Shown here piece after piece: positions 1 through 64,000 of a stretch of DNA of 64,000 nucleotides (its first letter is position 1; each line of letters begins with the position of its first letter). This DNA comes from Pyruvatibacter mobilis (GTDB lineage: Bacteria; Pseudomonadota; Alphaproteobacteria; CGMCC-115125). The notes beneath the pieces were generated by a model, which saw nothing but the letters and a program-made list of their open reading frames with translations, was not told the DNA's origin and ran no database searches. Where the stretch lies: assembly GCF_012848855.1 (NCBI RefSeq), contig NZ_CP051630.1:599501-663500 (forward strand). The letters run 5' to 3'. The position numbers and the translations under genes are program-made.

Positions 1-158
1 CCGATATGGGCGTCGAGACGCAGGTCGCGGACGAAGACATGACGGGTGAGGCGGGCGGCATCGGCGATGCGCAGGGGCGTCACATTGCCAGTAGAGGCCG
101 TTCCTGTGGCTGACTTGCTCATGGTGCGCTCGTTGCCGTTCTGGGTGGCCCCGGTCAT
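1..158 (-). CDS. folB: Dihydroneopterin aldolase FolB, N-terminal part
   Basis: Partial gene; the C-terminal part lies beyond the left window edge. The visible 52 residues have a loose 30-residue leader followed by HVFVRDLRLDAHIG, which matches the first strand of dihydroneopterin aldolase (7,8-dihydroneopterin to 6-hydroxymethyl-dihydropterin, folate synthesis). It starts 17 bp after the stop of a pteridine-reductase-like SDR on the same strand, a usual folate arrangement in Alphaproteobacteria, so an operon is likely. The start at 158 is the first in-frame ATG; the ATG at 122 is an alternative. The family call rests on a short stretch plus context. Confidence 0.72.
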   Translation of the reverse strand, partial: MTGATQNGNERTMSKSATGTASTGNVTPLRIADAARLTRHVFVRDLRLDAHI

Positions 159-175
159 GCGGGACACGGATCGCG

Positions 176-943
176 TTACTCGTTGCCGGTGGCGTCGGGG
201 GTTTCCCAGGCCAGGTGCTGGCCGCCATCGAGGGCAAGCATTTGACCCGTCAGGGACGGGGTTTCAAGAATAAAGCGCACCGCGTGCTGAAACTCTGCCA
301 TGCGCGGGCCGTGGCCCAGCGGCACGGCGCGGGCCTGGGCGGCGAAATCCTCCGCCGCCTGGCGCTCATTCGCCAGGGCCGGGCCGGGGCCGATGCCGTT
401 GACGCGGATGCGAGGCGCGAGGGCCTGGGCGAGGGTCCGGGTGACGGTCCACAGGCCGGCCTTGGAGGCCGTGTAGGACATGAAGCGCGGGTTCAGCCGC
501 CAGACGCGCTGGTCGATCATGTTGATGATGCAGCCCTCGCCGGTGCCGGGCAGCTGATCAGCGAAATGGCGGGCCAGCAGCAGCGGGCTGCGCAGATTGA
601 CGGCCATATGGGCGTCAAAGCTCTCGGCGGTGAGGCTGCGGGCATCGTCCTCCTCAAAGAGGGAGGCGCTGTTGACCAGAAGGCCGAGGGGGCCGAGGGC
701 CGCGTTGGCTTCGCTAATCATCCGGGCCGGGGCGTCCGGGGCGGCCAGATCCGCCTGCACGGTGACGGCGGTGCCGCCGTTTCCGGTGATGGCTGCGGCC
801 AGCGCTTCTGCTTCGTCAGCCGAGGTGCCGTAATGGATGGCGACGGCCCAGCCGTCCTCCGCCAGCCCTTCCACGATCACGCGGCCGAGGCGCTTGGCCC
901 CGCCCGTGACGAGCGCTGCTTTCGGGGTGCCGCTGCCGGTCAT
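176..943 (-). CDS. SDR family oxidoreductase, FolM/pteridine-reductase-like
   Basis: A 255-residue short-chain dehydrogenase. The NADP-binding motif near residue 13 reads TGGAKRLG, with the Arg seen in pteridine reductases rather than the classical TGxxxGxG. A YTASKAG motif supplies the catalytic Tyr and Lys. Position directly before folB suggests dihydromonapterin or dihydrofolate reduction in a folate operon. Its ATG overlaps the stop of the upstream Na+/Ca2+ exchanger by 4 bp (ATGA), indicating translational coupling. Substrate is inferred from motif and context only; a generic SDR is the alternative. Confidence 0.8.
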   Translation of the reverse strand: MTGSGTPKAALVTGGAKRLGRVIVEGLAEDGWAVAIHYGTSADEAEALAAAITGNGGTAVTVQADLAAPDAPARMISEANAALGPLGLLVNSASLFEEDDARSLTAESFDAHMAVNLRSPLLLARHFADQLPGTGEGCIINMIDQRVWRLNPRFMSYTASKAGLWTVTRTLAQALAPRIRVNGIGPGPALANERQAAEDFAAQARAVPLGHGPRMAEFQHAVRFILETPSLTGQMLALDGGQHLAWETPDATGNE

Positions 944-1887
944 GACATGTGGAACACGGTGACGAGGAAGCTGACATAGAGCACCGTGAACACCGCCCCG
1001 GCGAAGCGGGTGATGGTGGTGCGCAGGAAGGCGAAGGGCACCACCAGCAGGGCCGAGGCCAGCATCACCCAGAGGTCGAACTTGAGGAACGCTTCCGAGA
1101 CGGGCAGGGGCACCACCATGGCGGTGATGCCGCCGATGGCGAGGATGTTGAACAGGTTGGAGCCGATGACATTGCCGACGGCCACGTCAGCCTGGCGGCG
1201 GAAGGCGGCGACCAGCGTGGTGGCCAGCTCCGGCAGGGAGGTGCCCAGGGAGATGACCGTGAGGCCGATGGTGGCCTCGGAAACGCCGAAGCGGCGGGCG
1301 ATCTCGGTGGCGCCCTCCACCACGAGTTCAGCGCCCAGGGGCAGGCCGAGCAGGCCGATGGCGAGGAAGGCGCAGATGGCCCAGACGCGCTCAGGCAGGC
1401 CGGAGATATCGTCCAGCTCGTCCTCCAGCCCCGCATCAGCGGGGGAGGTGCGGGCGCGGTGGGCGGAATAAAGCAGGAAGGCGATCACCAGCAGGAACAG
1501 GATCAGCCCGTCCCAGAAGGTGAGCATGCCGGTCATGCACAGGGCCACGAACAGGATGGTGGAGCCCACCATCATGGAGGTGTTGCGGCGGATCGAGGCC
1601 TGGTTGCAGACGGTGGGGTAGATGATGGCGGGCAGGCCGAGCACCAGCAGCACATTGGCCACGTTGGAGCCGACGATATTGCCCAGCGAGATGCCGGGCG
1701 AGCCTTCAAGCGCCGCCTTGACCGACACCATGAGCTCGGGTGCCGAGGTGCCGAAGGCGACGACGGTAAGCCCGATGATCAGCGGGTGGACGCCGAAGCG
1801 GCTGGCCAGCGCCACGGCGCCGCGGACCAGGAGGTCGCCGCAGAACAGGAGAATGATCAGGCCGCCGGCAAGCGCGAGATACATCAT
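940..1887 (-). CDS. Calcium/sodium antiporter, CaCA family
   Basis: A 315-residue, almost wholly hydrophobic inner-membrane protein of about ten helices. Two internal alpha repeats are visible: AFGTSAPELMVS with GNIVGSNVANV in the first half, and SLGTSLPELATT with GNVIGSNLFNI in the second. These G-T-S-x-P-E-L and G-N-x-x-G-S-N signatures define the K+-dependent Na+/Ca2+ exchanger group (TIGR00367, YrbG-like). The length is typical. It is the first gene of the visible minus-strand run and overlaps the SDR by 4 bp. There is no evident functional link to folate synthesis. Confidence 0.92.
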   Translation of the reverse strand: MMYLALAGGLIILLFCGDLLVRGAVALASRFGVHPLIIGLTVVAFGTSAPELMVSVKAALEGSPGISLGNIVGSNVANVLLVLGLPAIIYPTVCNQASIRRNTSMMVGSTILFVALCMTGMLTFWDGLILFLLVIAFLLYSAHRARTSPADAGLEDELDDISGLPERVWAICAFLAIGLLGLPLGAELVVEGATEIARRFGVSEATIGLTVISLGTSLPELATTLVAAFRRQADVAVGNVIGSNLFNILAIGGITAMVVPLPVSEAFLKFDLWVMLASALLVVPFAFLRTTITRFAGAVFTVLYVSFLVTVFHMS

Positions 1888-2295
1888 GGGCGCGTCAGGC
1901 TCCGGCGCGGCAGGGAATCATGGTTACGGAAGAAATGGCTGCTGCCCCATTCTGACCCGGACCCCGCAGGCGGTGTGTGCCGCTGCCTGCGGCCTTTGGC
2001 GCCTTATGGGCGCCCCGCGGGTCCGTCCTGATGCCGTCCGGGTGAGACCGGCGGCGTGTGATTGACATTTTTCTGCGGTGAATACGGCCCCCCGGCGTAT
2101 CCGCCCCGAATTCCTCTGATATATATGGGCTGCCTGCCTGTTGCAAAGGAGCTGTCTGCCGATTGGCTGGTGCAGTGCCTGGGGACTATCCCAAGAGCGC
2201 GTTTGCGGCGCGGGCGGCATGGGTGTGACGCTGGCCAGCAGAGGTGTTTCTTGGAACCGGATACAATCGCGGAAGTTGCACGGCAGGCTGCCGAC
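1888..2295. other. Intergenic spacer between divergent transporters
   Basis: About 400 bp between the divergent exchanger and Kef-type antiporter. It must hold both promoters. A perfect TTGACA hexamer on the plus strand at 2062-2067 has no convincing -10 partner, and a TATATAT stretch lies at 2120-2126. No gene is seen. Confidence 0.4.
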
Positions 2296-4086
2296 ATGGC
2301 GGCGGGTGCTGCGGGAATGGGCGAGGACGGCCACGGGGCCGCGGGCCACGCCACGGTGCCCTATATCCGCGAGATGCTGGTCTTCCTGGTGGCGAGCGTG
2401 CTTCTGGTGCCGCTGTTCCGCTGGTTCAAGGCGAGCCCGGTGCTCGGCTATCTGTTTGTCGGCGCCATCATCGGCCCGTTCGGCTTTGCCATCATCGACG
2501 ACGTTGACGGCGTGGCGCGCATGGCCGAGCTGGGCGTCGTCTTCCTCCTGTTCATGATCGGGCTTGAGCTGTCCGTGGAGCGCCTGAAGGCGATGCGGAC
2601 CATGGTGTTCGGCCTCGGCTTCGCGCAGGTGATTGTCTCCGGCGCGGTCATCGGCGCTGTGGCCCTGTGGTGGGGCAATTCGGTGCAGGCGTCGATCATC
2701 ATCGGGCTGTGCCTGGCACTGTCCTCCACGGCGGTGGTGATGCAGCTTCTGATGGAGCGCGGTGAGTTCGCCTCGCGCATGGGCCGTACGGGCTTTGCCA
2801 TTCTGCTGGCGCAGGACCTGGCGGTGGTGCCGCTGTTGATGCTGGTGACGATCTTTGCCGCCGGGGAATCCGGCCATGTGACCGAGCTTGTGGGCACGGC
2901 GCTGCTGCGGGCGGTGCTGGCGGTGGTGGTCATCATCGTCGCCGGGCGCTGGCTGGTGCGGCATCTCTACCGCATGGTGACGTGGACCCAGAGCCCGGAA
3001 CTGTTCATGGCGCTGACGCTGCTGGCGGTGCTGGGCACGGCGTGGTTCACCGGGCTTGCCGGGCTCTCCATGGCGCTGGGGGCGTTCCTTGCCGGCCTGC
3101 TGCTGTCCGAGACCGAGTTCCGCCACCAGGTCGAGACGGATATCGAGCCGTTCAAGGGGTTGCTCCTGGGCCTGTTCTTCATTTCCATCGGCATGCAGAT
3201 CAATTTCGGCGTGCTGGCGGAAACCTGGGTCAATGTGACGATCGGCGTCGTTGGCCTGATCGTGCTCAAATTCCTCATCCTGACGGCGCTGGTGAAGGCG
3301 TTTTCGCTGCCGCTGTCCACCTCGCTGCGCACCGGCCTCCTGCTGGCGGCAGGCGGTGAATTCGCCTTTGTCGGTGTCACCGCGGCGATGGGCTCGGACA
3401 TCATTTCCGAGCCGGTGGGCCAGTACATGCTGATCGTCGCCGCCGTCTCCATGGCGATGACGCCGTTCCTGGCGGATCTCGGCACGTTCCTCAAACGCAA
3501 GCTGGACGACCGCACCGGCGGCGAGCCCATCCAGGCGACGGGGGACGAGGCGCGCGGGCTGGAGGGCCATGTGATCATCGCCGGCTATGGCCGCGTGGGG
3601 CAGACGGTGGCCAATCTGCTGGCCGATCTCAAGCACCCCTATATGGCGCTCGACCTCAACGTGCCGCGCACCCGCGACTGCCGCTCGCGCGGCGAGCCTG
3701 TCTATTATGGCGACGCCGCCAAGCCGGACGTGCTGGAGCGCGTGGGCGCGGACCATGCGGGCGCGGTGGTCATCACGCTGGACAATTTCGCTGCCGCCTC
3801 CCGCGCGGTGGAAGCCACGCGCGAGCGCTGGCCGTCGATCCCCATCTTCGTGCGCGCGTGGGACATGACGCATTCGGACGAATTGCTGAAGCTCGGCGCC
3901 ACCGGCGTGGTGCCTGAAACGCTGGAAAGCTCCCTGCAGCTTGCCGGCCAGGTGCTGGAAAGCCTCGGCACCCCGCGCGAAGCCGTCGGCGACATCATCA
4001 CCCGCATCCGCAACCGCGACTACGCCGACGTCCACCCGGACGACCCGGCAGACGCCACGGGCCAGGGGAAGGCCGCGGCGGAGTAG
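2296..4086 (+). CDS. Kef-type monovalent cation:proton antiporter (CPA2)
   Basis: About 596 residues from the chosen ATG. The first ~400 residues form a Na+/H+ exchanger domain of around twelve helices (for example GYLFVGAIIGP, LLFMIGLELS, LAQDLAVVPLL). From about residue 425 comes a Rossmann-type RCK/TrkA-N domain beginning HVIIAGYGRVGQ with the NAD-binding GxGxxG pattern. This is the layout of KefB/KefC potassium efflux systems. No KefF/KefG partner is adjacent. The reading frame is open upstream to 2062; ATG 2296 is preferred because the homologous region begins just after it, but no strong ribosome site decides between 2251 (TTG), 2296 and 2317. Confidence 0.88.
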   Translation: MAAGAAGMGEDGHGAAGHATVPYIREMLVFLVASVLLVPLFRWFKASPVLGYLFVGAIIGPFGFAIIDDVDGVARMAELGVVFLLFMIGLELSVERLKAMRTMVFGLGFAQVIVSGAVIGAVALWWGNSVQASIIIGLCLALSSTAVVMQLLMERGEFASRMGRTGFAILLAQDLAVVPLLMLVTIFAAGESGHVTELVGTALLRAVLAVVVIIVAGRWLVRHLYRMVTWTQSPELFMALTLLAVLGTAWFTGLAGLSMALGAFLAGLLLSETEFRHQVETDIEPFKGLLLGLFFISIGMQINFGVLAETWVNVTIGVVGLIVLKFLILTALVKAFSLPLSTSLRTGLLLAAGGEFAFVGVTAAMGSDIISEPVGQYMLIVAAVSMAMTPFLADLGTFLKRKLDDRTGGEPIQATGDEARGLEGHVIIAGYGRVGQTVANLLADLKHPYMALDLNVPRTRDCRSRGEPVYYGDAAKPDVLERVGADHAGAVVITLDNFAAASRAVEATRERWPSIPIFVRAWDMTHSDELLKLGATGVVPETLESSLQLAGQVLESLGTPREAVGDIITRIRNRDYADVHPDDPADATGQGKAAAE

Positions 4087-4116
4087 GGGGGAGCAGGGCG
4101 GCAGCCCGGCCCCCCA

Positions 4117-4281
4117 CCCGGTGCTCCCGCACCGACCTCCCCACAAGGGGGAGGTGGACGGACCCGGACGGCATGCCGTCCCCGAAACTACGTCGTCCCC
4201 CGAAGGACAGGTCGCTGGTCAGTTCGGCCTGCCCCAGCCAAACCACTCCCTCCCCTTGATGGGGAGGGCCGGGGTGGGGTG
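4117..4281. repeat. Degenerate interspersed palindromic repeat (family B variant)
   Basis: Two pieces resemble the B repeat found elsewhere in the window. CCGGTGCTCCCGCACCGACC followed by CCCCACAAGGGGGAGGTGG is at about 4119-4159, and a short inverted CTCCCTCCCC...GGGGAGGG is at about 4246-4270. They lie just left of the lower-GC island. No gene is seen in 4087-4522. Confidence 0.6.
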
Positions 4282-4522
4282 ACAGCCTGCGCGATGCCGC
4301 ACACCGTCTCTTCCCTGCTCACGCGCCTGCGCCCCCGCGCGGGATGCCTCGCCGGGGGAATGATCCGTCTCCCGCGCGACACAGGCGAGGGGGCAGGGAC
4401 CGCCGCGGGCGGCCTTCATGGCTAGCAAAACCCTGCCCTCCCCCAGAGGCCGGACGGCCCGGCATGCCCGCGGGGCAAGGTTTAAGTGAGTGTGAGGCTG
4501 GGGAGAGGGGGCGCGGAAAAGA

Positions 4523-5062
4523 CTACTTCATGCAATCCATTATTTGATTTTCTACCCTCGCACGTACGAACCGTATACGAGTTTCGATCATTTTCGCCGT
4601 TTCTTGCAGGATTTCTCGGCGCTTTGGATCATGTGGAGATGAAAGAGCTTTTTGAATGGACGTCAGGCATTGATCATAAGTGTCGGTGAAAATTTGCACC
4701 CAGTCATTGCCATCTGCAAAAGCACTTTCATCAGCGGTTGCAAGTGCCTCCATCAGTTGGTCGCCCGCTGAAACCACAGCTTCGTTGCAGGATTCGATAT
4801 CTCGCGTTAGGGAAGCGCCGGTGCGGCTGGCGAATGCCACGTCTTTAAGCTTACTGGCGGCTGCCTTTAGGCTTGCTAGAGAGTGGTCGATTTCTGACTG
4901 AACACCGGATTGGAACTGGTGCAGTTTCGCATTATTTCGCCGATCGCGTTTCTGAGATTGGCGTGACAGAAAGTAGAGCGAAATTGGCACAATATGAGGG
5001 GCCAAGAAGAGTACATATTGCCACCAACTCAACGTTGCCGAGGCTACTTCTTGCTCTGTCAT
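4523..5062 (-). CDS. Hypothetical membrane-anchored helical protein (third gene of GHKL/STAS island)
   Basis: 179 residues, family not recognised. An N-terminal hydrophobic helix (about residues 14-33, including WWQYVLFLAPHIVPISLYFL) is followed by a charged, Arg/Lys-rich stretch. The rest is a long polar, probably helical or coiled-coil domain with no Cys-rich or enzymatic motif. It starts 8 bp after the stop of the STAS-like gene, so the two are cotranscribed. Base composition is much more AT-rich than neighbours outside the island, suggesting horizontal acquisition. A membrane-tethered effector or sensor of the module is a guess. Confidence 0.72.
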   Translation of the reverse strand: MTEQEVASATLSWWQYVLFLAPHIVPISLYFLSRQSQKRDRRNNAKLHQFQSGVQSEIDHSLASLKAAASKLKDVAFASRTGASLTRDIESCNEAVVSAGDQLMEALATADESAFADGNDWVQIFTDTYDQCLTSIQKALSSPHDPKRREILQETAKMIETRIRFVRARVENQIMDCMK

Positions 5063-5070
5063 TCGCCAAC

Positions 5071-5412
5071 CTAGCCAGGCAAATCGTCGGTAGAACGCAT
5101 CAACAATGCGCTTCTAATGCCGCGCCGTATCTGGGCAACAATCTCCGGGCTTGCGTTGATTTTATAGTGCCTAGCAAATGCTTCCCAAGATCCAAACTGA
5201 TGAGCGCTCTCAGCAAAAAGCCCTTGAGCGAAAGATGGGGAAATTGCTGTCAAATCGGTTGGCACTTCGATGGCAATCTCTTCAGCAGAACGGTCTAGAC
5301 GATCAAGGCCGAACTCTCTTCGAGCTACGACCCCCCGTTCGTGACCGCTCAAATTACGCACCTTGCCCTGTGTCAAAACACTTAGGTCAATTGTCTGGGC
5401 CATGATGTTCAT
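5071..5412 (-). CDS. STAS-like domain (DUF4325) protein
   Basis: 113 residues. The central part (about 45-70) reads AIEVPTDLTAISPSFAQGLF, the strand-loop-helix pattern of STAS-like DUF4325 proteins with the conserved Ser-Phe-Ala. The N-terminal half carries the usual G-x-x-A-R-R stretch (GVVARREFGL). Such proteins resemble anti-sigma-factor antagonists. The start overlaps the end of the GHKL gene by 26 bp (or 17 bp if the second ATG at 5403 is used), so translation is coupled. No phosphorylatable Ser/Thr can be assigned with certainty. It is likely the binding partner of the GHKL protein. Confidence 0.75.
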   Translation of the reverse strand: MNIMAQTIDLSVLTQGKVRNLSGHERGVVARREFGLDRLDRSAEEIAIEVPTDLTAISPSFAQGLFAESAHQFGSWEAFARHYKINASPEIVAQIRRGIRSALLMRSTDDLPG

Positions 5413-6928
5413 CTTCGCTGATGGTGCTCGTTAAAAAGTGTGGATCGAGCACGAAATCCATGCTGATCAGTGTTCCCGGGAAATGGTAGTCCAAATCCCT
5501 TACGAAAGTTGAATCTGGTGGGTCGTTCGGCGAATTAGTGAGGTTGCAGAAGAGCCTTCGAGGTTCGTTCGGCTCGCCGTTCGACGTCTTAAGCGTTATA
5601 TAGGGGTCTCTAAGAGAAATACAGGTGCTGCCTGATGTGAAAGTGATGCGCGGGCGGCGCCGTGGGTCATAAGAGCCCCCAATCTCGTTGGCGATTTCAA
5701 CTATTGAGAGCATTCCTACGCCGCCACGGTTTGCTTGAACTGCCGCGGCATCTCTAGTAATTCCGTCCTGAATCGCCATGAGTGTTCGAAGGGTTTCGAT
5801 ACTCTGCACCCCTTGCCTCCTATGCGTATTTGCATACCAGTCGATCTTCTTTCGAACCTTTTCAGGGGCGGTCATGATGCTTTCAGCAATGGACGCGCCA
5901 ACGCTCAGGAACCCGAGGTAGGCATGGTACTCGTAGCCACCATTACCGGGGATAGCTCGTCGAGCCATGAAGCCAACGATCGACCACTGTCCTCCACCTG
6001 TTTCCGGAGCGCTATGGCGCTCAGCGTTATCCAATATCTCGCCGATAATTTGTTGAAAGTTGGCCCTGCCAAGCGCGGATAACATTTGTTTAATTTCTGG
6101 AACTCCAAGCCACTCATCAATCCGGTCGCAGAACCAGTCGGCAACCTTTTCCTTCCTTTGTGGATCAAGTTGAGGGGTTGCGGAATCTCCTGGTCCGCTA
6201 ATTTGCCGGCGCTGCACTTGGATTGCCCAAACGTCGCGAGCATTGTCGTCTCTCGGGAAAGAGGCCCCACGAAATGCATTTTCGAGGTTCACGCGACGAA
6301 GCACCTTCGCCACGGATCGCGTCATCTTGCCGCCCTGAAAAATTGGGGCGAGGTTTGGCCATACTTCAGCCAGCAAGAGGTAAGCCCCCACATCAAGGCA
6401 ATACTGATCCTCGAAATGAATTTGCGCGCCAATCTCCCGTGCTTCTATCTCGGCGAGTTGCTGAAATTTTTCCAGTGTCCCAACTGGGTCATCCAAGAAG
6501 GAAAAATTCTTCAACTCCAGAACTATCGGGTCTGTTCGTGCTCTTCGGCGCCCGAGGGAAAGCCATCTGCTTGCGCGTAGCGGGTGTATCGTGTCGAGTA
6601 TTGGGCAAGGTTTAAAGCTCCTGCGGCGTAACCCCGGAGGTACATGGGGCAGCCCAAAAGTCTTTCTGAGTGCCTTAATTTTGGCTCTTGAGATTCGTTT
6701 GATTGCTCTGGCTTGCCCAGCTCGTTCGGCGTGCGTTCGATGCCCGGCGACATTAATTCGTCGTTTGAGCCTTTTTCGGATTGCCTTTCCAAGTTCGGCC
6801 TCAAGTTCTTCTACGTCGAAGCCCTCAAGTCCTCCGGCGCTGAGCTCTAGTGACCTCCAAACCTCCGTCGGCACCGCGCGCAATAACGGTTCTTCTTCTT
6901 CAGCCAAAGTCGTACCACTCGTTGACAA
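5387..6928 (-). CDS. GHKL ATPase-like protein with N-terminal STAS-like region
   Basis: 513 residues. Residues 1-105 are basic and helical. Residues about 134-220 look STAS-like (IVLELKNFSF and FEDQYCLDVGAYLLL). Residues about 285-440 form a GHKL fold with a clear N box (EILDNAERHS, 297-306) and a G2-like loop (RGGVGM, 401-406). The G1 position reads FLSVGASI where D-x-G-x-G is expected, so the adenine-contacting Asp appears replaced. The start is TTG at 6928; an in-frame stop lies just upstream and no ATG is available. It is first gene of a three-gene, AT-richer operon downstream of uvrB. The role is unknown; an SpoIIAB-like partner switch or a defence module are possibilities. Confidence 0.75.
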   Translation of the reverse strand: MSTSGTTLAEEEEPLLRAVPTEVWRSLELSAGGLEGFDVEELEAELGKAIRKRLKRRINVAGHRTHAERAGQARAIKRISRAKIKALRKTFGLPHVPPGLRRRSFKPCPILDTIHPLRASRWLSLGRRRARTDPIVLELKNFSFLDDPVGTLEKFQQLAEIEAREIGAQIHFEDQYCLDVGAYLLLAEVWPNLAPIFQGGKMTRSVAKVLRRVNLENAFRGASFPRDDNARDVWAIQVQRRQISGPGDSATPQLDPQRKEKVADWFCDRIDEWLGVPEIKQMLSALGRANFQQIIGEILDNAERHSAPETGGGQWSIVGFMARRAIPGNGGYEYHAYLGFLSVGASIAESIMTAPEKVRKKIDWYANTHRRQGVQSIETLRTLMAIQDGITRDAAAVQANRGGVGMLSIVEIANEIGGSYDPRRRPRITFTSGSTCISLRDPYITLKTSNGEPNEPRRLFCNLTNSPNDPPDSTFVRDLDYHFPGTLISMDFVLDPHFLTSTISEDEHHGPDN

Positions 6929-7038
6929 GGAATCTCTGCAACCAGAGTCACTTTACACGTGCAAGTGGCTTTTACTCAGTAGTCTTTGCAATATCCAACT
7001 TATCGCTTGCCCCGCGGCCTAGCCTTCCCCAGTGCTCC

Positions 7039-9417
<2,379 letters not shown>

Positions 9418-9545
9418 GGGAACGAATATGGTACGCCGCCCCCGGATTTGGAAGGGGCGAGATGGCAGGGGATGGCAGCAGGTCGTGCCGCTTGCGGCAT
9501 TTCGCTCTGGTGCCGGGCAGGGCGCGCGGGCGTATGGTCAACCCC

Positions 9546-10949
9546 ATGGACAGACGCCAGTTCCTTCTCGGCACGGCAGGCGCCGGTGCCCTCGCGGCAG
9601 GTGGCTACGGCTTATGGCGCGCCGCCGATGGTGAGCGCGCGGGCGCGGGGCCCGTCGAGCTGCGGGTGCGGGAGACATCGTACAGGTTCGGCGCAGACCG
9701 GCCTGAGACTGCGGGTCTGGTAAGCTTGGCGGACGGCGCGCCGCCGCCGGTGCTGCGGCTGAAGCAGGGGCAGCCGGCGCATCTGCGGCTGGTCAACGGT
9801 CTCACCGACTACACCACCATGCACTGGCACGGCATCCGCCTGCCCAATGCCATGGACGGCGTGCCCTATCTCACCCAGTTCCCGGTGGGCGAGGGGGAGG
9901 CGTTTGACTATCTCTTCACGCCACCGGATGCGGGCACCTACTGGTATCACCCCCATTGCATGACCATGCGGCAGATGGCGCAGGGGCTGACGGGCATTCT
10001 GGTGGTGGAGGAAGCCGAGGACATGGGCTTTGACGCCGATGTGCCGCTGAACCTCAAGGATTTCCGCCTCGGCGATGACGGGCAGCTTCTGCCCTATTTC
10101 ACCCCGCGCGGGGCGGCGCGCGGTGGCACGCTGGGCAATGTGCTGACCACCAACTGGCAGGTTAGTCCCGTGGAAGACGTTCCGGCGGGCGGGCTTGTGC
10201 GGCTGCGGCTCGCGGCGACCGATACGGCGCGCATCTATCAGCTCGTGCTGCCGGATGTGCCGGGGCGGATCATCGCCTGGGACGGGCACCCGGTGCGTGA
10301 GGAGGTGCCGTGGCCGACGGCGGACGCGCCGCTGGCATTGTCGCCGGGGCAGCGGGTGGATGTGGCGCTGCGGATGCCGGATGCGGACGGCATTGAGCTG
10401 GCGGTGGTGGCCAGGCTCGGCTTCGGCCAGCAGGACATGGTCCGGCTGCGGACAGTGGGCGCAAGTTTGGGACGCGACATGCGGGAGGTGCCGGTGCTGC
10501 CGGCCAATCCGCTGCCGGTGCCTGATCTCGCCAAAGCCGAGATGCAGGAGCTGGTGTTCGGCTGGACGCCGGATGGCAGCGGCGCCGATAACGGGCTGTG
10601 CGGTAATTTCGGCTACAGCTTCTGGTCCATCGACCGCACGCCGTGGCCGGGGGATGCGGTTGAGGGTGTCGGGCCGGTGGCGACGCTGAAACTCGGGCGC
10701 AGCTATGTGCTGCGGCTGCGGAATGAGTCGCCCAACGCCCATCCCATTCACCTGCACGGGCTGGTGTTCACGCCGCTCCGCTCGAACCGGCGGACGCTTC
10801 CCGCCAATCCGACCGACACGGTGCTGTTGCAGCGGAATGAAGTGATCGATGTGGCGCTTGTTGCCGACAATCCCGGCGACTGGGCGTTTCACTGCCACGT
10901 CATCGAACACCAGAAGACCGGGCTGGCCGGCTATGTCCGCGTGGTGTGA
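9546..10949 (+). CDS. Multicopper oxidase, Tat-exported
   Basis: About 467 residues. The N-terminus MDRRQFLLG with a following hydrophobic stretch is a twin-arginine signal, so the protein works in the periplasm. Copper motifs are complete: HWHG (about 92-95), WYHPH, HPIHLHG and HCHVIEHQKTGL near the C-terminus. The type-1 axial position is Leu instead of Met, which in laccases goes with a higher redox potential. Substrate (Cu+, Fe2+ or phenols) cannot be told; there is no Met-rich insert as in CueO. An alternative ATG lies at 9534. The gene is monocistronic and divergent from uvrB. Confidence 0.9.
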   Translation: MDRRQFLLGTAGAGALAAGGYGLWRAADGERAGAGPVELRVRETSYRFGADRPETAGLVSLADGAPPPVLRLKQGQPAHLRLVNGLTDYTTMHWHGIRLPNAMDGVPYLTQFPVGEGEAFDYLFTPPDAGTYWYHPHCMTMRQMAQGLTGILVVEEAEDMGFDADVPLNLKDFRLGDDGQLLPYFTPRGAARGGTLGNVLTTNWQVSPVEDVPAGGLVRLRLAATDTARIYQLVLPDVPGRIIAWDGHPVREEVPWPTADAPLALSPGQRVDVALRMPDADGIELAVVARLGFGQQDMVRLRTVGASLGRDMREVPVLPANPLPVPDLAKAEMQELVFGWTPDGSGADNGLCGNFGYSFWSIDRTPWPGDAVEGVGPVATLKLGRSYVLRLRNESPNAHPIHLHGLVFTPLRSNRRTLPANPTDTVLLQRNEVIDVALVADNPGDWAFHCHVIEHQKTGLAGYVRVV

Positions 10950-11050
10950 TGGCAGGGTCTGGCATCCGCAGCGCCTCCGCCCGCGCCATCCCCTTTTTTG
11001 AGGAGGGCGCGGGCTGAGCGTGCGGGCAGCGCGCTCGGCGTGATGCGCTG

Positions 11051-11242
11051 TTACGCGGTGCCGGCGGTGTAGATCAGCGCCATGGCAAGGATGGCGGCGG
11101 CCAGGGAGATGGCCAGCACGTAGCGGACATTGAGGCCGGTCTTACCCTGGCGGGCTTCCTGGCGGTCGAGCTTCAGGTCCGGATCCACATCATGGGTGGC
11201 ATTCGGCTGCGTGGCGGCGCGGGCGGTTTCGGGATAGGTCAC
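11051..11242 (-). CDS. Small single-pass membrane protein
   Basis: 63 residues from a GTG at 11242, chosen because GGAGGT sits at 11249-11254 at proper spacing. The N-terminal ~38 residues are polar and charged; the last ~23 form one membrane helix (VLAISLAAAILAMALIYTAG). Family not recognised. It diverges from the globin-coupled sensor, with a perfect FNR-type site in between, so oxygen-dependent expression is possible. A second tiny membrane protein at 13464-13601 has a similar leader and the same GTG-ACC start. Confidence 0.65.
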   Translation of the reverse strand: MTYPETARAATQPNATHDVDPDLKLDRQEARQGKTGLNVRYVLAISLAAAILAMALIYTAGTA

Positions 11243-11438
11243 GAAGGACCTCCTTTCGGTTGCGTCGTCTGTTGCGTGCCGGTCCGCGCCGCCTGCCGTT
11301 TCCAGGTTGGTGGCGCAAACCATCCCCCCGTCACCTGAGGCGGCGGGAGGTCATGTCAAGACAACAGGCAGCCCCCCACCCATGTTCCGAGGTGTCGTGA
11401 AACGGTCAGACGCGTTTTTTTCTGCTGAGGATGTTTGT

Positions 11439-11452
11439 TTGATCAGGATCAA
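11439..11452. promoter_or_regulatory. FNR/FixK-type binding site
   Basis: TTGATCAGGATCAA is an exact match to the TTGAT-N4-ATCAA consensus of the CRP/FNR family (FNR, Anr, FixK, Dnr). It lies 197 bp before the small membrane protein and 256 bp before the globin-coupled sensor. No confident -10 was found in either direction, so the controlled gene is uncertain. Confidence 0.7.
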
Positions 11453-11618
11453 TCGGATTGCAGACGCGCACCCGGGCCCGTGGCGGATTTCCGCGGATTT
11501 CGGGTAAACAAGATGCTCGTTTTGCGTGTGATTTCTGTCTTAATACTACCTTGTGTAAGTAATGACTGTCACTAAGAGCGGCAATTTTCGCGCATAGATA
11601 GTATTCATGACTGCAACT

Positions 11619-11639
11619 ATACCTAAGGTAATAAGGTAT
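11619..11639. promoter_or_regulatory. Inverted repeat in AT-rich leader of globin sensor
   Basis: ATACCT and AGGTAT form 6-bp arms separated by 9 bp, inside the unusually AT-rich stretch 11509-11660 ahead of the globin-coupled sensor. It may be an operator or part of the promoter region. The rest of 11324-11707 holds only the FNR-type site. Confidence 0.35.
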
Positions 11640-11707
11640 TTAATCAAATTTTATCGCCTTCGGATGCAACCTCGTACCCGTACTCATTTGGCTGGGGGAC
11701 AAACCCA

Positions 11708-13363
11708 ATGGAGACGCAGGTCATTACTGAAAAACAGCGGCTGGCGCGGCTGGATTTCATTGGTATCGAAGATGGGCACAAGGCAGCGCTGACGGAGGTC
11801 TGGCCGCTGCTGGAGGGGAAGCTCGATGGAATTCTCGACAAGTTCTATGCCCATCTCAGCGCCTACCCGGCGCTTCAGGGTCACCTCGGCGGTGACGGCA
11901 AGATCGACTATCTGAAAAAGGCGCAGCAGGCCCACTGGCAGCTGCTATTCGGCGGCAAGTTCGGCGAAGACTATTTCGGCCGCGCCGTCGCCATCGGCAA
12001 CGCCCACCAGCGCATCGGCCTGGAGCCGCGCTGGTATGTGGCCGGCTACGCGATTGTGCTCGGCGATCTTATTTCGATCGTGCGCGGGGCGGGCAAGCGC
12101 AAGAATATCGACCTCATGTGCGAAGCCGTCATCCGCGCGGTGATGCTCGACATGGAACTGGCCATCTCGGTTTACATCGAAGCGGGCGACAAGCTGCTGC
12201 GCGAAGAATTGCAGGGGCTTGCCGCCACGCTGGACGCGGAAGTGCGCGGGGCGGTGGACAATATCGTCCAGCAGACCGGTGCATTGGACACGTCCTCCAC
12301 CGAGATGACCGGGGCCACGGGCCGGGTCGAAACAGCCTCTGCCTCGGTGGCCGGCGCATCGGAGGAAGCAACGACCTCCGTTGAGACGATTGCGGCGGCC
12401 ACCGAGGAGCTTTCTACCAGCGTCCAGGAAGTGGCGCGGCAGATGGAAAGCACCAATGCGGCCATCACCGAAGTGACGGGGGAAGCCCAGCAGATCGCCG
12501 GGGTGGTGAGCGGCCTTAACGAGGAAGTGCAGCGCATCGGCAGCATCGTGGACCTGATCCGCGACGTGGCCGACCAGACAAATCTGCTGGCGCTGAATGC
12601 CACCATCGAGGCAGCGCGCGCCGGTGAAGCGGGCAAGGGCTTTGCGGTGGTTGCCGGTGAGGTGAAGGCGCTGGCCGCCCAGACCGGCAAGGCCACGCAG
12701 GACATTGCCGACCAGGTGGCCCGCGTGCAGACGCAGACGGGCAATGCGGTGTCGGGCATCGAGCGCATCGGCGATACGGTGAACCGGCTGCAGGCGATTG
12801 CCGCGGAAGTGGATGCGGTCCTCAAGGACCAGGGCAAGGCCACCACGGAAATCGCCGAGAACGTGCAGCAGACGGCCTCCGGCACCCGCGAAGTGTCGGG
12901 CCGGATTTCCGAAGTGGCGACGGAGATGTCGCGGCTGCAGGAAATGGCCAACGGGCTGCGTGGTGTGGCTGATGGCCTGAATGGCGCAACGTCCAACCTT
13001 CAGGAGAAGGTGGCGCAGACCATTCACAGCCTGCGTAACCATGAAGGCATGTCGCGCCGTGATGAGCCGCGGGTCACGCCGCAGCCGCCGCTTGCATCGC
13101 GCATTGATTGCGCAAGTGGTGCCATCGACACAGAGCTCTTTGATCTCAACGAAACCGGGTGCCGCGTGGCACGTGGCAAGGGCCTGGCCACGGCAACGGA
13201 CATTGTCGTGCATATCCCAGGCCTGCCGGTGCCGCAGCCGGCCATCGCTGAACGCGTGGACGACGACGCGGTGTTCCTCAAATTCCGGGGTGATGAGACG
13301 GCAAGTACCGCACTGCGCGGGTATCTCGGAACGAAGCTCGGCGGGCAGACGGCTGCTGCCTGA
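11708..13363 (+). CDS. Globin-coupled methyl-accepting sensor with C-terminal PilZ domain
   Basis: 551 residues, soluble. Residues about 10-165 are a protoglobin sensor domain; [18 protein letters not shown] contains the expected proximal haem His near residue 100. Residues ~180-435 are a long helical methyl-accepting signalling domain with the hairpin tip [19 protein letters not shown]. The last ~100 residues start RRDEPRV and include DLNETGCRV, matching the RxxxR and D-x-S/N-x-x-G pattern of c-di-GMP-binding PilZ domains. It therefore resembles HemAT oxygen sensors with an added PilZ output or input. No transmembrane helix, and no che genes nearby. The ribosome site is GGGGGA before ATG 11708. 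Confidence 0.88.
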
Positions 13364-13393
13364 TCTCCCCCAGGCGAGCCTCTCCTGAACGGC

Positions 13394-13430
13394 AAAGCCC
13401 GCATCCCTGGACTGGGGTGCGGGCTCTTGC
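13394..13430 (+). terminator. Rho-independent-like terminator of globin sensor
   Basis: AAGCCCGCA pairs with TGCGGGCT across a 14-nt loop, followed by the moderately T-rich CTTGCTTG. It sits 30 bp after the stop at 13363. Confidence 0.6.
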
Positions 13431-13463
13431 TTGCCGGGCCCGGTCAGAGACCGGCGCGGAAGA

Positions 13464-13601
13464 TCAGGTGATGATGAGCAGGGCCAGGCCTGCGGCCAGC
13501 ATCGCGATGCCGCCCCAGATATGCATGATGCAGGCGCGGCTTTCGCCCTTGCGGCACGATTTGCTCTCGCCTGTGGTGTCGTGGCGGTCTGCTACGGTCA
13601 C
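13464..13601 (-). CDS. Tiny single-pass membrane protein
   Basis: 45 residues from GTG at 13601, preceded by GAAAGGAAGG at good spacing. The sequence has a polar N-terminus with two Cys-containing stretches and a C-terminal membrane helix (IWGGIAMLAAGLALLIIT). The leader CGACCGAAAGGAAGG resembles that of the small protein at 11051-11242 (CAACCGAAAGGAGG), and both start GTG ACC. Function unknown. Confidence 0.55.
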   Translation of the reverse strand: MTVADRHDTTGESKSCRKGESRACIMHIWGGIAMLAAGLALLIIT

Positions 13602-13778
13602 GTATGCCTTCCTTTCGGTCGCCTTGCCCCTTGCGCCCGCCGCACTGCCCCGTGCGGCCCGGATCTCTGTCCGCTCAGATGGATGCGGGGTCAGCCCTCG
13701 GGCTTCTCTCGCACACCGCACCTGGTGCGTCAATCTGCCATTGAGGTGGTGCGCCGCGGCAATGACTTCAAGCATAAT

Positions 13779-13802
13779 CCACATGACAAACCGGTCATGT
13801 GG
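13779..13802. promoter_or_regulatory. Perfect 9-bp inverted repeat
   Basis: CCACATGAC and GTCATGTGG are perfect arms around a 6-bp centre. It sits 38 bp before the preferred start of the PH-like membrane protein, which fits an operator or leader hairpin. It overlaps the alternative ATG at 13783 and so argues for the later start. Confidence 0.45.
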
Positions 13803-13839
13803 GGCTTTCGGGGCGGCAGAATTCAGGTTGGGTGAACAG

Positions 13840-14352
13840 GTGGTTAAGGCGGCACAGCCCGGGCGAATCGCTAAAGGACTTCTCGAGCCCGGGGAGTGGG
13901 TGCGGGCCCGCGCCGGGCTGGGGCGGACGGCCTATGCCCCGGCTGTCGCCATCGGTGTGCTGTGGAGTGTCGTGGGGCTGTGGGCGCTTGTCGCCGGGCT
14001 CGGCGCGCTGGCGCTTCTGGCCGCGGCGGTTCTGCTGGCAGCGGTGCCGGGGCTGCTGGTGTGGGCGCTGCTGCGCCGCCGCGCGGGCATGGTGCTACTG
14101 ACGGATCAGCGGCTGATCGTCGTGGAAGGGCCGTGGCCGCGGCGGGTGGAGGCCGTGCCATTGCCGACGCTGGACCGGCTGCATGTACGCCGGGCGCGGC
14201 TGCGGTGGCCGGGGTCACGCACCGCAAGCCTCGTCGTGGTGCCGCTGCGGGATACGGAACCGCAACCCTTCATGGTGCATGATGTGGCTGAAGCAGACTC
14301 GTTCGCCCGGCAGGTGCTGGCAGTGGCCGGCAGTCCAGGCGGCGATGTGTGA
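13840..14352 (+). CDS. PH-like (bPH) domain membrane protein
   Basis: About 170 residues. An N-terminal polar stretch with GEWVRARAGL precedes two strong membrane helices (about residues 27-75). It ends in a small beta-rich domain beginning VLLTDQRLIVVEG, the pattern of bacterial PH-like domains. Function unknown; such proteins are inner-membrane with the PH domain in the cytoplasm. The start is uncertain: GTG 13840 follows a GGTTGGGTGA ribosome-like site, while ATG 13783 would add 19 residues over a palindrome. The next gene begins 29 bp after its stop. Confidence 0.6.
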   Translation: MVKAAQPGRIAKGLLEPGEWVRARAGLGRTAYAPAVAIGVLWSVVGLWALVAGLGALALLAAAVLLAAVPGLLVWALLRRRAGMVLLTDQRLIVVEGPWPRRVEAVPLPTLDRLHVRRARLRWPGSRTASLVVVPLRDTEPQPFMVHDVAEADSFARQVLAVAGSPGGDV

Positions 14353-14381
14353 GAGCCGGAAACAGGCTCGGGAGGAAACCC

Positions 14382-14687
14382 ATGTTGATCGTGTCAGGCA
14401 CCGCCAAGTTCAAATCGGCGGAAGAAATGGACCGGCTGATGGAGGTGGGCCAGCGCATGGTGGAGGCAACCCGGCAGGAGCCGGGCTGCCTCGATTATGG
14501 CTTTGCCCGTGACATCAGCGACGACTGCACCTTGCGCATCTACGAGGTGTGGGTGGATGACGTGGCGCTGGAAGATCACTTCAAGACGCCGCACATGAAG
14601 GACTTCACCGCCGCGCTGGGCGGTGCGAAAGTGACCTTCGTCTCGCTCAAGTCCTATAAGGTATCGGATGTGCGGGACATGATGTGA
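14382..14687 (+). CDS. Antibiotic biosynthesis monooxygenase (ABM) family protein
   Basis: 101 residues with a good GGAGGA ribosome site. It has the ferredoxin-like ABM pattern: MLIVSGTAKF, then EATRQEPGCLDYGFARD, RIYEVWVDDVALEDHFKTPHM and VTFVSLKSYKV. Members include quinol monooxygenases and haem-degrading enzymes, but many are uncharacterised. It probably forms an operon with the lactonase-like and methyltransferase genes that follow at short spacing. Substrate unknown. Confidence 0.82.
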   Translation: MLIVSGTAKFKSAEEMDRLMEVGQRMVEATRQEPGCLDYGFARDISDDCTLRIYEVWVDDVALEDHFKTPHMKDFTAALGGAKVTFVSLKSYKVSDVRDMM

Positions 14688-14740
14688 CCGGCGTCCGGTG
14701 ATGCGGTCCCGCCCCAACAAGAAACAGGGGAGGGGGTTGT

Positions 14741-15691
14741 ATGCCGCTGGAGCCGATTGCGCTTGAAACACTCGAGAAGCGGGGCCTGGGCCTTGCGCGC
14801 TGCGAAGATGTGGTGGTGGCCCGTGACGGCCGCGTCTGGGCATCGGACCAGCAATCCGCCTGCGCGGAAATCCTGGCCGATGGCAGCCTGCGCCGGGTGG
14901 GGGCTGCGGGCGGGGCGCCCAACGGCATCAACATGGATGCCGAGGGACGCATCCTGATCGCCAATTTCGGGGTCTATGTGGGCGAAGACGGGCCGCTGCA
15001 ACGGCTCGACACCGGGACGGGCACAATCGAGGTTCTGGCGTCCGAAGTGGACGGGCAGCGGCTCACCGCCTGCAACTATCCGACCGTGGCCCGCGACGGC
15101 ACCATCTATTGCACGCACTCGACCTTCGCCATGCCGTGGCCCAAGGCGCTGGACGGACGGACCGACGGGTTCGTGTTCCGCGTGACGCCGGACGGGGCGG
15201 TGGAGAAGCTGGCGGACGGGCTCAAATTCGCCAATGGCTGCGCACTCGATGCGGACGAGAGCTACCTCTATGTATGCCAGACGGCGGGCGGCAATGTGGT
15301 GCGCTTTCCCGTTGAGGCGGACGGGCGGCTGGGGGCAATGGAGCCCTATGGCCCGGTGCTCGGCACTTTCCCCACGGCGCAGGCGGACCCGGATAATCTG
15401 CCGACGCCCGCCGACATGGCGGACTGGCCGTATACGGATGGATGTGCGTTCGACGTTGAAGGCAATCTCTGGGTGACGCTGCCCGCGGCCAACAAGATCG
15501 TTGCCATCACGCCTGCGCAGGAGATGGTGACGCTCATTCACGACCCCACCGGCACGCTGATGAATGACCCCACCAATGTGTCCTTTGGCGGCGCGGACAT
15601 GCGCGACGTCTATTTCGGCTCCATCGCCACCGATTACGTGCTTAAGGGCCGCAGCCCGGTGGCGGGTATGAAGCTTGCGCATCAGCGATAG
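14741..15691 (+). CDS. SMP-30/gluconolactonase/LRE family protein
   Basis: 316 residues with an AGGGGAGGGGG ribosome site. It shows a six-bladed propeller pattern with repeated D-G-x-[IV]-[WY] strands (RDGRVWASD, AEGRILIANFG, DGTIYCTHS, EGNLWVTLP). SMP-30 metal-site elements appear in GGAPNGINMD, KFANGCALD and YTDGCAFD. Likely a calcium- or zinc-dependent lactonase or esterase; no signal peptide. Between an ABM protein and a methyltransferase on the same strand. Physiological substrate unknown. Confidence 0.82.
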   Translation: MPLEPIALETLEKRGLGLARCEDVVVARDGRVWASDQQSACAEILADGSLRRVGAAGGAPNGINMDAEGRILIANFGVYVGEDGPLQRLDTGTGTIEVLASEVDGQRLTACNYPTVARDGTIYCTHSTFAMPWPKALDGRTDGFVFRVTPDGAVEKLADGLKFANGCALDADESYLYVCQTAGGNVVRFPVEADGRLGAMEPYGPVLGTFPTAQADPDNLPTPADMADWPYTDGCAFDVEGNLWVTLPAANKIVAITPAQEMVTLIHDPTGTLMNDPTNVSFGGADMRDVYFGSIATDYVLKGRSPVAGMKLAHQR

Positions 15692-15704
15692 GGTGGAGGC
15701 TGGC

Positions 15705-16490
15705 ATGTCCGGCATGATCGAGTTTGACGCAGCCGCCGCCAAGGCGGTGGAAGCAATGTATCTGACGCCTGACGTCGTGGGGCAGCGGACCCATGTGATG
15801 GCGGCGATGGGGCTGCGGCCGGGCATGGCGGCGCTGGATATCGGCGTCGGGCCGGGGCTTCTGGCCCATGACATGGGCAAGGCCGTGACGGCGGCGGGCA
15901 GCGTCACCGGCGTCGACATGTCACGCGCGATGGTGGCGATGGCCGCTGAGCGCTGTGCGGACATGGACTGGGTGACGATCGAGCACGGGGAAGCGGAGCA
16001 GCTGCCCGTGGCGTCCGGCAGCATGGACGTGGTGGTATCGACCCAGGTCTACGAATATGTGACCGACATGGGGGCAGCGCTGCATGAGGCCAAGCGGGTG
16101 CTCAAGCCCGGCGGCAGGCTGGTGGTGCTGGACACGGACTGGGATTCCATCGTCTGGCATTCCTCCAACCGCGAGCGCATGGAGCGGGTGCTGAAGGTGT
16201 GGGATCAGCACCTGGCCGACCCGCATCTGCCGCGGAAGCTGCCGGCGCTGCTGCACGATGCCGGGCTCGTGGTGACCCGCCGCGAGCTGATCCCCCTGTT
16301 CAACCCGGACTGGAATCCGCACAGCTATTCCGCCGGGATCATGATGGGCATCCTCAACTTCGTCTCCGGCCGGGACGGCATCTCCGAGGACGAAGCGCGG
16401 GCCTGGGCCGATGACCTTCAGGCGCTGGGCCGGGAGGGGCACTACTTCTTCTCGCTGAACCGGTATCTGTTCGTCGCCGTGAAGGGGTGA
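15705..16490 (+). CDS. Class I SAM-dependent methyltransferase
   Basis: About 261 residues. Motif I, LDIGVGPGLLAHDM, is near residue 45, followed by VTGVDMSRAMVAMA, then VVVSTQVYEYV and LKPGGRLVVLDTDW. This is a Rossmann methyltransferase of the UbiE/Methyltransf_11 type. The C-terminal half contains a substrate-cap-like region. Start ATG 15705 has GGAGG just upstream; ATG 15675 overlaps the previous gene. Operon with the SMP-30-like gene is likely; substrate unknown. Confidence 0.85.
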   Translation: MSGMIEFDAAAAKAVEAMYLTPDVVGQRTHVMAAMGLRPGMAALDIGVGPGLLAHDMGKAVTAAGSVTGVDMSRAMVAMAAERCADMDWVTIEHGEAEQLPVASGSMDVVVSTQVYEYVTDMGAALHEAKRVLKPGGRLVVLDTDWDSIVWHSSNRERMERVLKVWDQHLADPHLPRKLPALLHDAGLVVTRRELIPLFNPDWNPHSYSAGIMMGILNFVSGRDGISEDEARAWADDLQALGREGHYFFSLNRYLFVAVKG

Positions 16491-16519
16491 GTTTCCTCAG
16501 AACCTCCCCCAATCCCGCC

Positions 16520-16692
16520 TTCTTTCCCCTCTCCCCTTGCGGGAGAGGGAGGGGCCCGCCGCGCAAGCGGTGGGAGGGTGAGGGGGCAGCAGCGGTGGCG
16601 TCTTGTTTCTAACTCTCGGTGTGGCTGAGAGGTCCACGCCCCTCACCCGGTGCTGCGCACCGACCTCTCCCGCGAGGGGAGAGGTGATTTGT
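16520..16692. repeat. Interspersed palindromic repeat, family B
   Basis: The left half carries CTCTCCCCTTGCGGGAGAGG and GGGAGGGTGAGGGGGC. The right half carries CCCGGTGCTGCGCACCG and ACCTCTCCCGCGAGGGGAG. Several internal hairpins are obvious. The same ~170-200-bp unit recurs near 20.3, 25.9, 33.9 and 38.9 kb. Here it lies between convergent gene ends. Confidence 0.9.
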
Positions 16693-16705
16693 TGCAAGCA
16701 ACCTT

Positions 16706-16800
16706 ATTCCCGCCTTCCCTCCGGCTTGACCGGAGGGTCTCCCTCGACACGGCAGAGCCACCGAGAGATCCTCCGGTCAAGCCGGAGGAATAGCGGGAGT
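16706..16800. repeat. Interspersed inverted-repeat element, family A
   Basis: Roughly 35-bp imperfect inverted arms, each with the core TCCGGCTTGACCGGAGG, flank ~22 bp. Copies are near 25.8 and 33.8 kb, with longer-centred relatives at 38.7 and 46.5 kb. No coding content; it resembles a miniature inverted-repeat element. Confidence 0.9.
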
Positions 16801-16834
16801 ATTTTCTAAGGGGGTGCGCCAGACTCCCTCTCGC

Positions 16835-16883
16835 CCAAAAAAGAACCGGCGGCGGCTTGTTGGGAGCCGCCGCCGGCCTTTCG
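16835..16883 (-). terminator. Rho-independent terminator of sortase operon
   Basis: On the minus strand CCGGCGGCGGCT pairs with AGCCGCCGCCGG, followed by TTCTTTTTT. It is about 110 bp downstream of the sortase stop codon. Confidence 0.85.
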
Positions 16884-16990
16884 CCTTGGGCTGATGCGGG
16901 TGGATACTGAGGGCGGGTCCCCGGGGGCGGCGCCGTCGGCTCCCTGCGAAGGGGATCCGGGACGGGAGCCGGGACGCCGGCCGGTTATCC

Positions 16991-17647
16991 TCAGTTTGTC
17001 CGCATTGCCTCGGGCGAAACCGGATCAGGTGTGAGGGACGCGAGCGCAGGGGCCGGGCCGCTTGCTTGCAGTGCGTCCGTTTTTTCCGCGAGCACCACGT
17101 AGCGCAGCGGGCCCTGCGTGCGAGCATCGAACGGGTAGCAGGTGATCAAGGCGAGTTTTTGACCTTCCGTATGCGGATCAAGCCCAGATTGGTCCCAGCG
17201 GACAATTTTCGTGCCGGTCACGGTGAAGTGATGGGCCGTGCCGTCGGCATTGGTGACGGTGATCGGGTCGCCAGGCGTCACGTCTTTGAGAAACGCAAAA
17301 TGGGTGTCGCGGTGGGCGGCGATCATGGCCATGCCGCGGGCGCCGGGACGGGGGGTGCCGGCCATGTGGCCGGGACCCCAGGCCATGGCTTCGCCGAAGG
17401 CGCCCGCCAGCACGATGGCGCTTTCACCCTGCATGGGCGCTGAGACGCGGGCGACGGGCCAGGTGTCAGCCCAGCTCCAGGGCTTGACCGGTGCGCCGGT
17501 CTCAAGCGTCTGGGCGAAGGCGTGCTCCAGCATCACCTGGCCCACGAGCGCCTTTGCGTCGATATAGAGGCTTGCCGCCAGCGCCGATGCGCCGCCCAGG
17601 AGCAGCGCACCGGCTGTGAGGCCGAGCAGGGTGCGGCGCGCGATCAT
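16991..17647 (-). CDS. Class GN sortase (marine proteobacterial type)
   Basis: 218 residues with an N-terminal membrane anchor (about residues 5-27). Catalytic residues are visible: His in AAHRDTHF (112), Cys in LITCYPFD (170) and Arg in GPLRYVV (182). This matches the class GN sortases of Gram-negative bacteria (TIGR03784), which usually act on a single neighbouring target. Its ATG overlaps the stop of that target by 4 bp, so they form a two-gene operon. It processes the target at the inner membrane; the acceptor in Gram-negatives is not established. Confidence 0.93.
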   Translation of the reverse strand: MIARRTLLGLTAGALLLGGASALAASLYIDAKALVGQVMLEHAFAQTLETGAPVKPWSWADTWPVARVSAPMQGESAIVLAGAFGEAMAWGPGHMAGTPRPGARGMAMIAAHRDTHFAFLKDVTPGDPITVTNADGTAHHFTVTGTKIVRWDQSGLDPHTEGQKLALITCYPFDARTQGPLRYVVLAEKTDALQASGPAPALASLTPDPVSPEAMRTN

Positions 17648-20022
17648 GCGGGCCGGCCTGTCTTTTCGTCCCGCCGGATCAGCACCAGCAGCAGGATGCC
17701 GAGGCCGATCAGTGCAGCGCCGATGAGGAACAGCAGCGGGGCAGGGGTGGACCCTGCGGGCAGGGGCACGCCGGCCTTGGCGGCTGCGGGGGCGGGCGGT
17801 GCGGCGGCCACTTTCAGCACCTGCCAGGGTGATGCGGCCTGCGATGCGCCGGGCGCTGCATCAGGTGTCACCGAGGCGCGGGTCTGGATGACGGTGGTGT
17901 CGGGGCCGAAGACCTTCTCGAAGTTCCAGCCGTCGGGCAGGTTGAGCGGCACTTCAGCTGAGGCCAGGTCCTCGCCGGTGGGGCGCGAGGGGGTGACATC
18001 GACGGCGACAAGGCTCGTCAGGCGGCTGACCAGATGATGGTCGAGGGCGGTTGCCAGCAGTTCCTTGTCGGTTGTGTCCCAGTCGCCGCCCGCATAGCGG
18101 AAGCCTTCGAGCGACGCGATCTTGCGGCGGGCCCAGAGCTTGGCGATACCGTCGCCTTCCTGCGCCCTGGCCAGCGGCAGGCGGACGAGCCAGGGGGTGG
18201 TGCCCTGGGCTGCGGCCATGGTGCCGCCCAGTTCCAGCATGTCGCCGGGCTCCGGCAGGCGCGCCAGCCGCGCGGTCAGCACGATGGGTTCGCCCTTGTA
18301 GAGATCCGGCAGCGGGTTGGGCCAGGCTTCGTTGAGGAGGCGGGCGGGCCAGTCCATTTCGAGGCCGGTGATGACCGGGGTCTCCAGCTTCTCGAACAGC
18401 TGCGCCATGCGGCTCGTGATCTGCTCGGCGGTGCCGATATGGGTGAAGGCTCCCCGGCCGACTTCCGCCGCGCGGGTCATGAAGAAGGAGTTGGGCGCCG
18501 AGCCGATGCCGACGGTGAACAGGCGCGAGCGGCCGAGACGCTGGGAGATGGTTTCAAACAGCTGCACCTCGTTGCCGATGGCCCCATCAGTGAGGAACAC
18601 CACCTGGCGCAGGCGCTGGGTGTCGCCGGGATTGGCATCAGCGAGCGCCGCCTCGAGCGGGGCCAGCATCTCGGTGCCGCCGTCGGCCTCGAGCGCCGAC
18701 ACGAAGGCGCGGGCGATGTCGAGGTTTTCGCGGTCGGCGCGCTGGGCGGACGGGAACACCATGTCATAGGTGTCGTCAAAGCGGATCACGTTGAAGGTGT
18801 CGTCCGTGTCGAGCCGGTCGAGCGCCATCAGGAGGCTCTTCTTTGCCTGGTCCATGGAGGGGCCGGACATGGAGCCTGAATTATCGATGATGAAGATCAC
18901 CTCGCGCGGGCCCGCGTCGGGCAGGGCGGTGCCGGTGGGCGGGGTCAGCATCAGCAGCAGGTAGGGCGTCTCGTTGCCGGACGCATCCTCCGCCGTTTCG
19001 ATGAACAGGGCCGCGCCGGGGGCTGCGCCGTCCTTGGCGCGCCAGGTCAGTTCAAAGTCGCGGTCGGCGGGCACCTGGCCGTTGGGGGCGTCGAGGGTCA
19101 GCTTTGCCGAGGTCTTGTCTTTCTCAAGCGTCACCTCGTGGTGGTGGCTCGTGACGTCGCCAAGGGCAAAGCCCGCGGCCAGGGAGACGGAGAGTGTGAC
19201 CGGGTTCGACTTGCCGTCGGTTTCTGGGTTCAGCACCGGCGGGGAGATGCGGTTGCGGTCCGGCACGGGATCGGAGATCGCGGCAAAGCCCGTGGTTTCG
19301 CCGTTGGGGCCGGTCGCGAAATCCACCATGTGCACGCTGGGCTGCGGCATGTAGCGAGGGGCGACCACCATGGGGAAGCGGATTGCGTACTCGCCCTGAT
19401 CGACGGTCACGGTTTGCTGATAGGCGATCTGCACCACGACCATTTCACCAGGGCCGATATTGGCGACCGAATTGGTGAAAAGGTTGGGGCGCTCCTGCTC
19501 AACCAGCGACGCCTTGATGCCCTGTTCCTTGGCATCCTCGTAGATCTGGCGGGCTTCCTGCTTCTCCTTCACCTTGCCTTCGATGAAGCGGTCGCCGATC
19601 TGCATGCGCAGGGTGTCGACGGCGGCGTCATCCGGCAGGGGGAAGACATAGATGCCTTCGACCCAGCCGTCGGTGGGGTTGAAGAAGCGCTGGGTGACGG
19701 TGCCGCGGGCGATGATGCCGGTGATGTCGAGATCAACGTCGGTCGCCACCAGCGGGGCCTGCACGTAACTGCCCGGTGTCTGGGTCTCGAACAGAAGCGC
19801 CCCGGAGGTCATGTCACCGGGGCGGACGGTCGCAAGTCTTGGCGCGGCTGGCTTTGTGGAGGCTTCCTGAGCGGTGTCCTGGGCAAGAGCCGCGATCGAC
19901 AGGCTACCGGACTGGGCGAGTGCCGCGACAATGAAGGTGGCGATGATCGCCAATGCGCGGAGCACATAGGTCACGGCTTCCAGCCGCAGAGATACATGTG
20001 TGGGTACGGTCGTGCCTGCCAT
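17644..20022 (-). CDS. Marine proteobacterial sortase target protein (VIT + VWA)
   Basis: About 792 residues: signal-anchor near residues 20-45, a VIT domain (YVFPLPDDAAVDTLRMQIGD), then a von Willebrand A domain with a MIDAS DNSGSMSG motif. At the C-terminus, LPAGSTPAP is followed by a membrane helix and RRDEKTGR, a cell-wall-sorting-like signal. This matches TIGR03788. The motif lacks the Thr of LPxT at its usual place. ATG 20022 was chosen for the GGAGGGGAG ahead of it. A metal-dependent surface or periplasmic binding role is inferred. Confidence 0.92.
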   Translation of the reverse strand: MAGTTVPTHVSLRLEAVTYVLRALAIIATFIVAALAQSGSLSIAALAQDTAQEASTKPAAPRLATVRPGDMTSGALLFETQTPGSYVQAPLVATDVDLDITGIIARGTVTQRFFNPTDGWVEGIYVFPLPDDAAVDTLRMQIGDRFIEGKVKEKQEARQIYEDAKEQGIKASLVEQERPNLFTNSVANIGPGEMVVVQIAYQQTVTVDQGEYAIRFPMVVAPRYMPQPSVHMVDFATGPNGETTGFAAISDPVPDRNRISPPVLNPETDGKSNPVTLSVSLAAGFALGDVTSHHHEVTLEKDKTSAKLTLDAPNGQVPADRDFELTWRAKDGAAPGAALFIETAEDASGNETPYLLLMLTPPTGTALPDAGPREVIFIIDNSGSMSGPSMDQAKKSLLMALDRLDTDDTFNVIRFDDTYDMVFPSAQRADRENLDIARAFVSALEADGGTEMLAPLEAALADANPGDTQRLRQVVFLTDGAIGNEVQLFETISQRLGRSRLFTVGIGSAPNSFFMTRAAEVGRGAFTHIGTAEQITSRMAQLFEKLETPVITGLEMDWPARLLNEAWPNPLPDLYKGEPIVLTARLARLPEPGDMLELGGTMAAAQGTTPWLVRLPLARAQEGDGIAKLWARRKIASLEGFRYAGGDWDTTDKELLATALDHHLVSRLTSLVAVDVTPSRPTGEDLASAEVPLNLPDGWNFEKVFGPDTTVIQTRASVTPDAAPGASQAASPWQVLKVAAAPPAPAAAKAGVPLPAGSTPAPLLFLIGAALIGLGILLLVLIRRDEKTGRPA

Positions 20023-20212
20023 CGGTCTCCCCTCCATCTGGCGCCGCCGGCCATCCCGGGCCGGATCGGTATGAGGGCAGTTGGCCACCGCAATGGGGCC
20101 AGAGCGCGCAGCCTTTGTGGCAAGGCGCGGAGCATTTTGGGGCAAGTTTGTGGCGCGGGCGGATGGGGGGCTGCGCGGGATTGTGCACGCTGCGGCAAGC
20201 GGGGAGGCGAGT

Positions 20213-20452
20213 GGACCCTCCGGTCAAGCCGGATGGATGCGGGGAAAATATCCCTCTCCCCCCTTTCGGCGGCTTGTCCGCCGGAAGCGGACAAAGTGCG
20301 GGAGAGGGAGGGGCCCGCGGGCGTCAGCCCGTGGGAGGGTGAGGGGGCGGCAGCGGCGGCGTTTGATCTCTGACGGTTCTGATGGCGGAGATGTCCACCC
20401 CCTCACCCGGTGCTGACGCACCGACCTCTCCCGCAAGGGGAGAGGTGACTTG
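20213..20452. repeat. A half-element plus full B repeat
   Basis: An A-type right arm (CCTCCGGTCAAGCCGG then ATGCGGGG) at 20213-20244 is followed directly by a B unit to about 20451. The B unit includes the variant hairpin CGGCTTGTCCGCCGGAAGC. The space 20023-20494 holds these plus the upstream region of the sortase operon; no gene is seen. Confidence 0.88.
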
Positions 20453-20494
20453 ATCCGGCGCTGCGGGGGGCTCTCCGCTTTCCTGCACGGGGCC

Positions 20495-21103
20495 TCAGGG
20501 GCGCCAGTCCATGCCGACGAAGCGGGGCGTTGTGGCGGTGCGGGCGAGCCAGGCGCGGATGTTGGGGAAGTCTTCGAGGGAGAAGCCGCCTTCGTGGGCT
20601 ACGTGGGTGTAGGCATAAAGGGCGATGTCGGCGATGGAATAGATGTCACCGGCGAAGAAGGGGGCTTCGGCCAGGCGCTGCTCCATGACGCCGAGGGCCG
20701 CGTAGCCGCGGTCCTCGATCTGGCCGGGGACGGCCTCGGGCGGCTCCTTGCCTTCGAGATGACGCCAGTAGCGGGCAACGGCGATATAGGGTTCGTGGCT
20801 GTACTGCTCGAAGAACATCCACTGGAACACCAGCGCGCGGGCGTAGCGGTCGGCGGGGATGAGGTCGGTGCCTTCGGCCAGATAAGCGAGCATGGCGTTG
20901 GACTCGGCGAGGAAGCGGCCATCGGGCAGCTCCAGCAGGGGCACGCGGCCGTTGGGATTCCTGGCCATGAAGGCCTCGGTGCGGCTTTCACCCTTCATGA
21001 TGTCGACATCCACCAGCTCGAAATCGAGGCCGAGCTGATGCAGCGCCACGCGGGGCTTCCAGCAATTGCCGGAGGACTGCATGTGGTAGAGGCGATAGGT
21101 CAT
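20495..21103 (-). CDS. Glutathione S-transferase family protein
   Basis: 202 residues. The N-terminal thioredoxin-like domain shows RLYHMQSSGNCWKPRVALH (likely glutathione-activating Ser/Cys region) and NPNGRVPLLELPDG with ESNAMLAYLAEGT, the cis-Pro and Glu-Ser glutathione-binding motif. The C-terminal half is helical. Cytosolic; substrate unknown. It is followed upstream on the same strand by the MocR gene, 41 bp away. Confidence 0.9.
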   Translation of the reverse strand: MTYRLYHMQSSGNCWKPRVALHQLGLDFELVDVDIMKGESRTEAFMARNPNGRVPLLELPDGRFLAESNAMLAYLAEGTDLIPADRYARALVFQWMFFEQYSHEPYIAVARYWRHLEGKEPPEAVPGQIEDRGYAALGVMEQRLAEAPFFAGDIYSIADIALYAYTHVAHEGGFSLEDFPNIRAWLARTATTPRFVGMDWRP

Positions 21104-21144
21104 GGCCGGGGTCCTTTCAGGGATATGTGATCCGGCGTCAGCGC

Positions 21145-22629
21145 TCAGGCGCCTTCCAGATAGGCGTTGAGGGTTTCCGCCGCCGGGCGGATGAAGCGTT
21201 CCTCGACGGCGGCGAAACCGAGCATGAGGCCGGGCCGCCAGTTGCGCTCGTCCAGCGTGTAGCGGCCCAGCGGGGCGGCGGCGATGCCGCGCTTCACGAG
21301 GTCCGACGCCATGGCTTCGTCGTCGCGGCGGTGCTTGAGGAAGGCTGGCATCTGCATGCCGGCCTCGCGCACCTGCGGCTCCAGCGTGCCGGCGGCGACG
21401 TCATGCAGCGTGTCCACCAGCATCTGGCGGCGGGTGTCGTAGAGCTTGCGCATGCGGCGGGTGTGGGCCTCGTAGTGGCCTGCGGCCATGAACTCCTTCA
21501 GGGCCAGTTGCGGCAGGCCGGGGGCCGAGTGGCCCGTGTTGCGGATCGCCTTGCGGAACGCATCCGCATGGTCGCGCGGCACCACGAGGTAGCCGAGGCG
21601 CAGGCTGGGGAAGAAGGTCTTGGAGAAGGTGCCCACATAGAGCACGCGCCTGCCGCCATCGAGGCCCTGCAGGGAGGACAGGGGACGGCCGTGATAGCGG
21701 TACTCGCTGTCGTAGTCGTCCTCGATGATCCAGGCGTCCGCATCCTCGGCCAGTTCAAGCAGCTCCAGCCGCCGGGCCAGCGACATGGTCATGCCCAGGG
21801 GGAACTGGTGGGACGGGGTGACATAGATGACGCGCGGCCGGGCGCCCATGCGGCGGGCCGTGCGCACATCCATGCCTTCCTCGTCCACCGGCACGGGCAC
21901 GAGATTGGCCCCGGCGCCGATGAAGGCGCCGCGCGCGCCGCCATAGCCCGGGTCCTCGATCCAGACCGGGTCCTGCGGATCAATCAGCATGCGGGCGGCA
22001 AGGTCGAGGCCGGCCTGGGTGCCGGCGGTGACGATCACCTGGTCCGCCTCGCAGACAACACCGCGGGCGAGCTTGACGTGGGCGACAATGGCTTCGCGCA
22101 GATCGGCCAGCCCATCCGGGTCGGAATAGTCACCGACGGCGCGGATGTTCTTGGCGCAGCGGGCGGAGATGCGCGTCCAGCTGGCCAGCGGGAAGGCGTC
22201 AAACGCCGGAATGCCAGGCTGGAATGCATAGCCGAACCTGCCCGGCGGCGGCGGCACGGGGCGCAGGGCGCCTGCGAGGTCGCGGCCGCGGCGGGAGAGC
22301 GGCGGCGGCGGGGCGTCCTCCGCCGGGGTGTTCTCCGCGTTCGTGGTGAGCAGCATGTCGGGCGCGATGGGGGCGACGCGGGTGCCGGAGCCGACGCGGG
22401 CTTCCAGATAGCCTTCGGCGATCAGCTGGTCATAGGCATCGGCCACCGTGTTGCGGCCGATGCCGAGTTCTGCCGCCAGCGTGCGGGTGGCGGGCAGGCG
22501 GGTGCCCGGCGGGGTGCGGCCCGCCAGAATGCCCGCGCGCAGGGCCTGGGCCAGCTGCGCGTGCAGGGGCAAATCGGCGGACCGGTCCAGCGTCAGACCG
22601 GGCAGGGTGGTGAGGATGTTTTCCACCAT
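21145..22629 (-). CDS. MocR/PdxR family transcriptional regulator
   Basis: About 494 residues: N-terminal GntR winged helix (LRAGILAGRTPPGTRLPATR, TLAAELGIGRNTVADAYDQL) fused to a fold-type-I aminotransferase domain with PLP-lysine motif YVGTFSKTFFPSLRLGY. Such proteins sense pyridoxal phosphate or amines. Divergent from a PNPOx-family gene, as is common for MocR targets, with three direct operator-like repeats between. ATG 22629 is chosen because GGGGAC lies just upstream; earlier in-frame ATGs at 22644 and 22731 would run through the putative operators. Confidence 0.9.
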   Translation of the reverse strand: MVENILTTLPGLTLDRSADLPLHAQLAQALRAGILAGRTPPGTRLPATRTLAAELGIGRNTVADAYDQLIAEGYLEARVGSGTRVAPIAPDMLLTTNAENTPAEDAPPPPLSRRGRDLAGALRPVPPPPGRFGYAFQPGIPAFDAFPLASWTRISARCAKNIRAVGDYSDPDGLADLREAIVAHVKLARGVVCEADQVIVTAGTQAGLDLAARMLIDPQDPVWIEDPGYGGARGAFIGAGANLVPVPVDEEGMDVRTARRMGARPRVIYVTPSHQFPLGMTMSLARRLELLELAEDADAWIIEDDYDSEYRYHGRPLSSLQGLDGGRRVLYVGTFSKTFFPSLRLGYLVVPRDHADAFRKAIRNTGHSAPGLPQLALKEFMAAGHYEAHTRRMRKLYDTRRQMLVDTLHDVAAGTLEPQVREAGMQMPAFLKHRRDDEAMASDLVKRGIAAAPLGRYTLDERNWRPGLMLGFAAVEERFIRPAAETLNAYLEGA

Positions 22630-22690
22630 GATGCGTGTCCCCATTTGTAGCGGCGGTGGTAGCGGTGGCAGTTTTACGCCGGGCAAGCTT

Positions 22691-22745
22691 ATTGGCTCCG
22701 CAGTTTCGGCATAATTGGTGCTCATTGCCAAGCCATTTTGGACCT
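22691..22745. promoter_or_regulatory. Three direct repeats, putative MocR operator
   Basis: ATTGGCTCC (22691), ATTGGTGCT (22714) and TTTGGACCT (22737) share WTTGGNNCY and start exactly 23 bp apart. They lie between the divergent MocR and PNPOx-family genes. MocR dimers are known to bind spaced direct repeats. Confidence 0.6.
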
Positions 22746-22775
22746 ACTGCATGGCTGCTATTCACGGAGAGAGCC

Positions 22776-23453
22776 ATGCCAAAGCTGATCGAGAGCCCCG
22801 CGAGTGCCAGCCATTACGGTCGCAGCCGGGAAACGAAGATGCGCGTTGCCAAGCGGGCGGAGTATGGGCGCGAGGCGGTGCATGCCATCCTGGATGAGGG
22901 CTACGTGGCGCATATTGCCTTTGTGACCGGCGGCAAGCCCGTGTGCATTCCCATCTTCTATGTGCGCGACGGGGAGAGCCTGCTGATCCATGGCAGCCGC
23001 AAGACGCGGATGTTCACGGAACTGGCGTCCGGCCTGCCACTGTGCGCCACGGTCACCCATCTGGACGGGCTGGTGCTGGCGCGGTCGTGGTTTCATCACT
23101 CGATGAACTACCGCTCGGTGATGGTGCATGGCGCCGCCGAGGAGGTGCGTGACGAGGCCGCGCGCATGCAGGCCATGTGGCTGTTCATGGAACGGATCGC
23201 CGAGGGCCGGGCCGATGGCTCGCGGGCACCGAACGCGCAGGAAATGAAGGCCACCATGGTGCTGCGCATTCCGCTTGAAACGGCGGTTGCCAAGGTGCGC
23301 ACCGGCGGGCCGAATGACGACGCCGAGGACATGGACCTGCCCTATTGGGCCGGCGTCGTGCCCATGGAGACGCGTCATCTGGCACCGGAGGTATCGGCTG
23401 ACATGCAGGTGGATGCGGAGGTGCCGGAGGGCGTACTGGCGCGCTGCCGGTAG
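22776..23453 (+). CDS. Pyridoxamine 5'-phosphate oxidase-family flavin-binding protein
   Basis: 225 residues. Split-barrel pattern: EGYVAHIAFVTGGKPVCIPIFYVRDGESLLIHG, then SRKTRMFTEL, ATVTHLDGLVLARS and HHSMNYRSVMVHG. This is the NimA-related, FMN-binding branch (COG3467), not the biosynthetic PdxH. Divergent MocR regulator suggests control by a PLP-linked or amine signal. Start ATG 22776 has GGAGAGAG upstream. Substrate unknown. Confidence 0.85.
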   Translation: MPKLIESPASASHYGRSRETKMRVAKRAEYGREAVHAILDEGYVAHIAFVTGGKPVCIPIFYVRDGESLLIHGSRKTRMFTELASGLPLCATVTHLDGLVLARSWFHHSMNYRSVMVHGAAEEVRDEAARMQAMWLFMERIAEGRADGSRAPNAQEMKATMVLRIPLETAVAKVRTGGPNDDAEDMDLPYWAGVVPMETRHLAPEVSADMQVDAEVPEGVLARCR

Positions 23454-23595
23454 GGGCGCTGCAAAGGGGGCACCCCCTGCGACATCTTCGTCCTGCGGCC
23501 TTGTGCCGTCCTGCAAATCCCGCGTGCCGAACCAGCTTTTCAGATGTGGCCGGAGGCATGTCCGCGTCCGGCGAGCAGCTTGAAAGGAGCAGGCC

Positions 23596-24276
23596 ATGAC
23601 TGATCGCGTCAGCACCCCATCCCCGGTAAATCCGCATTTTGCGCCGGCTGATCTGGGCGACCGGGTGGCGCTCGGCTTCGTCAAGCTGCTGCGCTTTGTG
23701 GCCGATACGTTTTTTGCCAAGCGGTACGGGCACCGGGCGGTGGTGCTGGAGACGGTGGCCGCCGTGCCGGGCATGGTGGCGGGGCTGCTGCAGCATCTGC
23801 GGTCGCTGCGGCGGATGGAGGATGATGACGGCTGGATCCGCGAATTGCTGGATGAGGCCGACAATGAGCGGATGCATCTGCTCACTTTCGTGAAGATCGC
23901 CCAGCCCAGCCTGCTGGAGCGGATGTTGATCCTGTTCACCCAGTTCGTCTTCTATAACGCCTACTTCTTCCTCTATCTCGCCTCGCCGAAGACGGCGCAT
24001 CGGGTGGTGGGCTATTTCGAGGAAGAGGCTGTGACCAGCTACACGCGCTATCTGGCCGAGATCGATGCGGGGCGGCATGAAAACGTGCCCGCGCCGGACC
24101 TTGCCATCGAGTATTGGGACCTTGCGCCCAATGCCCGGCTGCGTGATGTGGTGATCGCGGTGCGGGAGGATGAAGCAGGCCACCGGGACCGCAACCACGC
24201 CTTTGCCGATACGCTGAAGCGTGGCGAGCAGCCGCGGGGGCAGTCTCAGGGGCAGGGGCAACTGGAGGGCGCCTGA
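23596..24276 (+). CDS. Alternative oxidase (AOX)
   Basis: 226 residues. All diiron ligands are present: LET (Glu52), NERMHL (Glu91, His94), FEEEA (Glu143) and [12 protein letters not shown] (Glu193, His196). Two amphipathic or hydrophobic helices (about 106-130) would sit in the inner membrane. It oxidises ubiquinol and reduces oxygen to water without proton pumping, resisting cyanide and nitric oxide. The strong ribosome site GAAAGGAG fits ATG 23596. Found in a subset of Alphaproteobacteria. It stands alone, 142 bp after the PNPOx-family gene. Confidence 0.95.
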
Positions 24277-24401
24277 CCGCCTCCCGGCCGGGGCCCGCGC
24301 TCATGCTGTTGCGGGCGCGGGAGAGGGCAGGTGATGACCCTGTTTCATCACATGTTTGGTGTGCGGGTTTCCCGGTTGCGGGCGGTCAAGGGCGGCGATA
24401 G

Positions 24402-25667
<1,266 letters not shown>

Positions 25668-25686
25668 GGTTGTCCGGATACGGATC

Positions 25687-25724
25687 AAAAGGGCGGGGCA
25701 CAGAGACGTGTCCCGCCCTTTTTG
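25687..25724 (+). terminator. Rho-independent terminator of aatA
   Basis: AAAAGGGCGGG and CCCGCCCTTTTT pair across a short loop 19 bp after the aatA stop; a T run follows. Confidence 0.9.
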
Positions 25725-25771
25725 TTTGTGGATGTGGTGACGCCGCCAGAGCCGCGCCTTTCAAAAATCCG

Positions 25772-26197
25772 CTCACCCTCCGGCTTGACCGGAGGGTCTC
25801 GTGCGGCAGGCCAGAGCCTTGAAGAGATCCTCCGGTCAAGCCGGAGGAATAGCGGGAGCGGCAGTTGCTGAGGTGACTGCACATGTTCTCTCTCCCCTTG
25901 CGGGAGAGGGAGGGGCCCGCGGGCGGAGGCCCGTGGGAGGGTGAGGGGGCGGCAGCGGTGATGGTTGATTTGTGAGGGTGAGTTGGTGGACGGGCCCGTC
26001 CCCTCAACTCGGCGCTTGCGCAACCGATCTGTCGCGCATGTCCAAAACTCCGCAGCCCCGGACCTGGTCCGGGGCCTACTCGCCTATGCCCTTCACTGCA
26101 GCACCCGCGAGTGGACCCCGGATCGAGTCCCGGGGTGACGGGAAGGAATGTCCGAAGCCTAATACCCCCTCTCCCGCGAGGGGAGAGGTGACCTGAC
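25772..26197. repeat. Repeat cluster A + B + C
   Basis: An A element at 25772-25859 is followed by a B unit from 25887 whose right half has decayed (about 26000-26040). A family C inverted repeat follows at about 26053-26142 (CCGGACCTGGTCCGG and ACCCCGGATCGAGTCCC arms). A last B right-end hairpin (CTCTCCCGCGAGGGGAGAGG) is at 26166-26187. The C element seems inserted into the B unit. No gene is seen in 25668-26288. Confidence 0.85.
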
Positions 26198-26230
26198 GCG
26201 CACCGCCACCGGCCATTCCCGGCTTGCAAA

Positions 26231-26250
26231 TGTAACGATATAACAATACA
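26231..26250. promoter_or_regulatory. Zur-like palindrome
   Basis: TGTAACGATATAACAATACA is an imperfect 20-bp palindrome (14 of 20 positions symmetric) resembling alphaproteobacterial Zur boxes of the TGTTATAACA type. It lies 38 bp before the start of a His-rich envelope protein. Assignment to Zur is inferred. Confidence 0.45.
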
Positions 26251-26288
26251 GATGCGCGTTGTTCCGAATTTCTGGGGAAGGGTGTCCT

Positions 26289-27110
26289 ATGACCAAATTC
26301 ATTTCTTCAAGCCGTGCCGCGGTAGCGGCGGCGGCCTTCATGTCTGTTGCAGGCATCACCTCCGCTCAGGCGAGCGGCGGGATTTTCGAGGTTATTCATC
26401 CGGATGTGGTGGAGGGCGGCATCGAGCTTGAAGCGCTCAACACCTATTTCGCCGAGGATGTTCCGGCGGGTGAGGAGCGCTCGGTGCACGAAATCGCGCT
26501 CGGCGTCGGTGTCACCAAGTGGTGGAAGACGGTCGCTGCCTTCGAGATCGCCAATCCGGAAGAGGAGACGGCGGAGCTTGAAGCGTTTGAATGGGAAAAT
26601 GTCTTCCTGCTGTGGCAGGGCGGCGGCAATGGCGGCCACAATCATGGCCATGACCACGACCATGATCACGGGCACGGCCATGGCGGCGACGTGATCGGCT
26701 TCTATGCGGCGCTGGAAGTGCCCAACAAGGCCGGCATCGATGAAGGCGCGCTGGCGCTCGGCCCGATTGCCGAGGTGGGGCTGGGCAGCGTGACGCTGCT
26801 GGGTAATCTGTTCGTCGAAGTTCCGTTCACGGATGACGAGGATCCGGGCCTGTCCTATGCGCTCGCCGCGACGACGCCGATTGCCGAGAGCTGGAAGATT
26901 GGCCTCGAGGCCCATGGCGATATCGACGAGGCCTTTGGCGACGCGCCGGATTTCGACGACCAGTCGCATTATTTCGGCCCGGCCATCTACAACGCGCTTG
27001 ATCTTGGCCGCGGCCGGACGCTGGAAACGCGTTTCGCCGTGCTGCCGGGGCTGACCGATGACGGCAGCCGTGATCTGGCCCTGTCGCTGAATGCGGAACT
27101 GAAGTTCTAG
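26289..27110 (+). CDS. His-rich outer-envelope protein, putative metal-linked
   Basis: 273 residues. A Sec signal (MTKFISSSRAAVAAAAF, cleavage probably after SAQA) precedes an even run of beta strands ending with LSLNAELKF, whose final Phe suits an outer-membrane barrel. A His-rich loop at about 117-131 has eight alternating His (HNHGHDHDHDHGHGH), a typical zinc or nickel ligand tract. A Zur-like box upstream suggests induction by zinc shortage. Start ATG 26289 follows GGGAAGGG. No close family recognised; the function is inferred. Confidence 0.65.
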   Translation: MTKFISSSRAAVAAAAFMSVAGITSAQASGGIFEVIHPDVVEGGIELEALNTYFAEDVPAGEERSVHEIALGVGVTKWWKTVAAFEIANPEEETAELEAFEWENVFLLWQGGGNGGHNHGHDHDHDHGHGHGGDVIGFYAALEVPNKAGIDEGALALGPIAEVGLGSVTLLGNLFVEVPFTDDEDPGLSYALAATTPIAESWKIGLEAHGDIDEAFGDAPDFDDQSHYFGPAIYNALDLGRGRTLETRFAVLPGLTDDGSRDLALSLNAELKF

Positions 27111-27170
27111 GCGGCATCTGTCTGTCCCCGGGCCGCCAAGCCTGCCCTGCTATGCCCTGTGCGGCCCGCA

Positions 27171-27207
27171 GCGCCTCTCCCAGCTCCAGGGAGAGGCGCT
27201 TTTTTTG
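27171..27207 (+). terminator. Rho-independent terminator of His-rich protein gene
   Basis: GCGCCTCTCCC and GGGAGAGGCGC form an 11-bp stem followed by TTTTTTT. It also faces the convergent M48 gene. Confidence 0.92.
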
Positions 27208-27225
27208 ATCTACGCGGCGAGGCCG

Positions 27226-28044
27226 CTAGTAGCCCATCTGCTGGATCTGGGTGCGCAGGGCGGCGATGCGGGTGCGCGGGTCCGGGTGGGTGGACATGAA
27301 TTCCGGCGGGCGGCTGCCGCCGGCCTTGTCCATCTTTTCCCACAGGGCGACGGACTGGTGCGGGTTGTAGCCGGCCTTGGCCATGTAGGTGAGGCCGAGG
27401 CTGTCGGCTTCAAGCTCGTGGCGGCGGGAATAGGGCAGCAGCACGCCGAATTGCAGGCCGAGGCCCAGAGCTGCCACCAGTGGGCCGCCATAGGCGACGT
27501 CGCCTGCGGAGACGGCGACCTGGGCTGCGGTCATGCCGACCTGGCTGGCAAGGCCCTGGCTGTAGCGTTCGGCACCGTGGCGGGCGCGCACATGGCCCAC
27601 CTCGTGCCCCATGATGGCGGCGAGCTGGGCGTCATTGTCCACGAAATCCATCATGCCGGTGTAAAAGCCCACCTTGCCGCCGGGCAGCACGAAGGCGTTC
27701 TTCTGCTTGCTCTCGAAGGCGACATATTCCCATTGCTGGTTCTGCATGTTGGCGGCGCCGACGATCTTGCGGCCGACATTGCGCAGGCGGTTGTTGTATT
27801 TGGGGTCCCTCGAAATCTTCTGCTTCTTCTTGAGGTCGCTCCAGGCCTGGGCGGAGAGGGAGGCCATCTGGCCCTCGCTCACCAGCATCAGCTGGTCGCG
27901 GCCGAGGGACGGGTTGTAGGCGCAGCCGGTGAACGCCACGACGGAGCCCGCGGCGAGGCCCTGCAGGATCTGGCGGCGGTTCATGCGGATCGGCGCACGG
28001 GATTTATCGAGCGTGATGACGGGCCTTGTGTAGGTGTCGGACAT
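27226..28044 (-). CDS. M48 family metalloprotease, lipoprotein
   Basis: 272 residues. A signal region with NRRQILQG (twin-arginine-like) ends in the lipobox FTGC with Cys41, so the mature protein is a lipoprotein. The zinc motif HEVGH is at 147-151 and the third ligand lies in RRHELEAD. This is the LoiP/BepA type of M48 peptidase, probably acting in envelope quality control. No TPR tail, unlike BepA. Divergent from msrP across a 267-bp spacer in which nothing else is seen. Confidence 0.88.
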   Translation of the reverse strand: MSDTYTRPVITLDKSRAPIRMNRRQILQGLAAGSVVAFTGCAYNPSLGRDQLMLVSEGQMASLSAQAWSDLKKKQKISRDPKYNNRLRNVGRKIVGAANMQNQQWEYVAFESKQKNAFVLPGGKVGFYTGMMDFVDNDAQLAAIMGHEVGHVRARHGAERYSQGLASQVGMTAAQVAVSAGDVAYGGPLVAALGLGLQFGVLLPYSRRHELEADSLGLTYMAKAGYNPHQSVALWEKMDKAGGSRPPEFMSTHPDPRTRIAALRTQIQQMGY

Positions 28045-28311
28045 GGCATTTCCCCCTGAGACGGAACATCAATTGAGCGGGCACGCACTAAGAGTTCTCG
28101 TCAAAGTATAGCGGGAATATGTGCAGGCTGCGACGGGGCGGGCAAAACGGCGCGAAACCGCGCCGGCGGCGGGGCTCCGGCGACATCACGCGATCCCGCG
28201 TTTCTCTCGCACAGCTGTGATTTGCCCTGCGGCGCGGGCGCGCCATCATTAGGTCCACCGGGGCATCAGCTCCATCGGGCTGATACGGGTCCGCAGCAAA
28301 AAGGCGCCATC

Positions 28312-29310
28312 ATGCTCATCAAACGTCCCCGGCCGTGGGAGATTTCGGAAAACCACGTGACGCCGGAGCACGTGTTCCTCAACCGGCGGTCATTCCTGCG
28401 CCATACGGGGGCGGGCATTGCCGGGGCCGCGGTGCTGGGCGTGGCCGGCTGCGGCGAGGCGGCGGAGACGGCATCCGGCGGCGACAGCGAGGCGCAGCTG
28501 ACCGCCAAGGCCGCGGAGCTGTTTCCCTATCCGAAGAACACGGACATCCCCATCGACCGTCCGCTGACGGATGAAGAGGTGGCGTCCACCTACAACAATT
28601 TCTACGAGTTCGGCTCGCACAAGCGGATCTCGCGCGCGGCGCAGGCGCTGGAGACGCGGCCGTGGCGGATCGAGATCAAGGGCGACGTGGAAAGCCCGTT
28701 CACCATCGACGTGGATGAGCTGATTGCCAGGATGCCGCTTGAGGAGCGCATCTACCGGCACCGCTGCGTGGAAGCGTGGTCGATGACCGTGCCGTGGTCC
28801 GGCTTCCCGCTGGCGGCGCTGGTGGCGATGGCCAAGCCCACCTCGTCGGCACGCTATCTCAAGATGCAGACCTTCCTGAAGCCGAGCGTGGCGTCCGGGC
28901 AGAAGCAGTCCTGGTATCCGTGGCCCTATACGGAGGGACTGACACTGGCCGAGGCGACCAATGAACTGGCCTTCCTGGTGACCGGCATTTACGGCAAGCC
29001 GCTGCCGGAGCAGTTCGGCTCGCCGCTGCGGCTGGCTGTGCCGTGGAAGTATGGCTTCAAATCCATCAAGTCGATCGTGCGGTTCGAGTTCACGTCCAGG
29101 AAGCCGGTGAGCTTCTGGGAGGAGATTCAGCCGAGCGAATATGGCTTCTGGGCTAATGTGAATCCTGAAGTGCCGCATCCGCGCTGGAGCCAGGCGTCGG
29201 AGGAGGTGCTCGGCACCGGCCGCCGCGTGCCGACGCTGCTGTTCAACGGTTATGCCGAGCAGGTGGCAGGGCTCTACAAGGGGCTGGAGGGACAGAAGCT
29301 CTATTTCTGA
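28312..29310 (+). CDS. msrP: Protein-methionine-sulfoxide reductase catalytic subunit MsrP
   Basis: 332 residues. The Tat signal RRSFLRHTGAGIAG sits after the family's usual ~24-residue lead (KRPRPWEISENHVTPEHVF). The molybdopterin-ligating Cys is in YRHRCVEAWSM (about 152). It reduces methionine sulfoxide in periplasmic proteins after export with its Mo cofactor. The membrane haem partner MsrQ, usually the next gene, is not adjacent; Dps follows. ATG 28312 gives the conserved N-terminus; the ribosome site is weak. Confidence 0.94.
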   Translation: MLIKRPRPWEISENHVTPEHVFLNRRSFLRHTGAGIAGAAVLGVAGCGEAAETASGGDSEAQLTAKAAELFPYPKNTDIPIDRPLTDEEVASTYNNFYEFGSHKRISRAAQALETRPWRIEIKGDVESPFTIDVDELIARMPLEERIYRHRCVEAWSMTVPWSGFPLAALVAMAKPTSSARYLKMQTFLKPSVASGQKQSWYPWPYTEGLTLAEATNELAFLVTGIYGKPLPEQFGSPLRLAVPWKYGFKSIKSIVRFEFTSRKPVSFWEEIQPSEYGFWANVNPEVPHPRWSQASEEVLGTGRRVPTLLFNGYAEQVAGLYKGLEGQKLYF

Positions 29311-29352
29311 GTGGCTGCCGGGGATCGCCCCTGTTTCACTCAGTCTCTTTCC

Positions 29353-29381
29353 CCGTGTCCCTCCGGCTTGACCGGAAGGCC
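29353..29381. repeat. Single arm of repeat A
   Basis: GTCCCTCCGGCTTGACCGG followed by AAGGCC, an isolated arm without its partner, between msrP and dps. Confidence 0.7.
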
Positions 29382-29459
29382 ACGGTAATGGGGCGAGGGC
29401 GGAGATGGCATCTCGGCCACTTTGATTGCGGGAACAAACCGGGTCGGCGGCAGTTGATC

Positions 29460-29495
29460 ACCCCGTGTGCGACAGGTGCGCACGGGGTGTTTTTG
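29460..29495 (+). terminator. Terminator-like hairpin between msrP and dps
   Basis: CCCCGTGTGC and GCGCACGGGG pair around GACAGGT, followed by TGTTTTTG. It would end readthrough from msrP before the dps promoter. Confidence 0.75.
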
Positions 29496-29509
29496 CGCGC
29501 TTGACGTAG

Positions 29510-29526
29510 TTTAGAATTATTCCAAT
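29510..29526. promoter_or_regulatory. Irr/Fur-like palindrome in dps promoter
   Basis: TTTAGAATTATTCCAAT matches TTTAGAA-N3-TTCTAAA (Irr-box type) at all seven left-arm and five right-arm positions. It starts 4 bp after a TTGACG -35-like hexamer (29501-29506), so binding would block transcription. A near copy lies upstream of the peroxiredoxin gene at 36630-36646. Confidence 0.5.
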
Positions 29527-29574
29527 ATATGGACGGACGGGTGATCCCGCCTGTTCAAACAAGGAGCTTTCGAG

Positions 29575-30060
29575 ATGAGTGTTGCCATCAATATCGGCAT
29601 TGAAGAGAAGGACCGTGAGGCGATTGCCGAGGGCCTGTCCCGCGTCCTGGCGGACACCTACACGCTCTATCTCAAGACCCACAATTTCCACTGGAACGTG
29701 ACCGGCCCGCACTTCAACGCGCTGCATGCCATGTTCATGGAGCAGTACACGGAGATGTGGCAGTCGGTGGACGAGATCGCCGAGCGCATCCGCGCCCTGG
29801 GCGTGTTCGCGCCGGGCTCTTACGCCGCCTTCTCGCGGCTGGCCAGCGTTGAGCCCACAAGCGACGACGTGCCGTCTGCGGAAGAGATGGTGGCGCAGCT
29901 GGTGAAGGGGCACGAGACCGTAGCCCGCACGGCGCGGCAGGTGTTCAAGACCGCTGAAGAGGCCGGCGATGAGCCGACCGCCGACCTGCTGACCCAGCGC
30001 ATGCAGGTGCATGAGAAGACCGCCTGGATGCTGCGCTCGACCCTCGAGCGGGCGTCGTAG
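29575..30060 (+). CDS. dps: Dps family DNA-binding ferritin-like protein
   Basis: 161 residues, usual length. The ferroxidase ligand region is clear: [19 protein letters not shown] then [21 protein letters not shown]. Dodecamers oxidise Fe2+ with hydrogen peroxide, store the iron and coat DNA under stress. AAGGAG precedes the ATG. An Irr-like palindrome in the promoter suggests iron control. It has its own terminator. Confidence 0.96.
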
Positions 30061-30089
30061 GCGTCCCCGGAAATAGTGATTGACGGATG

Positions 30090-30119
30090 AAAGGGCGGAC
30101 CTCACGGGTCCGCCCTTTT
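30090..30119 (+). terminator. Rho-independent terminator of dps
   Basis: AAAGGGCGGACC and GGTCCGCCCTTTT form a long stem with a T tail about 30 bp after the dps stop. Confidence 0.92.
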
Positions 30120-30256
30120 GCGTTTGATGGTTGCCTCTCCGCTGCCTCACGGCTGCCATGCGCGGTGCCGGGGTTGCGCTCGGGCGGGCGGGGCATAAGT
30201 GTGTCGGGCCCGCTGCCGGGCATTCCTCCGGCGGTGCCTGCCCGAAAGCACTCGCC

Positions 30257-31537
30257 ATGACCACCTCTCCGCCGCCGTCGAGCCCGTCTCCCGCCCTGTC
30301 CATGCCGCGCTGGGAGCTTGTGGGCATGGTGGCGGCGCTGATGGCGCTCAATGCGCTGGCGATTGATGTTTTCATCCCGGCGCTGACGGAGATCGGCGAG
30401 GCGCTGGCGGTGGAGGAGGCCAACCGGCGGCAGTTCGTCATCAGCGCCTATGTGATGGGGTTCGGGGCAGCGCAGCTTTTCTACGGCACCATCTCAGACA
30501 GGTTCGGCCGCCGGCCGGTGCTGATGTTCGGCCTTGCGGTCTATGTGGCCGCGTCGGCGCTGGCGGCCTATGCACCCAATTTCGAGTCCCTCTTGGCGAT
30601 CCGCTTCATCCAGGGGGTGGGCACTGCGGCGACACGGGTGATCGCCGTCTCCGTGGTGCGCGACACCTTCGGCGGGGCGCGCATGGCGAGCGTCATGTCG
30701 CTGGTGATGATGGTGTTCATGGCGGTGCCGCTGATCGCGCCCAATGTGGGGCAGGTGATCATCCTGTTCGGCAACTGGCAGTCGGTTTTCTGGGTGACGG
30801 GCATTCTCGGCGCGGTGATGGCTGTGTGGAGCTATTTGCGGCTGCCGGAAACGCTGCATCCGGAGTACCGCCTGCCGCTGACTTTCAGCCGCGTGTCAGC
30901 GGCGTTCCGGGTGGTGGTCACCACCCGGGCGTCATTCGGCTATTCGCTGGCCACGGCGCTCACCTTCGCGGTGCTGTTTGCCTTCATCAACCAGGCGGAG
31001 CAGCTGTTCACCCAGACCTTCGGCATGGGCGAGATGTTCACGCTGGCCTTCAGTGCCATTGCGCTGTTCATGGCGCTGTCCAGTTTCATGAACTCGCGGC
31101 TTGTCGAGCGGCTGGGGATGCGGCGGCTGTCGCACCTGGCGCTGAGCCTGTTCCTGGCGCTGATCATGACGGGCCTGGTCCTGGCCTTCACGCTGGGGGA
31201 CAGCTTCCCGGTGTGGCTGTTCGGCATCCTGATGGCGATGCTGTTTGCCTGCTTCGGCTTCACCGGCACGAATTTCAACGCGCTGGCGATGGACCCGCTG
31301 GGACATGTGGCGGGCACGGCCTCGTCGGTGCTCGGCTTCATGCAGACCTTCGTGGGCGGGGTGCTGGGGGCGCTGATCGGCTATCTCTATGACGGCACGG
31401 TGGTGCCGCTGTTCATCGGCTATCTGCTGCTGGCGCTGGGGGCTGTCGCCTGCGTGGCGGTGGCAGAAGGCGGCCGCCTGTTCGGGCCGGATGACGACCT
31501 GTCGATTGTGCCCGCAGCTGTGCAGGACGCGGACTGA
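30257..31537 (+). CDS. MFS transporter, Bcr/CflA-like drug exporter
   Basis: About 426 residues with twelve hydrophobic helices. Motif A between helices 2 and 3 reads GTISDRFGRRPVLMFG, and helix 1 carries ALAIDVFIPALTEIG, as in the Bcr/CflA 12-helix group. It likely exports small toxic compounds by proton antiport. ATG 30257 is chosen just before the membrane part; upstream in-frame sequence is low-complexity and the ribosome site is weak. A start at 30302 is possible. Confidence 0.85.
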   Translation: MTTSPPPSSPSPALSMPRWELVGMVAALMALNALAIDVFIPALTEIGEALAVEEANRRQFVISAYVMGFGAAQLFYGTISDRFGRRPVLMFGLAVYVAASALAAYAPNFESLLAIRFIQGVGTAATRVIAVSVVRDTFGGARMASVMSLVMMVFMAVPLIAPNVGQVIILFGNWQSVFWVTGILGAVMAVWSYLRLPETLHPEYRLPLTFSRVSAAFRVVVTTRASFGYSLATALTFAVLFAFINQAEQLFTQTFGMGEMFTLAFSAIALFMALSSFMNSRLVERLGMRRLSHLALSLFLALIMTGLVLAFTLGDSFPVWLFGILMAMLFACFGFTGTNFNALAMDPLGHVAGTASSVLGFMQTFVGGVLGALIGYLYDGTVVPLFIGYLLLALGAVACVAVAEGGRLFGPDDDLSIVPAAVQDAD

Positions 31538-31545
31538 GCGAACGG

Positions 31546-31586
31546 CCGATTGGGCGATTGGCAGATTGGGCGATCGGCTGATTGCG
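31546..31586. repeat. Short imperfect tandem repeat
   Basis: About five imperfect 8-bp units of the type GATTGGGC follow the MFS stop codon. No coding or structural role is evident. Confidence 0.5.
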
Positions 31587-31599
31587 TCAGGGAGCCCAA

Positions 31600-31787
31600 A
31601 AAGAAAAGGCCGGACCTGCGATACGCTGCAGGTCCGGCCAGTTCTTTGGCAGCCGGTCTATGGGGGGTACCAGGCTGCCGGCGCATGCCGGACCGCAAGG
31701 GGAGGAATGGTCCGTGGCATGCTGCCTCGAAGCTCGTCTTGGGGAGAGGAGGCTTCGAAAGATTGCAGTTTTATGTCACTGCGAATG
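31600..31787 (-). ncRNA. Candidate trans-acting sRNA with C-rich hairpin loops
   Basis: On the minus strand three stable hairpins occur in series. Arms are 31752-31758/31727-31733, 31709-31722/31683-31694 and 31673-31679/31648-31654. Their loops contain CCTCTCCCC, TTCCTCCCC and ACCCCCC, all complementary to Shine-Dalgarno sequences. A 12-bp GC hairpin (31608-31639) then leads into TTTTCTTTTT, a Rho-independent terminator on this strand. An RpoH-like promoter lies just upstream. The design resembles alphaproteobacterial sRNAs with anti-SD loops (alpha-r14, CcsR/CuckooRNA types). No open frame explains the structure. Ends are estimated. Confidence 0.6.
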
Positions 31788-31793
31788 ACGAAG

Positions 31794-31822
31794 ATTTAGG
31801 CGTCGGCTGCCTCTCCCGCAAG
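31794..31822 (-). promoter_or_regulatory. RpoH-like promoter of the candidate sRNA
   Basis: Minus strand CTTG (31822-31819), an 18-bp spacer, then CCTAAAT (31800-31794), close to the alphaproteobacterial sigma-32 pattern CTTG-N17/18-CYTATNT. It would start transcription near 31787. Confidence 0.5.
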
Positions 31823-32006
31823 CATCCTGCACACAAGGCAACCATGCACACAGCGCATAGCTCGCCTAATGTGCCCCATCATAGATGCAAGTCACTGATT
31901 TTATGTCAGTTTCGGATGTGACCCTATGGTCAGTCCCAGGTGCAAGCCGCGCGGGGGCCACGAGGGGCCTGTGAGGGACTGGGGCCGCTGCGGGGACAGG
32001 GCAGGC

Positions 32007-32900
32007 TCAGTAGGTCCACTCGCGGACTTTTTCGAGCAGGAAGTCACGCATCACGGTGACGCGCTTGGTGTCCCGCAGTTCCGCCGGATAGACGAAGAAG
32101 GTGTCGAAATGCGGCACCTCGGCCTCCGGCAGGATGCGGGTCAGGTCCGGGTGGTGGCGGATGATGTAGTCCGGCAGGCAGCCGATGCCGAAGCCGGATT
32201 CAACAGCCTTGAGCACGCCATAGATGTTGTTGACCCGGAAATAGGGCTCGCGCGGGCCCTTGCTGCCGCGGCCGGCACGCTCGAGCCAGTTCACGTCCTG
32301 CAGAGCGGCAGGCACGTTGTCGCCATAGACGACGATGTCGTGGTTATCCAGCTCCTCCAGCGTCTTCGGCTCACCGCCCTTGCGGGCGAGGTAATCACGC
32401 GTGGCATAGAGGTGGTAATGCACGCGGAAGAGCTTGCGCTGCACGAGATCCTGCTGCACGGGCGGGTGAAAGCGCACGGCCACATCCGCCTCGCGCATGG
32501 AGAGGTCGAGCTCGCGGTCTGACACAATCAGGTGCAGGTTGATCTTGGGGTAGCGGTCGGTGAATTCCTTCAGGCGCGGCACCAGCCAGTTGGCGCCGAA
32601 GCCCACCGTGGTGGTGAGCTTGAGATCACCGGACGGTTCGCCCTTGGTCTCGCGCAGGCGGTTTTCGGTATCTGCCAGGCGGGTGAAGACTTCGCGGGTG
32701 GTTCCGTAGAGCACTTCGCCCGTCTCGGTCAGCAGCAGGCCGCGCGCGTGACGGTGGAAGAGGGTGAGGCCCAGCGAGTCCTCAAGCGCCGAGATCTGCC
32801 GGCTGACGGCGGACTGGCTGAGATTCAGCTGTTCGCTTGCATGGGTGAAGCTGCCTGCCTCCGCCGCCGCGTGGAAAATGCGCAGCTTGTCCCAATCCAT
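32007..32900 (-). CDS. lsrB: LysR-type regulator, LsrB-like
   Basis: 297 residues: N-terminal winged helix (FHAAAEAGSFTHASEQLNLS, AVSRQISALEDSLGL) and a periplasmic-binding-type effector domain. The start MDWDKLRIFHAAAEAGSFTHA and later DVNWLERAGRGS and LPDYIIR strongly resemble LsrB of rhizobia, a redox-responsive regulator. The lrp-trxB-lsrB neighbourhood, here loosened by extra genes, supports this. Only one Cys (241) is present, so disulfide switching as in multi-Cys LsrB proteins is not possible within one chain. Confidence 0.8.
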   Translation of the reverse strand: MDWDKLRIFHAAAEAGSFTHASEQLNLSQSAVSRQISALEDSLGLTLFHRHARGLLLTETGEVLYGTTREVFTRLADTENRLRETKGEPSGDLKLTTTVGFGANWLVPRLKEFTDRYPKINLHLIVSDRELDLSMREADVAVRFHPPVQQDLVQRKLFRVHYHLYATRDYLARKGGEPKTLEELDNHDIVVYGDNVPAALQDVNWLERAGRGSKGPREPYFRVNNIYGVLKAVESGFGIGCLPDYIIRHHPDLTRILPEAEVPHFDTFFVYPAELRDTKRVTVMRDFLLEKVREWTY

Positions 32901-33113
32901 CAGTCCCTGGCCCCTGCCTGCTTGCCGCAGCGTTTTTTCGCTATTGAACGAGTGTCATATATCCGACGTGAGGTGATTCGGCGCAAGAGCAATAGCTGTC
33001 AAACTTGTCCGCCAGAATGAAACCAATGGAAAGCCAGTGTGACTGGTGGCGATCCATCCTGTCGCCTAGACCTGTTCCACCTCTTCCCTTCACGGATGAT
33101 GACGGATGATCCG

Positions 33114-33767
33114 ATGACCCCGGACCTTGTGATCTTCGACTGCGACGGCGTTCTCGTGGACAGCGAGACCATTTCCAACGTCATGCTGGCGGAGGCCGTG
33201 ACCGCGCTGGGCTGGCCGACGACGGCGGCGGACAGCCACAGGCGCTTTCGCGGGCGGTCGATCATGTCGACGGTGAAGATCATCGAAGCGGAGCTCGGGG
33301 GACCGGTGCCCGAGGACTGGGCTATTGCCACCCGCACCCGCATCCGCGAGGCGGTGGAGGGCAGCGTGACGGCCATTCCCGGCGTCGAGGCGGTGGTGTC
33401 GCAGGTTGCGGGTGCCGGGCTGCCGCGCTGCGTGGGCTCGTCGAGCGGGCCGGATTATCTGGAGCGGGTGCTGGCGCGGACGGGGCTTGCTGCGCATTTC
33501 GGCGCGGATGTGTTCAGCGCCTATATGGTCGAGAACGGCAAGCCCGCGCCGGACCTGTTCCTGTTTGCCGCCGCGCAGATGGGCCATGCGCCGCAGAGCT
33601 GCGTGGTGATTGAGGATACGGTGCCGGGTGTCGAGGCCGGGATGGCCGCGGGCATGCGCGTCATCGGCTATGCGGGTGATCCGCATACGGATGCGGACGC
33701 GCTTGCGCAGGCCGGGGCCCGGGTGGTGCGTGACATGACCGAAGTGCCGGCGCTGCTGGGCCTGTGA
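33114..33767 (+). CDS. HAD-IA family hydrolase/phosphatase
   Basis: About 217 residues. Motif I VIFDCDGVLVDSE, motif II VGSSSG, Lys in ENGKPAPDLF and motif IV VVIEDTVPGVEAG place it in HAD subfamily IA (phosphoglycolate phosphatase/beta-phosphoglucomutase-like). A helical cap lies between motifs I and II. Substrate is likely a small sugar phosphate. Starts at 33096 or 33099 are also possible; none has a strong ribosome site. Divergent from lsrB. Confidence 0.9.
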   Translation: MTPDLVIFDCDGVLVDSETISNVMLAEAVTALGWPTTAADSHRRFRGRSIMSTVKIIEAELGGPVPEDWAIATRTRIREAVEGSVTAIPGVEAVVSQVAGAGLPRCVGSSSGPDYLERVLARTGLAAHFGADVFSAYMVENGKPAPDLFLFAAAQMGHAPQSCVVIEDTVPGVEAGMAAGMRVIGYAGDPHTDADALAQAGARVVRDMTEVPALLGL

Positions 33768-33785
33768 GGACGGGCCGCGCATGTC

Positions 33786-34122
33786 CGCCAGCCCTTCGGC
33801 TTGACCGGAGGGTCTCTCTCCGTGTGCCCGAGCCTCTAAGAGATCCTCCGGTCAAGCCGGAGGAATAGCGGTGGGTATGCGGATGCCGGAACTTGCCCCT
33901 CTCCCCTTGCGGGAGAGGGAGGGGCCCGCGGGCATAAGCCCGTGGGAGGGTGAGGGGGCGGCAGCGGTGGTGATGGGTCTCTGACGGTGTGGCATGTGGA
34001 CAGGCCCACCCCCTCACCCGGTGCTGCGCACCGACCTCTCCCGCAAGGGGAGAGGTGATTTTTCTCGCGCCCTGTGCCCCTAACACCGCCATTCCCCGGT
34101 CAAGCCGGACAATGGCGGGTGT
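33786..34122. repeat. Composite A + B repeat
   Basis: A element at 33786-33874, B unit at 33896-34065 in the same relative order as at 25.8 kb, and a decayed A arm (CCGGTCAAGCCGGACAATGG) at 34097-34116. It fills the space between the convergent HAD and AhpD-like genes. Confidence 0.9.
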
Positions 34123-34154
34123 GTTGAGGATGGTGATGCCTGGAGACTGCAGCG

Positions 34155-34595
34155 TCAGAACTGCTCGTTGTGCAGGGCGATCTGCATGCGGTTCCAGTTG
34201 TTGATCATCACCACCACGAGGGTGATCGCGTCGATGTGCTCCTGGCTGAAATGGTCGGCGAGGTCGCGGTGCAGGGCCGTGAGGTTCTCGCCGGTGCCGC
34301 GGGTGGTCAGGGCTTCGGCCCAGGCGAGGGCTGCGCGTTCAGCCGGGGTGTAGTCATCCACGTGGCGCCAGACGACGAGATGGTCGAGGCGGGCTTCGGC
34401 CTCGTTGTCCTCGCGGGCTTCGCGGATATGCATGTTGACGCAGAAGGCGCAGCCATTGATCTGCGACACGCGCAGCTTGATCAGGTGGCGGAGCAGCGGG
34501 TCGAGGCCCGCATTGTCGAGGAAGGCCTCGACATCGGTGAAGGCCTTAACGGCCTTGGCTGCGGTCTTGTAGATGGTGACGCGGTTACCGGACAT
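34155..34595 (-). CDS. AhpD-like / carboxymuconolactone decarboxylase family protein
   Basis: 146 residues, all helical, with the CxxC motif NGCAFCVNMHIREAR near residue 50, as in AhpD-type peroxidases where it relays electrons to a peroxiredoxin. It follows trxB and the 2-Cys peroxiredoxin on the same strand, so a redox role is plausible. ATG 34595 has AAAGGGG at good spacing, but that sequence can pair with CCCCTTTGC about 50 nt upstream. Exact reaction not known. Confidence 0.87.
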   Translation of the reverse strand: MSGNRVTIYKTAAKAVKAFTDVEAFLDNAGLDPLLRHLIKLRVSQINGCAFCVNMHIREAREDNEAEARLDHLVVWRHVDDYTPAERAALAWAEALTTRGTGENLTALHRDLADHFSQEHIDAITLVVVMINNWNRMQIALHNEQF

Positions 34596-34601
34596 GAAAA
34601 A

Positions 34602-34667
34602 CCCCTTTGCGGACCGTGTGTCTGATGGCGCTGTGCGCCGTGTAAGACAGGACGATCTGCAAAGGGG
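34602..34667 (-). promoter_or_regulatory. 5'-UTR hairpin masking the AhpD-like ribosome site
   Basis: CCCCTTTGC and GCAAAGGGG are perfect 9-bp complementary arms; the 3' arm contains the Shine-Dalgarno sequence and is followed by TTTTTC and the ATG. An inner GGCGC-ACA-GCGCC hairpin stabilises the loop. It could mask the ribosome site or act as an attenuator. Confidence 0.5.
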
Positions 34668-34704
34668 CTGTGTGACGGATCCAATGCCGGATCCGGCGTT
34701 TTTC

Positions 34705-35682
34705 TTACTCTGCGGCCACCTTGCCGCCGACAGCCTCGAGTTCGGCGAGGAACTTTTCGGCCTCAAGGGCGGCCATGCAGCCCATGCCGGCGGCGGTCAC
34801 CGCCTGGCGGTAGGTTTCATCGGTCACGTCACCGGCGGCATAGACACCGCGGATGTTGGTGGCGGTCGAATCCGGCTCGGTGATGATGTAGCCGGAGTCC
34901 TTCATCTCCACCTGGCCGCGGAAGATCTCGGTCGCGGGCTTGTGGCCGATGGCGATGAACACGCCGTCGGTTTCAAGCTCCTTGGTGGCGCCGGTCCTGG
35001 TGTCTTTCAGGCGGACGCCGGTGACACCCAGCGGGTCCTCGCCGCCGAGGATCTCATCGACGGTCTGGTTCCACTCGACGGAAATCTTCTCGTGGTTGAG
35101 CAGGCGGTCCTGGAGGATGCGCTCGGCGCGCAGCTCGTCGCGGCGGTGCACCAGGGTCACGTGCTCAGCGAAATTGGTGAGGAAGAGGGCTTCTTCCACG
35201 GCGGTGTTGCCGCCGCCGACCACCACGACCTTCTTGCCGCGATAGAAGAACCCGTCGCAGGTGGCGCAGGCAGAGACGCCGAAGCCCTGGAACTTGTCTT
35301 CAGACGGCAGGCCGAGCCACTGGGCCTGGGCGCCGGTGGCGATGATGACCGAATCCGCCGTATAGACATCGCCGCCATCGCCGATGGCGCGGAACGGTTT
35401 GGCCGTGAAATCGACCGACGCAATCGTGTCTTCGATCATCTCGGTGCCCACATGGCGGGCCTGGGCTTCCATCTGCTCCATCAGCCAGGGGCCCTGGATG
35501 ACGTCGGCAAAGCCGGGGTAGTTCTCGACTTCGGTGGTGATGGTCAGCTGGCCGCCGGGCTGGAGGCCGCGCACCATGACGGGCTTGAGCATCGCGCGGG
35601 CGGCATAGATCGCGGCTGTGTAGCCTGCGGGCCCTGCGCCGATAATCAGCACCTTTGAGTGTTTGACGTTTTCATTGGCCAT
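34705..35682 (-). CDS. trxB: Thioredoxin-disulfide reductase
   Basis: 325 residues. FAD motif VLIIGAGPAGYTAA near the N-terminus, redox-active SACATCDG (Cys139, Cys142), NADPH motif VVVVGGGNTAVEEA with HRRDELRAE, and C-terminal GVYAAGDVTDETYRQ. It reduces thioredoxin with NADPH. GGAGG precedes ATG 35682; an upstream in-frame ATG at 35760 would add 26 atypical residues. It sits between the peroxiredoxin and AhpD-like genes, in the alphaproteobacterial lrp-trxB-lsrB region. Confidence 0.97.
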   Translation of the reverse strand: MANENVKHSKVLIIGAGPAGYTAAIYAARAMLKPVMVRGLQPGGQLTITTEVENYPGFADVIQGPWLMEQMEAQARHVGTEMIEDTIASVDFTAKPFRAIGDGGDVYTADSVIIATGAQAQWLGLPSEDKFQGFGVSACATCDGFFYRGKKVVVVGGGNTAVEEALFLTNFAEHVTLVHRRDELRAERILQDRLLNHEKISVEWNQTVDEILGGEDPLGVTGVRLKDTRTGATKELETDGVFIAIGHKPATEIFRGQVEMKDSGYIITEPDSTATNIRGVYAAGDVTDETYRQAVTAAGMGCMAALEAEKFLAELEAVGGKVAAE

Positions 35683-35845
35683 GGTCCGGCCCTCCGCAGT
35701 CCTTTTGGGGGAAGAGCGTCCGGGGCGAATCCCCAGTATCTTCCCAAGCGCCTTCAACATGGGGCCTTGCTCCTTGGTGTCAATTGCCGGGCCCCATGAT
35801 GACGGGTCAGCTCACACCAATATGACAGGCCCCGGAAAACCGGGT

Positions 35846-35893
35846 CCGCAGCGCCCCGGGTGCCCCTCACGAGAGGGGCGAGGGGCGCTGCGG
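35846..35893 (-). terminator. Compound hairpin after the peroxiredoxin gene
   Basis: CCGCAGCGCCCC and GGGGCGCTGCGG are perfect 12-bp arms containing an inner CCCCTC/GAGGGG hairpin, 8 bp after the peroxiredoxin stop. The T tail on the minus strand is weak (GGTTTTCC). Confidence 0.65.
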
Positions 35894-35900
35894 GATCACC

Positions 35901-36503
35901 TTAAAGGGCGTCGGCGTGCTTGCCGAGGTAATCGGCGACGCCTTCAGCCGTGTCCTTCATGCCCTCGTCGCCCTTCTGCCAGCCGGCGGGGCAGACTTCG
36001 CCCACTTCCTCGTGGAACTGGAGGGCTTCGACCATGCGCACAGTCTCGTCCGCATTGCGGCCGAGCGGCAGGTCGTTGACGAGCTGGTGGCGGACAATGC
36101 CGTCACGGTCGATCACGAAGGTGCCGCGCAGGGCCACTTCGTCCTGGTGCAGGATGCCGTATTCACGGGTGATCTGCTTGGAGACGTCGGCCACCATCGG
36201 GAACTTCACCGGGCCGAGGCCGCCATCCTTCGGCTCCGTGTTGCGCCAGGCATAGTGGGTGAACTGGCTGTCGATGGAGATGCCGACCACCTTGGTGTTG
36301 ATGCCGGCAAGCTTCTCCACGCGGTTGGAGTAGGCGAGGATCTCGCTGGGGCAGACAAAGGTGAAGTCGAGCGGCCAGAAGAAGACCACGCCGTAGGAGC
36401 CCTTTAGGTGCTCCATCAGGTGGAAATCTTCCTTGATGAAGCCATCTTCCATGACGGCAGCGGCAGTGAAATCAGGGGCGGGCTTGCCAACGAGAACGCT
36501 CAT
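35901..36503 (-). CDS. Typical 2-Cys peroxiredoxin (AhpC/Prx1 type)
   Basis: 200 residues. Peroxidatic Cys51 is in PLDFTFVCPSE and resolving Cys171 in GEVCPAGW, the typical 2-Cys layout. It reduces hydrogen peroxide and organic peroxides with electrons from thioredoxin or AhpD/AhpF-like partners; trxB and an AhpD-like gene lie downstream on the same strand. An Irr-like palindrome about 130 bp upstream resembles that of dps. Confidence 0.95.
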   Translation of the reverse strand: MSVLVGKPAPDFTAAAVMEDGFIKEDFHLMEHLKGSYGVVFFWPLDFTFVCPSEILAYSNRVEKLAGINTKVVGISIDSQFTHYAWRNTEPKDGGLGPVKFPMVADVSKQITREYGILHQDEVALRGTFVIDRDGIVRHQLVNDLPLGRNADETVRMVEALQFHEEVGEVCPAGWQKGDEGMKDTAEGVADYLGKHADAL

Positions 36504-36629
36504 AAATGTGGCTCCTTCAAGCGGTCACTAAACAGTCGAATGAGTGGGGAGCCGCCCGGGCCTCATGCCAGAGGGGGAGGAGGTTTTGGCCAGGGCTTTA
36601 AGGATGCTCCGGCTCCCGCAGGACTGCAA

Positions 36630-36646
36630 ATTAGAACTCTTCCAAT
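36630..36646. promoter_or_regulatory. Irr/Fur-like palindrome upstream of the peroxiredoxin
   Basis: ATTAGAACTCTTCCAAT has seven-base arms with one mismatch around CTC and closely matches the dps site TTTAGAATTATTCCAAT. On the minus strand it includes a TCTAAT hexamer that could be the -10 of the gene. Confidence 0.45.
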
Positions 36647-36775
36647 TAAATACAAGGCCGCATCCGGCCGGATTCTGCATGGCTGGCCCGTCATTTTGAC
36701 GCAGGCGCATGAGGTGCGCGGGAATGCGGCGGGCGGCGGGTGATTGCTGCTTGAATGGGCGCGTGACGGGGTGGC

Positions 36776-36990
36776 TGTGGATAAGCCGGAAGCGTGAGTC
36801 TTCTGAATCACTTAGGCGGTGATGCTGCTGAATCGAGTCGGCGGGGGAGCGCGCCTGAGGAGCGTTCGTGAGGTCGTTTGAGCGGTATGCGGACGGTTTT
36901 GCGGCGTCTGACGTTCCGGCCTGTGGATAAACGGAAAAAGACGAGTCCGGAGAATCCCTTGGCACCTGCAGCTGAGGGATTTGGTGAATC
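36776..36990. other. GANTC cluster with two DnaA boxes
   Basis: Seven GANTC (CcrM) sites start at 36796, 36805, 36830, 36835, 36943, 36952 and 36986. Two perfect TGTGGATAA DnaA boxes are at 36776-36784 and 36922-36930. The unit GAGTC-N4-GAATC occurs twice. It lies in the 500-bp non-coding space between the peroxiredoxin and ELM1-family genes; no gene was found there. Confidence 0.7.
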
Positions 36991-37004
36991 GCTCCCAGCT
37001 GCGC

Positions 37005-38054
37005 CTAGCGGCGCTCCGGGGGCAGGGTGAAGCCGCGGGCGGCCATGCGGGTGCGGATCTCAGCGGCCGCGCGCAGGGTCTCGGTGAGGGGTGGATAGGT
37101 CCAGCTGTCGAGCTCGCCAGTGAGTTCGCGGGCGATGCCGCGGGCGCGCAGGGTATCGTGAAAATGCTCGAACTTTTCCGCCCGCGCCCCGGACACGGGC
37201 TCAAGCGGCGCGACGTAGAGCGGGGTGCCGCTGGCGGCTACTTCGGCGGCCATGTTGACGCTGTCCTGGGTCACCACCACGGCGTCGGCCAGGGCATAGA
37301 GACCGAGGATCGGGCTGGGGCCGTCGCCGTCCCATAGCCAGGCGCCGAGGCGGTCTGCATGGGCTTTGATCACTGCCTCGTTCTCCGGCCCGGTGCGGCG
37401 GGAGGCGGTGATGGCGAGGCTGCCGCCGGAGCCCGCGACCATCTTCTCAAGGCAGGCAAACAGGGCGTCCACATCCGCGGTGCGCATCTGGTAGGCCTTG
37501 CTGGGGCCGCCGATGGCGATCGCGATGAGCGGCCGGGGGAGGTCGCTGAAGGCTGCGCGCCAGGTTTCGGCTGCCTCCTTGAGCCGCCAGGGCAGGGCAA
37601 GGTTGGGGGAGCCCGTCAGGGGCAGGATATTGTCGGCCGGGGGCATGGCGTCATGCTCGGGCGGCACCACGAGATCAAACAAGGCGGGGCTCACCCGCGG
37701 GTCCTGGCACTGGACGGTGAAGGTGCGGGGGCCCGCCATGCGCCGCAGCCAGGCCATGACGGGCACCGAGAGACGGCCACAGCCGATGGCGAGCTGGGGC
37801 AGCGGGCCTTCCAGCAGGCGGCGGTTTTCAGGCGACAGCCTGCGGGCGGCAGTGCCCCATAGCGGCCAGGCCGCCTCGGGCAGCCAGCGCCAGGGGGCGC
37901 GGGCATCCAGCCGCACGGGCAGGGGGGTGTAGCCCGCCGCCTCGGCCAGGGCCATGGCCTGGTTCTCCATGCCCCGCGCGCCGCCGGACAGCACCCAGGC
38001 ATCGGGCCGGGAGGCGCTGGGTCGGGCGGCGGATTCCGTCGGGGCTTGGGACAT
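37005..38054 (-). CDS. Mitochondrial fission ELM1 family protein
   Basis: 349 residues. WVLSGGARGMENQAMALAEA opens the protein; LIAIAIGGPSKAYQM, ITASRRTGPENE and DAVVVTQDSVNMAAEVAASGTPLYV are typical of the ELM1/DUF1022 family with a glycosyltransferase-B-like fold. The bacterial role is not established; a nucleotide-sugar or lipid-linked transfer is suggested by fold only. Divergent from lrp, with a perfect palindrome 15 bp before its start. Confidence 0.88.
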   Translation of the reverse strand: MSQAPTESAARPSASRPDAWVLSGGARGMENQAMALAEAAGYTPLPVRLDARAPWRWLPEAAWPLWGTAARRLSPENRRLLEGPLPQLAIGCGRLSVPVMAWLRRMAGPRTFTVQCQDPRVSPALFDLVVPPEHDAMPPADNILPLTGSPNLALPWRLKEAAETWRAAFSDLPRPLIAIAIGGPSKAYQMRTADVDALFACLEKMVAGSGGSLAITASRRTGPENEAVIKAHADRLGAWLWDGDGPSPILGLYALADAVVVTQDSVNMAAEVAASGTPLYVAPLEPVSGARAEKFEHFHDTLRARGIARELTGELDSWTYPPLTETLRAAAEIRTRMAARGFTLPPERR

Positions 38055-38069
38055 AATCTATCACTAATG

Positions 38070-38084
38070 CGCAATTATATTGCG
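38070..38084. promoter_or_regulatory. Perfect 15-bp palindrome, putative Lrp site
   Basis: CGCAAT-TAT-ATTGCG lies between divergent ELM1-family and lrp genes. Lrp/AsnC regulators commonly bind AT-centred palindromes at their own promoters. Confidence 0.55.
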
Positions 38085-38168
38085 TGGCAGGCGGGGGCTG
38101 GGCTAGTAACAGCGGCATAACCCGCCGAGTCAAAAACAGATCCATAGATAGCAGGGACGGCCGCCTTC

Positions 38169-38660
38169 ATGCAGCGCGTAAAGCTCGACGCCATTGACCG
38201 CAAGATCCTCGCCGAATTGCAGGCCGATGGCCGCATGACGAATGTGGAGCTGTCAAAACGCGTCGGCATCTCCGCGCCGCCCTGCCTGCGCCGGGTGCGG
38301 GCCTTGGAAGAGGCCGGGCTGATCCGCGGCTATCACGCACAGCTGTCCGAGCAGGATCTGGGCTTTGACGTCACCGTGTTCGCCATGGTGGGGCTGCACA
38401 GCCAGGCCGAGGCGGATCTGCGGGCGTTCGAGGCCCGCGTCGCCGAGTGGCCGCTGGTGCGCGAGTGCCACATGCTCAACGGCGAGATCGATTTCATCCT
38501 GAAATGCGTCGCGCCGGACCTCGCCACCTTCCAGAGTTTTCTCACCGAGAGCCTGACCCCGGCTCCCAACGTGGCGCATGTGCGCACGTCGCTGACGATC
38601 CGCCGGTCGAAGTATGATCCCGGCGTGCCGGTAGACCTGATGGAGCCGGTGGAGGCGTAA
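38169..38660 (+). CDS. lrp: Lrp/AsnC family transcriptional regulator
   Basis: 163 residues. N-terminal helix-turn-helix (LDAIDRKILAELQADGRMTNVELSKRVGIS, CLRRVRALEEAGLI) and C-terminal ligand-sensing RAM domain (ECHMLNGEIDFILKCVAPD). Octameric regulators of this family respond to amino acids. In Alphaproteobacteria a close Lrp neighbours trxB and lsrB, as here. Autoregulation is suggested by the palindrome upstream. Confidence 0.93.
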   Translation: MQRVKLDAIDRKILAELQADGRMTNVELSKRVGISAPPCLRRVRALEEAGLIRGYHAQLSEQDLGFDVTVFAMVGLHSQAEADLRAFEARVAEWPLVRECHMLNGEIDFILKCVAPDLATFQSFLTESLTPAPNVAHVRTSLTIRRSKYDPGVPVDLMEPVEA

Positions 38661-38713
38661 GGGGGAGGGGCAGCCTCCGGTCGAGGGGCTTTTTTCTTTT
38701 TCCATCCAAACAA

Positions 38714-39088
38714 CCCGCATCCCTCCGGCTTGACCGGAGGGTCCACTCGCTTTGGCCGACGAGGGCGGCGCGGGTTGCCTGGTGTGCAGCGTGTCCTCAT
38801 CCTCTGCGGCAAGCGGAATCGAGAGTAGGCCCTCCGGTCAAGCCGGAGGGATGCGGGGTTACTTCGCAGGGCGCGCCTTCTGACCCCTCTCCCCCTTTCG
38901 GCAGCTTGTCCGCCGGAAGCAGACAAGGTGCGGGAGAGGGCGGGGCCCGCGGGCGTTAGCCCGTGGGAGGGTGATGGGGCGGCAGCGGTGGTGATGGATT
39001 TCAGACCGGGTGCGGGGGGATGGGTTCACCCCCTCACCCGGTGCTTACGCACCGACCTCTCCCGCGAGGGGAGAGGTGATTTTTCGCG
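38714..39088. repeat. Long-centred A element plus B repeat
   Basis: Arms CGCATCCCTCCGGCTTGACC (38717-38736) and GGTCAAGCCGGAGGGATGCG (38836-38855) are exact inverted repeats of each other, with a ~100-bp centre containing TGCGGCAAGC. A B unit follows at 38884-39085 with the CAGCTTGTCCGCCGGAAGC variant loop. It occupies the convergent lrp/greA space; no gene is seen. Confidence 0.9.
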
Positions 39089-39137
39089 GATGCCTGCGTG
39101 GTGTGTTTACCGCCCCACAATCCTTGCTGGCCTCGGC

Positions 39138-39611
39138 TTACTTGAAGCGGACCTTGAGGATCTCGTAGCTCTTGCCGCCGCCGGGGGTGGCTACCTCGAC
39201 GCTGTCGCCTTCGGACTTGCCGATCAGGGCGCGGGCGATGGGGGAGGAGATGGAGATGCGGCCCTGCTTCACGTCGGCTTCGTTGTCGCCGACGATCTGG
39301 TAGGTCACTTCCTCGTCGGTGTCCTCGTCGACGATCTCGACGGTGGCGCCGAAGGTCACGGTATCGCCGGAGAGCTTGGACACGTCGATCACGTCGGCGC
39401 GGGCAAGGGCGTCTTCCAGCTCGGCCACGCGGGCTTCGTTGAGGCCCTGCTGTTCCTTGGCGGCGTGATATTCGGCGTTTTCGGACAGGTCGCCATGTTT
39501 GCGTGCCTCGGAGATCGCCGCGATGATGCGCGGGCGCTCAACCGACTTGAGCTGCTTCAGTTCCTGCTCCATGGCCGCATGTCCAGCGGCTGTCATGGGG
39601 ATCTTGTCCAT
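39138..39611 (-). CDS. greA: Transcription elongation factor GreA
   Basis: 157 residues. The N-terminal coiled coil ([20 protein letters not shown], with the acidic tip D-x-x-E-N) and C-terminal FKBP-like domain ([18 protein letters not shown]) are intact. It stimulates transcript cleavage by backtracked RNA polymerase. ATG 39611 gives the family start. It follows carB on the same strand after a 360-bp space holding hairpins but no gene. Confidence 0.97.
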
Positions 39612-39924
39612 GTCGTTCTTCCATCCACCAAAGCAAAACTCCCTGTCACCGACGGGCCTTCCTTGCGGAAGAGCTGTCCGTGTCAGGGAGGGCGCGCCTT
39701 CCCTTCCCAAGGGATGGTTCGCCTCGCACAAACTCGCGAAATGACCCTGAAGGGCAGCGCCTTGTGGCCTGTGGCGGGGATCTGCTGACCGCCGTCGTGC
39801 ACGGGCCGGGCCGGGAGGCCTTCAGGGACGAAAATAAAGACGCCGGAGCAAGGCCCCGGCGAGAAACCCTAGTTCAAGACATATTCCGCGCGCCGTCAAT
39901 AGGCTGCACGGGGAATCGGCGCGG

Positions 39925-39962
39925 GCCCCGGAAGGCTGACATGGTGTCAGCGTTTCCGGGGC
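39925..39962 (-). terminator. GC-rich hairpin after carB
   Basis: GCCCCGGAA and TTTCCGGGGC arms enclose a second GCTGACA/TGTCAGC stem, 10 bp after the carB stop. No T run follows on the minus strand, so termination strength is uncertain. Confidence 0.5.
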
Positions 39963-39971
39963 AGACCGGGC

Positions 39972-43226
<3,255 letters not shown>

Positions 43227-43286
43227 GGTCTAGCTATACTCTCTGGCGGGGCGGCAGGCGGGGGCAGCGGAATGACGGTCAGGCGC

Positions 43287-43413
43287 TTCACCCCTCACCC
43301 TCCCACGCGCTGATGCGCGCGGGCCCCTCCCTCTCCCCGGAGGGGCGAGGGGAACGGAAGGTGTTGCCGCACCCAAATTCCCTCTCCCCTCGGGGGAGAG
43401 GGTTAGGGTGAGG
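43287..43413. repeat. B-type repeat, left flank of DUF559 gene
   Basis: CCCTCACCCTCCCACG, GGGCCCCTCCCTCTCC and GGAGAGGGTTAGGGTGAGGG occur in order, with AAGGTGTTGCCGCACCC between. The same order and orientation recurs at 43781-43899. Confidence 0.85.
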
Positions 43414-43445
43414 GGGGCAGCGTGTGAGGTGAACGGACTGGCTGA

Positions 43446-43802
43446 ATGAAACGATCGGGCATCAACAGAGCACGAACCCTGCGCCGCGGCGGGACGGATG
43501 CCGAAAAGCTCTTGTGGTCGCACCTGCGCAATCGGCAGATCGAAGGTGTGAAGTTTCGGCGTCAGGTGCCCGTTGGGCGTTACATCGCTGACTTTCTTTG
43601 CGTCGAAGCAATGCTGATCGTTGAAGCGGATGGGGGACAGCACTCGGAGGAGGCCGATGCGGTGCGCACCGCTGCGCTTGAGGCGGCTGGCTACAAGGTC
43701 ATCCGTTTTTGGAACAATGAGATCCTGGGAAACACGGGGGGTGTTCTTGAAGGGATCAGGCGAGAGCTTTTGCGCCGAACCCCTCACCCTCCCACGGCCT
43801 GA
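43446..43802 (+). CDS. DUF559 domain endonuclease-like protein (Vsr-like fold)
   Basis: 118 residues. The core shows TDAEKLLWSHLRNRQI, then FRRQVPVGRYIADF (Asp49), MLIVEADGGQH (Glu60, Asp62, His66) and AGYKVIRFWNNEIL, the very-short-patch-repair/PD-(D/E)xK-like pattern of DUF559. The last residues TPHPPTA and the stop codon are encoded by the downstream B-type repeat. It is framed by direct repeats and sits antisense between carA and carB, suggesting a mobile or repeat-linked insertion. Nuclease activity is predicted, not known. Confidence 0.85.
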   Translation: MKRSGINRARTLRRGGTDAEKLLWSHLRNRQIEGVKFRRQVPVGRYIADFLCVEAMLIVEADGGQHSEEADAVRTAALEAAGYKVIRFWNNEILGNTGGVLEGIRRELLRRTPHPPTA

Positions 43803-43899
43803 CGGCCGCGGGCCCCTCCCTCTCCCCGAAGGGGCGAGGGAAAAAAGGTCTTTCGCCGTACCCAGGTTCCCTCTCTCCACCGGGGAGAGGGTGAGGGGG
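43781..43899. repeat. B-type repeat, right flank of DUF559 gene
   Basis: CCCTCACCCTCCCACG, GGGCCCCTCCCTCTCC and GGAGAGGGTGAGGGGGG, with AAGGTCTTTCGCCGTACCC between. A direct copy of 43287-43413; its first ~20 bp form the end of the DUF559 reading frame. Confidence 0.85.
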
Positions 43900-43940
43900 G
43901 CTGAGGTGGCGATACGCGCCACGCGCCCTACATCTGCCCC

Positions 43941-44231
43941 ATGACAGACAACCACACACTTGCGCGCCGGATGCTGGCTGACATGTTTTTGTATTACCGC
44001 CTCGCACCGCATGGCTTTGCTGCAGGCAGGGATGTCGCGTGCGTGGCGGCGGATTTTGCCAGCCATGATCTGGGGCTCGCCATCCTGCTTGATCCGGTGC
44101 CCGATGATCCGCGTGCGGAGCAGCTGATCGGTCTTGGATGGCGCGTGCTCAGCCTCTCCGGCGCGCAGGTGCGCCAGGACCCGGACAGCGTGCGGCAGAC
44201 GCTGCTCGATACGGCGCAGGCGCTGTCCTGA
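43941..44231 (+). CDS. Small protein, possible diverged DUF559 relative
   Basis: 96 residues; family not firmly recognised. LYYRLAPHGFAAGRDVACVAADF can be laid over LRNRQIEGVKFRRQVPVGRYIADF of the adjacent DUF559 protein, and LIGLGWRVLSLSGAQVRQDP over AAGYKVIRFWNNEILGNT. The Asp of the ADF motif is kept but the Glu-x-Asp pair is LLDP, so catalysis is doubtful. It begins 42 bp after the right repeat, converging with carA. No strong ribosome site. Could be an inactive paralogue. Confidence 0.55.
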   Translation: MTDNHTLARRMLADMFLYYRLAPHGFAAGRDVACVAADFASHDLGLAILLDPVPDDPRAEQLIGLGWRVLSLSGAQVRQDPDSVRQTLLDTAQALS

Positions 44232-44260
44232 GGCGCTGATCGTGAAGGCGGGGGCGGGCG

Positions 44261-45520
44261 TCACTTGCCTTTCGCCTCCGCCATGCGATCAACGAAGCGG
44301 GCGAAGAGGTAGTGGCTGTCCTGGGGGCCGGGGGAGGCTTCGGGGTGGTGCTGCACCGAGAAGACGCGGCCGCCATGGGCTTCAAGGCCCGCATTCGAGC
44401 CGTCGAACAGCGAGCGGTGGGTTTCGGTCACGCCGTCCGGCAGGGAATTGGCGTCCACGGCGAAGCCATGGTTCATCGAGGTGATCTCGACCTTGCCGGT
44501 GGTGAAGTCCTTCACCGGGTGGTTGGCGCCGTGGTGGCCGTGGTTCATCTTGAGCGTCGTGCCGCCCAGGGCGCGGCCGAGGAGCTGGTGGCCGAGGCAG
44601 ATGCCGAACATGGGCTTGCCTGAGTCGATCAGCTTCTTGATTTCGGGCAGCGCATAATCGCCGGTGGCGGCGGGGTCGCCGGGGCCGTTGGCGAGGAAGA
44701 TGCCGTCAGGGTTTTCGGCCAGCACGTCTTCAGCAGACGTGGTGGCGGGCACGACCTTCACGGCGCAGCCCTGATCGGCCAGCAGGCGCAGGATGTTGCG
44801 CTTGGCACCGAAATCCATGGCCACGACCTTGTATTTGGCCTTGGCGACGCGGCCATAGCCGTCGCCCCAGCTCCAGCTTGTCTCGTCCCACTGATAGGCG
44901 TCATCGGTGGTGACGGCCCTGGCGAGCTCCATGCCCTCAAGGCCGGGGAAGGCGCGGGCCTGGTCGAGCAGGGCGTCTTCGTCGAATACACCGTCCGGAT
45001 TGTGCGCGATGACGCCGTTGGGCATGCCGCGCTCGCGGATGAGGTTGGTCAGCGCGCGGGTGTCGAGGCCGGAGATGCCGATGATGCCGCGGGCCTTCAG
45101 CCACTCATTGAGGTGGCTGGTGGAGCGGTAGTTGGAGGGCTCGGTGATGTCGGTCTTGATGACGCAGCCGATGACGCCGGTCGCGGCCTCCTCGTTGGAG
45201 GTCTCGAGGTCCTCGTCATTGGTGCCGACATTGCCGATATGCGGGAAGGTGAAGGTGATGATCTGGCCCGCATAGGAGGGGTCGGTCAGCACTTCCTGAT
45301 AGCCGGTGATGGCGGTGTTGAAGCAGACCTCGCCGGGGGCTGACCCCGTGGCGCCGATCCCCATGCCTTCGAAGATGGTGCCGTCGGCCAGCACGAGACG
45401 GGCGGTGGTGGGGCGGTCTTCTGTGTCCCAGCCGGGGGTGCCGCTGGTGAGGGTGGAGCCATCGCCGACTCCCCCCATCCCGGTTTCGGGCAGGCGGGCG
45501 TCAGGATTGGGCTCTACCAT
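44261..45520 (-). CDS. carA: Carbamoyl-phosphate synthase small subunit
   Basis: 419 residues. The N-terminal CarA domain (LVLADGTIFEGMGIG, FNTAITGYQEVLTDPSYAGQ) precedes a class I glutamine amidotransferase with MFGICLGHQLLGRAL (nucleophile Cys) and the HHPEASPGP His/Glu. It supplies ammonia to CarB. ATG 45520 follows GGGAG. A plausible promoter upstream (TTGACG, 17 bp, TAATTT on the minus strand near 45640-45668) supports transcription from here. The first ~35 residues are a low-complexity extension. Confidence 0.97.
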   Translation of the reverse strand: MVEPNPDARLPETGMGGVGDGSTLTSGTPGWDTEDRPTTARLVLADGTIFEGMGIGATGSAPGEVCFNTAITGYQEVLTDPSYAGQIITFTFPHIGNVGTNDEDLETSNEEAATGVIGCVIKTDITEPSNYRSTSHLNEWLKARGIIGISGLDTRALTNLIRERGMPNGVIAHNPDGVFDEDALLDQARAFPGLEGMELARAVTTDDAYQWDETSWSWGDGYGRVAKAKYKVVAMDFGAKRNILRLLADQGCAVKVVPATTSAEDVLAENPDGIFLANGPGDPAATGDYALPEIKKLIDSGKPMFGICLGHQLLGRALGGTTLKMNHGHHGANHPVKDFTTGKVEITSMNHGFAVDANSLPDGVTETHRSLFDGSNAGLEAHGGRVFSVQHHPEASPGPQDSHYLFARFVDRMAEAKGK

Positions 45521-45666
45521 GATTTGGCTCCCTCGAGGTCGGTCGGGCCGGCCCGGCAAGGGGCCATGCGCATGTGTGATAACAGGGTTTTGCGTGCAGG
45601 GGGCTTGAAAATCGCTCAAGCTTGCGCAAATTGGCGCGGAAATTAGCGGGAGCATTGCCCCGCGTC

Positions 45667-45709
45667 AACCTGTGATTTGGCTGAAATTTGGTATAAAAAT
45701 CAACAGGTT
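45667..45709. promoter_or_regulatory. Inverted repeat in the carA / YqeY divergent promoter region
   Basis: AACCTGTGATT and AATCAACAGGTT are near-perfect inverted arms about 20 bp apart in an AT-rich patch between divergent carA and the GatB/YqeY gene. A TATAAAAAT tract lies inside. Candidate operator for one or both genes. Confidence 0.4.
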
Positions 45710-45820
45710 AAAAGAGGTTGCGGCGTGGTGCCGCTGAAACGGGGGCCTGTCCCCCAACCCCCGGCGCCCGGTGCAGGGCCTGCCGGACGACTCGTTTCTC
45801 AACCGGAAGATACCGATCCC

Positions 45821-46270
45821 ATGCGCGACATGTTCAACGCGGCCCTCAAGGACGCGATCAAGGCTGGTGACAAACGCCGGGTGGCCACCCTGCGGCTGAT
45901 TACGGCGGCCGTGAAGGACCGCGACATCGCTGCCCGCAGCGAGGGCAAGGATGCGGTGAGCGATCAGGAGATCCTCCAGATCCTCGCCAAGATGATCAAG
46001 CAGCGGCGCGAATCGGCCACCACCTATGAGGAGGCCGGGCGGCTGGAGCTGGCCGCGCAGGAGCGCGAGGAGCTTGAGATCATCGAAAGCTTCATGCCCA
46101 AGCAGCTGGGCGAGGACGAAACCCGCGCCGCCTGCCAGCAGATCATCGCGGACCTCAATGCCGGCGGGCTCAAGGACATGGGCAAGTGCATGGGCGCGCT
46201 GAAAGAGAAATATGCCGGCCAGATGGATTTCTCCCAGGCCAGCAAGGCCGTGAAGGACCTGCTGAGCTAG
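45821..46270 (+). CDS. GatB/YqeY domain-containing protein
   Basis: 149 residues, helical. MRDMFNAALKDAIKAGDKRRVATLRLITAAVKDRDI and the tail MGKCMGALKEKYAGQMDFSQASKAVKDLL are the YqeY pattern, related to the tRNA-binding tail of GatB. Its gene classically lies between carA and dnaG in Alphaproteobacteria. The role is probably tRNA-linked but not settled. The start is the in-frame ATG at 45821, where homology begins. Confidence 0.92.
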   Translation: MRDMFNAALKDAIKAGDKRRVATLRLITAAVKDRDIAARSEGKDAVSDQEILQILAKMIKQRRESATTYEEAGRLELAAQEREELEIIESFMPKQLGEDETRAACQQIIADLNAGGLKDMGKCMGALKEKYAGQMDFSQASKAVKDLLS

Positions 46271-46311
46271 CACGCGCGCCGGTCTCGTTTCTGTTCGCAC
46301 TCCCTTCTATG

Positions 46312-46608
46312 TGTCACCCCGCGACTTGATCGCGGGGTCCAGAGCGCTAGGGCACGGCTTGAGCAAGTCGCTCCTGGATTCCGCGATCAAGTCGCGGAAT
46401 GACAGAGGAGATGGGGAGGGGTAGCGCCCACTATTGTCGCCACCACCAGCAGCAGCACCAACACCGCATCCCTCCGGCTTGACCGGGGGGCCTACTCTCG
46501 GAACAGCTTGCCGCAGGTCGTGGATGAAGCGCTCAGGCGTGGGCCGCCGGCTCTCTGCCACGTCACCCATGCGAGTGGACCCTCCGGTCAAGCCGAAGGG
46601 ATGCGGGT
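46312..46608. repeat. Family C element and long-centred A element
   Basis: C element at 46312-46405: GTCACCCCGCGACTTGATCG versus CCGCGATCAAGTCGCGGAAT arms. Then A-type arms at 46466-46495 (ATCCCTCCGGCTTGACCG) and 46574-46608 (CGGTCAAGCCGAAGGGAT) around a ~75-bp centre. No gene is seen in 46271-46691. Confidence 0.85.
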
Positions 46609-46691
46609 GGGGGGTATCTGACGTGGCTAAACCACCTCCCACCCCACAGATCATCTGGCGCCGTGCCTTTGGCTGTGGCACCAATATCGCC

Positions 46692-48590
46692 ATGCGCTAT
46701 TCCGACCAGCTTCTTGATGACATCCGCGCACGCATCCGCGTGTCGGAGCTTGTCGGGCGCAAGGTGGGGCTGAAGCGCAAAGGGCGGGAATTTGCGGGGC
46801 TGTCGCCGTTCAATCAGGAAAAGACGCCGAGCTTCTTCGTCAATGACGAGAAGCAGTTCTATCACTGCTTTTCCTCCGGCAAGCATGGCGACATCTTCAA
46901 GTGGATGATGGAGATGGAGGGGCTCAGCTTCCCGGAGGCCGTGGAGCGGCTGGCGGGGGAGGCGGGCGTTGAGCTGCCCAAGGCGACCCCGCAGGAGGTC
47001 GAGCGCGAGAAGAAGCGCGCGGGCCTGATCGACGTCATGGAGATGGCGGACCAGTTCTTCCGCGAACAGCTCGACAAGCCGGTGGCGCGGGAGGCGCGGG
47101 CCTATCTGGAGCGGCGCGGGCTCAAGGCCGAGACGATTGCCGAGTTCGGGATCGGTTATGCGCCCGGCGACCGGCAGGCACTGCGCAAATATCTCGCCCT
47201 GCGGGATATTACCGACGGGCAGATGGCCGAGGCCGGTCTCATCATTTCCGGAGAGGACATCCGTGAGCCGTATGACCGGTTCCGCGACCGCATCATGTTT
47301 CCCATTGGTGACGTGCGCGGGCGGACGATTGCGTTTGGCGGGCGGGCGCTGTCGGCGGATGTGCCGGCGAAATATCTCAACAGCCCGGACACGCCGCTCT
47401 TTCACAAGGGCTCCATCGTCTACAATTTTGCGCGCGCCCGGAAACCGGCCTTTGACGCGCAGGCGGTGCTGGTGGCCGAGGGCTATATGGATGTGATCGC
47501 GCTGGCGCAGGCGGGGCTGCCGCATGCGGTGGCACCGCTGGGCACGGCGCTGACCGAAGACCAGATCGGCCTTTTATGGCGGCTGGCGCCTGAGCCTGTT
47601 CTGTGTTTCGACGGCGACCGGGCGGGGCAGGCTGCGGCCTATCGGGCCGCGGAGCGGGCGCTGCCGGTGCTCACGCCGGGGCATTCGGTGCGGTTTGCGT
47701 TTTTGCCGGACGGCAAGGACCCGGACGATCTGGTGAAGACACAAGGGGTGGAGGCGATGCGGGACGTGATCTCGCAGGCGCAGCCGCTCTACAAGGTGCT
47801 GTGGGAAAAGGAAGTGACGGGCCGCAGGCTCGACACGCCGGAACAGCGGGCGGCGTTCCAGCGGCAGGTGCGGTCGATGCCGCGGCAGATCCGCGATGAC
47901 ACCGTGCGCGAGCATTATGCGCAGACCTTCGAGGAGCAGCTGAAGACGCTGTTCGGCGGCCAGCAGGGGCGGCTGCCGCAGCGGGGCGGGGCGCAACGGG
48001 GTGGCTGGGACAACCGCTTTGACCGCTCCTCCGACCGCAACCGGAGCCGGGGACGCGGCGGGTTCGGCCGTCCGGCGCTGGGGGCGACCCCGTCGCTCAA
48101 GCGATCATCGCTGGCCCGTGCGGTGGGCTCGACGGCCAGCCGGGCGCACCAACTGCTTGTGCTGACGGTGCTCAATCATCCATGGCTTGTGGAAGACCAT
48201 GTGGAGGCGCTGGCGGGGATCAGCACATCGGACGCGTCGCTTGACAGTTTGCTCAATGAAATCATAGATGTAGCCACGCAAGGGGACCATCTTGACAGGA
48301 CGGCGCTGCACACCCACTTGGAAACCCACGGGTTGAGCCATGTGGCGCACCGGCTTTTGTCCGACCCGACCCTGACCACGGTGACGTTTACCGGCGGGGA
48401 AGCGGACCCGGCTGTTGCCGAAGCAGGGTTCGAGGCTACGTTGAAGGAATGCGCGGCGGATGGCCTGAAGGCCGACCTGCAACGCGCGCAAGCCGACTTC
48501 GAGATGGATCCGAGTGAAGAGAACGGGGCGCGGCTCCTGCAGATCAAGCGGATGATGCTTGAGCAGGGGCATCATGATCTGACCGGCTGA
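46692..48590 (+). CDS. dnaG: DNA primase
   Basis: 632 residues. N-terminal domain, then TOPRIM core (VLVAEGYMDVIALAQAG, CFDGDRAGQAAAYRAAERAL) and a C-terminal helicase-binding region. It makes RNA primers for replication. In the zinc-ribbon region the usual Cys-His-Cys-Cys ligands read Ser38, Asn41, Cys59, Ser62 (GLSPFNQEKTPS, YHCFSSGKHGD), so zinc is probably not bound. The fold itself is otherwise conserved. It follows YqeY and precedes rpoD, the macromolecular-synthesis order. Confidence 0.96.
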   Translation: MRYSDQLLDDIRARIRVSELVGRKVGLKRKGREFAGLSPFNQEKTPSFFVNDEKQFYHCFSSGKHGDIFKWMMEMEGLSFPEAVERLAGEAGVELPKATPQEVEREKKRAGLIDVMEMADQFFREQLDKPVAREARAYLERRGLKAETIAEFGIGYAPGDRQALRKYLALRDITDGQMAEAGLIISGEDIREPYDRFRDRIMFPIGDVRGRTIAFGGRALSADVPAKYLNSPDTPLFHKGSIVYNFARARKPAFDAQAVLVAEGYMDVIALAQAGLPHAVAPLGTALTEDQIGLLWRLAPEPVLCFDGDRAGQAAAYRAAERALPVLTPGHSVRFAFLPDGKDPDDLVKTQGVEAMRDVISQAQPLYKVLWEKEVTGRRLDTPEQRAAFQRQVRSMPRQIRDDTVREHYAQTFEEQLKTLFGGQQGRLPQRGGAQRGGWDNRFDRSSDRNRSRGRGGFGRPALGATPSLKRSSLARAVGSTASRAHQLLVLTVLNHPWLVEDHVEALAGISTSDASLDSLLNEIIDVATQGDHLDRTALHTHLETHGLSHVAHRLLSDPTLTTVTFTGGEADPAVAEAGFEATLKECAADGLKADLQRAQADFEMDPSEENGARLLQIKRMMLEQGHHDLTG

Positions 48591-48998
48591 GACCAGCATG
48601 GGCATGAACATGAGCCGGCGCGACCCGGCATGTTTGACCAGGCGGTCTTGAACAGGCGGCCTTAAGGTTTGGTGGCCTAGAAGACGGCGGCAGAATTCAG
48701 GGACCGGCCCGTGAGGGCGGCCCGGACGACATCAGCGCAGGCAGCGCGGCACGGTTGCAGGAAGCGAACAGCTCCAACCGGCACGCGGATTGCTCGCGGA
48801 CCAAGGGCGGGGCGGCCTGATGGGAGATTCGCGTGATTTCCCGGGACGCCCGGCCACCGAAACAGGCGTCACCTCCTGCGAAGCCCATGGCATCGCGGGC
48901 GGATTTGTGACGCCGGGGACAGAATTGAGACACCGGACGGGCGCGCTTACAGGGCGGGTGACCCGTTTCAGGACGCGGTTTAGGAGTGGCACGACCAC
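48591..48998. other. Intergenic spacer between dnaG and rpoD
   Basis: About 400 bp without a supported gene. It carries the rpoD leader, ending in the ribosome site TAGGAGTGG before ATG 48999. No repeat element or clear terminator is seen. Confidence 0.4.
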
Positions 48999-51029
<2,031 letters not shown>

Positions 51030-51049
51030 TCGCCGCGGAATGCAACACG

Positions 51050-51087
51050 AAAAGCCCCGGCAGCCTTTGCGCTGCCGGGGCTTTTTC
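51050..51087 (+). terminator. Rho-independent terminator of rpoD
   Basis: AAAAGCCCCGGCAGC and GCTGCCGGGGCTTTTT pair around a short loop about 20 bp after the rpoD stop. Confidence 0.93.
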
Positions 51088-51108
51088 TGTGTGCAGAGTA
51101 GGGTCGGG

Positions 51109-51615
51109 CTACGATGAGCCGGTGGTGCCGGTGTCAGCGACCTGTTCGTCTTCGTCCACCTCAGCGCCGGCCCGGTTGGACATGAAGCTGCCCATCAGCA
51201 GGGTGCCCAGGGCCAGGACGGTGGCGAGCACAGCCAGCGGGTAAGCGCCAAGGCCGAACGCGACGCCGACAGCGCCCATCACCCAGATGGATGCGGCGGT
51301 GGCCCCGCCATGCACTTCGCCGGAGGAGCGGAACAGGGCCCCGGCGCCCAGAAAGCCGATGCCGCCGAGCACGCCGCCGATGACCTTGGCGGGGTCAATG
51401 CTCAGCTGGCTGTCATGCTCGGTGAAGGCAATCTCCATGACCGTGAGCACGGCCAGGCAACTGCCGACCGCAACAAGCGTGTATGGCCGCAGGTCGAGGG
51501 GCTTGTTCTTGTACTGGCGCTCAAAACCGATCGCCAGGGCCGCGCCTGCCGACAGCAGCACGCGCAGGCAGGCTTCCCACAGGGGGATATAGGCCATGTC
51601 TGTGAAGCCGGGCAT
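51109..51615 (-). CDS. MgtC/SapB family membrane protein
   Basis: 168 residues. Four or five membrane helices with the family signatures AIGFERQYKNKPLDLRPYTLVAVG, GGVLGGIGFLGAGALFR and GGATAASIWVMGAVGVAFG. MgtC relatives modulate membrane ATPases and Mg2+ homeostasis; the C-terminal ACT-like domain of true MgtC is absent, replaced by a short acidic tail. ATG 51615 (or 51597) begins 14 bp after the upstream small membrane gene, so they form an operon. Confidence 0.9.
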   Translation of the reverse strand: MPGFTDMAYIPLWEACLRVLLSAGAALAIGFERQYKNKPLDLRPYTLVAVGSCLAVLTVMEIAFTEHDSQLSIDPAKVIGGVLGGIGFLGAGALFRSSGEVHGGATAASIWVMGAVGVAFGLGAYPLAVLATVLALGTLLMGSFMSNRAGAEVDEDEQVADTGTTGSS

Positions 51616-51629
51616 GGGGTGGGCCTGCG

Positions 51630-51902
51630 CTAGCGGTCGGACGGCTTGCGCAGGCTGGCGGCGAGCATCCAGGCGATGCCTGCGACCAACATCACGCCGA
51701 CGCCGAGCTCGGCGAACAGGATCAGCCCTTCCTGATAGGTGGTCATGCCCGGCACATAGGCGAGCACGCCGATGACGAGGAAGGCCAGCATGGTGAAGCC
51801 GATGCTGAGGGAGAAGGCGGCCTTGCGCCATTTGGCGGCGCCGCCGGTATCGCGCGGCATCGGGGGCTGTTTGTCGGAACGGGGGCGGTGGGGCTGCGTC
51901 AT
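51630..51902 (-). CDS. Small two-helix membrane protein
   Basis: 90 residues with an AAGGAGGG ribosome site. A basic N-terminus is followed by two membrane helices (SIGFTMLAFLVIGVLAYV and FAELGVGVMLVAGIAWML). Family not recognised. It precedes the MgtC-family gene by 14 bp and may act with it. Confidence 0.72.
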   Translation of the reverse strand: MTQPHRPRSDKQPPMPRDTGGAAKWRKAAFSLSIGFTMLAFLVIGVLAYVPGMTTYQEGLILFAELGVGVMLVAGIAWMLAASLRKPSDR

Positions 51903-52031
51903 GGGACCCTCCTTGCAATGAGCCGGTGGTCTTGAAGGCAAAACCCCCGGGGGCTGCTTTTGTTCCGGCGCGCTGCGTGCTATCGCCAGCGCCGGACCAG
52001 ACGCATTGTGCGCCAGAGTGAGGGATGCCGG

Positions 52032-53057
52032 ATGATCGAACCGGGGGATTGCCTGCCGACGATAGCCTTGCAGCGGGCCGATGGGACGCCGCTGCTGCTG
52101 AATGACCAGCGCATTGCCGGGGTGCCGCTCGTGGTGGCGCTTGGCGGGGCGGGCGGCCTCAAGGCACAGGCGGCCTTTGCGGAGGCGGGTCTGGGCTTTG
52201 AGGCCATCGAGGCGGCGGAGCCTGACGCGGAGGCCGGGGCGCATGTGCTGTATGACGCGAAGGGCGCCTATGGCCCGGCGGTGGGCATTCACGGGGCGGC
52301 TTATCTGGTGGTGGCGGCGGACCAGCGGCTGATCGCGGTGCTGGATGGCGGGCTGAAGCCGGCCAAGGCTGCCGCTGAAGCACAGGCGCTGATTGCGGCG
52401 CAGACCGTCAGTGCACGTTCCATCGAGGGGATGCACGCGCCGGTACTAACCCTGCGCGGGCTGTTCGAGCCGGAACTGTGCGAGAAGCTGGTGAAGTACT
52501 GGGCGCGGCAGGACAAGAAGCCCGGCGGTGTCGCCAGCAGCAGCGCCAATGACAATGAGGTGGTGCGGACCGATTACAAGCGGCGCGCTGATGTGATCCT
52601 CGAGGACAAGAAGCTGTTCGAGACGGTGAAGGCGCGGATCGCGCGGCGGGCAGCGCCGATGATGTTCCGCGCGTTCCAGTTTCAGCTGGCCAGCATGGAG
52701 GCGCTGCGGCTGGGCTGCTACGACGCGGAGGATGAAGGCTTCTTCGGCCGCCATCGCGACAATGGCACGCCGCATACGGCGTGGCGCAAATTCGCCATGT
52801 CGGTGAACCTCAACGACCCGGCCTCCTATGAAGGCGGTGGGGTGGTGTTCCCGGAGTTCGGCGGCGATGTGTACCGGCCGGCTGCGGGGGATGCGGTGAT
52901 CTTCTCCTGCACGTTGCTGCATGAGGCGCTGCCGGTGACGCAGGGCCAGCGCTTCGGGTTGTTCACCTTCTTCACCGACGCGCAGGGGCTGGCCGCCCAG
53001 AAGGCGGCGCAGCAGCGCAGCCGGGCGGCGGGCAAGTCCGGCGTGGTGGTGTCCTAA
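52032..53057 (+). CDS. 2OG-Fe(II) oxygenase with N-terminal thioredoxin-like domain
   Basis: 341 residues. The first ~125 resemble an AhpC/TSA thioredoxin-like fold (PGDCLPTIALQRADGTPLLL) but no catalytic Cys-x-x-Cys or peroxidatic Cys is present. The C-terminal half is a prolyl-4-hydroxylase-type double-stranded helix with iron ligands His241 and Asp243 (FGRHRDNGTPH) and His297 (LLHEALPV), and 2-oxoglutarate Arg307. Cytosolic; substrate unknown. The redox-like domain may bind the substrate or shape the dimer. ATG 52032 fits homology. Confidence 0.85.
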   Translation: MIEPGDCLPTIALQRADGTPLLLNDQRIAGVPLVVALGGAGGLKAQAAFAEAGLGFEAIEAAEPDAEAGAHVLYDAKGAYGPAVGIHGAAYLVVAADQRLIAVLDGGLKPAKAAAEAQALIAAQTVSARSIEGMHAPVLTLRGLFEPELCEKLVKYWARQDKKPGGVASSSANDNEVVRTDYKRRADVILEDKKLFETVKARIARRAAPMMFRAFQFQLASMEALRLGCYDAEDEGFFGRHRDNGTPHTAWRKFAMSVNLNDPASYEGGGVVFPEFGGDVYRPAAGDAVIFSCTLLHEALPVTQGQRFGLFTFFTDAQGLAAQKAAQQRSRAAGKSGVVVS

Positions 53058-53107
53058 CGGCGCCACTGCCGTTATGATGGGGTCCGGCTGGGGAGACGGA
53101 ACCTGTT

Positions 53108-53932
53108 GTGGGGGCTTGCGTGTCACAACTCGCCTTTGAAACAACGCTCGATGCCTTTCAGCAGGCAGCGACGCCGCGTGCTTTATCATCCGTGTTCGAA
53201 CAGCATGCCGCGCGGCGCGGGGCCCGCGGCTATGTGGGCACGAGCCACCGGGCGAATGACCGCGCGGATATCTTCCTGATCACATCATTGCCGGACGTGT
53301 TCGGCAGCCTGGACGAGACCGGTCCCTGGTGGGACGACGACCCGCTGCTCGACCGGGTGGATACGGGCCTGCTTACGCCGTTCGGCTTCGAGGAGGAGAT
53401 GCCCAAGGCCAGTGCCTATGCCGCCATGCGCTTTGACGTGATGCGCGAGGCGGGGCTGGGGCGCGGCCGGGTGCTGCCGACATCGGGGGGCGGGTGTTAT
53501 GGCGGTGTGCTGCTGTTCGCCGACACCGCCGTGGATGCCGCGGCCGAACTGGCAGCGCATGACAAGGAATTGCAGGCCTTGTCCGTTCTGCTGCAGGGCT
53601 TTCTTACAGCCTTCTCGCAGGGCCGCGAGCCGGATGGCGAGGTGGTGGTGCGGCTTGGCAGTGATGCGGTGAGCGGGCGGGGCGCCGCCGGCATGCGCCG
53701 GCCGGGCGAGGCCCGGGGCACGACCGATACGGCCCTGCGGCTGACGCCGCGGGAGCAGGACTGCCTGACCTGGGTGGCGCTGGGCAAGAGTGCCGAAGAG
53801 ATCGCCGTTATTCTCGGGCTGAGCGTGCATACGGTGCGGTTTCATCTGCGCCGGGCTATGGCTCGGCTTGAGACCCGGACCCAGGCACAGGCCGTGGCCG
53901 TGGCCCTGCGGGCGGGGCTGATCGCGCCCTGA
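53108..53932 (+). CDS. LuxR family transcriptional regulator
   Basis: 274 residues. The C-terminal helix-turn-helix LTPREQDCLTWVALGKSAEEIAVILGLSVHTVRFHLRRAMARL is a textbook LuxR/GerE domain. The N-terminal ~170 residues resemble an autoinducer-binding-like domain (WWDDDPLLDRV aligns with the W-x-x-x-D-P region) but acyl-homoserine-lactone binding is unproven and no LuxI is nearby. The start is GTG 53108, with GTG 53120 possible. Confidence 0.85.
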   Translation: MGACVSQLAFETTLDAFQQAATPRALSSVFEQHAARRGARGYVGTSHRANDRADIFLITSLPDVFGSLDETGPWWDDDPLLDRVDTGLLTPFGFEEEMPKASAYAAMRFDVMREAGLGRGRVLPTSGGGCYGGVLLFADTAVDAAAELAAHDKELQALSVLLQGFLTAFSQGREPDGEVVVRLGSDAVSGRGAAGMRRPGEARGTTDTALRLTPREQDCLTWVALGKSAEEIAVILGLSVHTVRFHLRRAMARLETRTQAQAVAVALRAGLIAP

Positions 53933-54018
53933 CCGGGACTGCCCCGTTCCCCTCCTGACGAGGTCTGTCACCCCGCATAATTGTGCGGGCTGACCTGACG
54001 CGTTCGGCTTTCTACCTT

Positions 54019-54040
54019 GCAGAAAATCTTGGTTTTCTGC
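54019..54040 (+). promoter_or_regulatory. Leader hairpin before secreted protein gene
   Basis: GCAGAAAA and TTTTCTGC are perfect 8-bp arms around TCTTGG, ending directly at the purine-rich GGGTGAGGTGACGGA before ATG 54056. It could be an operator or a translation-control hairpin. Confidence 0.4.
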
Positions 54041-54055
54041 GGGTGAGGTGACGGA

Positions 54056-54664
54056 ATGACCACCAGACGGGGTGTGCGGTCGGGAATGCGGAGCGTGCTT
54101 GTCGGGGCGCTGCTGGCGGGGAGCGCGGGCGGCCCGGCGCTGGCATTCGACGTTGTGTCCGTGTGGCGGGCGCAGGGCGTGGAACTTGGCGAGAACGGCT
54201 TTCCGAGAGCGTGGGACGAGCCACCCGGCGGGGGGAACGCTGCGCCGGCGGAGGGGACACCGCAGAATGCCGCCTCTGATCCCGGCGGGCCGGGGCGCGG
54301 ATCGGGCGGCGGGTCAGGCGGCGGGCTGATGCTCTATTCGCCGGAAGATGGCGTCTACATACAGACCGGGGCTGGTGATGCGGATGATGACGGCAAGATC
54401 TTCCTGCATGAGCTGTCCTTCGCCGGGGCCATCGAGAGTTCATTCAACAACACGCAGGACGAGTTCTGGCGTGGGGTGATGCTGAACTTCTGGGGGCTGA
54501 CGAACGATCCGGGCGGCACAAGCCAGAACCCGGATGTCGTCACCAATACGGGCGGGGTGCTGCTGGACAACGGGCTCATCGTGGGCGCAGGCGGTGGTGG
54601 ACGCACGCTGGTGTGTTTCACGGAGATCATGGGCGTGTGCACCGAGTTCGGGTTTTCGGACTGA
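54056..54664 (+). CDS. Secreted protein of unknown function, coupled to a Slam-like gene
   Basis: 202 residues, family not recognised. A signal peptide (SVLVGALLAGSAGGPALA) is followed by a Pro/Gly-rich linker with GRGSGGGSGGG near residue 85. A compact C-terminal part rich in Gly, Asn and aromatic residues contains two Cys (LVCFTEIMGVCTEF). No lipobox is seen. Its TGA overlaps the ATG of the next gene (TGATG), so both are made together; it may be the substrate of that outer-membrane protein. Confidence 0.65.
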   Translation: MTTRRGVRSGMRSVLVGALLAGSAGGPALAFDVVSVWRAQGVELGENGFPRAWDEPPGGGNAAPAEGTPQNAASDPGGPGRGSGGGSGGGLMLYSPEDGVYIQTGAGDADDDGKIFLHELSFAGAIESSFNNTQDEFWRGVMLNFWGLTNDPGGTSQNPDVVTNTGGVLLDNGLIVGAGGGGRTLVCFTEIMGVCTEFGFSD

Positions 54665-55968
54665 TGGGGGCGCGTGCGATGAAGCGGATTGCTGCCATCC
54701 TGATTGGTGTGGGGCTGAGTGCGGGGCTGGTGCTGGGCGGTGCGACGGCGGCGCGGGCGGACCGGCTGGACGACCTTTATTCTCAGTTCGATGCGGGCGA
54801 TGTGGCGGGTGCCCGGCAGGGGCTGCTGGCACAGACGCCCGACGGGCGGTCGGACCAGGCGCGGGCATGGCTGCTGACGGCGCTGGTGGCGCTCAAGCAG
54901 GACCGGCTGGTGGTGGCGGGCATCAGCCTTGACCATATCGACATGGCGGCCCTGCCGGCTGCATTGCGGCCGCGGGCCGATGCCGCCCGGGCGGCGCTGC
55001 GGGCACGGCTTGATGCGAACCCGGCGCTCCGGTCTGCCGTGACGGAGGCTGCACGCCGGGCCTATGCGCAGGACATGACCCGCGCCTTCCTGCTGGGTCA
55101 GACAGGCCAGGCGACCAAGCTGTTTGCGGAGGAATTCATCGAAGGGCATTTCGGTGCCAGCCAGGTGGGGCGGTTTGACGATGCGACCCTGTTCGTGCCG
55201 CAGCGGACCGACACGCTGCGGGCGTCGGGGCAGGCGGCCATACGCCACCGGCTTGCCTTCAACGACACCTCCACCTGGGAGGTGGGGGCGTCGGTCAGCA
55301 ACCAGTTCTATCTCGACGAGCAGGATCTTGATTATCTCGGGCTTGGCCTCTCCGGCCGCTACAGCAAGCTGATGGGGCCGCAGCGGGTGCTGCATCTGCA
55401 ACCCTTCGTGGCGCGGGATTTCTCCGGCGACGGTGTTTCCGGTCTCTCCTGGCGCGGCGGAGCCTCGGCGTCGCTGGTCAGCCAGCTGTCACCCGGGCGC
55501 ATCCTGTCGGTGACGGGACGTGCGCAGGTGATCGAGTACGACCAGTTCGACACGCTTGATGGCTGGCGGGCCGATCTCGAAACGGCCTATAGCAGCGTGC
55601 ATATGCTGCCCGGCGCCCGGGTGAGCCTGCGGAGTGTCGTCAGCTTCCAGGATGCGCAGACGGACGCCTTTGACCGGGTGTCGGTGAGTGTCGGACCGGC
55701 GGTGACCTGGTTTGACGTGCTCGACCTGGCCGATGTGACGGCTGACGCCTCGGTGGGTGGTGCGTGGCACCAGCGCAAGGACACTGTGCAGACGACCGAG
55801 GTGCGGCGGGACCTGACGCTGGCGGCGGGTCTGGAGGCGGCCTTTCCCCTTGCGGGCGATGATCTCGCGCTCGTGGCGCGGGGGCGCTATTTCCGCCAGT
55901 CCTCGACCATCGGCCGTCAGGATTATGACAGCGGCATTGCGGGGCTGGGGCTGCGCTGGCGCTACTGA
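54664..55968 (+). CDS. Slam-like (DUF560) outer-membrane protein
   Basis: 434 residues. Signal peptide (RIAAILIGVGLSAGLVLGG, cleavage after ARA), an Ala/Arg-rich TPR-like helical part (about 30-150), then a C-terminal beta barrel. The end, RGRYFRQSSTIGRQDYDSG followed by GLGLRWRY, recalls the tyrosine/serine-asparagine-rich last strands of surface lipoprotein assembly modifiers. Slam proteins move lipoproteins or secreted partners to the surface. The coupled upstream gene supports a cargo-carrier pair. Alternative start ATG 54679. Confidence 0.6.
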   Translation: MGARAMKRIAAILIGVGLSAGLVLGGATAARADRLDDLYSQFDAGDVAGARQGLLAQTPDGRSDQARAWLLTALVALKQDRLVVAGISLDHIDMAALPAALRPRADAARAALRARLDANPALRSAVTEAARRAYAQDMTRAFLLGQTGQATKLFAEEFIEGHFGASQVGRFDDATLFVPQRTDTLRASGQAAIRHRLAFNDTSTWEVGASVSNQFYLDEQDLDYLGLGLSGRYSKLMGPQRVLHLQPFVARDFSGDGVSGLSWRGGASASLVSQLSPGRILSVTGRAQVIEYDQFDTLDGWRADLETAYSSVHMLPGARVSLRSVVSFQDAQTDAFDRVSVSVGPAVTWFDVLDLADVTADASVGGAWHQRKDTVQTTEVRRDLTLAAGLEAAFPLAGDDLALVARGRYFRQSSTIGRQDYDSGIAGLGLRWRY

Positions 55969-55995
55969 GCGCCTGAGCCGCGCTGCCCCGGTGCC

Positions 55996-56436
55996 CTAAA
56001 GCGCCGCGCCGCCCCAGAAATGGGAATAGCGCTCGCAGTGGATGAGGAGCGAGCGGAAGGCGGAGAGGTCGATGCCGTCCGGCAGGCGGTATTCCTGTGC
56101 GCCGCGTGTGCGCTTGAGGGCGCCGAGCTTCACCGCGTTGCGGGTGGCGGTGCGGTCACGCACATCGGTCACCTCCTGGGGTGACAGGAAGACCTTGAGG
56201 TCGGGGCCGCTGGCGGTGCTGAAATCCTCGTTGAACAGCAGGTAGGTGCCGTCGGCGCGGGTCTCCAGTGACCAGGTGCCGTCGATCCGCTCGGCGGTGA
56301 CGTCGAAGCCGCTGCGGGCCGGTGCCTCCTGCGCAGAGGCGGGAAGGGAGGCGGCGGGAAGGGCAGCGGCGGCCAGACCTGCCAGTGCCACGAGGGCGGC
56401 TGCTGTGAAGGTCTTCAAGCGGGCAATCGGGCGCAT
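55996..56436 (-). CDS. DM13 domain-containing exported protein
   Basis: 146 residues. An N-terminal signal peptide (FTAAALVALAGLAAAALPAAS) is followed by a DM13 pattern: ADGTYLLFNEDFSTASGPDLKVFLSP, LGALKRTRGAQEYRLPDGIDLSAFRSLLIHCERYSHFWGGAAL, with the conserved CERYSHFWG near the end. DM13 is thought to be a cytochrome-like or redox domain built around that Cys. ATG 56436 follows CGGAGGA. Convergent with the Slam-like gene. Confidence 0.85.
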   Translation of the reverse strand: MRPIARLKTFTAAALVALAGLAAAALPAASLPASAQEAPARSGFDVTAERIDGTWSLETRADGTYLLFNEDFSTASGPDLKVFLSPQEVTDVRDRTATRNAVKLGALKRTRGAQEYRLPDGIDLSAFRSLLIHCERYSHFWGGAAL

Positions 56437-56740
56437 GGGGGTGTCCTCCGGGAGGGGTGCCAGGGCCCTTACTGTCCCCGTCGGGCCGCTCACATGCCAT
56501 CCAACATCGCGTGAGGGGCCGGTGAAGCGGGCGTGAGCGGGGACTCCCGGCACGCAAAAGGCCGGAAACCGGGCGTTTCAGGCTGCCAGCTCCTTCAAAT
56601 CCGGATTGCAGCCCCCATATCGCGGCTGTGGACAGGATCGGGCGCTGCGGCTACAACCTGTCCAAATTCTCGCAGGTGCGAGAGCGTATTTTGCGCGGAT
56701 TCCTGCCGGTTTCGCGCCCAGACGCAAGGAGCGGACGCTC

Positions 56741-57097
56741 ATGCTGCTGACCATGCTGAAATGCAAGCTGCACCGTGCCACGGTGACCGGGGCGGACCTT
56801 CACTATGAAGGTTCCATCGCCATCGACCGTGACCTGATGGACGCGGCGGGCCTGCTGCCGAACGAGCAGGTCGATATCTACAATATCGATAATGGCGAGC
56901 GCTTCACGACCTATGTCATCGAAGGCGCGCGCGGCAGCAAGGTGATCGCGCTCAACGGTGCGGCTGCCCGCAAGGTGTGCATCGGTGACAAGGTCATCAT
57001 CGCAGCTTACGCGCAAGTGGAAGCGGAAGAAGCCCGCAACTACAACCCCACCGCGATCTTGCTCGGCGAGGGCAATGAGGTTCAGACTGCGGCCTAG
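56741..57097 (+). CDS. panD: Aspartate 1-decarboxylase
   Basis: 118 residues, full length. The self-cleavage site Gly24-Ser25 lies in [10 protein letters not shown]; the new N-terminal Ser becomes the pyruvoyl group. [14 protein letters not shown] and [14 protein letters not shown] are conserved. It makes beta-alanine for pantothenate. AAGGAGCGG precedes ATG 56741. The 304-bp upstream space shows no further feature. Confidence 0.97.
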
Positions 57098-57128
57098 ATT
57101 TCTTTCCCATGTGAAAGGCTGGCCGCAG

Positions 57129-57596
57129 ATGATCCGCACCATTTCGTTTCATTTTTTCGCCGCCGTGATCCTGCTGGTCGCGGCGGTTTCGTCTGTCCGG
57201 GCGGACCCCGCCGGGCCGGGCTATGCAGCGGTCTATGCGCCGGAGGCAGCTTTCGAGGAATGTCGCGGGGCGACGGCGGCGGACGCGATGACCTGCGCTG
57301 CCAAGGCCTGCGCGGCGGCCGTGGGCTCGGCTGATGACTGCTACACGCTGGTGGCATGCGACGCCGGCGGCTGGGCCGCCATCATGGGGGTGATGCTGGA
57401 GGAGATCCATTTCACCACGGCGAGCTGCGGCGCGCCGACGCGGGAGGCCGCCATCGAGGAGATGAAGGCCCGCTGCGCCGGCTATCTGCCGCATATGAAG
57501 GAATGCTGGCTGTCCCGCGTCATTCCCCTGCATGGCGACGAGGATGCCGCTGAAGCGGTGGAGATCAGCTGGTCGAAGGCTGACTTCGAGGGCTGA
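57129..57596 (+). CDS. Secreted Cys-rich protein of unknown function
   Basis: 155 residues. Signal peptide ending near VRA-DPAG, then a small domain with about eight Cys (EECRG, MTCAAKACAAA, DDCYTLVACDAG, ASCGA, RCAGY, KECW) that probably form disulfides in the periplasm. It resembles small exported DUF4189-like proteins, but the match is weak. It follows panD by 31 bp and may share its transcript. Confidence 0.65.
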   Translation: MIRTISFHFFAAVILLVAAVSSVRADPAGPGYAAVYAPEAAFEECRGATAADAMTCAAKACAAAVGSADDCYTLVACDAGGWAAIMGVMLEEIHFTTASCGAPTREAAIEEMKARCAGYLPHMKECWLSRVIPLHGDEDAAEAVEISWSKADFEG

Positions 57597-57628
57597 AGAC
57601 GCTTCAGCGACCCTTTCCTCCTATGCCG

Positions 57629-58210
57629 CTATGTCACGGCGTCGAAGCGGGCCGCATAGGGCTCGAGCGGCAGGCCGAAGGCACGGCAGCAGAACGAGAT
57701 GGTGTGGTAGTAGCCTGCCAGCACAACGAGTTCGATCAGCTGCTCCTCGCTGAAAACATCGCGCAGGGCGGTCCACAGGGCGTCATCGACGCTGCTGGTC
57801 TCGTGCAGGCTGTCGGCCAGGCGCAGGATCAGGCGGTCTTCCTCTTCCTCCCAGCACGGATCATCCGGCAGGCCGGTGACGATCGACCGGGACTGGTCCG
57901 GGGTGATGCCGCCGCGCTCGCCGAAGAAGGCAATGTGGACACCCCATTCATATTCGGCGCCGCACAGGGCGGTGGTGCGGTCGATCATCACTTCGCGCTG
58001 GCGCAGGGTGAGGGTGCCCCTGTCGAGCAGGCCGCCGGACATCATGCGGCTGAAGACGCGCGGATTGCGGGCAAGCGTGGTGAACAGCACCAGCGGCGGC
58101 ACGCCCTCGGGCATGACCTTGTCGAGATGTCTGGCGATGCCTTCCGCATAAGGCGGAGTGGCGGGGGTAATGCGGCCTGATGCGGGCGCGGGGTCTGTGG
58201 CTTGTGTCAT
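57629..58210 (-). CDS. Carboxymuconolactone decarboxylase family protein
   Basis: 193 residues, helical. VLFTTLARNPRVFSRMMSGG, TLRQREVMIDRTTALCGAEYEWGVHIAFFG and LIELVVLAGYYHTISFCCRAFGL follow the CMD family. The usual Cys-x-x-Cys is reduced to a single Cys with E-x-x-W-G-x-H, the non-peroxidase type. Regulated most likely by the divergent HxlR protein through tandem palindromes at 58231-58266. Substrate unknown. Confidence 0.87.
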   Translation of the reverse strand: MTQATDPAPASGRITPATPPYAEGIARHLDKVMPEGVPPLVLFTTLARNPRVFSRMMSGGLLDRGTLTLRQREVMIDRTTALCGAEYEWGVHIAFFGERGGITPDQSRSIVTGLPDDPCWEEEEDRLILRLADSLHETSSVDDALWTALRDVFSEEQLIELVVLAGYYHTISFCCRAFGLPLEPYAARFDAVT

Positions 58211-58230
58211 CTGGTGGCTCCCAATAGGAT

Positions 58231-58266
58231 GCTATGAATTTCGTAGCGTGCTATGAAAATAATAGC
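58231..58266. promoter_or_regulatory. Tandem 17-bp palindromes, putative HxlR operator
   Basis: GCTATGAATTTCGTAGC (58231-58247) and GCTATGAAAATAATAGC (58250-58266) are two palindromes of form GCTAT-N7-RTAGC, spaced 19 bp apart in the divergent promoter region. Confidence 0.7.
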
Positions 58267-58328
58267 AACCGGCCGGTGTGCAAGAGGGAATCTGCAGGCA
58301 ACGGCAGGAGGCAGGAGCGGAAGAGACC

Positions 58329-58679
58329 GTGGCCAGATCGCCAAAGAATAATGCGCCGGAGACCCCGAAACCGGGGCAGCCGGTGCGCGGGTCACGCACC
58401 GGGCGGCCGGTCATGGTGCTGCTGGACCTTCTGGGCCGGCGCGGCGCCCTGCGCATCATCTGGGAATTGCGGCAGGACGCGCTCACCTTCCGGGCGCTGC
58501 AGGATGCCGCCGAGCTGACGCCCTCGACGCTCAATACGCGGCTGAAAGAGCTGCGTGACGCCCGCATCGTGGCGCTGGGGGAGGGCGGCTATGCCCTGAC
58601 AGCGCAAGGCCATGAGCTGCGGCAGAGCCTGGCGGCGCTGACGCAATGGGCTGAGGTGTGGGCAGGCGACCTGCACTAG
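58329..58679 (+). CDS. HxlR-type winged-helix regulator
   Basis: 116 residues from GTG 58329, preceded by GGAGCGGAAGAGA. LLDLLGRRGALRIIWELRQDALTFRALQDAAELTPSTLNTRLKELRDARIV and YALTAQGHELRQSL match the HxlR winged helix; no sensing Cys is seen. Divergent from the CMD-family gene, whose promoter it probably represses in response to an unknown small molecule. Confidence 0.85.
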   Translation: MARSPKNNAPETPKPGQPVRGSRTGRPVMVLLDLLGRRGALRIIWELRQDALTFRALQDAAELTPSTLNTRLKELRDARIVALGEGGYALTAQGHELRQSLAALTQWAEVWAGDLH

Positions 58680-58697
58680 GGCTCGCGGGCGTGCACG

Positions 58698-58730
58698 AAA
58701 AAACCGGCCCGCCATTGCTGACGGACCGGT
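58698..58730 (-). terminator. Rho-independent terminator of SIMPL gene
   Basis: On the minus strand ACCGGTCCG pairs with CGGGCCGGT, followed by TTTTTT, about 30 bp after the SIMPL stop. Confidence 0.85.
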
Positions 58731-58759
58731 GTTGCGTTTTCGCAAGCTGTGCGCGGCTG

Positions 58760-59503
58760 CTATTCCAGCTCGATGACCAGGGTCACACTGGCGGTGATTT
58801 CCTGGGTGCCGCCAGCCACGGGGGCAGCCTTGCCGCCGAAATCGGCAGCTTCGGCGCGCATCATCATCACCGGCTGCGGGGTGTAGCCGCCATTCTCGGA
58901 GATGGTGATGACCTTGCCGAGATTGGCGCCGGCGGCCTGGGTGAGCAGGGTGGCGCGGCGCAGGGCATCCTCGACGGCCTGGGTACGGGCCTTGTCGGTC
59001 AGCGCCTGGGTGTCGTCGATATAGAAATTCACGCCATTCACATTGTTGGCGCCGGCGGTCACCAGCTCATCGAGCACGGCACCCACTTTCGTCAGGTCAC
59101 GGATGATGACGGAGACGTTGTTGAAGGCGCGGTAGCCGGTGATCTTCGGCTCTTCCTGGCTGCCGTCCGGCTTGCGCGGGGAATGGGAATAGACCGGGCT
59201 GACGGAGAAGTTGGAGGTGCGGATGTCATCCTCGGCGATGCCGGCGGATTTGATGGCGCTGAATACCTTGCTCATCTTGTCCGTATTGGCGGTGAGCGCC
59301 TCGCGGGCGGTCTCGGCCTCGGTGACGACACCGGCATTGACGCTGGCGGTGTCCGGCTTGGCGGTGACGCTGCCTTCGCCCTGGATGGTGATGGTGCGGA
59401 CGGGCCGCTTCATTTCCTGCGCCATGGCGGGGGCCGCCAGCAGCATGGCACCGGCAAAGGCTGCCGCGATCATGGAGGGGAGGGGAATGGGTCGGGCGCG
59501 CAT
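58760..59503 (-). CDS. SIMPL domain (DUF541) exported protein
   Basis: 247 residues. Signal peptide (AAAFAGAMLLAAPAMA) then ITIQGEGSVTAKPDTASVNAGVVTEAETAREA, ITGYRAFNNVSVIIRDL and a C-terminal VTLVIELE, the SIMPL (DUF541/YggE) pattern. These periplasmic proteins form oligomeric rings and are linked to oxidative-stress tolerance; exact function is open. Confidence 0.92.
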   Translation of the reverse strand: MRARPIPLPSMIAAAFAGAMLLAAPAMAQEMKRPVRTITIQGEGSVTAKPDTASVNAGVVTEAETAREALTANTDKMSKVFSAIKSAGIAEDDIRTSNFSVSPVYSHSPRKPDGSQEEPKITGYRAFNNVSVIIRDLTKVGAVLDELVTAGANNVNGVNFYIDDTQALTDKARTQAVEDALRRATLLTQAAGANLGKVITISENGGYTPQPVMMMRAEAADFGGKAAPVAGGTQEITASVTLVIELE

Positions 59504-59744
59504 GGCAGGCTCCTTGGTTGATGGTTGGTCCGTTGGCGGACGAGATCCTGTGGCTCATATGTGAGCGGGCCGGGCACCGGCGCTTGTGGTCCTGTTGTCG
59601 GCTGCAATCGTGACGACATTGCGGACGAAACTATGCCCCAATCGTGACGGTTTCGCTCCCGGTGCCTGATCTGCTATTAGCGCTGTCTGCATGGCGCAGC
59701 CGGGGGCCCGCGATTCCGCCCTTCCGGCCCCGCCATGCGCGGTG

Positions 59745-59821
59745 GGGCCGGTAGCTCAGCTGGTTAGAGCGGACCGCTCATAACGGTCTGGTCGCGGGTT
59801 CAAGTCCTGCCCGGCCCACCA
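59745..59821 (+). tRNA. tRNA-Ile2 (anticodon CAU)
   Basis: 77-nt cloverleaf with encoded CCA. Acceptor GGGCCGG/CCGGCCC, D arm GCTC/GAGC, anticodon arm GACCG-CTCATAA-CGGTC with CAU, T arm GCGGG-TTCAAGT-CCTGC. The variable and T regions (TGGTCG, GGTTCAAGTCC) match the minor isoleucine tRNA whose C34 becomes lysidine, rather than Met tRNAs. Confidence 0.93.
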
Positions 59822-59863
59822 TTTCTTCTTGTTTTCTCAGCCCATAGGCGGCCCCGCCGGGGC

Positions 59864-60772
59864 CTATTTCACGTCGAGGGCGAAATCCCGCTCGAAGGCT
59901 GTGCAGCGTTCGTGGGCGGCGCAGGCGGCGTCCAGGCCGTCAGACTCAAGGAGGGCCGCCGCGCGGCCGCCGTCAGCTGCGATGACGTCCGTCATGCGGG
60001 CGGCGAGGCCGAGGTCGTATTTTTCCTCGACACCCTCCATGGTCTTGCAGGGCTCGGGCCGGCGGGCCAGCTTCATGTTGTTTTCGTGGGTCACGCGGTC
60101 GGCGGCACCCTTGCCGTATTTGCGGGCATAATCCGCCATGTCCCACTGGGCGGGGGCGACGCACTGGTTGTAGAAGGCCAGCCAGTCGCCGGCACCGTCT
60201 TCCACCACGTCGATGTAATCGGTGAGGAAGGTGGTGGAGGCCAGGGCGCCGGTGGCGGAAATGCGGTATTTGCCGACGCGGGTGCCGATGCCGGTCTGCC
60301 TGGGATAGGTGCCTTCCTCCCGCAGCACGGCCTCGTTGGTGCAGCAGCTCACATCCACCTGGCGGCGCAGATTGCCGATGGCCTCGGGCTCGAGCCAGGC
60401 GATGGGCGCATAGCGCGGCTGGCCGGCAAGGGCCGCGGCCCATTGCTCGTTGCGCTCGGAGCCATAGGCCACCACGTCGCCACGCATGCCGGAACTCATG
60501 AAGCCGACAAGGGCCCCGAAGGCCGCCAGAACCGCAGCGGCGATGCCGACGCGGGCCCATTGGCGCCTGACAAGGAAGAACAGCCCTGCGGCAATCAGCA
60601 GATAGGCGATGTATTTGAGATAGCCCATGCCGTTGTCGGCCAGGTGGCCGAAGCTGTCGAGCACATAGAGGAAGGCCTGGATGGGCAGGCTGAAGATCAT
60701 GAGGACCACAGCGCCGATCGAGATGACGGCGATGATCTTGGCGATGTCATAGAGATTGAAGCCGATAACCAT
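59864..60772 (-). CDS. Hypothetical membrane protein with soluble C-terminal domain
   Basis: 302 residues, family not recognised. Three N-terminal membrane helices (about 10-35, 50-65 and 75-93) precede a ~200-residue polar, probably periplasmic domain with several Cys (DVSCCTNEA, YNQCVAP, EPCKTM, DAACAAHERC). AGGAGAG precedes the ATG. A 22-codon frame lies just upstream. Single gene next to the tRNA. Confidence 0.72.
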   Translation of the reverse strand: MVIGFNLYDIAKIIAVISIGAVVLMIFSLPIQAFLYVLDSFGHLADNGMGYLKYIAYLLIAAGLFFLVRRQWARVGIAAAVLAAFGALVGFMSSGMRGDVVAYGSERNEQWAAALAGQPRYAPIAWLEPEAIGNLRRQVDVSCCTNEAVLREEGTYPRQTGIGTRVGKYRISATGALASTTFLTDYIDVVEDGAGDWLAFYNQCVAPAQWDMADYARKYGKGAADRVTHENNMKLARRPEPCKTMEGVEEKYDLGLAARMTDVIAADGGRAAALLESDGLDAACAAHERCTAFERDFALDVK

Positions 60773-60808
60773 GAATGTCTCTCCTGTCCCGAAAGGGCGG
60801 GGCGGCGC

Positions 60809-60877
60809 TTAGTTCTTGGGGGGGAGGTCGGCCATCTTCCGGAAAAAAGCGCCGGCATTGCTTTTGACCATCCCCAT
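60809..60877 (-). CDS. Possible 22-residue small protein
   Basis: ATG 60877 has GGAG eight bases upstream; the frame reads MGMVKSNAGAFFRKMADLPP and ends with Lys-Asn before TAA, 36 bp ahead of the membrane gene at 60772. It could be a leader peptide or a real amphipathic small protein. Coding use is uncertain. Confidence 0.35.
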   Translation of the reverse strand: MGMVKSNAGAFFRKMADLPPKN

Positions 60878-61105
60878 GGTGCACTCCGTCCTGTGCTGGT
60901 GAACCGGGCCTGCTATGCTGCATCAGACGTGGTTCAGTGTTTGCCTGCGGGGATGATCGGCCTGGAATCCTGAATGCTGGCTGAATGTTCGTAGGCAGAG
61001 TATCGGCCATGGTTAACAGCCATATAGAATGACCGCGCGCATTTTAGCGATCCGGCGCGGGGGAGCGCGCCCGCCATGGGCAGCGCCAGGAGAGGATGAT
61101 CAGAG

Positions 61106-62170
61106 GTGGCGCTGCAGCTCATCGAAGTGACGGCCGATCATGGCCATGTGGATACGCTGGTTGCCCTTGGCGAACAGAAGAACGCGCTCGACGTCTATGC
61201 GGATGAGCGCGGGGAGATGGACCGGTGCCTGGTGCGCTACGTCATCTCCACCAAGCGGTCGCAGGAACTGCTGGACGCGCTGCAGGCGGCCATCGGCGCG
61301 CAGGAAAACTGGCGGGCGGTGGTGCTGCCGATCCAGGCCAGCGTGCCGGGGCCGGAGGACAATGCGCGGCCGCCGGCGGATGAGGTGGCGCGGCGGTTCT
61401 CGTTTGCGTCGATCACCGTCAGCCGCGAAGTGATCTGGAACGAGGTGACCAAGGGCGCGCGGCTTGATCTCAATTTCCTGATCCTCACGGTGCTGTCCAC
61501 CATCACGGCGGGCATCGGCATGCTGACGGACAATGTGGCAGTGGTGATCGGCGCCATGGTGATCGCACCGCTGCTGGGGCCGAACCTCGCCTTTGCCTTC
61601 GGCACGGCGATCGGCGACCGGACGCTGATGTTCCGGGCGCTGGGCACCAATGTGGTTGGGATTATCCTGGCGCTGTTCTTTTCCTATGTGATCGGCGCGT
61701 TCTGGACGGGCGCGCTTCAATCCCCGGAGCTGCTGTCGCGCACGGTGGTGGGGTTTGACAGCATCGCGCTGGCGCTGGCTGCGGGGGCTGCGGCGGTGCT
61801 GTCGCTCACCACGGGGCTGTCGGCGACGCTGGTGGGGGTGATGGTGGCCGTGGCGCTGCTGCCGCCCGCGGCTGCCGTGGGCATCATGCTCGGCAGCGGC
61901 AATCTTGCGGCTGCGGGCAGCGCGGGGCTGCTGCTGGCGGTGAACATTGCGTGTGTGAACCTGGTGGCGCAGATCGTGTTCGTCGCCAAGGGCATCGGCC
62001 CGCGCACCTGGGCAGAGAAGAAAGCATCGCGCCCGGCGCGCTACATCAATGTGTCGGTGTGGCTGCTGCTGGTGGTGGTGCTGGCCACCGCCATCTGGTT
62101 CGCGCGCGAGACGGAAGGCGTGGCCGAGGGGCAGGGCTTTGCATCGCCTTCGGATGTGTCCGTGGACTGA
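61106..62170 (+). CDS. DUF389 (TIGR00341) family membrane protein
   Basis: 354 residues from GTG 61106 with AGGAGAGG upstream. A ~120-residue soluble N-terminal domain is followed by six or so membrane helices including LSTITAGIGMLTDNVAVVIGAMVIAPLLGPNLAFAFG and VAVALLPPAAAVGIMLGSG, the DUF389 hallmark. Function unknown; an ion or small-solute channel is often suspected. Monocistronic. Confidence 0.9.
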   Translation: MALQLIEVTADHGHVDTLVALGEQKNALDVYADERGEMDRCLVRYVISTKRSQELLDALQAAIGAQENWRAVVLPIQASVPGPEDNARPPADEVARRFSFASITVSREVIWNEVTKGARLDLNFLILTVLSTITAGIGMLTDNVAVVIGAMVIAPLLGPNLAFAFGTAIGDRTLMFRALGTNVVGIILALFFSYVIGAFWTGALQSPELLSRTVVGFDSIALALAAGAAAVLSLTTGLSATLVGVMVAVALLPPAAAVGIMLGSGNLAAAGSAGLLLAVNIACVNLVAQIVFVAKGIGPRTWAEKKASRPARYINVSVWLLLVVVLATAIWFARETEGVAEGQGFASPSDVSVD

Positions 62171-62198
62171 CGGATGGGCTGGCTATCCGTTGGGCCCG

Positions 62199-63524
62199 TT
62201 ACCCTTCGGGCTGGGCGAGGGCGCGGGCAAGGAAGCCGCGATTGACGGCGCTCAGGGGCTTCTGGGTCAGCCGCTCATGGGCCAGGGCTTCAGCCTTGCT
62301 GCGCAGGCCGCCGCGCAGGCAGGCTTCCATCAGGGTCCAGTCGATGACGTCGCGCTGGGCGTGGCTGCCGCCGAAGGCATTCGCGATGTAGCGGGCGCCG
62401 TGCAGGCGGTCGGCTGCGGTGTCGAAATCATCCTTCGCAAAGGCTTCGAACCCTTCGAGCAGGGGCAGGCCGAAGCTGGTCCACCAGCGGTCAACCTCGG
62501 TCACTTCCTTGGCGTTGGCGCGGTAATCCGACAGGAGGTCATCGAGATCCGCAAGGCGGCCCGCGCCGATATAGGCCATGGCCGCGTGCATGTCGTTGAA
62601 GGGGTAGAGGCAGCCGTCGGCGTGAACCTTCCAGCTGTCGGCCAGCTCTCCCCAGCGGTCGCCGGTATCGATGCCCGCAAGATCAAGCCGCCACAGGAGG
62701 GCCGCGGCGTCCACCAGATCGACGGCGAGCTGGGATGGCTCGGCGCGGACATGATCGTCATAAAGGCGCAAGGCCGCGCCGTAGTCTTCGAGATCCATGT
62801 GGAACAGGGCCCAGTGCCACCAATTGTGGGTCTGGAAGAAGACGCCGTCGGCGGCCCAATAGGGCTGGCGGGCGACCATCCAGCCGATGCCGTCCTCGGC
62901 GCGGCCCTGCATCTCCATCACATGGGCGACGGCGTGGTGGGCCCAGCAGTCGGCGGGCTCCAGCGCCAGGGCCTCGCGGCCCACGGCTTCGGCGGCATCA
63001 TAGTCGCCGGCTTCTTCCAGCCCGAAAGCGTGCATGCCCATCAGGAATGAGCGGCCGTGCATGTCCTCCGGCCACAGGGGCAGGGCGCGGGACAGGCGGT
63101 CGCGCAGGTCACGCGCATTGGCGCGGAAGAAATCGATCAGATGGCCGATCTGGAGCGCCGCCATGTCGTGCGGCCAGGTCATGGAATGGTGGTCGAGGGT
63201 GAGGGCGGCTTTTGTCCAGTTGCCGTCGATCACATGGGCCAGCGCTTCGGCGTGGCTCTGCTCGCGGTCGGTGAGGGGCAGCTTGCGCACTTCCGCCAGG
63301 ATGCCCGCCGCGGCCTTGCAGGCGGCGGGCTCCGTGGCGGTGGCGTAGATATGGCCCTTCAGGAGATGCGCCATGGCGAAGTCCGGCGCGGCGGCAATCG
63401 CTTCGTCGAGCTTGCCCAGCGGGTCGCCCGCATAGCGGTTGAAATCATCCAGCGCGCCGGCGAACAGGTCGGCGGCGTCAGCTGTGGCACCGTTGAGGGG
63501 GTTTCCCTGCTTGTCGGTCGGCAT
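62199..63524 (-). CDS. Tetratricopeptide repeat protein, TTC38-like
   Basis: 441 residues, helical, cytosolic. LPLTDREQSHAEAL, TWPHDMAALQIGHLIDFF, HGRSFLMGMHAFGLEEAGDYDAAEAVGREAL, DCWAHHAVAHVMEMQGR and THNWWHWALFHMDLEDYGAAL match the TTC38 family, TPR-like scaffolds with conserved His and Trp. Some relatives were proposed to be enzymes. Function here unknown. Confidence 0.85.
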   Translation of the reverse strand: MPTDKQGNPLNGATADAADLFAGALDDFNRYAGDPLGKLDEAIAAAPDFAMAHLLKGHIYATATEPAACKAAAGILAEVRKLPLTDREQSHAEALAHVIDGNWTKAALTLDHHSMTWPHDMAALQIGHLIDFFRANARDLRDRLSRALPLWPEDMHGRSFLMGMHAFGLEEAGDYDAAEAVGREALALEPADCWAHHAVAHVMEMQGRAEDGIGWMVARQPYWAADGVFFQTHNWWHWALFHMDLEDYGAALRLYDDHVRAEPSQLAVDLVDAAALLWRLDLAGIDTGDRWGELADSWKVHADGCLYPFNDMHAAMAYIGAGRLADLDDLLSDYRANAKEVTEVDRWWTSFGLPLLEGFEAFAKDDFDTAADRLHGARYIANAFGGSHAQRDVIDWTLMEACLRGGLRSKAEALAHERLTQKPLSAVNRGFLARALAQPEG

Positions 63525-63569
63525 GGTGCGTCTCCCGTCGCGTGTGTCCCGGAGCCTTTTTTACGGGTG

Positions 63570-63752
63570 TCAGCCCTTGGGGCCGAACAGCAGCCAGGCG
63601 ATGAGGCCGATCAGCGGCAGGAACAGAAGCACGACGATCCAGATGGCCTTGGCCAGCGCGCCTGCGTTGGACTGGGCGACCTTGATGATGGCCCAGAGGA
63701 TGATGATGAGCCAGATGAGGCCGAATAGGCCGCCGACTTCCAAACCGAACAT
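63570..63752 (-). CDS. Small PLDc_N domain membrane protein
   Basis: 60 residues from ATG 63752 with AGGAAA upstream. Two membrane helices (GLFGLIWLIIILWAIIKVA and AIWIVVLLFLPLIGLIAWLLFG) ending FGPKG match the phospholipase-D-nuclease N-terminal (PLDc_N) small-protein type, similar to cardiolipin synthase N-termini. Stand-alone versions have unknown function. Confidence 0.8.
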   Translation of the reverse strand: MFGLEVGGLFGLIWLIIILWAIIKVAQSNAGALAKAIWIVVLLFLPLIGLIAWLLFGPKG

Positions 63753-63893
63753 GTGAAATTTCCTGAAATTGTCCCAGTCGAACGGCAGGACGCGGACCCG
63801 AATATCTTCGCGACATGCCGCGGCGCCTGCCTTGGCGGGCATCCTACTTTTTTTGTGGCTTCGGCGCGACCGCTGAGGCGTCCGCATCCGCCA

Positions 63894-63928
63894 TAAAAAA
63901 GCCCGCGCGGACAGAAGTCCGCACGGGC
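63894..63928 (-). terminator. Rho-independent terminator of the right-edge gene
   Basis: On the minus strand GCCCGTGCGGAC pairs with GTCCGCGCGGGC around a 4-nt loop and runs into TTTTTT. Confidence 0.9.
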
Positions 63929-63961
63929 TGTGGTGTGTGTTTCCAGACTCTGCTGAGCAGG

Positions 63962-64000
63962 TCAGGCCGCTTCCGGGAGGACGGCGGACAGGCCTTTGAG
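63962..64000 (-). CDS. C-terminal end of a gene cut by the window edge
   Basis: Twelve codons LKGLSAVLPEAA and a TGA stop read in from the right edge on the minus strand, with a perfect terminator about 35 bp downstream. Too short to identify. Confidence 0.5.
   Translation of the reverse strand, partial: LKGLSAVLPEAA

Follow-up and report, generated by a model that had tools for sequence, protein, structure and literature searches.

The non-coding spacer at positions 36504-37004 of the window (the whole 64-kb stretch of DNA analysed, G000:C1:599501-663500, from a genome consisting of a single contig of 3,333,914 bp) carries what is, as far as its sequence can tell, a real and conserved element and a new variant of the known regulatory regions on which CcrM, GcrA and DnaA act. 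It is proposed, with moderate confidence, that the spacer holds a conserved cell-cycle control element which is more likely a free-standing chromosomal DnaA-control site than the promoter of a gene, and that through it DnaA is probably linked to the moment at which the replication fork passes. GANTC is methylated by CcrM towards the end of the cell cycle, replication forks leave it hemimethylated, and GcrA and DnaA act on promoters carrying such sites; DnaA is the replication starter protein and dnaB is the gene of the replication helicase.

The element is composed of two modules, each being a pair of GANTC sites followed 11 or 12 nucleotides on by a DnaA box, and both modules read toward a peroxiredoxin gene. 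Two minus-strand genes, encoding an ELM1-like protein and the peroxiredoxin, flank the spacer. The features are listed below, where R1 denotes a sequence profile built from the eight spacer modules (two in each of four genomes), so that the two scores given for it belong to members of its own training set.

35901-36503, minus strand: peroxiredoxin gene (AhpC/TSA, 1-cysPrx_C), downstream of the element
36625-36660, minus strand: separate conserved block near the peroxiredoxin gene and outside the element, with an Irr/ICE-like dyad at 36631-36645
36773-36814, minus strand: module B, TAAGT-GATTC-AGAA-GACTC-N11-TTATCCACAGCC (R1, G000:C1:636273-636314, 37.4 bits), aligned in four of four species
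36776-36784, minus strand: DnaA box TTATCCACA of module B, in three of four species, the fourth (G002) having TTTTCCACA
36796-36809, no strand: GANTC pair of module B with an N4 spacer, the spacer letters different in each of the four species
36830-36839, no strand: two abutting GANTC sites, GAATCGAGTC, one of which aligns with GANTC in three of four species, the window's own included
36919-36961, minus strand: module A, CAAGG-GATTC-TCCG-GACTC-N12-TTATCCACAGGC (R1, G000:C1:636419-636461, 37.9 bits), aligned in four of four species
36922-36930, minus strand: DnaA box TTATCCACA of module A, in four of four species
36943-36956, no strand: GANTC pair of module A with an N4 spacer, TCCG in four of four species
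36986-36990, no strand: GANTC within GCGATTCA, kept in four of four species
37005-38054, minus strand: Mito_fiss_Elm1-family gene, its 3' end about 45 bp from module A

Composition and GANTC density

Seven GANTC sites, at 36796, 36805, 36830, 36835, 36943, 36952 and 36986, fall within 195 bp (36796-36990), exactly the count given by an earlier sequence-only reading of this DNA, and the two copies of GAGTC-N4-GAATC that it pointed out are found at 36796-36809 and 36943-36956. The two DnaA boxes that it had placed 146 bp apart in non-coding DNA are confirmed at 36776 and 36922 (TGTGGATAA, which is TTATCCACA on the minus strand). These are the only perfect TTATCCACA boxes in the window, where shuffling predicts 0.15, and they make up two of the 12 in the genome's 3,333,914 bp.

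The background of one GANTC per roughly 300 bp assumed in that reading agrees with shuffled sequence (246 sites in 64 kb), but the window itself holds only 62, an approximately 4-fold avoidance that makes the count of seven stronger than first thought. In a sample of 464 kb (21 stretches, the window included, or 14% of the genome) the GANTC rate is 0.88 per kb, with 0.81 per kb within and 1.69 per kb outside predicted ORFs. Elsewhere in this sample no equal density occurs, the maximum being four sites per 195 bp; an array upstream of dnaB, which lies outside the sample, has six (6983-7162 of locus L144). The number of such clusters expected per genome under a Poisson model is about 1e-4 at the genome-wide rate, but it rises to 0.13 at 2.6 per kb and to 2 at 4 per kb, and the case is therefore carried by conservation and not by density alone. 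A looser GANTC-rich stretch, with 10 sites in 0.8 kb including a GANTC-N4-GANTC pair, is seen at G000:C1:2348992-2349797 (L146).

Two other accounts of the cluster were rejected. The 145-, 130- and 82-aa ORFs that cross it match the relatives mostly in short patches, all of which track DNA conservation (the longest match, in L035, spans 138 positions at 28% identity and E 0.002), and a 111-aa plus-strand ORF has matches in all three relatives, mainly where it is antisense to the peroxiredoxin gene. A mobile or dispersed repeat was rejected, since no genome has more than two matches with E under 0.001.

Conservation within the genus

Conservation at the locus was judged from four genomes of one genus and order (G000 to G003, G000 being the window's), and the cluster is kept in all four. 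Neither observation that the earlier reading had named as telling against it was thus made, since the density has no equal in the 14% sample and the cluster is conserved within the genus. The shared consensus is AA-N2-GAYTC-N4-GAYTC, with TTATCCACA standing 12 bases further on in module A and 11 in module B; the exception is in G002, in which one box is degraded to TTTTCCACA. In the three relatives an extra GANTC and a third box, ATCCACAGG, lie beyond the two modules as a partial third module, which is missing in the window's species.

Five GANTC sites are common to all four genomes, and at three of these the middle base varies between species. For the seven sites present in three or more genomes, 23 of 28 outer-base positions and three of seven middle bases do not vary, against a background of 88 invariant columns in the 213 gap-free columns of the aligned region; the figure of 23 of 28 is to be read with the caveat that the sites were picked as GANTC, which favours invariant outer bases, and that at the five sites shared by all these bases are fixed by definition. 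Because the outer bases are kept while the middle base and the N4 of module B drift (the N4 of module A does not), the pattern is the one expected if GANTC itself is under selection, although few sites are involved.

The relation of the element to the peroxiredoxin gene is also informed by the relatives. In three of the four genomes no gene stands between the two, which would fit a distal regulatory region linking oxidative defence with the cell cycle. In G003, however, an insertion of 1.1 kb with TetR-like and SnoaL-like genes on the opposite strand separates the peroxiredoxin gene from the element (L034:4100-5167), and since the element is intact there despite the two inserted genes, it does not require adjacency to the peroxiredoxin gene. 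A separate conserved block, at about 36625-36660, moreover belongs to that gene, and the dyad of this block, which resembles an Irr/ICE box, reads TTAGAANNNTTCTAA in the three relatives and has one arm changed in the window's species. As the composite also has different neighbours elsewhere, the element is probably not the peroxiredoxin promoter, and a distal role in regulating this gene is considered very improbable.

A related array upstream of dnaB

Plain GANTC-N4-GANTC occurs 7, 14, 11 and 9 times in G000, G003, G001 and G002, and a reversed control pattern 12, 21, 15 and 8 times, so there is no enrichment of the plain pair over the control in these four genomes. The oriented form GAYTC-N4-GACTC, in which GACTC as the second half is a definition picked after the sites were seen (GATTC stands there in one of the G002 spacer modules and at other places), is found at three places in G000, all of them in the peroxiredoxin spacer or upstream of dnaB. 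It is confined to these two regions in G001 and G003 as well, and G002 has one more place (C88).

The dnaB region holds a sister of the element, which in the window's genome takes the following form.

G000:C1:1767008-1767063 (L144), from sequence: array upstream of dnaB, GAGTC-N4-GAATC-N9-GAATC-N9-ATCCACAGG

Across the genus the array reads GAGTC-N4-GAATC-N9-GARTC-N9-ATCCACAGS, and its motif reads away from the gene. There are two copies in the three relatives, about 145 bp apart, and one in G000; one of the G002 copies is without its first GANTC. When the four genomes were searched with R1 at E<=10, six matches were obtained beyond its own eight, of which four are the dnaB cluster, one per genome, at E 0.24-2.1; the other two are a lone DnaA box and a place at G002:C474. 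The reverse profile, R2, gave 11 matches beyond its own seven, four of which fall in the spacer and come from three of the four genomes.

Outside the genus, 28 dnaB loci (L187-L214), which are the best-scoring of the outside matches, were compared. ATCCACA occurs 16 times in the 9.8 kb that directly precede dnaB, against 11 times in the remaining 114 kb, and is thus approximately 17-fold denser there, the comparison DNA being mostly coding; at least one copy lies upstream in 13 of the 28 genomes. Because of this concentration, DnaA control of dnaB looks widespread, and the dnaB element of the genus adds a GANTC array to it. A GANTC cluster conserved across the class is absent upstream of dnaB in these 28 loci.

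Recurrence across the class

Searching 385 genomes of the class with R1 resulted in 35 with a match at E<=0.05, four of which are the genus. At this threshold chance alone would yield about 19 matches in 385 genomes, the E-values being rough, so roughly half of the weak class-wide matches may be noise. The best outside matches are five composite places in three genomes of one family (f108); E is 6.7e-7 to 2.8e-6 for three of these places. TTAYCCACA stands 11 bases after the pair at each of the five, one of which has a degraded first half. Two lie between same-direction genes and two between convergent genes, the convergent neighbours being PemK-like and radical SAM genes, about 1.1 kb from rnhB-ccrM, and GNAT and metallo-hydrolase genes. 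At G311:C78 (L269), rnhB-ccrM lies about 1.1 kb downstream of the composite module, and the PemK-like gene stands between them.

Among the 39 outside places in total, five are upstream of ftsB (L277, L281, L283, L285 and L287) and three upstream of ftsZ (L276, L278 and L284), and at L282 the motif precedes the gene of a large coiled-coil protein, which its architecture suggests to be PodJ-like. For the 25 that are left after these nine and the five composite places, the neighbours are other or unclear, or were looked at by tblastn alone; 19 of the 39 have no tblastn match to FtsB, FtsZ, FtsA, Eno, PdhA, DnaB, GcrA, CcrM, PodJ-like, ELM1 or peroxiredoxin. The ftsB places come from five genomes in three families. 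ATCCACA is absent within 300 bp at all five and present at two of the three ftsZ places, and the ftsB places show that the paired half can do without a DnaA box. In two different families (L274 and L275), the paired motif lies upstream of the same 198-aa protein (MDTTYNLNGGYKPTLKRF...), the L274 copy of which has no Pfam or NCBIfam match.

These positions bear on a possible, though not favoured, alternative in which the element is the cell-cycle promoter of an unannotated transcript, either a small RNA or one antisense into the ELM1-like gene, controlled by DnaA together with GcrA and CcrM as the dnaB and ftsB/ftsZ regions would be. The half-motif upstream of ftsB and ftsZ and the related cluster before dnaB speak for it. 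The motif reads away from the gene at all five ftsB places, at two of the three ftsZ places and at dnaB, and by analogy the transcript would enter the ELM1-like gene. Against it, a consensus scan of the spacer finds no sigma-70-like promoter, although alphaproteobacterial promoters can deviate from that consensus, and a tRNA is the sole Rfam match in the window, with none over the cluster. Conservation between the modules is low, and the composite stands between convergent genes at least twice elsewhere.

Another explanation, in which the GANTC pairs are incidental, is considered unlikely. Here a different regulator would bind an oriented site of approximately AAG-N-GAYTC-N4-GAYTC-N3-TTTTCG, which CcrM would methylate by overlap only. 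In a set of 20 of the outside places, 18 have a strict pair; all 18, read on the motif strand, are GAYTC-N4-GAYTC with a pyrimidine in the middle of both half-sites, and 13 are preceded by AAG-N. Within the genus, the AA and the T-rich bases that flank the pair are also kept. The R1 profile behind these places nevertheless favours both the GAYTC orientation and AAG-N, so the orientation seen outside is partly selected. Also against this explanation, the middle base drifts across species, isolated GANTC sites around the pair are conserved too, and five to seven GANTC sites lie within 300 bp of each ftsB place.

Comparison with known systems

The window's genome encodes both CcrM and GcrA. The CcrM gene lies beside an rnhB-like ORF and matches NF050803 at E 1.8e-192 (638.8 bits against a cut-off of 830), with N6_N4_Mtase and RAMA domains; the RAMA domain is present in three of the four genus genomes and was not found in the one that is 81% complete. 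GcrA is recognized by Pfam in all four, the copy of the window's genome scoring 193 bits against an NCBIfam cut-off of 280. Just upstream of this gcrA, two perfect DnaA boxes face each other 44 bp apart (G000:C1:2480427 and 2480471, L037), as expected if DnaA activates gcrA.

The E. coli sites datA, DARS1 and DARS2 are similar in being intergenic clusters of DnaA boxes that are present in few copies and lie outside the origin. The element has two perfect boxes, with a third in the three relatives, and is uncoupled from the peroxiredoxin gene in G003, so it may be a site of this type, although an unseen promoter could account for the same observations. It differs in that its boxes are 114-146 bp apart and are paired with GANTC instead of IHF or Fis sites. 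Alphaproteobacteria are not known to have a datA- or DARS-like site. The crtS site of Vibrio cholerae is likewise a short, methylatable intergenic site, the replication of which is sensed; unlike the element, which has a host with a single contig, crtS acts through RctB on a second chromosome.

The Caulobacter promoters under CcrM, GcrA and DnaA (ctrA P1, dnaA, ftsZ, mipZ and podJ) are alike in combining GANTC and DnaA motifs in non-coding DNA of a host with CcrM and GcrA, and they share with the class-wide motif ftsZ as a target and perhaps podJ. They differ from the element in that its GANTC sites are paired at a nine-base spacing, repeated and in register with a DnaA box, with no clear gene start attached. 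Passages of PMC3973325 describe ctrA, dnaA, ftsZ, mipZ and most probably ccrM as methylation-controlled, and state that a change from full to half methylation of GANTC in cis suffices to shift the activity of the ctrA, dnaA and ftsZ promoters slightly but significantly. Promoters with DnaA and CcrM sites together are listed in a portion of PMC4287350. Passages of PMC7987155 place ftsZ and podJ among the likely targets of GcrA and give an extended GcrA motif, YGAKTCK, for which little support is noted in Brevundimonas; the paired form is not described in those passages. According to a part of PMC5172544, MucR can shield GANTC from CcrM, and hypomethylation as such is doubted as a driver of the cell cycle.

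The commonest form in the class, YGATTC-N4-GACTCR, could be read as two convergent YGAKTC half-sites, whereas the first half is GACTC in six of the eight modules of the genus and so misfits the K of the motif. A literature search that covered few subscription journals found no published GANTC-N4-GANTC motif.

Proposed mechanism

The earlier proposal of a DnaA- and CcrM-linked cell-cycle element is strengthened by the presence of ccrM and gcrA, the conservation in four of four genomes, the relative at dnaB and the half-motif at ftsB and ftsZ, whereas its placement as a promoter on the peroxiredoxin side is disfavoured by the G003 insertion and by that gene's own conserved block. Somewhat tentatively, a free-standing DnaA-control site is preferred over a promoter for an unseen transcript or for the peroxiredoxin gene, because the element is uncoupled from the latter in G003, lies next to the 3' end of the gene before it and is found again between convergent genes in other genomes.

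In such a site, CcrM would methylate the two GANTC sites of a pair, which are nine bases apart, and full versus half methylation of the pair would be sensed by a reader, for which GcrA is the likeliest candidate and another oriented protein an alternative. DnaA would bind the boxes 11 or 12 bases away. Fork passage would then change the occupancy of DnaA or GcrA, and DnaA occupancy would keep pace with the replication of this locus; in front of dnaB and the fts genes, such a change would time transcription. Methylation alone would not call for an oriented pair, and its orientation may mean that a reader other than GcrA is involved.

A broader and rather speculative proposal is that Alphaproteobacteria with CcrM own a chromosomal DnaA-control site, a low-copy combination of paired GANTC and DnaA box at which hemimethylation after the fork switches DnaA binding and resets initiation. 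If true, this would be an analogue of datA/DARS joined to SeqA-like logic, and kin in sequence to the promoter motif of ftsB, ftsZ and dnaB. The candidate is small, conserved and near-unique, with a sister element at dnaB and motif relatives at ftsB and ftsZ, and it bears on the way in which alphaproteobacteria coordinate DnaA with replication at places other than the origin. In addition, the paired-GANTC motif gives a definite sequence, more than a single GANTC, by which division genes may be selected by CcrM and GcrA.

Position relative to the replication origin

The origin is inferred to lie near 2.913 Mb, where hemE is found by Pfam; mnmE-, gidA-, gidB- and parA-like ORFs, recognized by inspection, and parS-like sites follow at 2.923-2.928 Mb. 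The element would then lie about 1.06 Mb away on one arm, with dnaB (1.767 Mb) on the opposite arm at a distance of about 1.15 Mb. The element is thus ruled out as the replication origin itself, given its distance from these genes, and reading of the origin region revealed no GANTC cluster of the element's kind. Within the window the GC skew is positive throughout except at about 4-8 kb. It is above zero in 19 of the 21 sampled stretches of the genome, the window included, which is unusual for a chromosome with two replichores.
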